64,000 bases of DNA. Origin: Benincasa hispida. Taxonomy: Eukaryota; Streptophyta; Magnoliopsida; Cucurbitales; Cucurbitaceae. The stretch is taken from the NCBI RefSeq assembly GCF_009727055.1, contig NC_052358.1:42483184-42547183 (forward strand), written 5' to 3'. Position 1 is the first letter of the stretch. Each line of letters opens with the position of its first letter. Below, in pieces: positions 1-64,000 of this stretch. The notes beneath the pieces were generated by a model. The model ran no database searches. It had not been told where the DNA came from and saw only the letters and a program-made list of their open reading frames with translations. Made by a program: the position numbers and the translations under genes.

Positions 1-1103
1 GGATTAACAACAATCTCGCTACACCACCGACTCACCGGCAACTGGCACCTTCGGTACCGCAAGGTGATCCGTCGGCATCACCACCACCGTAAGCAGATGA
101 AATTATAGAAGTCAAATTAATAGATATGGAATTATAGTATTTGGCTGCATGTATAACTTCTTTCATTATATTCTTATTTGGTGTATTATTCAGATTCTTG
201 TTTAAGAATATTTCCCAATGCATCTAAACTAATAGATATGGTTAAAAACTGTTTGTTGAGGTTAGAAGAAAAGAAAGAGAAACTAAAATCACAAATATCA
301 AAATTTATGTAAGGATCTTGTCCATATTGGAATCTTTCCCCAATATCACCAACAATTGACATACCCATCAGCACAACACCTCCACGATATTATTATGCAA
401 AAACATATCATTAGCTCCTTTTCTCAAACAAGCATTTTCATTGAAAAATTTATATGAATGACCCAATATTTGGGTCCAAAATATTAAATGACCTCTTTTT
501 TTAAAATAATGTCAAATGATCGACGTCATCACCATACCAGATTATGAGTCCTCCCCCTTATCTTCCATATGCTTTTATTGAAATTTCTTCAAACATAACG
601 ACCTCATTCCATCTTTGATAATCCGAACAATTTCGCTGCATTTGAAATCCATCAAACATTTCTTGCAAAACCGTCCATCTGTTGCTAACAAATCGAAGCT
701 CTTGAGTGAGTGAATTTAATCTTTGTCGTGCATGTTGTGTCTGTTTAGATTTTAGTTTGAAATCGTCCAGCCGTTTCGGGGTTTAGTAATCGACCATATT
801 TTTATGGTTGATCTTGTTTGTTTCTTGGGTTCCAATGTGTTCTATGGCATTGAGGACAAAGACGAGTTATAGTTAGAGTCAGATAAGGTAAGGGATGTTG
901 AGGGACATTGGTTAGATAAGCGAGAGCAAGATTGGCGAGAGCGAGATTGGTTAGAGCATAATATGCAAGAGCAATATTTGTGAGAGTGAGACAGGCAAGA
1001 GCGTTACTAGAAAGAGTGAGATTACTAAGACTTAAATAGAATGTATGTTTATTGATTTGTTTTTTTAAGAACTTGTTAGCTGATAGATTGAATCCTTATT
1101 TCA
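1..1103. other. Unassigned left edge, no gene recognised
   Basis: The first 93 bases contain an open frame (third frame, plus strand) that runs in from outside the window and ends at a TAA after a Pro/Ser-rich tail ending in DPSASPPP. It could be the C-terminus of a transposon protein or a chance frame, and I do not recognise it. The rest is AT-rich with short frames on both strands. A 15-bp minisatellite lies at 922-1026 and is listed separately. Confidence 0.3.
922..1026. repeat. 15-bp minisatellite, seven degenerate units
   Basis: Seven consecutive 15-base units start at 922, 937, 952, 967, 982, 997 and 1012. Each begins with a variant of (g/a)agag(c/t). The first two, gagagcaagattggc and gagagcgagattggt, differ at only two positions. 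The period is a multiple of three, so one frame reads as an Arg/Ala/Leu-rich pentapeptide repeat, but a stop interrupts it. No surrounding gene is recognised. Confidence 0.75.
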
Positions 1104-2622
1104 TGCAGAAGTAATTTAAGATGTCAAAAGGTTTCAAAATACATGAAGTTGATCAATTTCCCAGGCAAGTAACTGAAAGAACGGTGAAAAAGAAATTAGG
1201 GTTAGGATTTCAAGAAACTTACCCTTAAAGAACCGTTCTTCACGAATCATCTTCTCCGAATTGATCACGATCAAGAAAAAAACAGAATGACCACTACTAT
1301 AAAATCTTCCTTTGTATTCTCTGTAAGGAATGAGAGTTTACAGGAAGAGTGGGCTCTGTAATCTTTTGGAAGAGGGAAATAGTTTTGTGAGAGATGAGAG
1401 TTCTTTCTGTAGAACACACTAGAATTAAAAAAAAATCACATAACAATGAAGAAGAAGAATCACAACCCATTCCCAATTGCATCCCGCTCACCATGTTTTT
1501 TTCAGAGAGAATTAAGGGGAGGGAAGTTATTTCCCTCCCTTTAGTTTTGAAAATTAAAATTAGAATTAAATTAATTTTAATTTAAATAAATATTATATAT
1601 ATATATATATATATATATGTTATATCATATCTAATACATAACCTATAGTTTTATATTGTATCAAATACAATATAACCTATAGTTTTAATTCTATTTTGAT
1701 GCATGGTATAAATTACAATTATACTAAATTCAGTTATATGAATTTCATCCATATAATTAATATTTTAATCATATTCAAATTTAATTCCTCTCTAAATAAA
1801 TTTTATACTATAATGCATCAAATGCATTATATTAGTTATACCACATATAATTAATTTGAACAATTCAAATTTAGCCCAAAATTAATTCTTATTAATCCCT
1901 ATTGAGCTACAGAGGAGACCTTATGGACCTGTAGATTGAAGTTCTAATGGTACTTAAATAATTAATTAAACTCCACTAAAGACTGACAACTGTACTCTTC
2001 GCACTATAAATATATTTTTGTGTCCATTGGATATAACTAGTCAACAGTGCGATGACCCTTTACAAATTGCTCGTAAGTACAGGTGGGCCAAAATTACTAT
2101 TTTACCTCTATAGTTACATCTAACTTCTTAAGTACCACTGATCCCTCTAATGAAGAATAAGTCATAGTCTAACTATGACCAAACCCCTCTTGAACCAAGA
2201 GAGACCAAGAAAGAGTGTGGCGCCGCATTGTTCAAGCCCCAAAATCAGCCCTTAAGGGAGCAATTTATCTACTTACCCAGACGATAGGGAAAGAGTGAAT
2301 TCCGTCTTGTTTAACTATGTTTCTAGCTCCCCAATTAGAAAAATTCCCAAAATGGTAAGCCTATTGAGTCGACAATTTGGCCACTCTCACCCATACAAAT
2401 CAAATGACTGCCTTCATAGGTAGGAGTTCACAATTCACTCAGGATTTAGGTCATGTCACTTAGGGCCATCCTAGTGAAATGTAAGTCTCTATTATTAATG
2501 GTGTTATATAATGAGACTAGTCATTTCGTGGTCCGGTCTTATACAAACTCCTTTGTATAGAATATCACCACTCACATGTCTCCACATGAATGATCGGGAT
2601 TAGATCATTTATAGCACTTTAC
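1104..2622 (-). mobile_element. Copia-type LTR, reverse orientation, 5' end cut off
   Basis: Read on the minus strand, this is a long LTR whose central block is shared with the forward LTRs at 11972-13813 and 26271-28362. Examples are the TTGTATAAGACCGGAC-like stretch and the block before 'aggtccataagg'. Its minus-strand 3' part (1104-1500) carries leader-like sequence. The minus-strand 5' end is missing: homology breaks off at 2622, where a forward LTR of another Copia family begins with TGTTGGGAATG. I found no matching second LTR or internal region, so it is a solo or truncated LTR that served as an insertion target. Confidence 0.7.
1594..1618. repeat. (AT)n microsatellite
   Basis: A run of about twelve AT dinucleotides lies inside the reverse LTR, next to its poly-purine-rich leader. 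Confidence 0.9.
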
Positions 2623-4030
2623 TGTTGGGAATGTTCTAAAACTTGCAGTTCGTAAATATTGGAAACATATTCTATTTATCAATAAAAGTGTTATTGAGTT
2701 GTTCATTCAATAAAATGTTATTGATATTGCATTCTGTTATAAAAATCAAATAAACAAATCCATGGCTATAATATGAATACTTTAACTTTATGTGGATATA
2801 TAAAAATTGATCAAGTTTTAGTATATAGCCAAGATGGTCTATAAGTATATGGATGAGATTGAGTAGCTCATCCTGGCAACACTATTGGATGCGGCCCACT
2901 TTGTATACTAATACAAATGATGTGATCCCAAAATCATTCATGTGGAGACATGTGAGTGAAGGCATCCTATACAAAAGATGTTTGCATAACAGCGGGCCAA
3001 GAAATAGTCACTTTTCTTTATAACAATCGTTTACTCTTAAAACTGACTATTTCAAATTTGATGACCTAGGGTAACTCGATCTTAATCCTGAGCTAACTAT
3101 GAACTCCTGTTTATTTGAGATTATTTTTTGATTTGTATAGGTGAGAGTAATTCAACAGTACTACTTAATAAGCCTCTCATTGTGGGGATAAGACCGGATA
3201 GATAGTTTGGGACATAGTCCTGCAAGATGAAACTCATTCCTACCCAATTTTGGGTTAGTAGATAGGTTGTTCCCTTAAGTACTGATTTCTAGTTTTGAAC
3301 AAAGGGGCCTCACTCTCACATGGCCGAAAGGAATATGGTGTAGTTGGACTATAAACCAATTGTTCAATAGAGGATCAATAGGAGCTTAAGAAGTAAGATG
3401 TATTTATAGGGGTAAAACGATAATTTTGACCTAGTTGTAAATCTGAACTACCTGTGAAGGATTAACTTACTGATTATGGTTAAAGTGAACAAAAATATAT
3501 CTGCAGTGAGGAGAGTGCAACTATCGGGTTATAGTAGTGTGTCTTGGTAGTTAACGAATATTGATTAATTCGGTCTAAAGAGTTTAGCCAATTAAATCTC
3601 AAATCGTTGGAGCTCATGATCTGTAGGTCCATAAGGCCCCTCTACTAGCTCGTAAAATTATACGTCAGATTAGTGAATTGAGTGGATTTGAAATATTCAA
3701 AATCGAAACTAGGGTTTTGAATTTGAAGTGTTCAAATTCAATTTAGGATTTGGTTAATTATATTTGATATAATTAAACATTTAAATTTATCAAATTTAAA
3801 CGTAAATTGGAGAGTTTATGATATTTAAATATTGATTAACATAAATAGGATTCATGTATGAATTAAGTGTTTGATTAATTTGAAATTTGATATTAAATTA
3901 TTAATTAATTAATTATTTATTTATTTAAATAAAATATTTTCAATTTTGTAAATTCAAAATGCAGATTTTAGTTTTGATTAAATTTAATTTTAATGGAAAT
4001 TTAAATAATACAAAATTTGGAAGAAGGGTG
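2623..4030 (+). mobile_element. Copia LTR, forward; likely 5' LTR of the element at 10.2-15.7 kb
   Basis: It starts with TGTTGGGAATG and is collinear with the LTR at 15732-16524, at roughly nine in ten positions over the first 125 bases by eye. Both contain the phrases 'gagttgttcattcaataaaa' and 'ctataaaccaattgttcaat'. A matching LTR after the Copia pol at 15732 suggests these are the 5' and 3' LTRs of one old element, later split by nested insertions. The right boundary is approximate. I see no primer-binding site after it, so either the end is damaged or the pairing is wrong. Confidence 0.65.
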
Positions 4031-4121
4031 AGTTAGTGGAATAATCCAAGATGATTTGGATTAATCCACTAACTAACACTTAGCACACTCACTTAATGCT
4101 AATTGAAGTGTTAATTAGCTG

Positions 4122-4231
4122 CCAACATGAGCATAGCTCAACTCGCATAGTGCTTGTACTATTGACCTCAACATCTGAGGTTTGATTCCCCCACCCTACA
4201 CTTTAATTACAATACCTTTGCAAAAAAAAAA
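4122..4231 (+). mobile_element. tRNA-derived SINE with target-site duplication
   Basis: The body carries an A-box-like 'tagctcaactcgcat' and a B-box-like 'gaggtttgattccc', spaced as in tRNA-derived plant SINEs, and ends in a run of about eleven A. It is bracketed by near-identical 16-base direct repeats, aagtgttaattagctg (4106-4121) and aagtgtcaattagctg (4232-4247), with one mismatch. This is the signature of target-primed insertion. RNA polymerase III promoter boxes and reliance on LINE machinery are known for this class; current activity cannot be judged. A reverse relative lies at 36576-36642. Confidence 0.88.
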
Positions 4232-4291
4232 AAGTGTCAATTAGCTGATTAAATGAGTGCTTGCATAGAGTGTTACAACGTTAGCAACGTT

Positions 4292-4365
4292 GAAACAATC
4301 TCTTGCTAATAAAAGCAAGATAAAAGTTGCAAAAAGAAAATGTTTCCATTGCAACGTCGACAGTG
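4292..4365 (+). pseudogene. Copia gag fragment, about 74 bp, nucleocapsid region
   Basis: This stretch matches 10966-11035 of the larger Copia gag over about 70 bases, including the shared run 'gaaacaatctcttg' and the shared 'aaaatgtttccatt' that encodes the start of the zinc knuckle. It abuts a reverse gypsy protease at about 4366. Because the two are in opposite orientations, the minus-strand open frame 4241-4609 is an accidental fusion of gypsy protease with antisense Copia gag. It should not be read as a gene. Confidence 0.75.
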
Positions 4366-6600
4366 AAGAGATATGAGTAATCAAATCATAACCATAATGA
4401 ATGAATGGGGCTACAAAACAATGAGAACTTTTGTATAACATGGAACCAATAATGTGATCAATTTCATTATATGTGTCTATGGAGAAAAGAGAATAATATT
4501 CCTCTCGAAATCTCATGGCGTCATAAAGATTGAAAGATTTTACCTCTCCATCAAATTCTATTGACAAAGACCCTTTATCTACATCAATTATAGTTTTTGC
4601 AGTTTTCATGAAAGGTCTACCAAGTAGAATATTAATGGAAGAAGTAGATTATGGTTCATCCATTTTTAAAATGTAAAAATGAACGGGAAAGATTAATTCT
4701 TTAACTCTCAACAAAACATCTTCTACTATGCCGAGGGGTTGAATATATGACCTATCAGCTAGTTATATGCAAAGATTTAGTTTTTATAGGCCATTCAGTT
4801 TAAGATCTTCATAGACATGAAAAGGCATGACATTTATTGATGCACCTAGGTATGGCATGAGTGATAATTCTATCTCCTATCTTACAAGGTAGAGTAAACA
4901 TTCCAGGGTTTCTGCATTTCTGAGGCATGTCATTTTTTAACAAAGCAGACATGTTTTTGCTAACAATTACTCTCTCCTCTTCTTTCCCTTTTCTTTTTCT
5001 TAGTACATAAGTCTTTTAAGAATTTAGCATACCTAGGTATTTGTTGAATTTCATTAAGTAAAGAGATATTCTTTGTACCTTTTTAAACATTTAAATTAGT
5101 TTTAAATCGGCTTCTTCTCCTTTAGGCATAACTAGTCTACTGGGGAAGGGGGCCTTAGGTACATATGGCTCTACATTAGAGGGAGAGTGGTTATGTACTC
5201 TGGGAAGATGGAAGATTCCTTAGATTCATTTACCTTGTTATCATGATCCATTACTTTTTCAGGCTTTTTGGGAGTTGGTTGAACTGAGCAAGCTACTTAG
5301 GAAGAAGAAGGAATTTCCTTACCGCTTCTTAGAGTGATTGCGCTTACATTTTCATGCTCCGATTGAGCGGGGAGCTTTCCTGATGATTTACTCTCAAGCT
5401 TGCATACCACAGTCGCAAGTTGCGTGATTTATGTGCCCAAGTTCTAAAAGCCTTGTCTAGTTTCTTGTTGAAAAGATTTTATATCTTGTTGAAGTTGTTT
5501 TGTTTCTTGTTGAAGTTGTATTGTCCTTTTGCAAATTGTATAATTTTGTTGAAATTTTAACAAATGTTCAGCAAGAGATTTAACTACATCATTGAGAGAC
5601 ATACTTGAGGAGCTTAAAGAAGATTGGTTTCGGTTCTCAAATTGCCCTTGAGATCCCCACTTGAAATTTGGGTGATCTCACCCCCTTTGGTTATAAGTTT
5701 GTCCATAGGGGTCGTACTTCCTTTGGAAACCTACATTAACTAGAGGTTGACCTTGTGGGCAAGCTCCGGAAGCATGTCCAAGCACTCCACATGCTCCACA
5801 TGTTTTAATTTGGGGAAGTCCTCCTTAAGCAACTTGACTGAAAAGGGAAACTAGATTAGATAATTGAGTTCTCAACGCACTAACCTCTTTAGCTTGAACA
5901 ACATCATATTCTAGAGTCCTTAATCCAAAATTCTATAAATTCTCCACCATGGTTGATATTAGTTGGCTAGCTTCAGTGGGCGTTTTGTTAGCTAAAGATC
6001 CACCAGCGGCTGCATCAATGTTGCTCCTCTCAGATGGAAGCAATCCTGAATAGAAATATTGAATAAGATATTGGTCAGAAATTTGATGATGGGGAAAGGA
6101 AGTACAAAGTTGCTTAGACCTTTCCCAATACTCATATAAGGTCTCTCCTACCAATTGCTTTATACCATATATTTATTTTCTAATATTATTAGCCTTAGAT
6201 GCATGGAAAAAATTTTCTAAAAACTTTTTCTTAAGACCATTCCACGTGGTGATTGACCCGGCTGACAAGTAGTACAACTAATCCTTATCCATATCCTTCA
6301 AAGAGAATGACAAGCCCCTAAGATTAAGTTGTTCTTGCATTACCCCATGTGGGTGTATACCGTCACATACCAAATGGAATTTTTTCACGTGTTTATGTGG
6401 GTCTTCACTTGGATTACCTCGAAAGTGGGTAAAAGATGAACAGTCTTCTGATATACTATACATAATAGTTGTTGAGTGTAATTCGGTTTGGCAACCTCTC
6501 TTAGCGTTTGCTCCCTTGCTTCACCCATAGTGTTTGTTTGTATTGGTTCCTCTTCTTGACTCGATTCTTCAAATTTTCCTTCTTCTCTTCTTATTTTTAT
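4366..6600 (-). pseudogene. Ty3/gypsy gag-protease remnant (Athila/Tat-like)
   Basis: Reading down from about 6463 on the minus strand gives a retrotransposon gag: FRGNPSEDPHKHVKKFHLV, then (6154-5933) VGETLYEYWERSKQLC and PHHQISDQYLIQYFYSGLL. A zinc knuckle of form CX2CX4HX4C (CGACGVLGHASGAC) lies near 5760-5800, then Gln-rich sequence. A protease-like segment with LGRPFMKTAKTIIDVDKG follows near 4560-4640. This order and these motifs fit non-chromovirus (Athila/Tat) gypsy elements. The frame is broken by stops and shifts, for example after SLKDMDKD. Reverse transcriptase, RNase H and integrase are absent: the homology stops at about 4366 against a Copia gag scrap. Dead element. Confidence 0.85.
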
Positions 6601-6637
6601 CCTAAGAGAATCTCTATTAGTTGGCTTAAAATAAACT

Positions 6638-6656
6638 GGGGGGGGGGGGGGGGGGG
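6638..6656. repeat. G homopolymer, 19 bases
   Basis: An uninterrupted run of G on the plus strand lies within the gypsy leader, which is C-rich on the element's own strand. Its length is likely to be unreliable in the assembly. Confidence 0.9.
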
Positions 6657-6659
6657 TTG

Positions 6660-7846
6660 TTTGTTTTAAAGAACTAGAAACTAACTAAGTGAAAAAAACA
6701 AGAATTGATATAGGAATTTTAGTAATGAGAGAAGTAAGAGAGATTATGAGATAAGATTCAATTCCTAATGCCCTAATTAGCTAATTTGACAATTAACCCT
6801 AATCTAGGTCTTAATTGCTTCCTAAAGATATTTCACAATTAATCCCTAAGTATTCTTAACTATTCCAAATCTTCAGATCAAAAGACTGAAAATTCAAGAT
6901 TGATTGCATGAATGTTTTGAATCAGTAGGTTCTTTAAAGAAAAGAGGAAAAGAAGTCCACATTTTTTTATCAAGACTACTAATTCCTGCAATCCTAATTA
7001 CAAATTTGTTATAGAACTATGTAACTTTTGCATACAAAAATTGATTAATCTTGGGTTGTCAATTCATTCTTAATCAATTTTATTCTAAATCTTAGCAAGA
7101 ACATTCAAAAGAAAGTAATTACATGAAAGAAATTTCAAGGAAAAGTCTCAAGAAAGTGCCAATCTACATAATTCCCCAAGAAAATGGATTACCTACTCAT
7201 GGATGATGAAATTCTTCAAGAAATCCATTGATAGTTGCATAATTGGTACAAGGATTGAATATAAATTGATTGAGTCTCTCCAAAATTTACAAAAATAGCT
7301 ATGTAATTTCGAAGTCTCTCTCTAAAAGTTTTAGTTTTCCTTTCTTTCCTTTGCTAAAGATGAAACAACGAAATTTATATCAGCAGGCATAGCGTTGCAA
7401 CGCCAAGGCCAGCGTTGCAATGCTAAATCGTAGAAAAGCCAGGAAGCTTTGGGCCGAAGTTGCAACGCTGCACTGATGCTTGGTTGCACAAGGCGCGCGT
7501 GCACATAGACTATTCTGTGAATATTAGACGCGTTGTGATGCTGCCCTGTTTTGCAGCAAATAGATGCATTCCATGAGCTAGCATCAGGCTTAGTGATGTA
7601 AGGAGCGTCGCGGTGCTACAAGCATTGCTAAAGAGTGTTTAATTGTTCCTCTTGAGAGACAAAATGGTAGTTCATCATGGAAGTGATCTTTTGGTGTCAT
7701 TTGGCTTGAATTAGCTCCAAATCTTCCGAAATAACTTTGTTGAGTTGGGATCGGAATTTACCTACAAAAGTAGTCATTTTAAACAAACAATTATGATAGA
7801 ATTTAAGGTTTATCATAGAAAAGATAGTCATTTAAAAGACTTATCA
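6660..7846 (-). mobile_element. 5' LTR and leader of the reverse gypsy element
   Basis: On the minus strand the presumed LTR starts at 7846 with TGATAAGTC and runs toward gag. It has several copies of a GCGTTGCAACGC-type motif (around 7390-7460), which also appears in the forward gypsy LTR at 16684-17180, so the two belong to related families. A TATA-like ctgatataaat follows that motif, suggesting the LTR promoter. The LTR/leader boundary and primer-binding site could not be fixed. Confidence 0.6.
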
Positions 7847-7869
7847 ACGCTAGTCATCCAGCCCAGAAA

Positions 7870-9246
7870 GGCGCGCTTGACAGAGCCGGTTCGTGGGAAG
7901 AAACTAGTTTGACCAGTTCGGTGGCCTTTTGGTCGGTTCGAAAAATAAAAGGGAAAAAAGAATACAACCTTTGTAGACTTTGAAGCTTCTCCAAATCTGC
8001 TTCAATCTCCTTACGAACGGTTTGTAGACCACCACGAGAGTCTTCCCAACTATTCTCCGGCCTTAGAACGGGATGGTGGGATCCGTTGAGTGACTAATTT
8101 TGAGAGGAAAAGGTTAAGACTTTGAGAAAAAATTGCAATGAGATTATCACATAATCTCATCCAATTCCACTATGGCCAAGAGTTTTTAAGATTCATTAAA
8201 CACTTCCTTTCAAAGACCATGACATGTAAAACATGCAACTTTGAGTTTGATGAGAATTTGACACTAAAAAATCCATGGGGCAACTGTGTTCAAATGAAGA
8301 CAACACTTAATAATTCAATAGTTGGAATTTCCCACTCACAAATGTCGGATCTTTCCACTAACTTGGTGAAAGTTTGACTCTCAAAGTCTAAAGTCAACAA
8401 ATTTGACTTTTTGACTTTCAAAAATAAAAAATCAACAATTTGACTTCCATTGCATTTTTTACCTAGTCAACAATTTTGACCAATTCCATTTAATTTCAAA
8501 ATCAATCCTAATAATAAATTTTAAAATTAAATTAATATTAAATAGTAAATTAAAGGGTGGGACCTCTTGTTCAAGACCTAGAGTCAGCACTTAGGGCAAC
8601 AACCTCTCTACTATCCCTAAAAGTGGGTAGAAGTTAATTCCATCTTACACCTTATGTCCCCAGCTATCTACTCAGTCTTACCCCTGAAATGGGAGGCTTA
8701 TTGAGCCGGCGCTATTGAGACAACCCTCACCCATGCAAATCTAAGGATAATCTCGAATAAACATGAGTTCTTAGTTAACTCAAGATTAAGGTCAATTTAC
8801 CTAGGTCATCACTTTGAAATAGTCAGTCTTAAACAGTAAACAACGTTATAAAGTAAGAATGACTTAATTCTTGGTCCGATCTTATGCAAACTCATTCATA
8901 GGATTCCCCACTCTTCATGTCAATACATGAACGAATCAGGATCACTTCGTTTGTAACACTAAATTGAAACAACTACAAAGTGGGCCGTATCCAATAGTAT
9001 TACCAGAATAAGGCACCCAACATTATTCGTATACTATAGATCATTTTGATTATTTACTTGAACCTGATCCACTCTTATGTCTCAATATAAAGTTCAAGTA
9101 CTCATGAAATAGTCATGGATCTTTTAGTTTATTGGATTTATTTCTAAAACGAAATAAACAATTCATATATTTAATAACAATTTTATCGATTTACAAAATA
9201 AGATTATTGTTTACAACCCACAAGTTTTAGGACATAAAACCCAATA
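7870..9246 (-). mobile_element. Copia LTR, reverse orientation, solo or truncated
   Basis: On the minus strand it begins at 9246 with TATTGGGTTTTATGTCC and shares the LTR core with the others here, for example 'ccactcttcatgtcaatacatgaacg' opposite the forward 'tcatgtggagacatgcgaacg'. The far end near 7870 is approximate. No coding region is attached on the minus strand. It carries an unusually dense W-box cluster, listed separately. Confidence 0.65.
8371..8486. promoter_or_regulatory. W-box (TTGAC) cluster in an LTR
   Basis: Within about 115 bases there are at least five TTGAC cores on the plus strand and two on the minus strand (as GTCAA), including the inverted pair GTCAACAAATTTGAC. TTGAC(C/T) is the known binding core of plant WRKY factors. 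Such clusters in LTRs are associated with stress-inducible retrotransposon transcription. Function here is inferred from motif density alone. Confidence 0.4.
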
Positions 9247-10235
9247 GTTATCTTATAAAATACAGTTACAAACTCAATTGGTATATATTCATGTCTAAGG
9301 TTAGTGGTATTTAAGTTGACAGTCTACGAAACAACTTCTACCTGGAGATTATGACCGAATAATTGAGCGTTGTTAACCGGTTTTATAAGCTTACATGAGC
9401 GGTGTGAGGTAATAAAATGGGTTTATCACCTAGATATTGTAGGTTAAATCAAAATATAAGAGTTATGTTTGAAAAATCACAGACTTAGGATGTTTTTTAG
9501 CCAAAATATACCTAAAAAAAGTATACCCAATATGTTAGAACAGTTCCGTGGGAGATTAATAATATATACAACATATTGTTCTTAGCTCTCACATCCCTAA
9601 GAGTTCACATCATGAGATCCATGCTCGACATCGTGTCGATTTTACCTCGACTATTCCATTCGAAAAGTGTTTGCATAGGTCAATATCAAGGTGAATAGGG
9701 GAAGTAGTTCATAGTAAGTGGGTGCAGGAAATGTATCAACATATCCTACGGTCTCTTCCATTAGTTTGAACCGTGAGATTTCTATGTTGCGCCTGCTGTC
9801 ATTTTTAAGCGGCAATAACTAGTCTTAACCAAGGCGATCCCCTCAGAGTGTAGAATTCGAAACAACCCAAACTTCAAAAATGAATAGGGTTTTATAGTTC
9901 CATCTTGAACATTGTCATCCAATTCAGGGGCATATTCATATCGTTCTATGAAATATGAAAATTGAGGGTCACATTTACAATAGTTACTAAGTGTTAGTAA
10001 GTCCTTGACCGAAAACGGTTACTAAATAACTATAGGAATAAGAGTTATTCTGGAGATAGTATTTGATCAAGATTGTCTTGCTTCGTGAAGGAATATTTGA
10101 CTGACCCTTAGTAGCATCTATTTTGACTCACTAATGTATCACTGCAAATAAATAAAGAAATATGAGTACTTTATTACTTTTGGTAAAATTGGATTTAGAT
10201 GCATAAGTCTAATAGAATTTATTTATTTTTCAGCA
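9247..10235 (+). other. Non-coding leader upstream of Copia gag
   Basis: This stretch has no gene-like frame and ends directly before the gag start codon at 10236. It is probably untranslated leader of the Copia element, but I see no TGGTATCAGAGC primer site, so its start may belong to other repeats. Confidence 0.35.
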
Positions 10236-11971
10236 ATGTCGAACTTGATTATACAATTATTAGCTCCCGATAAGTTCAACAGTGAAGGGTATTCGAACTG
10301 AAAATCAAACATAAATACAATACTAGTTGTTGATGATTTGAGGTTCGTTTTAACAGAGGAACGTCCTCCTCTTCCCAATCCAAACGTGGCCTGAAATGTT
10401 CAGGATAGCTTTGACAGATGGGTTCGAGCAAATGAAAAAGCCTGAGCCTATAATTTGGCAAGTATATCTGATGTGCTTACAAAAAATCATGAAACCATGG
10501 TCATTGCAAGAGAGATCATGGAGTCGTTGCAAGGGATTTTTGAACAACCTTTCTCATCAGCACGACAAGATGCTATTAAATATGTTTTAATTTGCGTATG
10601 AAGAAAGGGACCTCTGTTAGAGAACATGCCACGAACATGATTGTCCACTTCAATATTGCAGAGGCAAACGAGGTTGTTATAGATGAAAAGAGCCAAGTTA
10701 GTATGATAATGGAATCTCTTCCGAAGAGTTTTCTAACTTTCCGTACGAGCATTGTAATGAATAAGATTGATTACAACTTAAAAACTCTTCTCAATGAACT
10801 ACAGACTTATCAATCCTAAATGAAAAATAAGGAAGGGAAAGCAAATGTTGTTTCCCAAAGAAAATTTCAGAAGAGTGCTTCAACTAGTTCAAGGCCCTCT
10901 GAAAAGAAGTCTGGATCTTCAAAGGATAAAAGTCTCCAGATGAAGAAAAAGGGAAAAGGGAAGAAACAATCTCTTGATAATAAAAGCAAGATGAAAGTTT
11001 CAAAAGGAAAATGTTTCCATTACAACATCGATAGCCATTGGCAACACAACTGCCTTAAATATCTTGTAGAAAAGAAAGTTGGGAAGGCAAATCAAGGTAA
11101 ATGTGATTTACTTGTAATAGAAACATGTTTAGTGGAAAGTTCTCAATTAATATGAATACTAGATTCAAGCCCAGCTAACCATATTTGCACTTTTCTTCAG
11201 GAAACTAGTTCCTGAACACAGCTATCAAAAAATGAAATGACTTTCAAGGTGGGAACGAGTGAAGTCATTTCAGCAAAAGCAGTTGAAGACGTCAAGTTAT
11301 ATTTCGGAGATGCTTACATTTTACTTGAAAATATATATTATGTACCTAAAATGAAAAGGAACTTAATCTTTGTGTCTTGTCTGCTAAAACATATGTATAA
11401 AGTAACTTTTGAAATCAATGAAGTGTTTATTAGTTCAAGAGGTGTTATTCTATTAGACTTGAAAATAACTTGTATGTGTTAAAACCAATTGAAGAAAAAG
11501 CCATTTTAAATATAGAGATGTTTAAAATAGTAAAAACTCAAAATAAAAGATGAAATATTTCTCCCAACGTCTATCTTTGGCACTTATGATTTGGTCATAT
11601 AATCACAACATGATTGAGAGACTGGTAAAAAGCGATCATCTAAATCAGTTAGAAGATAGTTCTTTGTCTCCGTGTGAATAATGTCTTGAGGGTAAAAAGA
11701 CCAAATGATCTTTTGCAGGAAAAGGTCTTAGAGCCAAAGAACCCCTAGAACTTATATATTCCGAGCTTTGTGGTTCAATGAATGTTAAAGCTCGAGGAGG
11801 ATATGAATATTTCATCAATTTTGTTGATGATTATTCAAGGTATGGCTATATTTATCTAATGAGTCATAAGTTTGAAACTCTTGAAAAGTTCAAAGAATTT
11901 AAGACAGAAGTTGAAAACTTATTAGGTAAAAGAATTAAAAAAAAAAAAATTTTATCAGAACAAGATGGTGA
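10236..11971 (+). pseudogene. Copia gag-protease-integrase (first half), decayed
   Basis: The gag begins MSNLIIQLLAPDKF at 10236 and contains NTILVVDDLRFVLTEE, a Copia gag (UBN2-type) signature. It continues through MIMESLPKSFLTFRTS (about 10710) to a Lys/Ser-rich nucleocapsid with knuckle CFHYNIDSHWQHNC. There the second Cys of the usual CX2C is replaced by Tyr, which would impair zinc binding. The protease site reads LDSSPANHIC, where an intact copy has a DSGA-type motif, so the catalytic motif is altered. Integrase sequence with IYSELCGSMNVKARGGYEYF and FVDDYSRYGYIY follows. Multiple stops and frame shifts break it, and homology to integrase stops at about 11971, where an LTR fragment takes over. 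Non-functional. Confidence 0.88.
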
Positions 11972-13813
11972 GACATAAAAGTGGATCATGCCTTAAGTGA
12001 TAACCTAAATGGTTTGTAGTATATGGATAAATGAAGGAAACTTATCCTGGTGAAACTATGAATACAGCCCGCTTTGTAGATGTCACAAGTATTGTAAAGT
12101 GCTACAAATAGTCTGATCCTGATTATTCATGTGGAGACATGCGAACGGGGGTATCCTATACAAAAGAATTTGTATAAGACCGGACTATGAAATGATTAGT
12201 CTCGTTATATAATGCTGTTAATGACAAAGACTTTAATTTCACTAAGATGACCATAGGTAACATGACCTTAATCCTGAATGAGTTGGGAACTCCTGCCTAT
12301 GAGGGCAGTCCTTTGATTTGCATGGGTGTGAATGGCCAGATCGTCGACTCAAACCTACCACTTTGGGGATTCGTTTGATTGGGGAGCTGGGAACTCAGCT
12401 ACACAAGACAGAATTCACTCTTTCCCCGAAGCAGGGGTAAGTAGATGGATTGCTCCCTTAAAGGCTGATTATGGGGATTGAACAATGTGGTGCCATACCT
12501 TCTCATAGCCCGAGAAGTGTTCACTCATAGTTGAACTATGATGTATTGTTCATTAGAGGATTTAGTGGTACTTAAGGAGTTAGATGTAACTACAGGGGCA
12601 AAATGATAAATTGGCCCAGCTGTACTTACGAGTGATTTGTGAAGAGTCATCGTAATATTGATTGGTTATATCTAATGGACCCAAAAATATATCTGTAGTG
12701 CGAAGAGTACAACTATCGGTCTTTAGTGGAGTGTCCGACAGTTAATGGGTGGTGGATATCTTGATTAAAGAGTTTAGTCATTATTCATGTACCATTGGAG
12801 CTTCAACCTACAGGTCCATAAGGTCCCCTTGAATCCATTGGTATCTCAATAGATTCAAGTTGAGAATCAGTTTTTGGGTTAGTTTGAAGTGTTCAAATTA
12901 ACAAGAGGGAATTTGATTATATATGACATAATTAAATTGATTCAATTATATGTGATATAATTGATTTGATGTATTAGATGCATTAAATGGAGGAATTAAT
13001 ATAAATATGATTTAGATTAAATGTCATAAAGGAGAAAATAACTATGGTTTAAATATTACATATGATTTGATATTAAAACTATAGGTTATAAATATAATAT
13101 GATAAACTAGTTATTATACTTATTAATAATAAAACAATTATAAGTTAATTGTTTGGTTGGTTATTATTTTCTCCTTTAACCGTGTTTGAATCGGAAGTTA
13201 CTATTAGTTTTAATAACTGATGAATAAAAGTGAAAAGGTTTCATTTTTTTCATAATAGCATCACATAACGATCGAGTGAAAGAAAAAGCTATACAATAGC
13301 CTTTGAGAGAGTGAACGACGAGGCATCGAATTTTCTAGACGATAGCTTCTCATTTACTAGACGATCGAGTACCCAGTCTATACGACAGACTTAGACATTC
13401 TCCCATTTACTCGATCGTTGAGTTCCTCCTTCCCTCTACCAAATTCATACAAAGCCCACATCTCTTGGATTTTCACACCGAGAATACCAAGGCAACTGAT
13501 TGGTAGTGTCGAGTGTTTCTATTTGATGGTCGAGGATCGAGTCTTAACTCGATTGTGTTCAAGGATCAGACAGTTCGTGGAATTCACTGGTTGTTCGTTG
13601 CGTTCGTGCATTGGATCGAGTTTGCGTGGGTGCATGACTAGTGTTGATCAAGGGAACACTTTAAGAAGAGTTCTTCAAAGGTATATTACACGATTCCCTT
13701 TGATTTTGAATGAAAACATGCTGTAATTTACTCAATGATGCATAACTGTGGTTGTATGTTTGTAAATGTTTTATTCTTTCACAATGGGTTTGGAACGATC
13801 TTGCTTCCACTCA
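11972..13813 (+). mobile_element. Copia LTR lacking about 200 bp at its 5' end, joined into integrase
   Basis: From 'acataaaagtggatcatgcc' onward it is collinear with the LTR at 26271-28362, starting about 190 bases into that LTR. It includes the shared core and a GATCG-rich array (13262-13420), and ends near 'gcttccactca' at 13813. It has no 5' TG end, no partner LTR and no target duplication. The integrase and hinge sequence that should lie here is missing. This looks like illegitimate recombination at a short shared 'ggtgag' rather than a clean insertion. Confidence 0.75.
13262..13420. repeat. GATCG-containing degenerate array inside LTR
   Basis: Recurring units with cores such as cgatcgagtg, ctagacgatag, ctagacgatcgagt and ctcgatcgttgag are spaced about 20-35 bases apart. 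Equivalent arrays occur at the same place in the LTRs at 27715-27915 and 63500-63735, so it is a family character. Confidence 0.6.
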
Positions 13814-15592
13814 TTGGTTCGCTTGTTTAAGAGATCCTTTAATGACTAGAGAAACTACAAATTCAACAAGAGTTGTTGATCAAGCTAGTCCTTCAACAAG
13901 AGTTGTCGCTCCATCACATCCTTCTCATGAGATGAGAATACCTCGACGTAGTGGGAGGGTTGCTCAACAGCCTGATCATTATATGGATTTAGGTGATACT
14001 CATGTCATCATACATGATGATTGCTTAGAGGATCCATTAACCTTTAAACAGACAATGGAAAATGTAGATAGAGATCGATGAACTGAAGCCATAGACCTAG
14101 AAATGGAGTTGATGTACTTTAATTCTATCTGGGAACTTGTAGATCAACCAGATGAGGTCAAACCTATTGGTTACAAGTGGATCTAAAAGAGAAAACGATA
14201 CCAAATTGGTAAGGTGCAAACCTATAAAGCCAAACTCGTGGTAAAAGGTTTTACCCAAATAAAGAAGGTAGACTATGAAGAAACCTTCTCTCCTATTACC
14301 ATGATTAAATTGATTAGAATATTTTTATCCATTACTGGCCTTTATGATTATAAAATTTGACAAATGGATGTCAAGACCGCCTTTTTGAATGGTCATCTTC
14401 ACGAAAGTATTTACATGTCTCAACCAGAAGGGTTTATGGAACAGGATCAAGAGCAATAGTTTTGCAAGCTCAATAGATCCATTTATGGATTGAAACAGGC
14501 GTCTTGATCTTGGAATATAAGATTTGACACTGCGATCAAATCTTATAACTTTGAACAGAATGTTGATGAACCTTGTATTTACAATAAAATAGTCAACAAA
14601 ATGGTAGCTTTCCTGGTCCTTTATGTTGATGATATCTTGCTCATTGGGAATGAGACAAGTTTTCTTGCTGATGTAAAAAGATGGCTAGCATCACAATTCC
14701 AAATGAAAGATTTCGGAGATGCACAGTATGTTCTTGGAATCCAAATTATTTGAAATTGCAAGAACAGAATGCTAGCGCTATCTCAAGCATCTTATATTGA
14801 CAAAATATTGTCAAAGTATAATATGCAAAATTCCAAAAAGAATATGTTACCTTTTAGACATGGAATTCATTTTTCAAAGGAACAGTGTTCTAAGATGCCT
14901 GAAGAAGTTGAGGAAATGAAAAGAATTCCATATGCATCAGTGGTTGGGAGTCTGATGTACGCTATGTTGTATACACATCCTGACATATGCTTTGCAATTG
15001 GAATTGTCAGTAGGTTCCAATCTAACCCTGGACGCAGTCATTGGACTGCTATTAAGAACATCCTCAAGTATCTTTGGATAACGATTGGCTATATGCTTGT
15101 GTATGGGCCTAAGGATTTGATCTTTACGAGATACACTGATTCTGATTTTCAGACTAATATAGATTCTAGGAAATCTACTTCAGGATCAGTTTTCACTCTT
15201 AATGAAGGAGCTATAGTGTAGAGAAACATCAAGTAGAGTTGTATTGCTGACTCCACGATGGAAGGTAAGTACGTAGCTACATGTGAAGCAGCTAAAGAAG
15301 CAGTAAGGCTCTGAAAGTTCCTGATAGATTTGGAAGTGGTTCCAAATATACATCGCGATCACTTTGTATTGTGATAATAGTGGAGTAGTTGCCAATTCAA
15401 AAGAACCAAGAAGCCACAAACATAGTAAACACATCGAGAGAAAGTACCATCTCATCCATGAGATAGTACACAAAGGAGACATGATAGTCATGCAGATAGC
15501 CTCTGAAGATAATCTTGCTGATCCATTTATGAAGGCTCTCACAGTTAAAGTGCTCAAGGGCCACCTGATCGGACTAGGACTACGAGCTTCAT
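13814..15592 (+). pseudogene. Copia reverse transcriptase-RNase H, decayed
   Basis: After a Ser/Thr/Pro hinge (RRSGRVAQQPDHYMDLG) the RT begins with MELMYFNSIWELVDQPDEV. It continues through KLVVKGFTQIKKVDYEETFS and [18 protein letters not shown] to the catalytic YVDDILLIGNE (about 14620) and FGDAQYVLGIQI. RNase H follows, with YTDSDFQTNIDSRKSTSGS, a degraded DSTMEGKYVA and CDNSGVVANSKEPRSHKHSK, ending near GHLIGLGLRAS. Many in-frame stops sit where Trp, Gln or Arg is expected (for example I*QMD, QAS*SWN, IV*RNIK*S), consistent with C-to-T decay of methylated DNA. Same element as 10236-11971. Confidence 0.92.
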
Positions 15593-15731
15593 AATCTAAG
15601 GCAAGTGGGAGAATGTCAAGGGTATGTAGATGCCCTAGTTTATTATATTTTCTCTTTGTATCTCAACATTATATATATTATATATTTGTATATGTTTGTA
15701 ACTCGCTGGAGTATTAGTCCAAGTGGGAGAT
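15593..15731 (+). other. Polypurine tract region before 3' LTR, duplicated tract
   Basis: The sequence caagtgggagaa occurs just after the pol stop (about 15603) and caagtgggagatt recurs immediately before the LTR (about 15719-15731). The second is the expected plus-strand primer for the TGTTGGG LTR start. The first may be an older tract left by an internal duplication. Confidence 0.6.
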
Positions 15732-16524
15732 TGTTGGGAATGTCATAAAACTCACAGTTCGTAAATATTAGAAACATAATTTATTTATCAATAAAAGTGT
15801 TATTGAGTTGTTCATTCAATAAAATGTTATTGATACTGCATTTTGTTATAAAAATCCAATAAATAAATCAATGGCTATAATATAAATACTTTAACTTTAT
15901 GTGGAGACATAAAAGTGGATTAAGTTTTAGTATATAGCCAAAATGGTCTATAAGTATATGGATGAGATTGGGTACCTCATCCTGGCAACACTATTGGATG
16001 TGATCCACTATGTATACTGATACAAATGATGTGATCCAAAAATCATTCAAGTTGAGACATGCAAGTGGAGGCATCCTATGCAAAGGATGTTTGCATAAGA
16101 TCGGACCACTAAATAGTCACTTTTCTTTATAATAATCGTTTACTGTTAAAACTGATTATTTCAAATTTGATGACCTAAGGTAACTCGATCTTAATCCTTA
16201 GCTAACTATAAACTCCTTTTTATTCGGGATTATCCTTTTATTTTCATAGGTGAGAGTAGTTCAACAACATTGGTCAATAAGCCTCCCACTTTGGGGATAA
16301 GACCAGATAGATAGCTAGGGATATAGTTCTGTAAGATGAAATTCACTCCTACCCAATTTTGGGTTAGTAGATAGGTTGTTTCCTTAAGTACTGATTTCTG
16401 GTTTAGAACAAATGGGTCCCGTCCTCTCATGGCTGAGAGGGATATGGTTTATTAGTTGAACTATAAACCATTTGTTCAATAGAGGGTTAGTGGGAGCTTA
16501 AGAAGTATGATGTATTTACAAGGG
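15732..16524 (+). mobile_element. 3' LTR fragment of the Copia element
   Basis: It begins TGTTGGGAATG right after a polypurine tract and is collinear with 2623 onward. Homology ends in 'gatgtatttacaaggg', where a gypsy LTR start (tgatag) takes over. The remaining U3/R/U5 part of the LTR is not found downstream. Confidence 0.8.
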
Positions 16525-16716
16525 TGATAGCTCTCAAAAAGAGCTATAATTCCTAGCTTAATACATCATGCTTCTTAAGCTCCCACTGACCCTCTATTGA
16601 ACAATTGGTTTATAGTTGACTATAAACCAATTGTTCAATAGAGGGTCAGTGGGAGCTTAAGGAGCATGATGTATTTACAAGGGTGATAGTTCTAAAAAAG
16701 AGTTATAATTCCTAGC
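16460..16716. repeat. Direct-inverted-direct triplication with near-perfect hairpin
   Basis: A segment spanning the Copia LTR/gypsy LTR junction occurs as a direct copy at 16460-16560, as an inverted copy of its LTR part at 16562-16616, and again as a direct copy from 16619 to about 16716. The inverted and second direct copies form 55-base arms with one mismatch and a 2-base loop (16617-16618). Both direct copies continue into the gypsy LTR start (tgatag...ataattcctagcttaa). The pattern is typical of template switching during replication or of a fold-back assembly artefact. Confidence 0.85.
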
Positions 16717-17180
16717 TTAATTTAAGCTCGTTGTTGGATTTTATGTGTTTGATGTGTTATTTTGTAGGTACCAAGCAATCAAGAGGTAGAGTTAATCATT
16801 TAGTGAAGAACGAGGTTAATTTCAAGCAATTTGAAGGTGATTTGAGCATTCGGGCTTCAAAAGAGTAAAAATTACGAAAATGCCACTATCACAGCATTGC
16901 AACGCTAGCCGACGCTCAGGAGCGTTGCAACGCTAGCCTGACGCTTGTTTGACGCTATAAGTCAGAATGTGCAGCGATGCAACACTCCAAAGTTTGCACA
17001 ACGCCAGCGTTGCAACGCTCCGATGATTTCTATAAATATATCCCTTCGTCTTTAGGTCAAAATATGCTAATTTTTTGGGGCTGAATTGATGGGGGCCGAA
17101 GTTAAACTTCAATCTTCTTCATTTCTCTTCAAATTTTAGTATCTTTAGGTTAGTTTTTCTTTTTATTTTGGGTTGTCATC
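16684..17180 (+). mobile_element. Ty3/gypsy LTR fragment with TATA box
   Basis: It starts TGATAGTTCT and contains 'aagctcgttgttggatttta', several GCGTTGCAACGC motifs (16895-17015) shared with the reverse gypsy LTR near 7400, and a TATA box ctataaatata at about 17030. No gypsy coding sequence follows on this strand, so this is a solo or truncated LTR. Confidence 0.65.
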
Positions 17181-18627
17181 GACGGATTGGATGTGTGTTA
17201 TGTGGAAATGGGTGCGACAATTTTGAGATTCACAAAGATTATGTGATGACAAATGTATGTGATCAAGCTTAATGAACATGTGCCTATCACAAGTTTTCTC
17301 GTTAACAAGCCAAGTGAAACCTGGTAACGAGTATCTCAAGATAACCTAAGGTCAAACATGGGGATCTGATACGATGTTGTTGAAGTAAAGTGAATCATGT
17401 GATGGTGTTCAAGATGCATTGTTTGTTGCGCTGACAATAAACTAAATGCAATTAATGAAATTCTGAGTAACTAAGGGTCTGATAATCGTGACATAGGAAT
17501 GGGTGAGTAATGTCGCGGAATAAAAAAAGAGACTATATGGAAATAAAAGGGCTAGAGGGAAAGTAACTAAAGAATCAATAAATCTCACTGCAGATACTAC
17601 CACGGTTCTTGCTTCCGATTGGCGCACACCTTTTGATGGCTGCCTCAATGGTCATATTTCTATGAAATGTAAATGGGAGTGCTATAGAACGCAAGGTTGT
17701 TTCTATCTCTAGAAATACTTCTTGTTTCGCTTAACAAGTTCTATCAACTTTTCTCTTTTGAGGAGTTGATTATATTACTCGACTTTGCTTTTGTAGGTAA
17801 GTATGCATTCAACATATGTTAAGCGAACATGGTAACATCTTAAGATGTGATTTAAATCATAAGAGTGACCTTCCCCCTTACTCTAAGGGTTTAGTGATTG
17901 ATGAGAAAAGAAATGACAAATGCATGAACATGGAGTAAAGTAGAGATGAACATGGTGATAATATTGAGATAGGAAAATCATTCAAATACAAGCTGTCTAA
18001 GAGATCAGTCGAGAAAATTCTACAACTTGTTAATACAAAAGAAATGAAATGGATTCACGATCAATATCAATCTCTTGATATGATAGACGGTGGTAAAGAC
18101 TGTCGGCTTGATGTGATGGATGGAGTGGTGAAAGCCCTTCTCAGGATCTTTCTCCAAGAAAGGAGTGGAAATTTGGAATGGAATGTTCTCTATGATTGTC
18201 GGCCTTCAGATCCCCTCATTTGATGCACTGAGGCTCCATTTATAGAGTCCTACACTTTTCTGCCTTTCCCGCTTTTATTAGTTGCTATCATTTTTCAAGG
18301 TAGGTGAGAATGTCAACGCTGCATCATGGTCAACAATCAGAAAGTACGTCAGAATATCTACTGTACGATTTCAGAAATCCTGAGGCATGCATTGGTTGGG
18401 TTTTTTCCTTGAAGAATTGACGTATGAGATGATTCATGTTTTCTTGCAAAACATAAATTTGGTGTACTTTGCCCATGAAATGCAGTCAGCGGGTGTGTTT
18501 TAAGTACCTTAGCACAACTTTTATTTTTTTTATATAAATTCACCCATGATTGGTGCATTTTCTTCCTTTCTGTTATCGCATATTCTAAGAAAAAGACACA
18601 AATAACTTGTATTTTTGCATGTTATCA
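17181..18627 (-). mobile_element. Ty3/gypsy 3' LTR region, reverse orientation
   Basis: On the minus strand a polypurine-like AAATTTGGGAGTG is followed at 18627 by TGATAACATGC, a standard gypsy tract/LTR junction. A minus-strand TATA box, gactctataaatggag, lies near 18240. The LTR end toward 17181 is approximate. It belongs with the reverse coding remnant at 19809-20830. Confidence 0.55.
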
Positions 18628-19808
18628 CACTCCCAAATTTAGAATTATGCTTGTCCTCAAGCATATCTTATACTGAAGAAATTCAAAATCAACTTAAATC
18701 ATCATAATGCGCCAACTAGCTGCTCAGAATGCTTTAGCTTTACATAATCTCTTTAAAATCATTTTTTTCCTTTACACTTGGTTGCTTCTTCAGGTAAATA
18801 TTTCTTAGTCTTAAATTCAATAAACTTCTGCTCAAAAGTCCTTTTCTTGATTTAGACAATTCTTTTGTATCCGTTTTCATAAAACAGTATACGTTACTTA
18901 CAAAGAAGCTTGGTTTCTGTTTTGATTCAAAGACCGCTGGGCTTGGTTGCACTCTTCGTTTGGGCTTGCCCCTACGAGTGTCATGCGGACATCCAACTAC
19001 GGTTGTGTTCCAAGCTCAACTCAACTCTTATCTTAGCTAAGTCTTTACTTTTGCTAGACAGTGGAGTTGTCTTTGTTTCATTATATGAATTGCGTTGATC
19101 ATGGTAACCTACTTTCGTTTTGGCTTACCTGCATGGATGTCATGCAAAGTATCCAACTACGAGTAAGTTTCTTTCTCAACTTAACTCTTATCAAGTTAGA
19201 ATTTTCCTTTGCACTGATAGTGAAGTTTTATTATTATCATTTTTCTCTTCTTTTTTTTTAAGATGATAATGCAAGTTCTTGATTGAACGCATTTGCTTAA
19301 ACCTCTCCCACCCCCGAATTTGGAGAGGTGCAATGTCCTCATTGCACTGCTAAAAGAAAAAAGGAAACAGAATTAGTCAAAATTTCAAAAAAAAAAGGTT
19401 TGAGTAGAGGCTTGTGCAAAAATAAAGTAAAACTGATAAGTAATGAAGAAGGTTCTAAGATCAAAAGAAGCATGTGATGGTAATGAGATTCGTTAAGTGT
19501 TTGCATACAAATCATCATAGCTGCTAAACTATCAACGCAAAAGAATGAGCAAAAAGAGTGAATTTCAAAAGGATAAAATAACGCATAAGGCAAATACAAA
19601 CAAAAAGATTGCATAGCCATTGGAAGTTTATATAAAAAAATCTATAAATTGGAAGGTACATAGATACTATTATAAGTAAAATATAATAAAATGATAGGAT
19701 CAAAGAAGAACTCTAGGAAGTACACCCCGAAATTTACAATTGCGGTGGGGGATCATTGTTGGGAGGCGCATCGCTGGGAGACGATTGCAGTGTTATTGCT
19801 GGTGCTTC
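18628..19808 (-). other. Non-coding 3' region of the reverse gypsy element
   Basis: No gene is seen. Minus-strand phrases of the kind 'tgcttgaggacaagca' (about 18650) and 'gcaatgaggacattgcac' before a G-rich tract (about 19300-19340) are typical of Athila/Tat-like elements between pol and the 3' LTR. A diverged direct repeat of about 115 bases occurs at 18955-19073 and 19113-19228, both starting ttcgttt(g/t)ggctt. Confidence 0.5.
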
Positions 19809-20830
19809 TTAGGAAAATAGAGGCTGGCACAGATGAGGGGGAATCACAGGCCCATGTAGGTAGCCTGTCCAAAAATTGAAGTACTCGTGGTTACGCTCAG
19901 CCTGTTGGCGTTGGTTCTGGCAGATAGTAAAGAGATTGCATTGCACATTGACCAGTGTCTGGCACAGCATATCATTATTGCCGTGCAATTCTACAAGCGA
20001 CTGCCGGAAGAAGGAAAATTCATGGGCCATCACGACTCGCATTTCATCAATAGCAGCAACTAAAGATGCCATGGAAGGTTGTTGTGGAGGGGATGCCATC
20101 AATGTCTCACCAGCTTCGTTTTGGTGCTGATTAAAAGGACCAACACCCGAATCATGTGGGTCATTAACATGAGGCAAATGATGCGGCGAGGAATGGGATT
20201 GCGATGATTGGTAGGGTGAAATTGTTGGAGATTGATGATAAGAGTCGTGAAAGAGAAGGATGTTGGTGTAGGCTTCGGGGAGAGGAGATAAAGGAGCAAA
20301 TGAGCTTGGAAGGAGAATGGTTAAAGGTGAAGGGTGATTGGTAGGCTCATCGAGAGGAATGCGCTCAGGACTTTCTAGCGCAATTTTTTTCCTTTTGTCA
20401 TTTCGATGCTGCCTTTTGGGTAGAGGTGGCTGTGATGCATTTAGGTAAATGACTGGACGCTTGGGCGAAGGCTCGGGCAATGCGGCAAATCCTTCAGCAA
20501 GATTCGCAATATCTTAGAGTTGATCAGACCGTGGACTTCAGCCATGGGTTCTTCTTCTATTCCATAACCCACTAATAGGCATAGGTTGGTGATTGTCCAG
20601 GGAAAGAAAAGTTGACCATGGGGTCTACTAACATACCCACGGATTTGCTTCGCAATCAAACGTCCAACATCGATTAGGATGCCACGCGCAATGCAATATG
20701 TGGCTATGACTCTGTCCCTTGAAATGGTCTTATCATGCGTTGTTGGGAGGAGTCACTTCTTCATCAAGTAGACTCATAGGCGTGCTTCGGGCAAGAGATG
20801 ATTAGATGCTAATGTGCGAATGCCGGTTAG
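19809..20830 (-). pseudogene. Plant transposon protein (gypsy-associated ORF), frameshifted
   Basis: The minus-strand frame from about 20830 includes RPHGQLFFPWTITNLCLL and VGYGIEEEPMAEVHGLI. This resembles the 'putative plant transposon protein' domain (a FFP..IT.LC signature) found in gag-like ORFs of Ty3/gypsy derivatives. A frame change near 20500 joins it to a Pro/Ser/His-rich region (MPEPSPKRPVIYLNASQ onward, 20480-19809) with a helical stretch SLVAAIDEMRVVMAHEFSFF and a Gln-rich tail. It lies upstream of the gypsy 3' signals at 18.6-19.3 kb in the same orientation. No enzymatic domain is visible. Confidence 0.6.
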
Positions 20831-20839
20831 GGACCATTA

Positions 20840-21195
20840 GAAGTTTCAAAGATTAGAAGACTTCAACAAATTGACCGTATCTTCACAACCTATAAGCTAA
20901 AGATTCGATCTCCTCAAACTCAAAGAAAAGCTCACAAGTCGATGATCAACAAGCCAGATGCCGATCCAAGCTGATCAACAAGCCACAGGCCGATCCAAAC
21001 CGATCAACAAATCCAAAGACTGCTCCAAGAAGATTAACAAGCCCAAAAGCTGATCATCCAAGAAATCCAACAAACTTAACTTTAGAGTTTACTTGAGAGA
21101 AAACATCAAAGAATTATGTATTAGAGATTGTACTCATTATACTGAAATTAATACAAATTCTACGAATTAAATTGCTCAGAAAATCTCGTCAAACA
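20840..21195 (+). mobile_element. Gypsy-type LTR 3' end with about 29-bp tandem repeats
   Basis: Four tandem units of 29-30 bases start at 20944, 20973, 21002 and 21032, each beginning gat(c/t)aacaa. They are followed by 'gattgtactcattatactg' and an end near 'ctcgtcaaaca'. This layout resembles the 3' part of Ty3/gypsy LTRs that are normally followed by a TGGCGCC-type primer site, but none follows here, so it is a 3' or solo LTR end. The left boundary is unknown. Confidence 0.45.
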
Positions 21196-23607
21196 AGTAC
21201 AAATATAATTTATGAATTTTCTTTTTTTTAAAAAAAACAATTTGATGAAATTATGCAAGCAAAAACCTACCATAAGGACAAACAAAGGAACTCAAAATGT
21301 AAAAAGGGTAGATTTGATCCTGTGTCGCGTGTATGCTAGGTAAGCTACAATACAAAAATCAATAATTTGAGGGGGGACACATGCCTTTCACCCCTACATG
21401 GATCTGCCACTGACACAATAAAAAAAAATACTAATTTTTCTTTTCGTTTGAGCATTAAATGCTAGAATGAAATTTAAAAATGAAAGGGCAACTCAACACA
21501 CATTTAATTGATACATGGTGTGTAGTCTATGACATTGATGGATTACATTACATGTCGCGCATTGTAAGTAGAAAAACTAAGTTTGTAGGATGAAAACAAA
21601 GTATCAAAGATAAAAGAGTGCAGAAGAGGAAAAAGTAAAATCTTCTCACATTTTCAATTCAATTCACTTCTAATACAAAGTGAGAATAGAGAGAAAACTA
21701 GTAAGTAAACAAATAAGAGTCGGAGAAGTGATAGAAGGAGATGAAGATTAGACGAACAATAATGTATAGTGACCAAAAACTATTACACTAACTAATGCGT
21801 GTGTGGTGGGAGTTTATTGATGGCACCAAAATTATTAACTTATACGATGAAAATGAGACTTGAGAATAAAAAATTATAGATAGTAAAAATCATCTATTGT
21901 ATTATTTTACATAACTGTCATAAAATAATATTTAGAAGGTGTGATTTTTTAATTATATCTTTTTTTTTTCCGGAAATGAAGTGTAGAAACATGCATCAAA
22001 ATGATTAAAATGACTACCAAGAAGAGAACTTCTTTTTTATATATTTATATTTTGTATGATTAAAACAATATTAAACAATTATATCAATTCAATTTGGTGA
22101 TCATATAATAGTAGATGTTGTCATGTTGATGTTCAAATTTCTCATTTATCCTTAATTAGTTTCATTCTAGACCAATATGTGTGCTTAATCAAATTAGACC
22201 TACCTAATTTAGGCGGTTGTAGGATTCTAATAAAATATTTTGTAAAAAAAATTGAAATATTTGACAATAAAGAAAAATAGCTTTGAAACACTTTCAGTTG
22301 TATTTTAAACCGTTTTTATAAGAAAAGATTAAATAAAAATGATTTTTTGTGATTTTTGAAAATTTCTAAACCCATTTTTTTCCTTAAAAATGTCTAGACA
22401 CACAAGGTATTTGTTTTCATTTCATCTCCGATTCTTATGCTATGAATATTATTATATTAAATTAAAGAATACAAAATCGACTAAAATGTATAGATAATCT
22501 TTTATATTACTTCAAATTTGTATAGACAATCTATAGCTCAAACTTCAGATTTGTAAAACTAAAAAAGTGGGTAAAAATATAAACCGTGGCGGATCCAAGA
22601 TTTTAGGTAAGAACCACAAATTCATATAAATATAATTTTATATACATCGATTTAATATTCAAATTACATAATATTATCAAAGCGAACATAATTAGTCATT
22701 ATATGAATAGTGACAGATTTAGAATTTTACTTTAGGAGCACAACTTTATATAGGTTTGAAATTTTAACCTATTAACATCTAAATTTGTGTCATATATAGT
22801 TTTTTAACTTTAAAAATTGTATATTAAATCACTCACATCTAATTTTGTGTGTCCAATAAGTTGTACCAGACGATTTTTCTTTTATAAAAAATAATGTAAC
22901 CATAGGTTACAAATTTGAAATTTAAAGATTGATTTAGAAACAAAAAAAAAAAAAAAAAACTAATACAACGACTAATTTCAAGTATTTTTCATATTTTAGG
23001 AGATTTTTAGATTTTAAATTAAAAGTTTATATATCAACTAGACATATTTAAGACATTTATTAAAATTAAAATTGAAAGTTTAGATATTTATTACTCATAA
23101 TTTTAAAAATTATGAATTAAACTTGTGCTAAATTGAATGTAATTTTAAAATATTGGTAAAGTAAATAACAAACCAAAAAATTTACATGTGAATGAAGTTT
23201 ATATCTTAATTTTAAAAAATTAAAAATCAATACCCAAATACTTTTTTCCCCCAAAATTAACCCACCCTTCTAGAAATTCTTTGCATTTTCTCATTTTAAA
23301 TTAAATAAATAAAAGACTAAAACACTCCACAATTAAGATAAAACTAAAAAAACTCATTAAATTGTTTTTATTTTGAAAAATACATGTACATTATACTGAG
23401 TAGTTAAAAGAAAAAAAAAAGTTTATATTGTCCAAGAACAAAATTTTCCAACTCTTCGGTTAATTAGTAAATAATTTTGTTGCCAATTATTTATTTATAT
23501 ATTTATTTATTTGTCAAACTGAGTCAAATTTTGGGTTGAATTATCTATTATGGATGTGGCATCTGTAACTCTATCTCCCAAAGAAATCTATGGAGGTTGA
23601 TTATTAT
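21196..23607. other. AT-rich intergenic DNA with transposon-end motifs
   Basis: No gene is seen. A minus-strand CAGTGGCAGATCCATGTAGG ends at 21413, and plus-strand 'gtggcggatccaagatttta' and 'gtgacagatttagaatttta' occur at about 22589 and 22710. These GTGGCGGATCC-type phrases recur at the ends of dispersed plant repeats. A poly-A run lies at about 22945. Confidence 0.45.
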
Positions 23608-23745
23608 TGGTGGGTTGATAAGAGAAATAGCAAATTTTAAAATTTTATTTGGAAAAATGGTAAAAATATTTTAAAATTATAAAAATAGCAAAACGAATTT
23701 ATATAATAAAAAATATTAATTAATAAATGATAAAACTACCCTAAA
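23608..23745 (+). mobile_element. MITE end, inverted relative of 51785-51905
   Basis: It contains 'aaaaatggtaaaaa' and 'aaaaatagcaaaacgaattt', and is collinear over about 120 bases with the reverse complement of 51785-51905. The 'aaatagcaaa' type of terminus is common in Mutator-like MITEs of plants. No target duplication was found. Confidence 0.5.
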
Positions 23746-24072
23746 ATAAGAAAATAAGTAAAAACTAGAATGCAAAGCTACACCGCTTTAAAAACAGTAC
23801 GAATACCACAAATACACTCTATCTAAATATTCTAGAACCACAAATACATAGTATCTAAACATTCTAGAAGCAAAAATTAAAAACACCCAATATGGTTCTT
23901 TAACGCCTATAGAATGCGAGGAAAGATGCGACCAAGTAGTGAGGGGTCATTAGAAACTTATGGATGTTTACAACGATAAACTTCCTCTAAGGTGAGAAAG
24001 AACAAAGTTGATTGTACAAGTAGAGTTGTTGTTGGCAAGTGAGTATATTTAGAGGATGTAACTATTAGAAAT

Positions 24073-24318
24073 ATGATTGCGTTTGACATCAAACCAGTTG
24101 TACGGAGTTTCATCATCTACATTCCATGTGACCATTTTGCTCATAGGATCTTAAAAGACAACTTTAAACACTATCATCCCAGAAGGTTATTGTTGAAAAC
24201 GATGTTAGAAGTAGAAACAAAAGTAGGAAATATGTGTGCAAGCGAAAAAGGTCAGCAACCTGGTGAGGGTGGTCGTCAAAAGCTAACCAAGATGATGGAT
24301 TCAAGAAAGGGTTGTTGA
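24073..24318 (+). other. Unrecognised 81-codon open frame
   Basis: The frame from ATG at 24073 begins MIAFDIKPVVRSFIIYIP and ends in a basic, glycine-rich tail before TGA. The surrounding 23880-24420 is less AT-rich than its flanks. I recognise no domain, signal peptide or membrane helix, and there is no neighbour to give context. It may be chance, a captured gene fragment in a transposon, or an exon remnant. Confidence 0.15.
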
Positions 24319-26270
24319 ACCAACGATCATAGATATGAGATTGCGAAGGACAAAAAGAGATTTTGGGGACAATTAAGTGAAGAAGATGAAGAATGTGAGA
24401 TTTAGGGTTTTTTTGTTATCTTATTTTAATAAATGATGATGATGATGATATTAACATTAATAATAAACTGAACAATATATATATATTTCTTTTTAAGTAC
24501 AACAAACCATTTTTACGTGTTTCTATATAATAAATTGAAAACAACGAAAATATGAAGAAAAAATATCAAATTAATTTGATGACAATATGTATAAATAATG
24601 AAAAAAAATATTTAGATACAATTGAATTTGATAGTAAAGGATAAATTCAAATATAAATTGGAGAGAAAAATCAAGAATTCTTGTTGTGATTAATTCGATA
24701 TTAGATAAAATCTAATTTGACAATAAGATACAAATTCAAATATAATTTAGAAGAGAAAAATCAAGAAGAGAGTTCGTTTATTTATAAGTACACTGTATTC
24801 CTAACTTCACTTTCATTTAAAGCTTCAATAATTATAGTGTATTTATAACTTCATCAACCACAAAACCTACGAAATGAGTCAAACTCGCTGTAAAGGCATA
24901 GCAAAAAGAGTAAGATTACAAAATTGGATACTTATTTGTTTGTCAAAAAGACAAATTAATGGTATAATAATATAAAAAAAATGATAATGAATAAAATTTT
25001 ATTAAAAAATACAAAAAATGATAAAAATTTAAATGAAATATACAGTTTGTTAGATGATAATATGTATAAAATATTAAGTAAAATCTTAAACAGATAAAAA
25101 ATTTAATCTGAATTTAAAATAATAAAAATAAGTAAAATAATGTAAAATCTAAAGAAATTAAAACCAAAATGGCGATAAACAAATTAAAGATTGATTAGTT
25201 TCGAGTATTTTTTCGATCAAATCAAAACAGATAACTAATTTCAATCAATTAGGGAGAGAAAGATAAGGAAGAGATTGGTATATTTTAAATCAATTCCTGA
25301 AGTAGTTATCAAAATCTAATTTGAATATTAAAAATAAATTCAAATTACAGAAGAGAGCGAAAATTACGGAATGATGCTCATTTTTAGTTTTGAGATTGGA
25401 TCGGTTAGATTATAATTTGATTAATTTGATTATTAATCAAGCTCTCCAATTACATTGTATTTATATCCTGATTATTAATCAAGCTCTCCAGTTACACTAT
25501 ATTTATATCTTGGTTATTAATAAAGCTTTACAATTATACTGTATTTAATATTCCGAACATATGAACTAACTAAGGGCAAGTCAGATATTATTAAAATATC
25601 AACTAAAATAGTGAATAAATATAAAATAGGTACAATTGAATCTAATAACACATACATAACAATTTAAACTTAAAAAATATGGGAAAACATTTGTTTAATT
25701 TATTAAGAATGTGTATAAAATAATGAAACACAATTCAAACATTTGAACAAATTCAAAATTTGATTAGATAAATGAAATTTGATAATATATGGATATTTAA
25801 AATATAAATTTGGTAGAAAATCTAGATATTTAATTCAAATAGATTAATTTGAAAAGTTGTTAAACAGAATCTAAATTAATAACAAAATATGTATTGATAT
25901 GTTAAATACGTGAGGAAAATTAGGAAGGGCAGTTATTTTCCAAATGAATCAATTAGAGGGAAAGTGGAGAACTAAGGCATCGGCAATTACCCTATATACA
26001 CAACCCCATCATAGTTTAAGATTCTACACTTACCGTGTATTTGTAGTTTCATCAATAACAAAAACTACAAACTAGACAAGGGTAAAACAGAGATTTGAAA
26101 ATTCGTGGTTATATGCATGTCATGTGAGTTACCATAAATCTTATTATTTGTTGGAATCATTTTTCAAAACCAAACCCTAAAATCTGTCCTATGTTCCAAT
26201 TCCCAATGGCTTTGTATTTTCTCCATTGATATAATGAAAACATAGGGTTTTCTCTTTCAATGGTTATCTC
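24319..26270. other. AT-rich intergenic DNA, no gene seen
   Basis: The stretch is low-complexity A/T-rich sequence. It includes a short GAT run near 24431, an (AT)n run near 24475 and recurrent phrases of the type 'actgtattt...acttcatcaa' (about 24790-24860 and 26020-26075). These suggest old diverged repeats. The 42-bp tandem array is listed separately. Confidence 0.6.
25430..25555. repeat. 42-bp tandem repeat, three units
   Basis: Units start at 25430, 25472 and 25514, each beginning ttattaat(c/a)aagct and containing a 'tatttata'-like block. The third unit is the most diverged. Confidence 0.85.
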
Positions 26271-28362
26271 TGTTGAGGTTGATGTCCTAAAGTCTCGTGT
26301 CATGTAGTTTGTAAATAGTATATACGAACACCTGTGATTGTTAATATATGATATTTACTTCACATCTTGTATTTTTCTCGGTTATTTGTTTTATTTGCTT
26401 TACCACAAACCAATAAACATAAAATCCCTAGTTACTGTATGTGACTCAAGTATGTATGTGGTGACGTACAAGTGGATCATGTCTTAAGGGATAACCAAAA
26501 TGGTCGGTAGTAAATGGATAAAGGAGGGAAACCTTATCCTGGTAACGCTACGGACGTGACACGCTTTGTGGAATGGTCACAAGTGTTGTGATTTGTCACA
26601 GATGGTCTGATCCTGATCATTCGTGTTGGGAACATGCGAACAAGGGCGTCCTATACAAAGAGTTTGTATAAGACCTGACCAAGAGGTGTTAACGTTTCCT
26701 TATATAACACCACTCATGACAGAGACTTCACTTCACTAGGATGACCATAGGTAACATAACCTCAATTCTGAGTGAGTTGGGAACTCCTACCTTTGAGGGC
26801 GGCCCTTTGATTTGTATGGATGCGAGTGGCTAGGTCGCCGATTCAAACCTACTATTTTGGGGATTCGTCTTATTTGGGAGCTGAGAACTCAACTACACAA
26901 GATGGAATTCACTCCTTCCCCAAGGCAAGGGTAAATAGATAAATGGCTCCTTAAGCCCTGATTCCAGGGCTTGAACGATGTGGCGCCACACACCTTATCT
27001 TGGCCTGAGAGGTGTTCACACATAGTTGGACTATGTTGTATTGTTCATTAGAGAAATCAGTGGTATTTAAGGAGTGAGTTGTAACTACATGGGCAAAACG
27101 GTAAATTGGCCCAACTGTACTTACGAGCATCTGTGAAGGGTTATCGTACTCATGATTGGTTATATCCGATGGATATAGAAATATATCTGTGGTAAGAATA
27201 GTTCAGTTGTTGGTCTTTAGTAGAATCGCTGACAGTTAACGGATGGTGAATCTCGTGGCTAAAGAGTTTAGTCAGCTATTTACGTACCATTGGAGCTTCG
27301 AGCTACAAGTCCATTAAGTCACCTGGGTAGCTTGGATAAAGTCGAGAACTAGTGTTTGGGTTAATTTTAAATGTTCAAATTGACAAGAGGAAGTTCAATT
27401 ATATATGATATAATTGGCTAAATGTATGAGATACATTATTTTGGAGGAAATTAGATATAAATATGATTTATATCAAGTAGAGGAGAAAATACTATAGTAG
27501 ATATATGATATCAAACTATAAGATATAAATATAATATGATTATATTTATTAATTAAATTAATTGATTAATTATTTGATAATTAATGGATTTACCCATTTT
27601 CGGACGTGGGAAGTAGGGCTATGATGGTTATGGTAACCGGCGGATTAAAACAATGAAAATTGTTTTCATTTTAATTCAATCGTGCATTCGTATCGTCCGC
27701 TCCCAAAAGAATCCGTGAAAGCGATCGCGAGAGCCTATACGATAGAATCTCGTTCGTCTAAGCTATCGTCTGCTTCACGCTTTCTCTAAACGATCACATA
27801 CATATTTCCTAAACGATCGTTCAGTTTTTTTTAAACGATCGTGTAGCTCTACTATACAATAAGCATTTCCGCTACACGACAGCAAAGTTTCATCTCCTAC
27901 TTGCTTATCGTCTACACGACGTCTTCTCCTCCATCCTCTACCAAACTCACCAAAACCCATTCTTTGGGTTTTTGACCCCGAGGATTCCCAGGTTTCTCTT
28001 GTGGTGGTGTCATCCCCGCTGCATTGTTCGTGTACGCTCTGATCGTGCTGTTGCAGTTGACATACTTGTCGGGTGCTGGTAGATCGGTGGGAGGTTTTTC
28101 TCTGCTGTGGGTTCACACATACGAAAAGAGTTTTCATCTGGTATGAACCTTTTTCCTTGTGTTTTATTGTATTCTGAGCATGCCGATAATGAGTTTTATA
28201 TGTGTAACTGTATGTATAGAATGTATGTCGTTTGTGTTTTGGTCACTGTGAAATCGGAGCGATCTAAACCTGCTCATGGAACTCTCGGTATAAGATCCTT
28301 CAATCTCTTCTTCATCCTCACTTCTGTTATGAATCTCTTATTCTTCCTCGCTTCTGCTATAA
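26271..28362 (+). mobile_element. Copia 5' LTR, about 2.1 kb
   Basis: It starts TGTTGAGGTTGATG at 26271 and runs to about 28362, immediately before the initiator-Met primer site TGGTATCAGAGCC (28363 onward). It shares its core block with the LTRs at 1104-2622, 11972-13813 and 63010 onward, and includes the GATCG array at 27715-27915. The last bases before the primer site (gctataa) have lost the canonical CA end, a sign of decay. No 3' LTR of this family follows. Confidence 0.8.
27715..27915. repeat. GATCG-containing degenerate array inside LTR
   Basis: Repeated cores include agcgatcgcgag, aaacgatcaca, aaacgatcgttc and aaacgatcgtgtag, plus 'tacacgac' variants, spaced about 20-35 bases. Several cores are palindromic (acgatcgt). 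The position and character match 13262-13420 and 63500-63735. Confidence 0.7.
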
Positions 28363-28464
28363 TGGTATCAGAGCCATTGTCTACGACAAAAGGTTCCGTT
28401 TTTCTATCAACTGATATTCTTAACTACGTTGTTTTTTTGGGCGGCGATTCTTGCTTCTTCCTCC

Positions 28465-29535
28465 ATGGCTTCGACGGACAAAGACGATTCTGCTCAAGGT
28501 TTTACTCCTGGTAATAAAGTTTGGATCACTAAATTGACTGATGTTAATTTTTTGCTATGGAAATTTTAGATTACCACAGCCCTAGAGGGTTATGGCCTTG
28601 AAATGTTTTTGGAAGAGGACCACCCCCAAAATATCAACCACAGACTCAAGATGCATCTTCGACTGTTCGAGTGATGACCACTGAGTACATAATCTAGAAA
28701 CGGCAAAATCGTCTAATTTCGTACTGGCTTCTTGTCTCCATGTCCGATGATATTTTAAATAAGATGATTAATTGATAGTCAACCAAAGATATTTGGTCTA
28801 TGTTGAAGAGTATCTATGTTGCTCGAAGTCTTGCCCAAATCATGCAGTACAAATATAAACTTCAGAACATCAAAAAGGGATCCATGCCTCTTAAAAAGTA
28901 TTTTCTGAAGATACAACAGTGTGTTGATGCCTTGGCATTGGTCGGTAAACTTGTTTTCCCTGATGATCACATTTGATATATTCTTGCTGGTTTGGGATCG
29001 GAATTTGAATCAATGGTTTTTGTTATTAATGCTCGTATTGACTCTCCTTCTATCCAAGATATCATGACTCTCTTCCTTAATCAGGAAACACAGATTGAAA
29101 ATAAAGAAAGTTAGTACAGAAGGATCATTACCCTCAGTGAATCTTGCGTTTAATACTTCAAATAGAGAGGGAGATAATTCCCGACAAAATAATCCTATCG
29201 ATCAAGTTAATCAGAATCAGCGTGGTCATGGGGGAGGTCGAGGAAATCCTAATTGGAATAATGTAAACAAACCACAATGTCAAATTCGTACTAAGTTTGG
29301 CCGTACTGCCCCTAAATGCTTATTCCGTTAAGCTCCCTCTCAGAATTATCAACCTCACTTGAGTTTTCCTCCTTCTCACTTTACTCAGTCTTCTAATCAA
29401 TCTGGCTTTTCTTTGATGACGACTACGGTTGCCTCTCCAGACCTTAACACTGACAGTAATTGGCATCCTGATTTTGGGGCAGCTAATCATCTGACCAACA
29501 ATTTCAACAATCTCTCTACTAGATTTGTTGTATAG
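28465..29535 (+). pseudogene. Copia gag with start of protease, decayed
   Basis: The gag starts MASTDKDDSAQGFTPGNKVW at 28465, about 100 bases after the primer site. It continues LWKF*ITTALEGYGLE, STKDIWSMLKSIYVARSLAQ and LAGLGSEFESMVFVINARID, the pattern of Retrofit/Ale-like Copia gag. A Gly/Arg/Asn-rich segment (HGGGRGNPNWNN) is followed by a knuckle remnant, CQIRTKFGRTAPKC, in which cysteine and histidine positions are lost. Sequence resembling the start of protease (DFGAANHLTN, expected DSGA) appears near 29470. Stops replace Gln and Trp codons. Homology fades by about 29535; the rest of pol is absent. Confidence 0.8.
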
Positions 29536-29697
29536 ACTTTTTTTCACCCATTCAAACTAACCAATTTTATCTTGATTGAAATTTTGGCGATTATACCAAA
29601 CTGTTCTTCCAACGAGATTCGACAGTTGAGATGATTGTGCTATCACCTCATCCTTAGAAAGGGTTTTGCTAGGACTAGCATTTTGATGATTGAATTG

Positions 29698-29907
29698 TGT
29701 TGACAATATGGTTATTAACCTAGGGTCGTTTATGTAATTGTGTAGACCCCTAGGGTTTTCTACTGTCTATTTATACAGTGTGTCTTTGTGTATTCAGTGT
29801 ATCATATTAAAATAATAAGAAAAGTCACTATATTGTGGTTTTTCTCCCTGTACTAGGGTTTCCACGTAACTGTGTTTATTCTCTTTCCCACTCTTTTATT
29901 TTTAACA
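29698..29907 (+). mobile_element. Short Copia 5' LTR, 210 bp
   Basis: It starts TGTTGACAATATGG and ends TTTTAACA, followed directly by the primer site. A TATA-like 'ctatttatacag' lies near 29768. The 3' LTR of the downstream element (35940-36274) is a different sequence, so this LTR has no partner in the window. Confidence 0.85.
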
Positions 29908-32900
29908 TGGTATCAGAGCTAGGCGACGAAACCCTAGCCGTTAAGGAAGAGAATCAAGCACAATCATCTTCTGCTTATGGAACTTCAGGTTTTGACATGA
30001 AGACAACTATTTGAGCGGCCGTAAAAGAGTGTTTTCAAGCAGCCTTATCGGAGTTACTTTCGGCCATCCAACAGCAGTCAACGGAGAGCCGCCGTCCGTG
30101 GGAGCTGCCGTACCAAATAAATACGGTTGTTCCAGGTTGCAGGGTGTTGCCTTCCGTGCCATCGGAGTCCGCCGCACCGTCACAGACGTCTGTGCCAGTC
30201 GAGGTCGCACTGGTCTACTATTTCACGTCAGTTCCGATCAACCTCAAAAGGGCCACGTCGAACGCGAACGTGGCTGGATCTTCCATGTCAAATGGGTTCG
30301 ACTAACGAAGAGCTATCCAGCCAACGATCCATTACCCAACGACGAGCCATCCAGTAGGCGATCATCTCGAACCGTCCGGTCGGTTGGGTTCTTCATAGTT
30401 GTCGGCGACCTCCTTCTAGCCGGTGATGTCTTTTCAGACGATAGTAGCAGCCCCGTTTCCAGCCGTTTGTGGTTCGACTCATTACCCAGACGATGTGAGA
30501 CAACGGTTGGCTTATCTGCAACAATAGATTTCAGATTTGGATACAATGTTTGGCGCAAATTCCCAACAGGTTCAACCAGTCTATTTAGAGAACCCGGTAA
30601 ACTCGTTCCCTATTTTTCCAAATGTTTCTTATTTATCTGGTTCAATGGACAATTCTGCAGAATTTCTTGTAGGGGAAAAATTAAATGGCCAGAATTATTT
30701 CTCCTGGTCCCAATCAATCCAAATGGCCTTGGAAAGGCGTCACAAATTTAGGTACTTGACAGGGGAGATTCTAAAGCTAGCACCAGGCGATCCACAAGAA
30801 CAAATCTAGAAAGGAGAAGACCCGCTGTTACGCTCTGTTTTGGTGAATAGTATGGAGCCTCAAATAGGCAGACCATTATTATATGCTGCAACCGTCAAGG
30901 ATATCTGGGAGGCAGCGCGAGGTTTGTACTCAAAAAGACATAATGCCTGTCGACTATATACGCTCCACAAACAGGTCCATGAATGCAAACAAGGATCCAT
31001 GAATGTTACATCTTATTTTAACAAACTAACAATGCTCTGGCAAGAGATGGACCTGTATCGAGAGATTGTCTTGAACTGTGCACAAGATGGGGCTCAATAC
31101 TTGAAAATCGAAGAAGCAAACCGTGTTTACATGTTCTTGGCTGGATTAAATCCTAAATTCGATGGTGTCCGTAGTCGCATATTGAGCCAGCACCCGACTC
31201 CCTTAAAGAAGTCTACTCCGAAATATGGCTTGAAGAGAATCGATCGTGTGCCATGAATAATTCCATTCCTACAACTGACGCAGCTGCTTTCGTTGCAAAG
31301 TCATCCAATGCTGATTACGATAAAAAACCCCCACCTGTGTGAACTTTGTAAGAAGCTCTGGCATACAAAGGACCAGTGTTGGAAATTGCAAGGGAAGCCT
31401 CCAAATAGCAGGCGATGACAGTCTCATGACAAATCTAATACTGGTCGTGCCCTGGTAAGTGACTTAGGAGATGAACAAACTCAGAAGCAGTTTTCCGTTG
31501 ATAGTAAGAACAACTTGAGTACGATTGGGGTGAGTGCTATTGCACAGTCATGTAATTTCCCTTCATTTGGTCGTATTAATATAAATGGTAAAAAACCATG
31601 GATTGTGGACTCAGGGGCCACAGATCATCTTACAAGTTCTTTAGAATTGTTTATGTCATATAACCCAAGTGCTGGAAATGAGCGTATTCGCATTGCAGAT
31701 GGGTCTTTTGCCCCTGTTGCGGGGAAAGGCCATATCTCTCTGTTTGACGGTTTAATTCTGTGTGATACTTTACATGTGCCTAAAATATCTTATAATCTAT
31801 TGTCTATCAGTAAAATTACAAGGGATTTGAAGTGTAAGGCAATTTTCTCACCTGATTCTGTTTTGTTTCAGGATCTGAAATCGGGGATGACGATTGGCAC
31901 TGCCAGGCACGATAAGGGACTCTATTTCCTTTCTGAAGAAGCTTCCTCTAGAGATTATCATCAAACTGGGTTTATGTCGTTAAATCTTTCTGTTTCTGAA
32001 AATGACTTTATGTTGTGGCATTTCCATTTAGGACATCCGAATTTTCAATATATGAAGTATTTGTTTCCGCATTTATTTCGTAATGTTAATACTTCTTTAA
32101 ATTGTGATGTGTGTATTCGTGCCAAGCAAAGTCGTGTTTCTTTCCGGTCTCAGCCTTACAAACCCTCGAGTCCTTTTTCCCTTGTTCATAATGATGTATG
32201 GGGCCCCTCACCAGTTACTACTTCCACTGAAAAACGATGGTTTTTCACATTTATAGACGATCATACTCGTCTTACCTGGGTTTTCCTCCTCACTGACAAA
32301 CCTGAGGTGTCATCTATTTTCCAACAATTTTATACAACTGTCGAAACTTAGTTCAAAACAAAGATTGGAATTTTACGAAGTGATAATGGGCGAGAATTCT
32401 TCAATGCCTTCTTCAGGGATTTTCTTGTTTCTAAGGGTATTGTCCACCAGAGCTCGTGTGCTTACACTCCGCAACAAAATGGAGTAGCTGAGTGGAAAAA
32501 TCGTCATCTAAAGTAGTCCGGTCTCTTATGTTATCTGCCACTCTTTCGTCAAACCTATAGGGGGATGCAGTTCTCTCTGCTGCCCATCTCATTAATTGGA
32601 TGCCCTCTCTTATTCTTAATCTTCATACTCCTTTAGAACTGTTTAAAGAGACCTTTCCAACCACTCGATTAATCTCCAATGTTCCTCTTCGGGTTTTTGG
32701 TTGTGTTGCCTTTGTTCACTCCCATGGTCCAAACCGCACAAAATTTACTCCTCGTGCTCAGAAGTGTGTCTTTGTTGGATTTCCACGTTGATGACATCCA
32801 CTTCATCAACGTGGATATAAGTATTATCACCCATCATCTCATAAGTGTTATGTCTCAATGGATGTCACCTTCCTCGAGGATCAGCCATTTTTCCCTGTTA

Positions 32901-34911
32901 GTCATCTTCAGGAGGGAGAACATGAATGAAGAGACTAACTGGTCATCTTATGCTATTCCCTTAGAATCAGCTTCCATTAAAACCTTGTCTAAACCTAGTT
33001 CTGAGCATGACAGTCTGTTCCTTTCTACCAACCAAGTTCCTTGGAAAACTTACTATAGGAAGAATCTCATGAAGGAAGCATGTCACCTGTCGAGCCAAAA
33101 CTGTCGACTCCAGTGCATGAGTCAGACCCGCCATTAGATCCAGGTACGTACATTCCTGAAATTAATGATGTTGATGTATGTATGGAAACTGATGAATGTA
33201 GGCAAGACAAGGGAGAAGGAAGTAGTAATGCTGAAAGAATGGCAGAAGGGGAGACAACAAAGAATGAAATGATTCTTGCTAATGATGATGTGGAGGATAC
33301 TACTGAAGTCTCTGATACACAGATAGTCGATCATGGTGAGGATCCTGGAGAGTTAAAAGAACATGATGCATCGCTTGATCTTCCTATAGCTCTGAGGAAA
33401 GGCACTCGTTCATGTACTAAATACTCTATGCATAGTTACATGACGTATAGTAATCTGGCAACTGAGTTCAAAGCATTCATTACTAGTTTGGACACTGAGG
33501 TGGTTCCAAATGACATAAGTGTTGCAATGAAAAACCAGAATGGCGGTTTGCTGTTATGGAAGAAATGAGAGCTCTTGAGAAGAATGGAACTTGAGAATAG
33601 GTGGCATTGCCTGAAGGGCACAAGACAGTTGGATGTAAATGGGTGTTTACTATAAAATACAAGTCAGATGGGATGATTGACCGGTACAAGGCTAGACTCG
33701 TTGCAAGAGGCTTTACTCAGACCTATGGAGTAGATTATTCTGAAACTTTTTATCCTGTGGCCAAACTTAACACTATCCGAGTGCTCTTGTCAGTTGCTGT
33801 AAATAAGGATTGGTCCCTACACCAACTTAATGTTAAAAATGCTTTTTTGAATGGGGAACTTGAAGAGGAAGTCTATATGAGTCCTCCTTCTGGGTTCGAG
33901 AGTCAATTCAAAAACAATGTGTGTAGATTGAGGAAGTTATTATACGGACTAAAACAATCTCCAAGGACCTGGTTTGATAGATTCACAACTTTTGTGAAAG
34001 CATAGGGGTATGTTCAGGGGCATTCTGATCACACTCTTTTTATAAAAAGATCGATATCAGGGAAGATAGCTGTTCTTATTGTCTATATTGATGATATTGT
34101 TTTATCTAGGGATGATGATGTAGAGATCATGAGGCTCAAAACAGAGATGGCCCGAGAATTTGAAATTAAAGACCTTGGGAAGCTAAGATACTTTCTGGTA
34201 ATGGAAGTGGCTCGCTCAAAAGAAGGTATATCAATCTCTCAATGAAAATATACTCTGGACTTACTAAAGGAAACAGGCATGACTGGGTGTAAACCTGTTG
34301 ACACACCAGTAAAGTACAATGCGAAGCTCAGTGATAAGTATGATAGATTTCCTCTTAATAAAGAAAGGTATCAGCGGTTAGTCGGGAAGTTGATCTACTT
34401 GTCTCACACAAGACCAGATATTTCTTATACAATAGGTTTTGTCAGTCAGTTTATGCAAGCTCCATGTGAGGATCATATGACAGTAGTTGAATGTATCCTC
34501 CGATACCTAAAAGGAACTCCTGGCAAAGGTCTAATGTTCAGAAAGACCGATAAATGATCTGTTGAAGCCTACACTGATTCTGACTGGGCAAGGTCTGTTG
34601 TTGATAGAAAATCGACATCTGGGTACTGTACATTTGTCTAGGGTAATCTAGTCACCTGGAGAAGTAAGAAACAAGGAGTTGTTTCTAGAAGTAGTGTTAA
34701 GGCTGAGTATAGGGCCATGAGTCTGGGGATTTGTGAAGAAATTTAGTTGAAGAAAGTGTTATCAGATCTCTAGCAAGATAATGAGCTTCCGATGAAATTG
34801 TTTTGTGACAATAAAGCTGCCATCAGTATTGCAAATAACCTGGTTCAACACGACAGAATTAAACACGTAGAGATAGACGGACACATTAAGGAGAGGTTGG
34901 ATAGTGGAAAC
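29907..34911 (+). pseudogene. Copia gag-pol polyprotein, decayed (5' part of mosaic element)
   Basis: One frame from 29907 (MVSELGDETLAVKEENQ) runs through a long gag N-terminus with five stops to MDTMFGANSQQ (30537), GEKLNGQNYFSWSQSIQMAL and LAGLNPKFDGVRSRILSQ. A frame change near 31200-31340 precedes the knuckle CELCKKLWHTKDQC. Protease WIVDSGATDHLTSS (about 31600) is intact. The pre-integrase HLGHPNFQYMK and CDVCIRAKQSRVSF follow, then integrase with the D, D, E residues in HNDVWGP, LRSDNGREF and NGVAEWKN. RT shows [32 protein letters not shown] and YIDDIVLSRDD; RNase H shows YTDSDWARSVVDRKSTSGY and CDNKAAISIANN. Stops and shifts occur throughout, so it is inactive. The homology changes to a different Copia at about 34912, inside RNase H. 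Confidence 0.9.
29908..29919 (+). promoter_or_regulatory. Primer-binding site, initiator-Met tRNA type
   Basis: TGGTATCAGAGC directly abuts the LTR end and is the standard Copia primer site. The ATG at 29907 overlaps it and opens the gag frame, so the primer site is translated as part of the gag N-terminus. Confidence 0.9.
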
Positions 34912-35925
34912 AGGTTTTCGAAGGTGTCCATATGAGCATGCACTATATGTCAAACAAGATAAGTATGACAAATTTCTTATGTTTCATTATATGTCGATGA
35001 TTTGCTTTTTACTAGAAATGATAAACTGTTGTGTGTTGATTTTAAGAATTCCATGAAAAGAGAATTTGAAATGAGTGATATGGGTCTCATCCATTATTTT
35101 TTGGGAATTAAAGTCAATCAAAAATATGGAGAGAACAACAAAAGTATGCTCATGATTTGCTGAAAAAATTCAAAATGGAAAATGTTTTTCCTTGTAACAC
35201 ACTCATGGATGCAAATTTGAAATTGAGCAAGAATGATATTGGAGAAGATGTTGATCCAAGCTTATGTCAAAGCTTAGTTGGAAGCTTGATGTAATTAACT
35301 ACAACAAGACTTGATATTCTATTTGTTGTCAGTATGTTAAGCAGATTCATGTCAAACCCTAAAAGAAGTCATTAGGAAGCGGGTAAGCGAGTTCTTTGTT
35401 ATATTCTTGGCATTTTGGAATTTATTACAAGAAAGTTCTAGAATCAGTTAGTTGGTTTTTATGATAGTGATTGGGGTGGTAATGTTGATGATCATAAAAG
35501 CACATCTGGTTATGTTTTTAGCATTGGTTGGAGTGTTTTTTCATGGACGTGTTTTTTCATGGACTTCAAAGAAACAACCTATTGTTGCTCTTTCTACCAC
35601 CGAAGCAAAATACATCTCTTTATCTGTAGCTGGATGTCAAGCTTTATGGCTTAGATGGATGTTGAAAGAATTGAAGTGTACGCAAAGAAGTCAGACTATT
35701 TTATATTATGATAATGGTTCTGTCCATTATCAAAAGATCCAGCCTTCCATGGAAGAAGCAAGCATATTAGAATCAAGTACCATTTTATCAGAGACTTGGT
35801 TAAAGATGGAGAAGTGATGGTAAAGCATTGCAAGACTCAAGATCAGGTGGCAGATATTTTTACAAAGGCACTAAAGATTGACTTATTTGTTAAGTTCAGA
35901 GAAAAACTTAGAGTTGCTCAAGTCT
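34912..35925 (+). pseudogene. RT-RNase H of a second Copia family (3' part of mosaic)
   Basis: From about 34912 the sequence restarts inside an RT domain: CPYEHALYVKQDKYDK, then YVDDLLFTRNDKLLCVDF (catalytic YVDD near 34995) and FEMSDMGLIHYFLGIKV. RNase H-like sequence follows (KKQPIVALSTTEAKYISLS), ending with a tether-like 'QVADIFTKALKI' near 35870. The RT therefore appears twice in a row in the window, from two families. A 16-bp duplication at 35533-35564 and several stops disable it. Short A/G-rich DNA leads to the polypurine tract. Confidence 0.85.
35533..35564. repeat. 16-bp tandem duplication causing a frame shift
   Basis: The unit gtgttttttcatggac occurs twice in a row. Sixteen is not a multiple of three, so it shifts the RNase H frame. 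Confidence 0.85.
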
Positions 35926-35928
35926 AGA

Positions 35929-36274
35929 TTAAGGGAGGATGATAGAATTAATCTAGACTTATATTCAAGGTGCATGAATTACATTTAATTAGATACATGA
36001 ATAGTTGAGATTCAAGGAATAGTTGAATACATGAATTACAAGATACATTGATAAATGTTCATATATTGATGAAAAGTCACATGTATTTGCATTTATCATT
36101 GATGTCTTTTGATGTATTTTCCTACTAGTATAAATATGTGTAGGATTTATCATTTATAAGGAAGCCAAGAAACTAAAGTAATGTTCAAGTTCTAGTTTCT
36201 CCAATCTTGTATGAGTAAGAGAGCAATATTTTTATCTATTGAGTTGTATTGTGAGAGCCTACTTCATTTCTAAC
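35929..36274 (+). mobile_element. Polypurine tract and 3' LTR, 335 bp
   Basis: The tract TTAAGGGAGGA is followed by an LTR from 35940 (TGATAGAATTAATC) to 36274 (CATTTCTAACA). It differs completely from the 210-bp 5' LTR at 29698. The flanks do not form a 5-bp target duplication (aattg before 29698, agtgc after 36274), which argues against integration of one intact hybrid. Confidence 0.8.
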
Positions 36275-36405
36275 AAGTGCAACCATAATTAAAATATTGG
36301 AGAATGAAAAATGTGTCAATTTGAGAATTTAGAAATTAGAAAATTAATTTTGAAAGTTGTTTGAGTGTGGAGAGTTCGAGTTTATAAATTAAAGTGAATT
36401 AATTA

Positions 36406-36760
36406 TGATGGCATAGACCAACAAAAGGAGTAAAATAATTATGAAAAAAAAAATAGTGAGAGAGAGAATGGAGAAGATGTTGGAGAATGGGTATAGAAAT
36501 ATGATATATCTGGGTAGACTTCTTATAATGCCATCTTATTATTTGGTATCCACTCAATATGGTAATGATATTCATATTCGAATCTTTGACTTTGAGGTCG
36601 ATAGTACAAGCACTATGTCAATTGAGCTATGTTCATGTTGGCGATATTTATACTATTCACTTCTTTGTAAGTTTGGCTCTCTTACCACTTCCTGTATCTC
36701 AGTTCATGGAATGCAATGTTGACTATGGAGTTTTTTACTGTTTCGCCCATTAACTTCTCT
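36406..36760. repeat. Repeat unit U1 of the polygalacturonase duplication
   Basis: The unit begins gatggcatagaccaacaaaa and contains 'gagaatgggtatagaaatat'. Diverged relatives are at 37190 (truncated), 40850 and 41818, so the array and the adjacent polygalacturonase sequences were duplicated together. No coding function is recognised. Confidence 0.75.
36576..36642 (-). mobile_element. tRNA-derived SINE fragment, reverse
   Basis: The reverse complement matches the head of the SINE at 4122-4231: 'gccaacatgaacatagctca', then 'gtgcttgtactatcgacctc' and a box-B-like 'gattcgaa'. The corresponding unit at 40850 lacks this segment, whereas the unit at 41818 keeps part of its right flank, pointing to a deletion in the 40850 copy. 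Confidence 0.7.
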
Positions 36761-37189
36761 ACATTTTCTGAGATGATGCTTTACATTTTCTTTATCGCTT
36801 CCATAATCTATGTTAAAATCTTTGTATTCCATAATCTATGTTAAAATCTTTGTATTTACCTTCCATGACTATTTTAATTACTTCCTTTTCTTTTCATTCC
36901 ATAGCTAAGCTAGGACGTTGATGAGTTTAATTTAATTTCTTTACATTATTGATTTTCATTTATCATTATTATTTAACTCCATTTTTTTTTATTTATTTTG
37001 GTAATATATGTGCTAGAGGATCAAACTATAAATACAATGCCTATACTCATTTTAGCATTAATTAATTTCAAATAACATTCAATTTCTCCTATCATCTTCT
37101 CAATAACTATGCCACATACTTCTAGTTCAACCTCATCAATAGATCGGTCTCGCAAATTTGAATAGTAAGGCATTATAAATTAAATAAAA

Positions 37190-37300
37190 TTAAGATGACA
37201 TGACATCAAAATTAAAGCATAGAAGAATCAAATGATTATAAAAAAAAATGGCGAGGGTGAGAGAATGGATCTTAATTAACTCCATTCATTTTTTTATTAA
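37190..37300. repeat. Repeat unit U2, internally deleted
   Basis: It starts like the unit at 41818 (agatgacatgacatcaaaat; gagagaatgg) but jumps to 'ttaactccattcattttt', which corresponds to about 42525 of the other copy. About 600 bases are therefore missing relative to that copy. Confidence 0.65.
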
Positions 37301-37859
37301 TTAATCCCAAATGGCACTCTCAGTTATAAAATAATAATAAAAAAAAAAGTAATTAATGGCCAACATGAGTTGAACTTTCAACTGCATAAATTTATAATAA
37401 AAAGGGGGAAAAATGAGAAACCTAAACCCCCAAACGGGCAAAAAGAAAATTTGATACTTAGAAATGGGATCTAACTTTCTTTTTATTTCCAAAAAATAAA
37501 AAATAAAAATAAGTATCAAATGTTAAACTAATACAATTATCCTTCCCTGTGTACAACAAATCCTATTATTGGGTCAAGTAGTAAAATGTTGATATGGTGT
37601 TTCGATAATTAGTTTCATTGGAATACAAGAAACCAAGAAGACAACAAAAAATCTCATATGTGATTTGTTAAATATGACCTTTTTTCACTATTAAAAACTT
37701 ACACAGATCAACCATCAATAAAACTCATATCTGTCTAAGCAATGTTTGATCGAGGAATCACTACATCATAGCTCAAATTTTGAAAACATAACTACTTTGA
37801 GTATGTCTTTGTATAATTTCATACTAAATAGTTAGCGAAAAATGCACCCACATTTAAAA

Positions 37860-39832
37860 TTATAAGCACAATGACAAAAATGTGGTGTTCTGCAACTGAG
37901 GACATGGCATAGGAAAGACTGAAGTGTTAAAACCCGAGATGAAAGCACAATGCCATTTTGTGGAGGGAGCGAGACCGAGAATGGTGACATTGTTCATACA
38001 TGCACCGTCGTACGACGTTCCCTTGATCCCGTCAAGAACCGGAGCCTTTGTTGAATTTAAGCTCGTGAGATTGGTAATGAAAATACCCTTCACTTTAGGA
38101 ACCTCTTTGGATCCCATTGTTCATCAGAATGATCATTTGAACCCTTGCTAATCTTATTTTCACTCTGTTCATTACAAAGTTAATTTGCAATTAATCCTTC
38201 TCTACCTTGGTCGAATTTTATCTGAATGTCAGCTGTTGAATACCAAATGTTTAAATCCTCGATCGTAATGTTTGATATTCCACCTGACATCTCGCTTCCT
38301 ATTCCGACACTAGAATAGGTTGGAGTTGTGCTAGAAACTCGCCTTAGGACGATGTTCAAGCTCGGGCGTACAAGGTTCATTCCATATTGATCTCATCCAC
38401 TCTTCACCGCTACTAGATCATCTCTGCTTTCGATATAACAGTCCTCGATACAAACGTTGGAACTAGAATCTACACCATAATGAAGATTTGGGAATTTAGA
38501 AAACTTCATCATTCTTTTGATTTATTTCTCATACCTCCTCCAAGAAAGATGCAAAATACTTGGATTGATACCGCCTGTGTTCAAGCACTTGAACAAGCCA
38601 AGATCGTCATGTCTTTAATAACAACATTGCTGAAATTACGAGAAAAAAAAACACAAAGAGAAGATTGAGAATGAAACCTACAATAGACTAGATGGATTGT
38701 CCAAAAAGGGAAATTTTTTAAGGTGAGATTGTAGATGAGAATATTGTGGGAGTTCATGAGCTCTACAAGATGGTCCCTTGTATGATTTAATGTTCTATCC
38801 CACCAAAGCTCCCACCACATCTTGCCTTGCCCATCAATGGTTTCATTCTCTCCTGAAAAAACAACACATAAAACATAAGATTTTCATGATTTAGAACATT
38901 CTCAAACCTAGGTACGATCAGAGCCAAACGAGAAGAAGAGCTTTACACCATTTCTAGTTTCAATACACAAAGTTATTGTAGATCAAACGTTATGATCCCA
39001 AACATTTCATCATTCGGGTAAAAACTTCCCATGCTTAATCTTTATGGACCGACTCTACTAGTGTTTCTTTAAGTTTAACAATATGTGAGGGTGCGGGTTC
39101 AAACATCTAACATTTTAGTCAAAGTTATATACATTTTAACTAGTTGAGCTATGTCAATCAAGTTGGTGGCCTACTAGTATTTGGATGTGATAAAAAAAAA
39201 AGAAAATCAAAGAAAGAAAATACGTAGATCGAGTAGTTTTAGAACATGCATCTTATGCTTTAGATTCAAATGCCTAACTTGTCTCACCTCATGTGATCAG
39301 TTAACATAAAATCCTACAATCTTTTTGACAACCATAATGTACAAAAGATCAGTTGACTTTATAAAAATCTCCTTTATTGCAAATCACTTTTAGAGGTAGA
39401 GTGGTCTTGTTGCAACAATCTACTAAGATTCGGTCCTTTGCCACTCAGATTCATCCCTCCCCACGCATAAAAACACACCATAGCAAATAAGCATAATCTA
39501 GAGAAACATAAGTAATAACTTGGCCCTAAATCCTTTTTCTCTTTTTAATATTATCCCAGTTCCTAATAGCTTAGTCATGATCAAAGTTTGATTCCATTAC
39601 TTTTTTTTAAAAAAAAAACAAGAATCCTCATGAATATAATAAAATCCTAGCAATGAAGATGGAGCCAAAAACAAAAATTAAAAAAAAAAAAAAAGCAGGC
39701 AAATAAAGAAAAGAAAAGTAGGAGTGTACCTGTAATGACAATGTTGGAAAGGGCATTGCCATGAATAAGGCTCATGTGTCTTCCTCTTCCATATGAAGGT
39801 AGTGGCTCTATAATGGACCACTCATTTGGATC
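37860..39832 (-). pseudogene. Polygalacturonase pseudogene, 5'-truncated tandem copy
   Basis: Four exon equivalents match the gene at 43574-48943: exon 2 39730-39832, exon 3 38678-38852, exon 4 38560-38629 and exon 5 37860-38469. Exon 1, with its promoter and signal anchor, is absent; homology fades in intron 1 near 40150. Exon 2 lacks an 18-base in-frame segment (residues ERLGGR). In exon 4 a TGA interrupts the frame and the catalytic NTDGIDP has become NTGGINP, losing the active-site Asp. In exon 5, SGDDL is SRDDL, the Trp of KSGWDQY is a TGA stop, and deletions shift the frame after RIK-equivalent QIKFDQG. The last 85 residues are still well preserved. It was probably dead on arrival because the duplication breakpoint lay inside intron 1. 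Confidence 0.93.
39081..39170 (-). mobile_element. SINE-like insert in pseudogene intron 2
   Basis: The reverse complement shows an A-box-like 'catagctcaactagttaaa' and a B-box-like 'gatgtttgaacccgc'. The same insert is at 44858-44950 in the other polygalacturonase copy, so it predates the duplication. Confidence 0.55.
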
Positions 39833-40849
39833 CTATTTTTTCATTTCAAAACAAATGTTTTTAAATACAATACACTCTCCAACTTTTCACAATAAACAAA
39901 GCAATTAATTATAAATTCATAAATCAACTAGTTTTATTTCATAATTTATTTTATTGATTACACCCACCAGTCAACCAGTTATCATAAAACCTCCTTTCAC
40001 ATTTACACACCTTGGGAGAAGGAATCACAACTTCAATTTTTTTTTTCACTAAGGAATTTGTAAAATATTGTTTTGCAAAAAAAAAAAGGGTAAAACATTA
40101 ATGGCAAATTCCAAACACTAATAATAATTTGAAATTTAAAATACTAACCATTTACATTTTACATATATAGAATCACATACATTTACAATTCACATCTAAA
40201 TGTTGTCTTACTTTATAGAGATTGTGATTAAAGATGGTCAATTATAGTCTAATTAAGCCAGAATGATAATTTCATTAATTAATTATAACAATTTCCATCA
40301 GTTTCATAACTTTTCATGAAATTTCCATAGTTATCAATATTTTTATTGAAATCGATATTTCAAATATTGCTGCCAACTGTTAATATCCATTTATAACGAA
40401 TATGGTTATGATCAGTATTTCTCATTATGTGGCAATGTGGCAAATACCCTCCACTATTGACTATTTTATATAAATTAAAAATATGACCATATATGGTTAG
40501 CTCCCTTTGTAGTTTAATAGTTTTTTAGTCTCTAAAGTTTGTATGAAGAGGATGACCATGTCATAGTCTAATCAATAACTAATATTAACACTTCATTTAA
40601 CTTCCATATAAGCACAATTCTATTTAGCCAAACTAATGTTAGAAGAACATCTCAGGGCAAAATGATTGATGGCAGAGGTTTAAAATTACGAGAGTGCTAA
40701 TTTATCGTTGCTTAATGTATTATAGTGAAAGCTATCAAATTAAAGACAATGATGTATCATAAACGACAATGAGAAAGAAAAGCTTAGAATTCCAAGTATT
40801 TACGGACCATGCATAAAAGAAAGAACAATACAAATAAAGCAAATTAATT

Positions 40850-41470
40850 AAGATGGCATAGAACAACAAAAGGAGTAAAATAATTATGGAAAAAAATAGT
40901 GAGAGAGAACGGAGAAGATGTTAGAGAATGGGTATAGAAATATTTTATTTATGTGTAAGCGGCTTATAATGCCTTTTTGGTATTGGGTATCCCCTCAATG
41001 TGGTAATGATATTCATATTGTTCACTTCTTTATAAGTTCGGTTCTCCTACCGCTCCCTATATCTCGGTTCATAAAATTCAAGGTTGACTATAGAATTTTT
41101 TTATTGTTTTGTCAATCTTACTATTGTTACTACCTTGAACGTTAACTTCTTTAGTCTTTCTGAGATGATGCTTTACCTTTCCATTATAATCTTTGTATTT
41201 TACCTTCCATGACTATTTTAATTACTTCTTTTTGTTTTCATTCCATAGCTAAGCTAGAACGTTGATGAGTTTAGTTTAATTTCTTTACATTATTGATTTT
41301 CATTTATTATTATTAATTAACTCTATCTTTTTTTAATTTGGATCAAACTATAAATACTATGCCTATGCTCATTTTGATGTTAATTAATTTCAAATAACAC
41401 TCAATTTCTTCTCTTATTTGCTCAATAACTATGCCACATACCTCTAGTTCAATCTCATCATTAGACTGAA
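40850..41470. repeat. Repeat unit U3 of the duplication
   Basis: It begins agatggcatagaacaacaaa and is collinear with 36405 onward, through 'ctcattttgatgttaattaa', to about 41470. It lacks about 90 bases that in U1 hold the SINE fragment. No gene is recognised in it. Confidence 0.75.
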
Positions 41471-41817
41471 TGGCACTCTCACTTATTACTTGTTCGAGTA
41501 TCCTATTATATTAATACATTAGTGAAAGAGTTGCAAATTTTCTAATTTTAAACATTTGATTACATAATTGATTAATGTACATGTGAGTGTTGAAGTGTTA
41601 ATCTGAGAATTTGGAAATTAGAGAATTGATATGAAGTTATTTGATTGTGGAGAGTTTGGGTTTCCTCCTAATAATAGGTAAAGAAAAATAATCTAGTCCA
41701 TTGACTAGTTGTTATGTGGATCTATTTCTTCTACCCACATCTCTAACTGTCCCCCAAATGACAGACTTAATTAATTTAAATATTAATGTTATGGGTATTA
41801 TAAATTAAATCAAATTA

Positions 41818-42560
41818 AGATGGTACATGACAACAAAAATTATTAAAGAATAGAAGAGAATAAAATAATTATGGGAAAAATGGTGAGAGTGAGAGAATGG
41901 AGAAGATGTAGGAGATTAGGTATAGAAATATGATATCTTTTGGTAGGTTGCTTATGATGTCATTTTGGTATTGGATATCAATTCAATATGATCATATTTT
42001 CAAACTACTTTTTGAAAATATTCTTATCGCTAAAACCCATTCATACTCTATGAATGATTTGATAATAAAATCTGAAAAAATTGAATTTCTCTTGTGGTGA
42101 TATCCATACAGTATACTTCTTTTTAAGTTTGACTCTCATAGCAGTCTGTATCTCAATACATGGAATATAGTTTTTGACTGTTTTTTTCCGTCTTATTATT
42201 ACTACTACTTTAATGTTAACTTCTTTACACTTTCTGAAAAATGTTGCTTTACCTTTCCTTTACCGTTTTCATTATGTAAGTTAAGATCGTTGTATTTCAT
42301 CTTTCATGATTAATCTCATGGGACGACCCATTTGACACTATAATGTAGCTTTTTTACTTGAAAGAGTTTTTAGCAATAAGTCGACAAAGGTGTTAGTGAG
42401 AAGCCCTCTCCTAGGTAGAACTATTTCCACTCTTCCCTAAATGCAAAATAAATAGTACTAAAAATAGGGCGAATAGCAAATGTTTTTTGTTCTTGGTTGG
42501 TTACACTTATTATTACTATTAATTAGCTCCATTCCATTTTTTATTAATTAATTCCAGATG
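41818..42560. repeat. Repeat unit U4 of the duplication
   Basis: It begins agatggtacatgacaacaaa and shares 'gagagaatggagaagatgta' with U1 and U3. Its right part (42320-42480) carries extra sequence with 'aaatagggcgaatagcaaat' not seen in the others. It is followed by the 3' flank of the intact polygalacturonase gene. Confidence 0.65.
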
Positions 42561-43573
42561 ACACTCTCAATATTATTACTTTCTCTCAGTTCAAAATACC
42601 CCTCTAATTAATTCCAAGCTAAATTAATAATAACTAATTGGGTACCTATTATTTAGTGAAACATTGGCCAAATTTTCTAATTTTGAACATTTGTACATTT
42701 GATTACATAATTAATATACATGTGTGGACCAAAGTGAGAAGAAGAGGGAGAAGGAACATTTGACGCAAACAAAAAAGTTGTGATTAGGACCAAGTTTACC
42801 ATAGTTTTTTACTACTTATTTTTAAATATGATAAAATCGCTCTTGATTTTTGTAGGTTGAATTTATATAAAATGCCATTTCAAAAAAATTAATAGAAAAT
42901 GCGTATAAACTATTTTTTACAATATCAAAAATTAAGATTTAAAAATTTAAAATAATAATAAAAAAAATAATTAAAGGCCAACTCAACTTTCAACTAGCAC
43001 AATTTATAATATCAACTTTAAAATCAAAAGTTCGATACCCAACATACCCCCCACATGTTGTAAAAAAACAAATAAAGAACAAAAAAATAAGCAATAAGTT
43101 TGTCCTTGAATCAAATGGAAAAAAATGAGAAACGTGAAACACCAAACGTGCAAAAAGAAAAATTGATACATTAGCAAATGCGACCTAACTTTTTTTATTT
43201 CCAAAAAAATAAAAAAATAAAAAAAAGTATCAAATGTTAAAATAATACAAATATCCCTCACTTTGTACAACAAATCCTATTGTAGGGTCAATTAGTAAGA
43301 TGTTATGGTGTTTCGATAATTAGTTTCATTGGAATACAAGAAACCAAGAAGACAACAAAAAATCTTGTAGGTGATTTGTTAATAAGACCCTTTTTCACTA
43401 TTAAAAATTTACACAGGTCAACCATCAGTAAAGCTCATGTCTGTCTAAGCAATGCTTGATTGAGGAATCGCCGCATCATAACTCGAATTTTGAAAACAGA
43501 ACTACTTTGAGTACGTCTTTGTATAATGTCATACTGAATAGTTAGTGAAAAATGTGCCCACAGACATTTAAAA

Positions 43574-46500
43574 TTACGAGCACAACGACGAAAATGTGGT
43601 GTTTTGCAACTGGAGACATGGCATAGGAAAGACTGAAGTGCTAAAACCCGAGATGAAAGCACAATGCCATTTTGCGGAGGGTGCGAGACCGAGAATGGTG
43701 ACATTTTTCATACATACACCGTCATATGATGTTCCCTTGATCCCATCAAGAACTGGAGCCTTTGTCGAATTTAAGCTTATGAGATTGGTAATGAAAATAC
43801 CCTTCACTTTAGGAACTGCCTTTGGATCCCATTGTTCATCGGGATGATCATTTGAACCCTTGCTAAATCTTATAGCCATTTTCACTCTGTTCATTACAAA
43901 GTTAGTTATACTAACATTTGCAATGTATCCTCCTCTACCTTGATCAGATTTTATCCGAATGCCAGCTGCCGAATCCCAAATGTTTAAATCCTCGATCGTA
44001 ATGTTCGATATTCCACCTGACATCTCGCTTCCTATTCCGACACCAGAACAGGTTGGAGTGGTGCCAGAAACTCGCCTTATGATGATGTTCGAGCTCGGAC
44101 GTGCAAGGTTCATTCCATATTGATCCCATCCACTCTTCACCGCTACTAGATCATCTCCGCTTTCGATATAACAGTCTTCGATACAAACATTGATACTAGA
44201 ATCTACACCATAATGGAGATTTGGGAATTTAGAAAACTTCATCATTGTTTTTCATTTATTTCTCATACCTCCTCCAAGAAAGACGCAAAATACCTGGATC
44301 AATACCGTCTGTGTTCGGGGCATTGAGCGGAGCCAAGATCGTCATGTCTTTGATAACAACATTGCTGAAATCATAAAAGGAAACAAAGAAAAGTTCAAAA
44401 ATCAAACAAAAGTATATAGAATTACAAAGAGTCGATTGAGAATGAAACCTGCAATAGACCGGATGAATTGTCCAAAAGGGAGAATTTTTTAAGGTGAGAT
44501 TGGAGATGAGAATATTGTGAGAGTCGATGAGCTCTACAAGATGACCTCTTGTGTGATTTAATGTTCTATTCCACCAAAGCTCCCACCACATCTTGCCTTG
44601 CCCATCAATGGTTCCATTCTCTCCTGAAAAACAACACAAACTAATTAGATTTTCATGATTCAAAATATTCTCGAACCCGGGCACGATCAAAGGTAAATGA
44701 GAAGAAGAGATTTACACCATTTCCAGTTTCAATAAACAAAGCTAATGTAGATCAAACGTTATGATCCCATTAAACATTTCACCATTCAATGAATGGTAGG
44801 TAAAAACTTCTTATGCTTAATCTTTATGGACCGACTCTACTGGTGTTAAAGTTCAATAATATGTGAGGGTGAGAGTTCAAACATCTAACATTTTTCAGTA
44901 AAAATTATATATATATTAACTAGTTGAGCTACGCCGATCAAATTGGTGGCCTACTAGCACTTGGGTGTGGTCAAAACACAAGAAATTCAAAGCAAGAATA
45001 TGTAGATTGAGTAGTCTTAGAATGTGCATCTTATGCTTTAAATTTATTTTTTTAAAAAACGAAAGAAATTTTATTAATGAAAAGAGGAAAATACAAAAAC
45101 ATTTATATCAGCCTCAAATAAGGATGTAAGCTATAAGGGAAAAGAGCTTATCCAAAATACAGGAGAAGATGAATCAGCAAGGAAGGAAGCGTAAGAGTGA
45201 ACCACATCGTTACAAGATCTTGAAATATAATTGAGGAAAATGAGAGATGCTAAAGATATGCTTGTATTTTATTACACCATACCCCAATTTCATTTCTGTG
45301 TGATGAAGAATCATTGAGATCCCTAACAGCATTAAGAGAATCAGATTCAATAAGAAGATGGTGAAGATTTAAATTGGTTGCTAGATCTAAACCATGATGG
45401 ATGGCCATTAATTCCACATGAAGAGAATTTTGAAGATCAGAAAACTCACAAGAAGCAACTACAGTGGCACCGAAGCTGTCTCTAATCGTGGCCCCAAATT
45501 GTGATGAAGAATCTTTGGTAGATCAAGCTCTATCAACATTAAGTTTAAAGCAGCCGATTGGAGAAGGAAGCCAAAAAGGAGTCGTGCCGAAAAAGAGGAA
45601 CGCGAGAACGGTATAGCAGAGACTCACATAAACCTTTCTTTTGAAATTCTTCAAAATAAGATAAAATCCAGGTAATCTTCATAGAGACATCTGGGATAGG
45701 CTTGTCGTGTAAAATAGCATTCCTATCGAATAGCCTAGCAAACAATACAAGCAAGAGATAATTTTGAGGTGCTAAGATTCAAACGCTATAAACACCACAA
45801 ATCGAGCATTGAGCCATTCCAATTTTCCATTCCAGCATTGAAGAAGCTGAAGTAAAATATTGTTCCAAATTTCTTTAGCTCAATTGCAAAGGAGGAGAGC
45901 TTATACATATGATTCCTTTTTGTTTTTGAAACAGGGACAAAATGGAGGACCGTCAATTCCTTTGCTAAGAAGAGGATATCTAGTAGGTATGCAATTCTTC
46001 AATACTTTCCACATAAAGAATTTAATTTTGTTGTAGTTCTGAAGCTTCCATAAATGTTTCCAAATTGAGATTAAGTGATGAGGATTAGAGGAAGAAGAGG
46101 AGAAGCAAGGCGATAATCATTCTTTACAATTATATTTATCATCTGAAGAATAGTGTCAAACCCAAATATCTTCATTAGGAGTCTTTCCTAAGGAAATAGA
46201 TTTCACGGCTTTCTAATCAAACTCAAATATTTTATGCTTTATATTCAAATACCTAACTTTTCTAGCCTCATGTGACCACTCAACCTAAAATCCTACCATC
46301 TTCTTGACGACCTAAATATACTCAAGATCAAGTGTCCTTATAAAACTTCCTTTATTGAAAATTTCACTTTTCTAAAGTAGAGTGACTTTGCTTCCACGAT
46401 CTATTAAGATTCAACTCTTCACCGTTCTAATTCATCCCTCCCCACACATAAAAACACATATAGCAAATAAGCATATTCTTGAGAAACAGAAATAATATTC

Positions 46501-48943
46501 TTAGCCCTAAATCTTTTTTTTTTTTTTAATATTATCCTGGTTCCTAATAGCTTAGTCATGCCCAGAGTTTGATTCCATTACATTACAAAAACCAAGAATT
46601 CTCATGAATATAAAACCCTAGCAATGAAGATGAGCCAAAAACAAAAATAAAATAAAATAAAATAAGCAGGCAAATAAATAAAGAAATAAATAAAGAAGAA
46701 GAAAAAGAAAAGTGGGAGTGTACCTGTAATGACAACATTGGAAAGAGCATTGCCATGAATAAGGCTGATGTGTCTTCCTCCCAACCTCTCTCTTCCTCTT
46801 CCATATGAAGGTAGTGGCTCTATAATGGGCCACTCTTCTGGATCCTATTTTTTAATTTCAAAACAAATATTTTTAAACCACACACTAAGCCTTTGACACT
46901 AAACATACCACTATCATTAGTAAAGCAAACAACCATAATTCACCCTTATCAAATAAAAAATATTTAGTCCATTTAGATCTCATCATAATTTGATATATGG
47001 TAAATTTTTTTTATTTAAGAGTGGGATGCATCAAGATAGATGTTATTCAGACTGCACTCAAAAAAAAATTTATTTGATAATTTATTTGATTGGTTAAACT
47101 AAAGTTTGTTCAAATTCAAATAATACCCACTAAACAAAAAAAGTCAACTAATTATCATAAAAGCTTTGTTTACAGTTACACACCTTGGGGGATGGAATCA
47201 CAACTTTTATTTTATTTTATTTTATTTTCCCTAAGGAGTTTGTAAATGGGAAATCCCAAACACTAATATAAATTTGAAATTAAAAATGATTAACCATGTC
47301 CATCATTTGAAACAAAGCTTCAAAAGCACTAATGAATGCATTAAATGATAATTTATAGTGCCAATAAATCATTAGCATACAACTCTTTTTTCTCTCATAA
47401 TTTTACTGCTTTATTATTATTATCATCATCATTTACTTTTCGGTTCTTTACAAATTTACTTCTTCAACAAGTATTAAATAATATATCTAATATGTCCTAA
47501 AACTTTTAAAAAAAAATTGACGTGGTCGGATTTAATGTTTAATAACATACTAAAGTATCAGAAAAAAAATGATACATCTAAATTCTTCAATTTTGTGTCG
47601 GATAGATCCTTGAAATTTATAAAATATTGAATAGGTCAAATACTAATTAGAAATAAAATTGAGTATTTAGAGATCTATTTAATACAAAATCAAAAGTTTA
47701 GAATCTATTAAACGCTTTGTGGACTTTGAAAAATCAAATAGACACAAATTTCAAACTTGAAGAAGTTATCTAGCATTTTTCTTAGGTTTAGAGACCAAAT
47801 AAGTATGCAAGTTTAAAAATTAACTTCATAATTTATTTTATTTTATCTATATATAAGTTAAAATGAAATTTTAGTCCTCGTACTTTCAATAAATCTTAAA
47901 TTTAATTTCTATTGTTAAAGTTTATTGTTGAATTTTTTTTTTAAAAAAAGATCTCTTTATTATCTAGTAGTATTTTAACTATAAATTATGGAAATATGTT
48001 CACATGTCAAATAAAGTTATAATTATTATTTAATTGAAATTAACTTTAAAGAACAAAATTTAGGATTAATTGAAAATTTGAGAGAGAAATTTTAACATTT
48101 ATGAGAGTATATGAAGTAAAATAGATTAAAGTCAAGGAATAAGGACTAGGAAGGCATTGTTGAGGGTGGGCCCCATTAGGCATGTTTATTGGTTTAAAAA
48201 TACAATTAACAACATAGATGACACCACCAGAGTCATCACTCTGATTTTTCCTTTTCTGCTTAGTTATTAAAAAACCAATTTTGGCATTTTCTTCATCCTC
48301 AGAATCACAAAAAAATTGTCCTTTTTAAAAACTCATTAAAAACAAAATAATACTAACAGTAAAAGAAAAAAAACACCACACGAAGACTTACTTCACATGA
48401 ATATTTACAACAAAACACTTCAAGAAATAAAACAAATTACAAAAGACAAGCTTAAAATTACCATATGTAATTTAAGTTAAGGGTAAATAATAATAATAAT
48501 AATAATAATAAAAGGCTGACCTGGGATGCCAAAATAAGAGCGCCACGTTGGAGAAAGAGCGTAAAATTACTGGTGAGATTAAAGCTGCCCGTGACCCAAC
48601 TGCCCTTAGGAACCGTCAGTTTAGACCCGCCTTTCTCGCCGAACCGCCGCATGTACTCAATCGCCTTCCGAAACGCTTCCGTGTTCGAAGTTTTCCCGTC
48701 CCCTACTCCTCCGAAATCGGTTATCGACATCACCACCGCCGCCGTATCCGCCGCCGCATCTCGCCGGAAGAAAGCGGAGCAAGTCGGCTGTTGGAAATCG
48801 GAGGGAAGCCAGATGGTCGGGAAAGGGGTTCTGGTGGCGATTTGGAAGGTGAGAATAGCGAGGAAGATGAAGAGGAGGAGAAGGGAGGAGCAGGAAGGGT
48901 TGATCGGAGGGCCGAAACTGAATTTTGATTTCTCACCGTCCAT
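43574..48943 (-). CDS. Polygalacturonase (glycoside hydrolase family 28), five exons, intact
   Basis: Predicted exons are 48521-48943, 46724-46844, 44449-44623, 44294-44364 and 43574-44202. All introns are GT-AG and all junctions keep frame, giving 473 codons with stop (472 residues), a usual length for the family. The start MDGEKSKFSF is followed by a hydrophobic anchor or signal (SSLLLLFIFLAILTFQIA, about residues 19-36). ITDFGGVGDGKTSNTEAF marks the N-terminal beta-helix start. Catalytic motifs are NTDGIDP (exon 4) and SGDDLVAV (exon 5). The usual GHG is GVGIGSEMSGG, typical of one plant clade, and RIKSDQGRGG is the substrate-binding loop. The family hydrolyses alpha-1,4-galacturonan in cell-wall pectin after secretion; endo or exo mode cannot be told from sequence. 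Intron 1 starts beside a (TAA)n tract, and intron 2 carries a LINE. No interrupting stop or shift is seen. Promoter not identified. Confidence 0.95.
44858..44950 (-). mobile_element. SINE-like insert in intron 2 of polygalacturonase
   Basis: It is orthologous in position to 39081-39170, with the same A-box-like and B-box-like order on the minus strand. It carries a short AT expansion in the middle. Confidence 0.5.
45041..46228 (-). mobile_element. 5'-truncated LINE in intron 2 of polygalacturonase
   Basis: Minus-strand reading shows a zf-RVT-like segment (SIWKHLWKLQNYNKIKFFMW, ending PFCPCFKN) followed by an RNase H-like domain (GATIRDSFGATVVASCEF; LLIESDSLNAVRDL), both typical C-terminal parts of plant L1-type LINEs. 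The 3' end is A-rich (about 45041-45060). The insert is bracketed by atcttatgcttta (45028-45040) and attttatgcttta (46229-46241), a 13-base target duplication with one mismatch. The pseudogene copy has an uninterrupted site at about 39250-39260. Endonuclease and reverse transcriptase are missing, so it is a 5'-truncated insertion with stops. Confidence 0.85.
48486..48511. repeat. (TAA)n microsatellite in intron 1
   Basis: About eight TAA/AAT triplets lie some ten bases inside the intron 1 donor of the polygalacturonase gene. This could be a useful polymorphic marker. Confidence 0.9.
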
Positions 48944-49139
48944 TAATCAAAATCAAAATTGAGAAGAGAAAAAAGAAGGCGATTGGGGAATATGGAATGA
49001 GTTTTTTGTTTCGGTAATATGGACATGAATTGAATGTCGGAGGAGAAGAAGGCTACAGGCCTACACAACTAGAGCGGTGGACATTGCGTTTCCCTTTTTC
49101 TTTTGCCTTTTTCCTTCTTTTTATTTTTATTAAAATATA
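48944..49139 (-). promoter_or_regulatory. Upstream region of the polygalacturonase gene
   Basis: This is the immediate 5' flank, read on the minus strand. It is CT-rich (ccttcttctcctccgac), as expected for a plant 5' leader. A possible TATA-like AT tract (aattatattttaat) lies near 49125-49140, about 190 bases before the start codon. No transcription start can be fixed. Confidence 0.3.
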
Positions 49140-49430
49140 ATTTTGGAGAATTTTTAAATATTAAAAAATATATTTTTATACAAATAGCAAAATTCAATTA
49201 TAGTTGTAATAAACATTATTATCAATTCTATTAACGTTTATCTGTAATAGAAACTGATACTGATAAGTTAAAAAATATATATTATTGATAGATGTTGATA
49301 AAAGAATATTCATTAATAATAGAAAATGATAGAAGACTATAGTTGATAATAGAAACTCATACAAATCTATCATTAATTAATTTTGTTACTATGATTTATA
49401 AATAGTTGGATATTTTTCTTATCCGCACAA
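49140..49430. mobile_element. MITE-like repeat with 'tagcaaa' end and 'gataga' subrepeats
   Basis: It contains 'caaatagcaaaattcaatta' and repeated 'aatagaaa(c/a)tgatag' phrases, a combination seen in AT-rich Mutator-like MITEs and shared in style with 52120-52292. The boundaries are approximate and no target duplication was found. Confidence 0.4.
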
Positions 49431-51215
49431 ACTTTTCTATAATTTTTCTCATTTACTTTCGATGAATGTTTAGTTTAATCATGTCAATGCAATAAATATA
49501 TATTAATACTCGAATATATTTTTTAAATCTATAGTAAAAATGCCAATAAATCTATAGGAAATTGTAATTAGTAATTTAAAAGTAAATACAATAAAAATTG
49601 AACAAATATGGAAAGTGTATGGACTAAAAGGTATTTTAACCTTTTATTTTGATTGTTTCCTTATTGGATACGTAGGAGATGCTTTTATTTTGAAGTTTGA
49701 ACCCTAATGGACTAAATTTAATTCCAAATACCATAACTACTCTTACTTCAAACACCTTATTATTATTATTATTTTCAAGAACAAAACACTTAATTTCTTT
49801 GCAAGATACAAGGGATTTTTTTTTTCCTTAATTCTATTTTGAGTTGCTTTTGAATATCTAAATTTAGTCAGCATACTTTGAAGTTTTAATAAATTTTAGT
49901 TAAAATATTAATTTATATCCTTTACTTTTAGATTGTATCAATTAAAATTAAGTTCTCATAATATATAATTTAAATTGATTCATTTGTGAAAATTTAAAAG
50001 TTCAATTGATACAAATCATGTTTCACGTGAAGTCAGAAAAATATAAAACGATACATTTATAAAAATTCATAATTTTAAATTAATATAATTATTAATTTCA
50101 GGATTTTAGCTAATACAACCTTCCATTTTCAATTTTCAATATTTTATTTTTTGAAAATAGCTATGGTCAAGTTGAATCATAATAATTATAATATTTTTTG
50201 GGTTTTAACTTATTTCTTCTTTATATAGTTGAATCAATACGTCTTCAAATCTTTATTTGAAAAATATATATATATAAATCCCTTTTATTAGATGATTATT
50301 ATACTTCTCAAAAATTGAAATCTGGATCATGGAGGAACATATTATCATTTTTGTTCAATATAAGCTACGAAAGTATTTTCAAATTTTCATGCCTAATGTG
50401 CTTTAAAAAAAATCATACTTGTTCTTTTTTTATTATTATCTTGTTGGGACAGAATATTAGTAATGTAAGTTTATGCTTTAATTTATTTATTGATAAGGTT
50501 AGTTTATGCTTTATTTACATTGTTTTCTAAAATTGAAATCAATGTTTTGTCTCTTAATTTGTAGCTCTAGTATTTAAATAAAATTTAAAATAAAACATAA
50601 AATTTGTCTATCTGAAAATAAAATATAGGGGAATTGGAGCGTATGACAATTCATGTAGTTAACGTAACATATTCTATTATTAATTTAGATTTTGTTTAAC
50701 CACTTTTCGAATTGATCCCATTTTAATTAAATATCCAGATTTTTCTACCAAATTTTATATTTTAAATTTTTCTAAATTATCAAATTTCATTTTATCTAAT
50801 CAAATTTCCAATTTATTCTAATCTTTAAATTGTTTTTCATAATTTTATACATATTCTTAATCAATTAGTTGGATATTTCTCATAGACTTAAAGGTTTAGA
50901 TTGTTTTATATTATTTTAACGATTTGAAAAAAAAAATATCCATCACTATCGTACCCATCACTTTTGTTATACACAAAGTATTTATCGATTTAGGTTTTCT
51001 CGTGGTTTTTCTCACAAACTATTTTACAACTAACTAGACTTATATTTTCCTCTTTTCCTCTTTTCCTCTTCCATCAATTTATCGATTTTCCTCTTTTCCT
51101 CTTCATTTGTTCTTGTATTACGATTTAATATTCTTTTGTTTCATTATTATAATTAGCTTTCTTTGTTTTTCAACCAAAGAAGATGAAATATTCATCGGAG
51201 AGAATCAAAGTTAGA
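49431..51215. other. AT-rich intergenic DNA, no gene seen
   Basis: Only short frames in low-complexity sequence occur here. A pyrimidine-rich stretch with three 'tttcctctt' repeats lies near 51047-51100. Nothing else is supportable. Confidence 0.6.
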
Positions 51216-51287
51216 CACTACAATAAATCGGAACTTCCACGGGCGCGGGGAACGCCAAAGAATTGAAGTTATACTTTTTGTGTAGTG
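51216..51287. mobile_element. Tiny CACTA-like element with inverted ends
   Basis: A 72-base unit begins CACTACAATAAA and ends tttttgtgtagtg, the reverse complement of which is CACTACACAAAAA. A GC-rich core (cacgggcgcggggaacgcc) stands out from AT-rich flanks. CACTA ends are typical of En/Spm-type MITEs. The 3-base flanks (aga, gtt) do not match, so no target duplication supports it. Confidence 0.5.
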
Positions 51288-51784
51288 GTTGACTATTTTC
51301 TAATGTACAATCTTGCAAATACACTATACATAATAATAATTAAGTAGAAACGTAATCTTCTCTTCAATCTTCTGACCACATTATTATCAATTTTGGTTTA
51401 TCTAATATACATTTACACATACAGTGTAATTGTAATATGAAATTATGCGATTTTAATCTTCATTTTTCGTGTTTTCATATTTAAATTATAGATTCTCCTA
51501 TTTTTTTTCAAAAATATCTATTTGAATCTATTTTTTGTTATCAAATTTTGTTCTATCTTTTTTTTATTATATTTGTTTCTCAGTGAGGCCCATATTGGCG
51601 AGTTTTTAGATTTTTGAACCATTTTTAAGATTTTGACCATGCTATTTGTTTTTTAATTTTTCGTTGAGATTGTAATTTTTTTTTTCATCTAGAAATTTAG
51701 ATATAGTGTATTTGTAGTTTTTGGATTGTTTTTGAAGCATTGTCTATTTGTAAACAATTTGTTAGTCTTTGGAGTAGTTTGGTC

Positions 51785-51905
51785 ATTTATCAATTTGTTT
51801 TTTCTATTAATTAAATTCGTTTTGCTATTTTTATAATTGTGAAATCTTTTTACCATTTTTTCAAATGAAATTTTAAATTTGGTTAGTTCTCTTGTCAACC
51901 CTTAG
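51785..51905 (-). mobile_element. MITE end, inverted relative of 23608-23745
   Basis: Its reverse complement contains 'aaaaatagcaaaacgaattt' and 'gacaagagaactaacc', collinear with 23608 onward. Flanking 51288-51784 and 51906-52119 are AT-rich with no gene. Confidence 0.5.
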
Positions 51906-52119
51906 ATATAAAGTTGTTTTTAAAATGAAGCTCAAGAGTTAAAATTTATATGCAAATATCTAACGAGAGAGAAATAGGCATAAAATATAGGTGTGTTGAT
52001 ATTAATATACCTTTTAGATTGAAGATATTTTCTTTTGATAATTTATAATTATGCATGAATCTATATTCTTTATTAAAATAATTGATTTAGAATTTTATCC
52101 ATTTAAAAAAAATTTACAT

Positions 52120-52292
52120 ATAGAAAAAATATCAAACTATTTACAAAAATAGCAAAAAGAAAATCGATAGATACTGATAGATTTTGTCCACGTCTATAAA
52201 TAATAAATTTCTATCCGATAAACTTCTATCAATTTCTATAAAAGAAGATTAAAAATTTTCTATTTTGTGTAAATAGTTTATCTTATTTTTCT
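52120..52292. mobile_element. Mutator-like MITE with about 37-bp inverted ends
   Basis: The left end (52120-52157) includes 'aaactatttacaaaaatagc' and the right end (52255-52292) reads 'aaactatttacacaaaatag' in reverse complement. The core has 'gatagatactgatag' subrepeats. The flanks do not show a 9-base duplication. The inverted ends are strong evidence; superfamily assignment is by resemblance. Confidence 0.7.
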
Positions 52293-53339
52293 GTTTTTGA
52301 AAATTTTCCTTTTTTTTCTTTTCAAAAGCGGTAGAGGTGGGAGATCTCGAATCATCGATTAATTGGTATCTTATTTTTATTATTTTATTGGAATTTTCTA
52401 TTTTATTATTTCTTTTTTTTTTTCTGAAAAATACCTTTTTCTTAATATTCTTGAAAATAATCTCATTTATTATTTGAAAGTTAGTAAATTTTTTGAATGG
52501 ATGCATATTAATGAAGGCTTAGTCAATGAAAGAGACGGCATCATAAAAATCTAATTAATTTCTTTGTTACCCTTATTTTGACTTTAATAATGTTGTGGCT
52601 TGCATAATTTTTTTCAAAACGACACTCAATCCTGCCATTAAAATTTATCTAAAAGCTTTTTTTGTTGTTGTTATTATTATTATTATTATTTTGGAGAAGA
52701 TCATCCAAATGTAATTTAATCACGACATAAAATTAGGTCAAATCATATATATCCACAAACATAAGGATAACTTGTGATAATTTCAATGAAAGCTTAAATC
52801 TCAATCTTACTAGGGAAATTCATATATATTTATTATTATTACCTTGAAATCAACCATAGATAGAGATTCAAACACTTGACATATTGATGATGACGAAAAA
52901 CATATATTTTATTTAATTATAGATTAAAAAAATATTATTGAATAATTTTTCCTTAAAATGATTAATTACAGAATAGAATTAACATGAAATTGTTGCCAAA
53001 AATAGGATTGCTAATTTTAGTGAAAACTAATCCTTGTAATTTTTCAGTTAATTGTAGAAAATAATATATTACAAGAAATAAATAATAAGAAATATGGTGT
53101 AGGCTTATCGTTAAAAAGAAGAGAAGAATGACATTTTTGTTGTTTGACAATATACAAAACCTTGTCAATAGTATAAGTTTCAAGGCTACGTTTATAAAAA
53201 TATATATATATATATATATAGAATTATTTAATTCATATTATGCATTTATAATTATATTTAAAATATTTTTTTGAGCAATTAAAAGACAATTTTGTGTAGT
53301 TTTGGATTTAACATAAAGGGGGCAAAATGGTAATTGTGT
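52293..53339. other. AT-rich intergenic DNA, no gene seen
   Basis: The stretch includes (TTA)n at about 52670-52690 and (TA)n at about 53200-53220. Frames are short and of low complexity. Confidence 0.6.
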
Positions 53340-53640
53340 AGAATAAATAAAGAAGAAGAATGGAACGAAGCCGTGGAGGGTGTAAATCAGCTGCATGTAA
53401 AGAACAGTGAGTTCATGTGTACCAACAAATTGGCGTATGTTTGTTTTAACAAGTGGAAATAGTGGAGACGTGGCGAGTTTTGAATGGTGAAATCTAAAGT
53501 GTTAATGTGGTAGTTGTTGTAGACGATAAAAATCAGAAGAGACAGGTGGATATATAATATAAAGGACATATGGGTTGGGGAAATTGAAAAATTGTGTAAA
53601 AATAGAAGCCGCTCTTCACGGGGATCTTGCAACATTTGTC
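53340..53640 (+). promoter_or_regulatory. Promoter-like island, uncertain
   Basis: This 300-base stretch is less AT-rich than its surroundings. It has gacgtggcg (G-box/ABRE core ACGTGGC) near 53468, cagctg near 53388 and a TATA-like gatatataatataaagg near 53548. No credible coding frame follows, so it could be a relic promoter, the start of a non-coding transcript, or chance. Confidence 0.2.
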
Positions 53641-55148
53641 ATTATTCAATTTCATCAAATTTTATTTTATTTTTTAAAAAAATATTTTGCAAAGGTAATA
53701 AAAACCTTTCATACATGTACTAAAAAGAAAAAAAAAAAAATCATCCCTGAGGTTTAAAAGCTTTGGATCATATATTATTTCATAACTATAGCTATTAAAT
53801 ATATTAGTTTAAATATTTGAGATAATTAATATCTGAATTTTGATATACAAAATAATTAGTGTTTGAAAGTTAAATATCTATATCTGGTTTATCGATTTTG
53901 TGTATAAAACTAAAATTAAATAACCATTTAATTAAATGTAAAAAGAACAATTTACGTAGTAATAAATTAAACTTATCATTTTATCAATTAATTATTTAAT
54001 CGCTTAAAATAATTATAATGAAATATTAAAGATTAATTAAAATTAATTTTGATTTTTTTATTTAATTTAATTAGAATATTATAATTGATAATAAAATTTT
54101 ATATTAAATAGTTAATATAAGTTAAAATATTGATTTCAAATTGTATTAGCTAAAATTTATCCGGTCTAACTAATATATTTATACTTAATACTTAATTGAA
54201 ATCAATAGTAATGATTAGTTGGTATTAATTAATTAATCTATATTTGTATCGTTCTATCTCTCAGATATACAAATTTCACTTGATGAAGAGTATTAGAAAT
54301 CGATGGATTTTAAAGTTCCTAAATAATAATCTATTGAAATTTAGAAAGTGAAATCATATGAAGAAACATTGATATTAAGTATCTGTTTAAAATCACATGA
54401 TAAAACCTGTGAAACAAACATGGACCTAATAGAAATAATAATTTACTTCAAAGACTTATAATTTAATAGCCAAAATGATCGTAATTGTATAGCGGTTGTA
54501 TTGTCAATCTTAAAGTTCGATTTTCTGTCACACATGTTGTTCAAAAGTAATAAAATAAAAATTGTAATTCAATATGAACAACTCATTCCATGTTATATCA
54601 ATAAATATAAAAAATAAAAAATCATTCCATATTAAAATAGTAATATGTACCATTGATCTAAAGGTTAAAGTTACAATACGATAAATATACACTACACTTA
54701 TTGTTAACTAAAGAAAACAATTAAATACTTTAAAATTCGATTTAGATTTCATCATAAACAACATTGTTTAAGATTTAATTAGATTTATTATATATGTGTG
54801 AATTCATAAATTGATTGGCAATAGTATAGATAAATGACGAAAAAATCATGAAATATCGATGAAATATCAATAAAATTGAAGTATCGATAAAAAAATCGAA
54901 GGTAAAATCATTTTATCAAAAATCGTCCAAATATCGGCCAAATATCATCGATATTATCGATAATTTGATAATATCGTCCATATTTTGCGATATTTTGTTT
55001 TTTAAAACATATATTTTTTTTATTTACAAAACTTGTGGCTGGCAAGGTTGGGTTTTGTCAACTTCAATGTCCTCAATCGCATGGGTTTAAATCTTACTAA
55101 GATTTTCTTTTATATTTATTTTCTAGCCACCAACCTTTTTCATTATAC
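53641..55148. other. AT-rich intergenic DNA with an 'ATATCG' cluster
   Basis: No gene is seen. Positions 54840-54995 hold more than ten diverged 'atatcg/gtatcg/atcgat' motifs on both strands at 8-20 base spacing, resembling a known style of plant transposon end. The rest is simple A/T sequence. Confidence 0.55.
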
Positions 55149-55156
55149 CTCACTTC

Positions 55157-55708
55157 TAAAGGTGTTTAAAAAATCCAATGATCCGAAAAAATCGATCAAC
55201 CCAACTCAACTCGTGCGGTTTGGGTTGGGTTGGGTTGGTTCATGGGTTCATTTAATATAACCCGAATCAACCCGAATTTATTATTAACTTTAAAATATAT
55301 TTTTTTTCTGTTACTTATAACACAATTATTTATACATATATTCATTTTAATTTATTTAAATTCTAATAATTTTTGAATAAGTTATTCATAAACAACTCTT
55401 AAAAATAGTTTCTTTGCACTTTAGAAAGAAAATTTTCACAATATAAATTGAAATTGAGTTGTTAATCTTAATTTAATATATGAAAAATAATTAAATTAGA
55501 TTTTTACATATTTACGTTTTACTTATTTTTAGAACAAAATTTTAGATAAATGACCCGACTAACTCAAACCAACCCAATTCAAATATTTCATGGTTGGATT
55601 GGGTTGAGTTCATTTTTTAATCAGGGTTATTTGTGTCGAAGAAATTTACAATCCGAACAATTGGGTTGGGTCTAAAGAGTCTTTCAACCTAACTCATGAA
55701 CACCCCTA
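55157..55708. mobile_element. hAT-type MITE, 552 bp, perfect 8-bp target duplication
   Basis: The element is bracketed by ctcacttc on both sides (55149-55156 and 55709-55716). Its ends are inverted with mismatches: taaaggtgttta at the left and taggggtgttca as the reverse complement at the right. Subterminal 'gggttgggttggg' and 'caacccaa' repeats lie at both ends in opposite orientation. An 8-base duplication and TAGGGGTGTTCA-type ends are characteristic of plant hAT non-autonomous elements. It encodes no transposase. Confidence 0.88.
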
Positions 55709-55854
55709 CTCACTTCTCTCTTCTTTATTTTTGTTTTTTTTGTTTTTATTTTTTTATTTTCTCAATATCTTTTCTATTTCATTTCATGTTTAACTTTTTT
55801 AATTAATGGTTATAGAGTTGATATATATATATATAATAGTGATATTGCTACACA

Positions 55855-58800
55855 ACAATAAGGGGAATCCCACAGCTAGGGATCAAGGCATCAAAGCAAC
55901 AAAGCACAAGCAAAGACAGGGCAACAAAACCAAAACAAAGCCAAAAAGTTAAGACCATAACAAAATCAACACATAAACACAAAACTCGCAAACCACTAGG
56001 AAGAAAACCAGAAAAAAGAAACCAAAACCCCACAAACTAGGGGGACAATAGCAAAACAAAGAACAACGAAAAGTTCAAAAAGAAAAAACAACAATAAACA
56101 CATTAGATAAGACCAAGAAGATCAACTTGCCAGGAAGTAGGACAAGCACAAACCGTAGAGACCATAAGGTGAACCAGAGTAGACACTGACCTCGTCGACC
56201 TCTATGTAGCCGCCGATTACGCTCCTGTCAGATGTAGTATATGGAAACACACCAGAATACACGGAACAACTTACTACGCATCCCCTTACCCGACCACTCA
56301 GCACAACCAACTCAACTCTACATCCCAACCCACCACCCGATGAGACGAACCCAACTAACGCAACACACCAGACCACACCTCTCTTCCCAAACCCACACTC
56401 AAAAAATAAATGATATCACGACTCCACACCCTCCCCAAACAGAAGACACCCCCCCTTTGACAACACACCCCAACTTCTCAACCAATCCCGCATACCCAAC
56501 CTGTCCCAGTGACACGGAATACCACCCCTACCCACAAAATACCAGCCCAAGGCACCCTAGGACAATGAGGACACAAATTCTCCCACGCACTAGCAATAGA
56601 AAACCAACCACTAGCATCCGACACCCAAACCCAATAATCCTCCCCCCCTCCCCCCTCCATCCCCACCTTAGGCCCCACTGCCTGAATAATACCCCAGATT
56701 TTAAGCAGCTCCCAAGACACTGTAGACCACCTCCAACCTCCCTCACCATCCATGAACTCCGAAACCCGCGCCTCCAAACTATTCCCTGCATCATAAACCA
56801 CCGTAGACCTATATAAATCCAAAATCGCACACCCCGGCATCCAAGGATCTCACCAAAATAAACAAGACCGTCCATCGCCGACTATCAAACGAACCAGATG
56901 CTTGAATCTATCTATACTTCACAAGATAGCCCTCAAGCACCAAGACCTCCAAACCTCACTCTGAACAACCCACAAAGACCTTCCATGCAAAACATACGCC
57001 TCCACCCATGCCACCTATAATGATCTCAATTTAATTAAGAGAAGCCAGAGCAGCTTCATAATAACAGCCTGGTTCCAAGAGGCCACATACTTCACACTCA
57101 ACCCCTCTTCTCCCACGGCAATTATACTCTCATCCCACGCCACTTGCGCCCCACCCAACTCACCACATTATCCTTCCATAAATAACTACATAACAGATGA
57201 TCAACCTTATGAGTTACACACGTAGGCAACACGAAAATGCTACACTAAAACACTTGAAAGGACTGTAAAACATACCTAAAAAGCTGTAACCTCTTAGCAA
57301 AGGAGAGGGACCGCGCTGCCAGCTTCTAATACGGGTTGTAATCCTCTGTATCAAAGGCGCACAAATCCACAGCCCTCAACCGACCTGCTAATAAAGGTAA
57401 ATCCAGATATCCTATACAGGCAGCGAACCAAGAGAGAAACCCATAAATGCAGCTAGTTCCTCCGCCTCCCCAGACTCCACAACCGCAACAAACGTGAAAC
57501 TCTTCCCAACATTTGCAACTAACCCAGACAGCCCTGCAAAATCTGCTAGGACCTGCCTCACAAACTCCAAAGAATCTCTCTCAGCTACACAGAAAATCAT
57601 CAAATCATCTACAAAAACCAAATGAGTCAGGCCTACATACTCACACCGATCATGGAACCTAAACCACACAGGAGGTTTATTCAATAACCTAGACAAGACC
57701 TCCATCACCATCACAAACAAAAAAGGAGACAACAGATCCCCCTACCTCAACCCCTTCCTACTAGGAAAAAAACTCCTCAAGGGAACCATTAATCATTATA
57801 GAGAACTTAGGCGAAGTAACACAAGCCCTCACCCAACTAACAAACTGAAGGGGCGTACCTATAGCCAGCAACACACCAAACAGAAAATCCCAATTAACCG
57901 AATTGTACGTTTTCTGAAGGTCTACCTTTAACATACAACGCGGCTTCCCTCTGCCCTTCTTATAGCCCCCCACAAGCTCCTGACACAATAAAATATTATC
58001 GAAAATCGACCTACCCGGAACAAACGCAGACTGGTTACCACTGTTGAAATTAGGCAACCACAACCATAATCTCTCAGCTAAGATCCTCGGGATATACTTA
58101 TACACAACATTGCAACAAGAAATAGGACGAAACTTCTCCATACATTCAGCTTCTCGCCTCTTTGGGATAAGAGTAATAGCACGACCCACGGGGAAGGTTT
58201 GACGAAGGTGTCTTTCTAACAGTAGAATTAACTCCACCAGGCAGGTAACAAGACTAAAAAAAAATTCAGCACAACATCACAGAAATCATTCCCAACCACA
58301 CTCCAAGCAGCTCTCTAAAAATCCACCGAAAACCCATCAGGCCCAGGAGCCTTCCCAAATTTCATCGAGAACAAAGCCTTCTGAATCTCATCCCGATTCA
58401 CTAGGCGATCAAGCGCCTCCACCCCCTCTTCAGACCAGCTAAACTGCACAATATCCCCAATTCGGGCATTAAGATCCCTTTACCCCACAAGCTGAGACCC
58501 TAAACAACCCCGAAAGAATTTTACTACCACCCCTGCCACCCTGTCATGCATCGTCTGGCGAGTTCCCCCAACATCCACGACTATAAATAAACCATTGCAA
58601 CTGCGACGAAAACAAACACAGCGATGAAAAAAAGTTGTATTCATATCACCTAACTCTAGCCACCTCACCCTAGCCTTCTGCCGGAGTGACATCTCCTCTA
58701 ATCTCGCCACTAACTAGAACACCTCAGTGGCTGAGTCGCCTCCGCACACACCGACTCTGAAGCAGGATCCCTTTCTACCTTAGCTTGAGCAGCCTCTATA

Positions 58801-59870
58801 ACCTGCCTAGCCACCTGTACCTCATCATCTAATACAAAGATACGCCTACCAAACGATGCATGTAAAACCCGCTTCACTGCCTTCAAATTTCACACAAAGC
58901 TAACCATAGGAGACATATCATCAGACCTTCTCCACATTGACCTGATAGTATCAATAAAACCCTCAGTTTCTGCCTAATGAGAAAAATGACGAAACGTAGG
59001 AGGCGGCCTACTTCTTGTCTCCCCTGTAAAAACCAAAAGAGGGCTATGATCAGAAATCCCCCACTGACCAACCCTAACCTCCGAATACGGAAAATCTACC
59101 TTCCACGCCTCATTAGCAAGCATCGATCCAACCGGCGCAAGATACCATTCCTTTGAAGTTTACTAGTCCAAGTAAACCAGTTACTTATCACACCCAACTC
59201 AACCAGATCCGCCTCTAGTAACGCCCCATCAAACTTCTTCATCTCCCTCAAGCTAGGGCAACCACCAAAATCCTCCAAACTACTACGAATAGCATTAAAA
59301 TCCCCCAAAACAACTCCAGAAAGCTGCCACGAGACACTCACATCAATCAGTTGAGACCACAAGTTCCTCCTCTTGCTCACGTGATTAGAGGCATACACAA
59401 CACCAATATGTACCCTAACACTAGACACAATATCCACTAAGGTTTCATAAATGAACTGATCCCCATTGACATCAATAGAAAAATCATAGACAGTCTTCCA
59501 CCACATCATCCAGATCCTCCCAACTCCCTGCATATTATAGCTACACACACAACTCCAAGCATCACCAAACCTACCCATCACCATACCAAAATTCTCGCGA
59601 CGAACCCTTCTCAAACAAACAGCAGAAAGTAACTGAGGAGGAAGCCAGAAAGTCTGCCACCACCCTACACTTGACAGGGTCATTCAACTTCCTGACATTC
59701 TAGGAACACCACATCATGAACCTTGCAAAAAATCACACCTACCACTTCCCAATGGGCCTTTGCCCGAACTCCCGAACATCTCATGCATAACAGACAACAG
59801 ATCAGGATCTGCTTTCACTAGTGCCAATGCCAACGAGTCTCCTCTAGGACAATCTTGATACTGATCCATT
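55855..59870 (-). pseudogene. L1-type LINE, nearly full pol, degenerate
   Basis: On the minus strand, an ORF1-like tail is followed by endonuclease from about 59725 (NVRKLNDPVKCRVVADF; VVLGDFNAIRSSLEDFGGC; NWFTWTSKLQRNGILRRLD). The linker RWLELGDMNTTFFHRC (58480-58710) leads to RT: FRPISCCNVVYKYI, GNQSAFVPGRSIFDNILLCQ, GLRQGDLLSPFLFVMVMEVL and the catalytic FVDDLMIF (LINEs usually have FADD). A zf-RVT-like part follows (about 56500-56900; SDASGWFSIASAWE). Frame shifts and stops occur throughout. The element is markedly G-rich on its own strand compared with its AT-rich surroundings. I could not find an A tail or target duplication. Confidence 0.88.
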
Positions 59871-61019
59871 GTATACTGATCCTTTTTATACTAATCCGTT
59901 GCAACAGACAACAGATCGATATATCTGTAAATTTGAGTTACTGATATTTATACTGATAACGATATTTTCATCATTGAGTAGTAAAGGCTAAGCATCCAAT
60001 AAAAATTGACACTTAATGTAAATATTTTATAGTAAAATCTAAACGGTCACAAACTTTCAAGTAAAGAATTAAATTGTAATATACTGAAGTTTATGGATTA
60101 AACTATTACAAATTTGAATGACATGATCAATTTATAATAAATAAAGTTTATAGATTAAATTGTCAATTTCATTAAAATGGAAAGAACAAAAAAATTAAAT
60201 AAAAAAACAATATCCTTTGAGATTGATGAGAATGCAAACAAAGTCACATATTAACTATATAAGGGAAATATTATGGTTATATAAAATAAAAAAGGCAACA
60301 TCGCCATTGTTGTGAAGTATTTTCAATGAAACTAAAAGTAAAATCATGAAGGTTTTATGCCAAAAGTAGATAGAATATTATATCATTATAGAGATATGTA
60401 GATGGTTTGTTTTCTCTATAGAGATGCATAAGGAAAGAAATTCAACTTCCTTGTATTATATTGTGCCCTCTTAGCATGCATGTCTAGTTTAGATTTTTAT
60501 TTAATAATTGTTTCATTTTTTATTTTCTATTCTAAAAATACAGGTTCTATTTCTCTCAATTCTCTAACAATGGTTTTCACATTTCTGATAGAAATATTTG
60601 AGATTTTAGTAAAGGCAAAATGCACTTTTGGTCCCTGAGATTTGGAGTTCATGTCTATTTGGTTTTAAAGTTTCAAAACAAACACTTTAGTCATTTGTAA
60701 AATAGTTCTAAATGGTCTCCGACTTAACTTCAAGTTAATGGAATGCTTATTAGACCATTTTATGTGTTGATACGGATTATGATTGTATTGTTGACATGTT
60801 AATTCCATTTGATTGGTATGAAAATTAATTTAAAAACTTAAATTAATCATTTGATTGTTGAAAAATTAATTAAAAATTAAATTAAGTTAACAGAATGCTT
60901 ATTAGACCCGTTATGTGCTTATTAGACAGTTTTGTAGAAATGCTAGCTATTTAGGGAAATTTAGGCCATTTCTTTAATTTGAATGTTGTTTTGATTTGGT
61001 ATGACATGAATTATTGGTG
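59871..61019. other. AT-rich intergenic DNA, old repeats
   Basis: Three 'tatactgatcc'-like repeats lie at about 59850-59900, and 'acagacaacagatc' occurs at both 59791 and 59914. 'cacttttggtccctgagatt' near 60630 and two 'gaatgcttattagacc' copies (about 60741 and 60893) suggest remnants of dispersed repeats. No gene is seen. Confidence 0.5.
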
Positions 61020-61712
61020 AGTGCTCGATCATTTTGATTATCTGTGGATGAATGGGATCTCGGGGTAGGGGCGTGGTTTTTAGTCCTTACTTGGCACCTT
61101 TGGGAGTTTCGCAATGAGAATTTTTTTGTGGAATTATCTTTGATAAGCTTGGTGATGAGGTTGATCGAGTCCTACCTTCAAGAGTTCAGGTGGATTATAT
61201 GGATGCCTCACACCTTCCTCTATCTTACTTTGGTGCCACTTTCCTTACACGATGCGTTCCTCCACAGGTAGACGTGTTATTGCTTGCCTGTTGTGATGTG
61301 ACATGAATGGATGCTTATGATCATGAGGGTCTTAGATGGGCACTCTGACACTAGTCTAATGCTTTGGTGTGTGTGGGGTATCGGTTCCTACCAAGTTCAT
61401 TTTCCATCCTTCAATTGGAGATATCGACAAGTCTACTAGTGCTTTATGTAGCATTGGTTTGTGAAACACGTCCCATTATTATTGAATCAAATTGTGTTAA
61501 GGTGATCTAACTTATAAATGGAGAGGACATGCCTAAATTTGATGTGCTTTATATTGAGATGATGCAAATGACACTCTACTTAGCCCAATTTGATACAACT
61601 TTCGTCACATCAGTCAACTTTAAGATAATGTGGTCAATGACATTACCAACATGACGATTATTACAAAGATTTCATATAATTGGAAAAGTGCCTTCCTAGA
61701 TTGGCTTCAAGC
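61020..61712 (+). pseudogene. LINE RNase H fragment, split by a hAT-like MITE
   Basis: The frame MDEWDLGVGAWFLVLTWHLW at 61044 resembles the segment before RNase H in plant LINEs (WHLWEFRNENFF). Degraded RNase H sequence follows (PIIIESNCVKVI, LINGEDMPKFDVLYI) with stops and shifts. The sequence is interrupted at 61712 by the element at 61713-62380. Confidence 0.65.
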
Positions 61713-61839
61713 TAGGGTTGGTAAAATTTTCCATGAGGTTGGGTCCTCAAAGGGCCCCACCTGATCGAGACGAGGAATCCCCGGTTTGACTGGGGATGGG
61801 GGTCAAACTAGGGACCTCTTTAGGGTCCCCGTCTGGAGA

Positions 61840-62087
61840 CTGGAAAGGTATCCCCACCTCGACCCCAACCCCAATTAGATTTTTAAATATATACTTTTTA
61901 AATATATATATATATATATATATTAGATATTTAACTATTTAAATCTGTCTCTTATACACATCTAGATGTGTATAAGAGACAGCTGGAAAGGTATCCCCAC
62001 CTCGACCCCAACCCCAATTAGATTTTTAAATATATACTTTTTAAATATATATATATATATATATATTAGATATTTAACTATTTAAAT
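61840..62087. repeat. 105-bp direct repeat flanking adapter sequence
   Basis: 61840-61944 and 61983-62087 appear identical, both starting ctggaaaggtatccccacc and ending ttaactatttaaat. They are separated only by the 38-base adapter dimer. Confidence 0.92.
61945..61982. other. Tn5 mosaic-end inverted dimer (library adapter artefact)
   Basis: Positions 61945-61963 read CTGTCTCTTATACACATCT, and 61964-61982 read its exact reverse complement AGATGTGTATAAGAGACAG, the hyperactive Tn5 mosaic end used in transposase-based library kits. This head-to-head dimer is the circularisation junction of mate-pair libraries of that type. It is not a plant sequence. Confidence 0.97.
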
Positions 62088-62388
62088 TTAGGCTAGTGTT
62101 TAATTCAGCCCAATCTAAGCCCAACTAAAGTGTCCAAGTCCAAATCAAAAGGAATTTTAGGATTTTTTTTTTTAAAAGGGTCCCTATGGGGAAACAAAAA
62201 GGGAAACGAGGAATGGGTCCTCGTAGGGACCCATTTCCTTGACAAGGAATCCCTACCTTTGTCCTCGCCTTCAAATGGCAGAGACGGGGTGCAAGGATGG
62301 TGGTAAATTCCCCCATCGGGGATGGGGACGGAGACGGGGACCTCCTCTTTTTACCCTGCCCCGGTCTTATTCCAGCCCTATTTCAAGG

Positions 62389-62759
62389 TTTGATTGTTAG
62401 GAATACTTTTATTATTGTTTCATTTATTACTTGTCTATATGCTAAAACAACTAATATTTATGCAACAAAATGGTTACAACTTGAAAATTAGCCTACCACA
62501 TAATTTTTAAATAATAGATCAACATATTACATAAAGGTGGTTAATTTATATATGAATTTAATGATAAAGACGTGCCAAGACTTTTATTAAACGAAACGAC
62601 AATGACCGATTAAATGTTAATTTAAAAGTAATGCTATTTTAATATGTTGGACATAGATAAACACAACTTTTAAAATTGAAAAACATAGATCAAACTATTT
62701 AACAATATTAATTCTTTAGCTTCCGACCAAGTTATTAATTTTGTAAATCACATTTTATG
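62389..62759. other. AT-rich DNA, no gene seen
   Basis: Only a short chance frame and simple A/T sequence are present between the hAT-like MITE and a LINE scrap. Confidence 0.6.
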
Positions 62760-63009
62760 GTTAGAAGAAATACGAGTATGGTCATGCAGGACTTCGTTCA
62801 AATGAAGTTGGGCATGACCCCTACAGATTCTTTGGGGGTGTTATTTTGGGCTTCCTTATCAGGGAGATCGACGAAAACAGGCTTTGTTTCAAGGTACAAG
62901 GGATAGGGTCTGGATAATTTTATAGGGGTGGAATGAGAAGTTGTTTTCTCAATATGGAAAATAGGTGTTGATTAAGGCTATTGAAGGAAATCGGATTCTA
63001 AGATTTCCA
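62760..63009 (+). pseudogene. LINE reverse-transcriptase C-terminal fragment
   Basis: Shifting frames read LPYQGDRRKQALFQGTRDRV and LYRGGMRSCFLNMENRC*LR. This resembles the LINE stretch after the RT core (intact copies read like GLPSL.GRSKK..F..I.D.VW...GW...LLS..GKEVLIKA). It is cut at 63009 by an LTR. Confidence 0.5.
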
Positions 63010-64000
63010 TGAGCAGTAGAACAAGACTATTCCAAATTACAATCATGAATGAACATATATTTACAGTTGACTTCAAACAAGCGGTTATACAATTCATACA
63101 GAGAAATTACAGCATAAAAAACTACAATGCACAGAAAGCAACTCTACGCACATATGAAGATGCGTCTCCATGCTCCGTTGCGCGACCGCTCGAACAATCA
63201 ACAACCTCGAACGCTCGATCTACACGACCGCAACATAGCACGAACACAGCATGAACACTTCGCGCTTCTCCTCAACGATCTCTTCGATCATGAACTCCTC
63301 CGTAACATGAACGGCCTCTACAGCACCACGAACGGCCTCCAAAAATCCTCGACGGTTTCAAGTTGAGTCTGACACCACCAACAAGGCTACCTTGGTATTC
63401 TCGGTGTGAGAATCTAGAGGGTGGAGTCTGTTCGGACTTGGTATGAGGCAGGCGAAGGAGGAAACAACGATCGCGTACACGACTGGGCAAATGGGAGATG
63501 GCGGAGACCTATCGTATAGGTCGATGCCCAATCATTTAGATAAAGCTATGCGATCTTCTAGAAAAAGCTATGTGATCGTTTAGTCTATCATTTAGCACGG
63601 TCTGTCGCCTACAAAAACTACACGATTATTTACCTTGGGCCAGCGATCGTCTAGCAAAATTATGCGATCTTTTAGTAAACACTGCATGATCGTTTAGCTC
63701 GCCTAGCCATCGTTTAGTAAATCTGAATTTACAGGACGACTTCGTGAGTTTCTTTTGCGTGAGAGAAAACTCAAAACCTTTTTCAATCTTTCTTTTTAAA
63801 CCTCTTTTTGAAATAGGAAAACCATTTTCCTTTTAAACTCACGGTTACAAAGATCCAATAACCACCCACTACTTTGGTTATTTAAAAGAAAAAGAATTAA
63901 TTATCTAATAATTAATATTATTATAAACATAAATGATAACTAACTTATCATACTATATTTATAACCTATAGTTTTAATATTTCATCTCATGAAACATATA
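63010..64000 (-). mobile_element. Copia LTR, reverse orientation, continues beyond window
   Basis: Read on the minus strand, the LTR ends at 63010 (…ctactgctca). It holds a promoter-proximal GATCG array (63500-63735) like those at 13262 and 27715, and 'ttaccttggtattctcggtg' opposite the forward 'gagaataccaaggcaact' at 13480. Its start lies outside the window. No primer site or polypurine tract adjoins 63009, so it may be a solo LTR inside the LINE fragment. Confidence 0.7.
63500..63735. repeat. GATCG-containing degenerate array inside LTR
   Basis: About eight units with cores such as gctatgcgatcttctag, gctatgtgatcgtttag, cagcgatcgtctagc and gcatgatcgtttagc are spaced 25-35 bases. This is the clearest of the three arrays in the window. 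Confidence 0.75.

Follow-up and report, generated by a model that had tools for sequence, protein, structure and literature searches.

The closest described counterpart of the sequence considered here is the junction of Nextera mate-pair libraries. In the part of the NextClip paper that deals with this chemistry (PMC3928519), a transposase places a 19 bp biotinylated adaptor on both ends of each fragment, the two adaptors meet upon circularisation, and the junction so formed is sought as 38 bases, i.e., one adaptor forward and one reverse. The same mate-pair steps, with strand displacement and circularisation, are given in the corresponding part of the HuRef data paper (PMC6298255). The second counterpart is Tn5 transposition itself, where insertion leads to a 9-bp duplication according to an excerpt of PMC4248319, and where the wild-type Tn5 ends have been replaced in vitro by hyperactive mosaic ends according to excerpts of PMC4248319 and PMC3046479, the latter of which prints the 19 bp mosaic-end oligonucleotide as AGATGTGTATAAGAGACAG.

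The window, meaning the whole 64 kb stretch of DNA that was analysed (64,000 nucleotides, C10:42483184-42547183), belongs to a plant-like host assembly of 912.9 Mb in 1791 contigs. Inspection of the sequence identified a perfect 38-base palindrome at 61945-61982, which consists of two 19-base Tn5 mosaic ends and reads CTGTCTCTTATACACATCT/AGATGTGTATAAGAGACAG. The printed 19-mer matched with 0 mismatches at 61945-61963 on the minus strand (first half of the adapter) and at 61964-61982 on the plus strand (second half), and besides these two no mosaic-end match with up to three mismatches was found in the window. Shuffling gave a mean of 0.02 matches per shuffle in 100 shuffles and two matches in none of them, so that a chance palindrome is ruled out. 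A repeat search of the window additionally revealed a direct repeat of two plus-strand copies of 105 nt, 100% identical and 76% AT, at 61840-61944 and 61983-62087, hereafter segment X. These copies are spaced by 143 bases (105 + 38), and the adapter abuts both of them with zero spare bases in between. The coordinates, the palindrome and the two 105-base copies reported in the initial annotation of this DNA were all exact on recheck, and its reading of the dimer as the junction adapter of transposase mate-pair libraries agrees exactly with the 38-base junction described in the NextClip excerpt (PMC3928519). Based on these observations, it is practically certain that the feature is a laboratory artefact, an adapter from a Nextera-type mate-pair library, and not biology.

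The artefact is located in a dispersed non-coding repeat at 61713-62380 (668 bp, or 525 bp without the extra 143), which starts with TAGGGTTGG and finishes with CCAGCCCTA and which we take, by these ends, to be hAT-like. Its 8-base flanks in the window, CTTCAAGC and TTTCAAGG, are equal at six of eight bases. When 61983-62230 was searched in the host's own genome, at least 46 matches were obtained, a lower bound given that 40 of 269 candidates were scored; four of these matches fell at the window locus, namely the query itself, the other copy and two self-matches in inverted orientation, and three were second matches within other copies. Six paralogues were taken from the seven best other places, and all six contained one X and no mosaic end, in support of the earlier claim that the 105-base duplication is false. 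One of the two X copies in the window is false, and as the copies are identical the false one of the pair cannot be picked out.

Removal of one X and the adapter from the window allowed a single-piece alignment to three of the six paralogues (L179, L181 and L182), and with the unedited window these same alignments split in two, the same part of the paralogue being used twice. The gain in bits upon removal of the insert was small in this group (250 to 251, 261 to 282 and 206 to 209). The remaining three (L178, L180 and L183) aligned only from inside X rightward, with scores that were unchanged without the insert. The start motif TAGGGTTGG was exact in L180, L182 and L183, on the other strand in the last case, and in L180 it was present at both ends, where the 8-base flanks match at seven of eight positions. 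Since the identity of the repeat paralogues in this genome is just 75-85%, their alignment shows how the repeat family is normally arranged and not the window locus itself.

Other parts of the window contained features of their own. The region at 57761-59683 on the minus strand is probably a degraded LINE, with an RVT_1 fragment at 57761-58237 (E = 4.4e-19) and, upstream of this fragment, a 195 aa open reading frame at 59096-59683 (minus strand) with no Pfam match. Matches to Pol_BBD and gag_pre-integrs were found at 31515-32351 on the plus strand, which is probably a fragment of a Copia-type retrotransposon. A probable exon of glycosyl hydrolase family 28 (polygalacturonase-like) lies at 43574-44245 on the minus strand (E = 7.3e-17), and the stretch at 48458-48943, also on the minus strand and with no Pfam match, may belong to the same gene. 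A scan of the window against Rfam at gathering scores and for tRNA gave no match.

Across the host assembly, the 38-mer matched exactly at 9,991 places, i.e., about one adapter per 91 kb, and the reversed control pattern was found 0 times; single mosaic ends numbered 10,766 and 10,764 on the two strands. The suspicion, raised when the window was first described, that other loci in the assembly are affected was thus borne out. A sample of 20 own-genome loci was fetched, corresponding to the first 24 of 50 junctions listed; it comes from the start of contig C1 and is not random, and together with the window it provides 25 junctions, 23 of them distinct. In four distinct cases, a mosaic end in the own-genome loci lacked an intact partner; three of these adjoin a partner that is truncated or altered, and the fourth (L152) is without any. 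Amongst the 50 junctions listed, all on contig C1, 10 of the 49 neighbour distances were below 1 kb, compared with a mean of 0.4 and a maximum of 3 in 2,000 trials of uniform placement.

The target preference of Tn5 is GNTYWRANC. The first base off the adapter was G on 8,907 of the 19,982 sides of all 9,991 junctions (44.6%), compared with approximately 17% G in the sampled loci, and assembly-wide the junction flanks therefore show the G excess that cut sites of Tn5 should have. When a weight matrix of 9 bases was trained exclusively on 276 junction flanks from prokaryote assemblies, it gave 43 own-genome flanks (window excluded) higher scores than 3,970 random sites (p = 4e-14, Mann-Whitney test), a difference to which base composition may add and which comes from a test that dropped flanks with N, repeated flanks and flanks with adapter and that treated both sides of one junction as independent. 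Relative to the random sites, the weight-matrix scores of the two window flanks ranked at the 84th and 95th percentile, and the first bases of these flanks are C and A, neither of them the preferred G. For the window locus alone the cut-site signature is only suggestive.

Copies that begin and end exactly at the adapter are expected if a fragment was circularised whole, and this is the arrangement in the window. Such flush duplications were found at seven of the 23 distinct own-genome junctions (window included) versus one of 192 random places, and at 25 of 147 distinct junctions in prokaryote assemblies versus 0 of 1,108 random places. Five of the seven own-genome cases were exact, with lengths of 10, 105, 109, 129 and 190 bases, and the two others spanned 61 bases with one mismatch and 191 bases with 10. 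The prokaryote lengths ranged from 8 to 158 bases, plus one of 770, and 18 of them were at least 25 bases; these 147 junctions come from 120 of the affected stretches, several of them from the same assemblies, and a few are close to where the stored sequence breaks off. In the viral contigs, none of seven junctions had a flush duplication, and four of the seven are so near an end of the stored sequence (within 10 bases) that one could hardly appear. The test excluded N and reduced junctions to distinct ones; without the exclusion of N, 39 of 635 random places were positive, which we attribute to N runs matching each other.

No flush duplication was found at 16 of the 23 own-genome and 122 of the 147 prokaryote distinct junctions, and the geometry of a small circle thus accounts for only part of the junction set. 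Of the 24 junctions that the 20 own-genome loci contain, 14 have no flank whose terminal 20-mer recurs exactly in the 9.9-kb locus, and for these no mate was found. A blastn comparison of the 600-base sides found a repeat of at least 37 bases at 12 of 25 junctions, a count that stands with no random control.

The origin that we consider quite probable for the window is that a tagmented fragment of 105 bp was circularised, read across its junction, and woven into the assembly untrimmed. The sample DNA would have been cut by Tn5 that carried biotinylated mosaic ends of 19 bases, and one tagmentation product would have been exactly the 105-bp X, flanked by a mosaic end on either side. This product would then have been ligated into a circle of about 143 bp, in which the two ends meet as the 38-base palindrome; a 143-bp DNA circle is mechanically unfavourable. 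Shearing that opened the circle within X would give a read consisting of the rest of X, the adapter and the beginning of X, in which the adapter was presumably left untrimmed. An assembler or gap filler may then have overlapped this junction read with ordinary reads on both sides to produce X, adapter and X, where the genome would carry a single X, and related joins of other fragments would have spread approximately 10,000 adapters over the assembly.

The demonstrated parts of this account are the identity of the adapter, its genome-wide number, the cut-site signature of the flanks, the flush exact duplication and the single-copy paralogues. The small circle, the overlap step and the stage of assembly are inferred. 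Our confidence in the full mechanism is below that in the adapter alone, because the mechanism includes the small-circle step and because only those five of 23 duplications are exact. A false tandem array at L172 (C1:2861251-2861789), in which four adapters from amongst the 50 listed junctions occur at an exact spacing of 167 bases (129 local bases + 38), is as expected from repeated walking of one small circle, and its four-fold exactness may mean that a cycle was traversed several times over, which a gap filler could do.

The alternative that survives best agrees that the adapter is a mate-pair artefact and would derive the duplication from intermolecular ligation of two overlapping fragments or from an overlap of contig ends. 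The 16 own-genome junctions without a flush duplication imply that other kinds of join must exist, and the offset, non-flush repeats by junctions L168, L170 and L177 also speak in its favour. It would be rare for two random fragments to share the same 105 bp of origin, flush duplications are seen repeatedly amongst the own-genome junctions, and the 167-base spacing of the L172 array fits a circle; taken together, these observations make the joining of separate fragments an unlikely source of the duplication at the window, and circularisation of a single fragment is the preferred reading.

As for the step at which a junction read entered the assembly, it had been proposed that a mate-pair junction read was built in during gap filling or contig extension through an AT-rich stretch. 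The mate-pair junction is well supported. The join may have arisen in gap filling, in contig extension or in the assembly graph; three of the 20 sampled loci have an N run within about 5 kb. AT richness does not hold as a general cause: the 400 bases around the 25 sampled junctions averaged 58% AT, and 456 blocks elsewhere in these loci averaged 65%, a difference to which no significance test was applied, even with X itself at 76%.

Occurrence of the 38-mer extended well beyond the host. Prokaryote assemblies of many genera, in a collection that holds one genome per species, had it in at least 120 stretches (L001-L120), and it was also present in seven viral-contig stretches and five of 72,556 plasmid records; amongst complete E. 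coli genomes it was found in 0 of 20,395 records. Two cyanobacterial strains with the 38-mer had 3-kb mate-pair libraries according to excerpts of PMC4384490 and PMC4384489, which leave the kit unnamed, and the matching records are second versions. Altogether, whether a genome contains the 38-mer seems to depend on the way in which it was sequenced.

These counts also bear on a true biological insertion, where a Tn5-like element or an engineered transposon (from mutagenesis or a transgene) would have left its ends and a target duplication, and perfect inverted ends beside a direct repeat do look like a tiny transposon. The same 38-mer in so many prokaryote genera, combined with its absence from the complete E. 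coli records, argues against such an origin, as does the mosaic end itself, a hyperactive derivative of the wild-type ends in the cited parts of PMC4248319 and PMC3046479. The duplication here is 105 bases rather than 9, and its length differs between loci, which speaks against a transposon target duplication. With identical copies by the thousand in one assembly added to the mosaic ends and the non-9-base duplication, natural and engineered Tn5 insertions are both rejected, and we assign them a negligible probability.

Read-through of ordinary Nextera paired-end libraries, whose adapters share the 19-base mosaic end (excerpt of PMC4248319), has scarcely any probability left and is ruled out as well, since it predicts kit tails after the mosaic end, and searches for the mosaic end extended by the initial 8 bases of each of the two kinds of tail (sequences from an excerpt of PMC11575248) gave 0 and 0 matches in 912.9 Mb, where the 9,991 dimers are head to head; the lack of a Nextera tail beyond the mosaic end points to a mate-pair kit.

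Nothing is learned here about plant biology, and the observations matter to users of assemblies only. The artefact is ordinary in kind and large in number. Adapters of this type can yield false tandem repeats, indels, broken exons and spurious palindromes, and part of them bring with them a falsely duplicated stretch, from tens of bases to about 200. Given that the adapter also occurs in public prokaryote, viral and plasmid sequences, a screen for the 38-mer is worthwhile. Among the papers listed in literature searches, no report of this class of artefact in finished assemblies was found, and such a report may exist. Tentatively, and with somewhat more doubt than confidence, we suggest that fragments below about 200 bp in mate-pair libraries might circularise often enough for their junction reads to leave systematic, countable false local tandem duplications and arrays in finished genomes. 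If this were true, the length of each duplication would equal the size of a minicircle, and archived assemblies would record how easily short DNA circles close.

Compared with the known systems, the locus is alike to the Nextera mate-pair junction adapter (Illumina long mate-pair kit) in having two 19-base adaptors head to head, a length of 38 bases and an origin in tagmented, circularised DNA. It differs in that the adapter lies in an assembly rather than in raw reads, and in that the window locus bears a false duplication of a whole fragment. With a Tn5 transposition product and its target-site duplication it shares inverted 19-base ends by a direct repeat; in contrast to such a product, the window has no cargo between the ends, its repeat is 105 bases, with varying lengths at other loci, instead of 9, and its ends are of the mosaic form.
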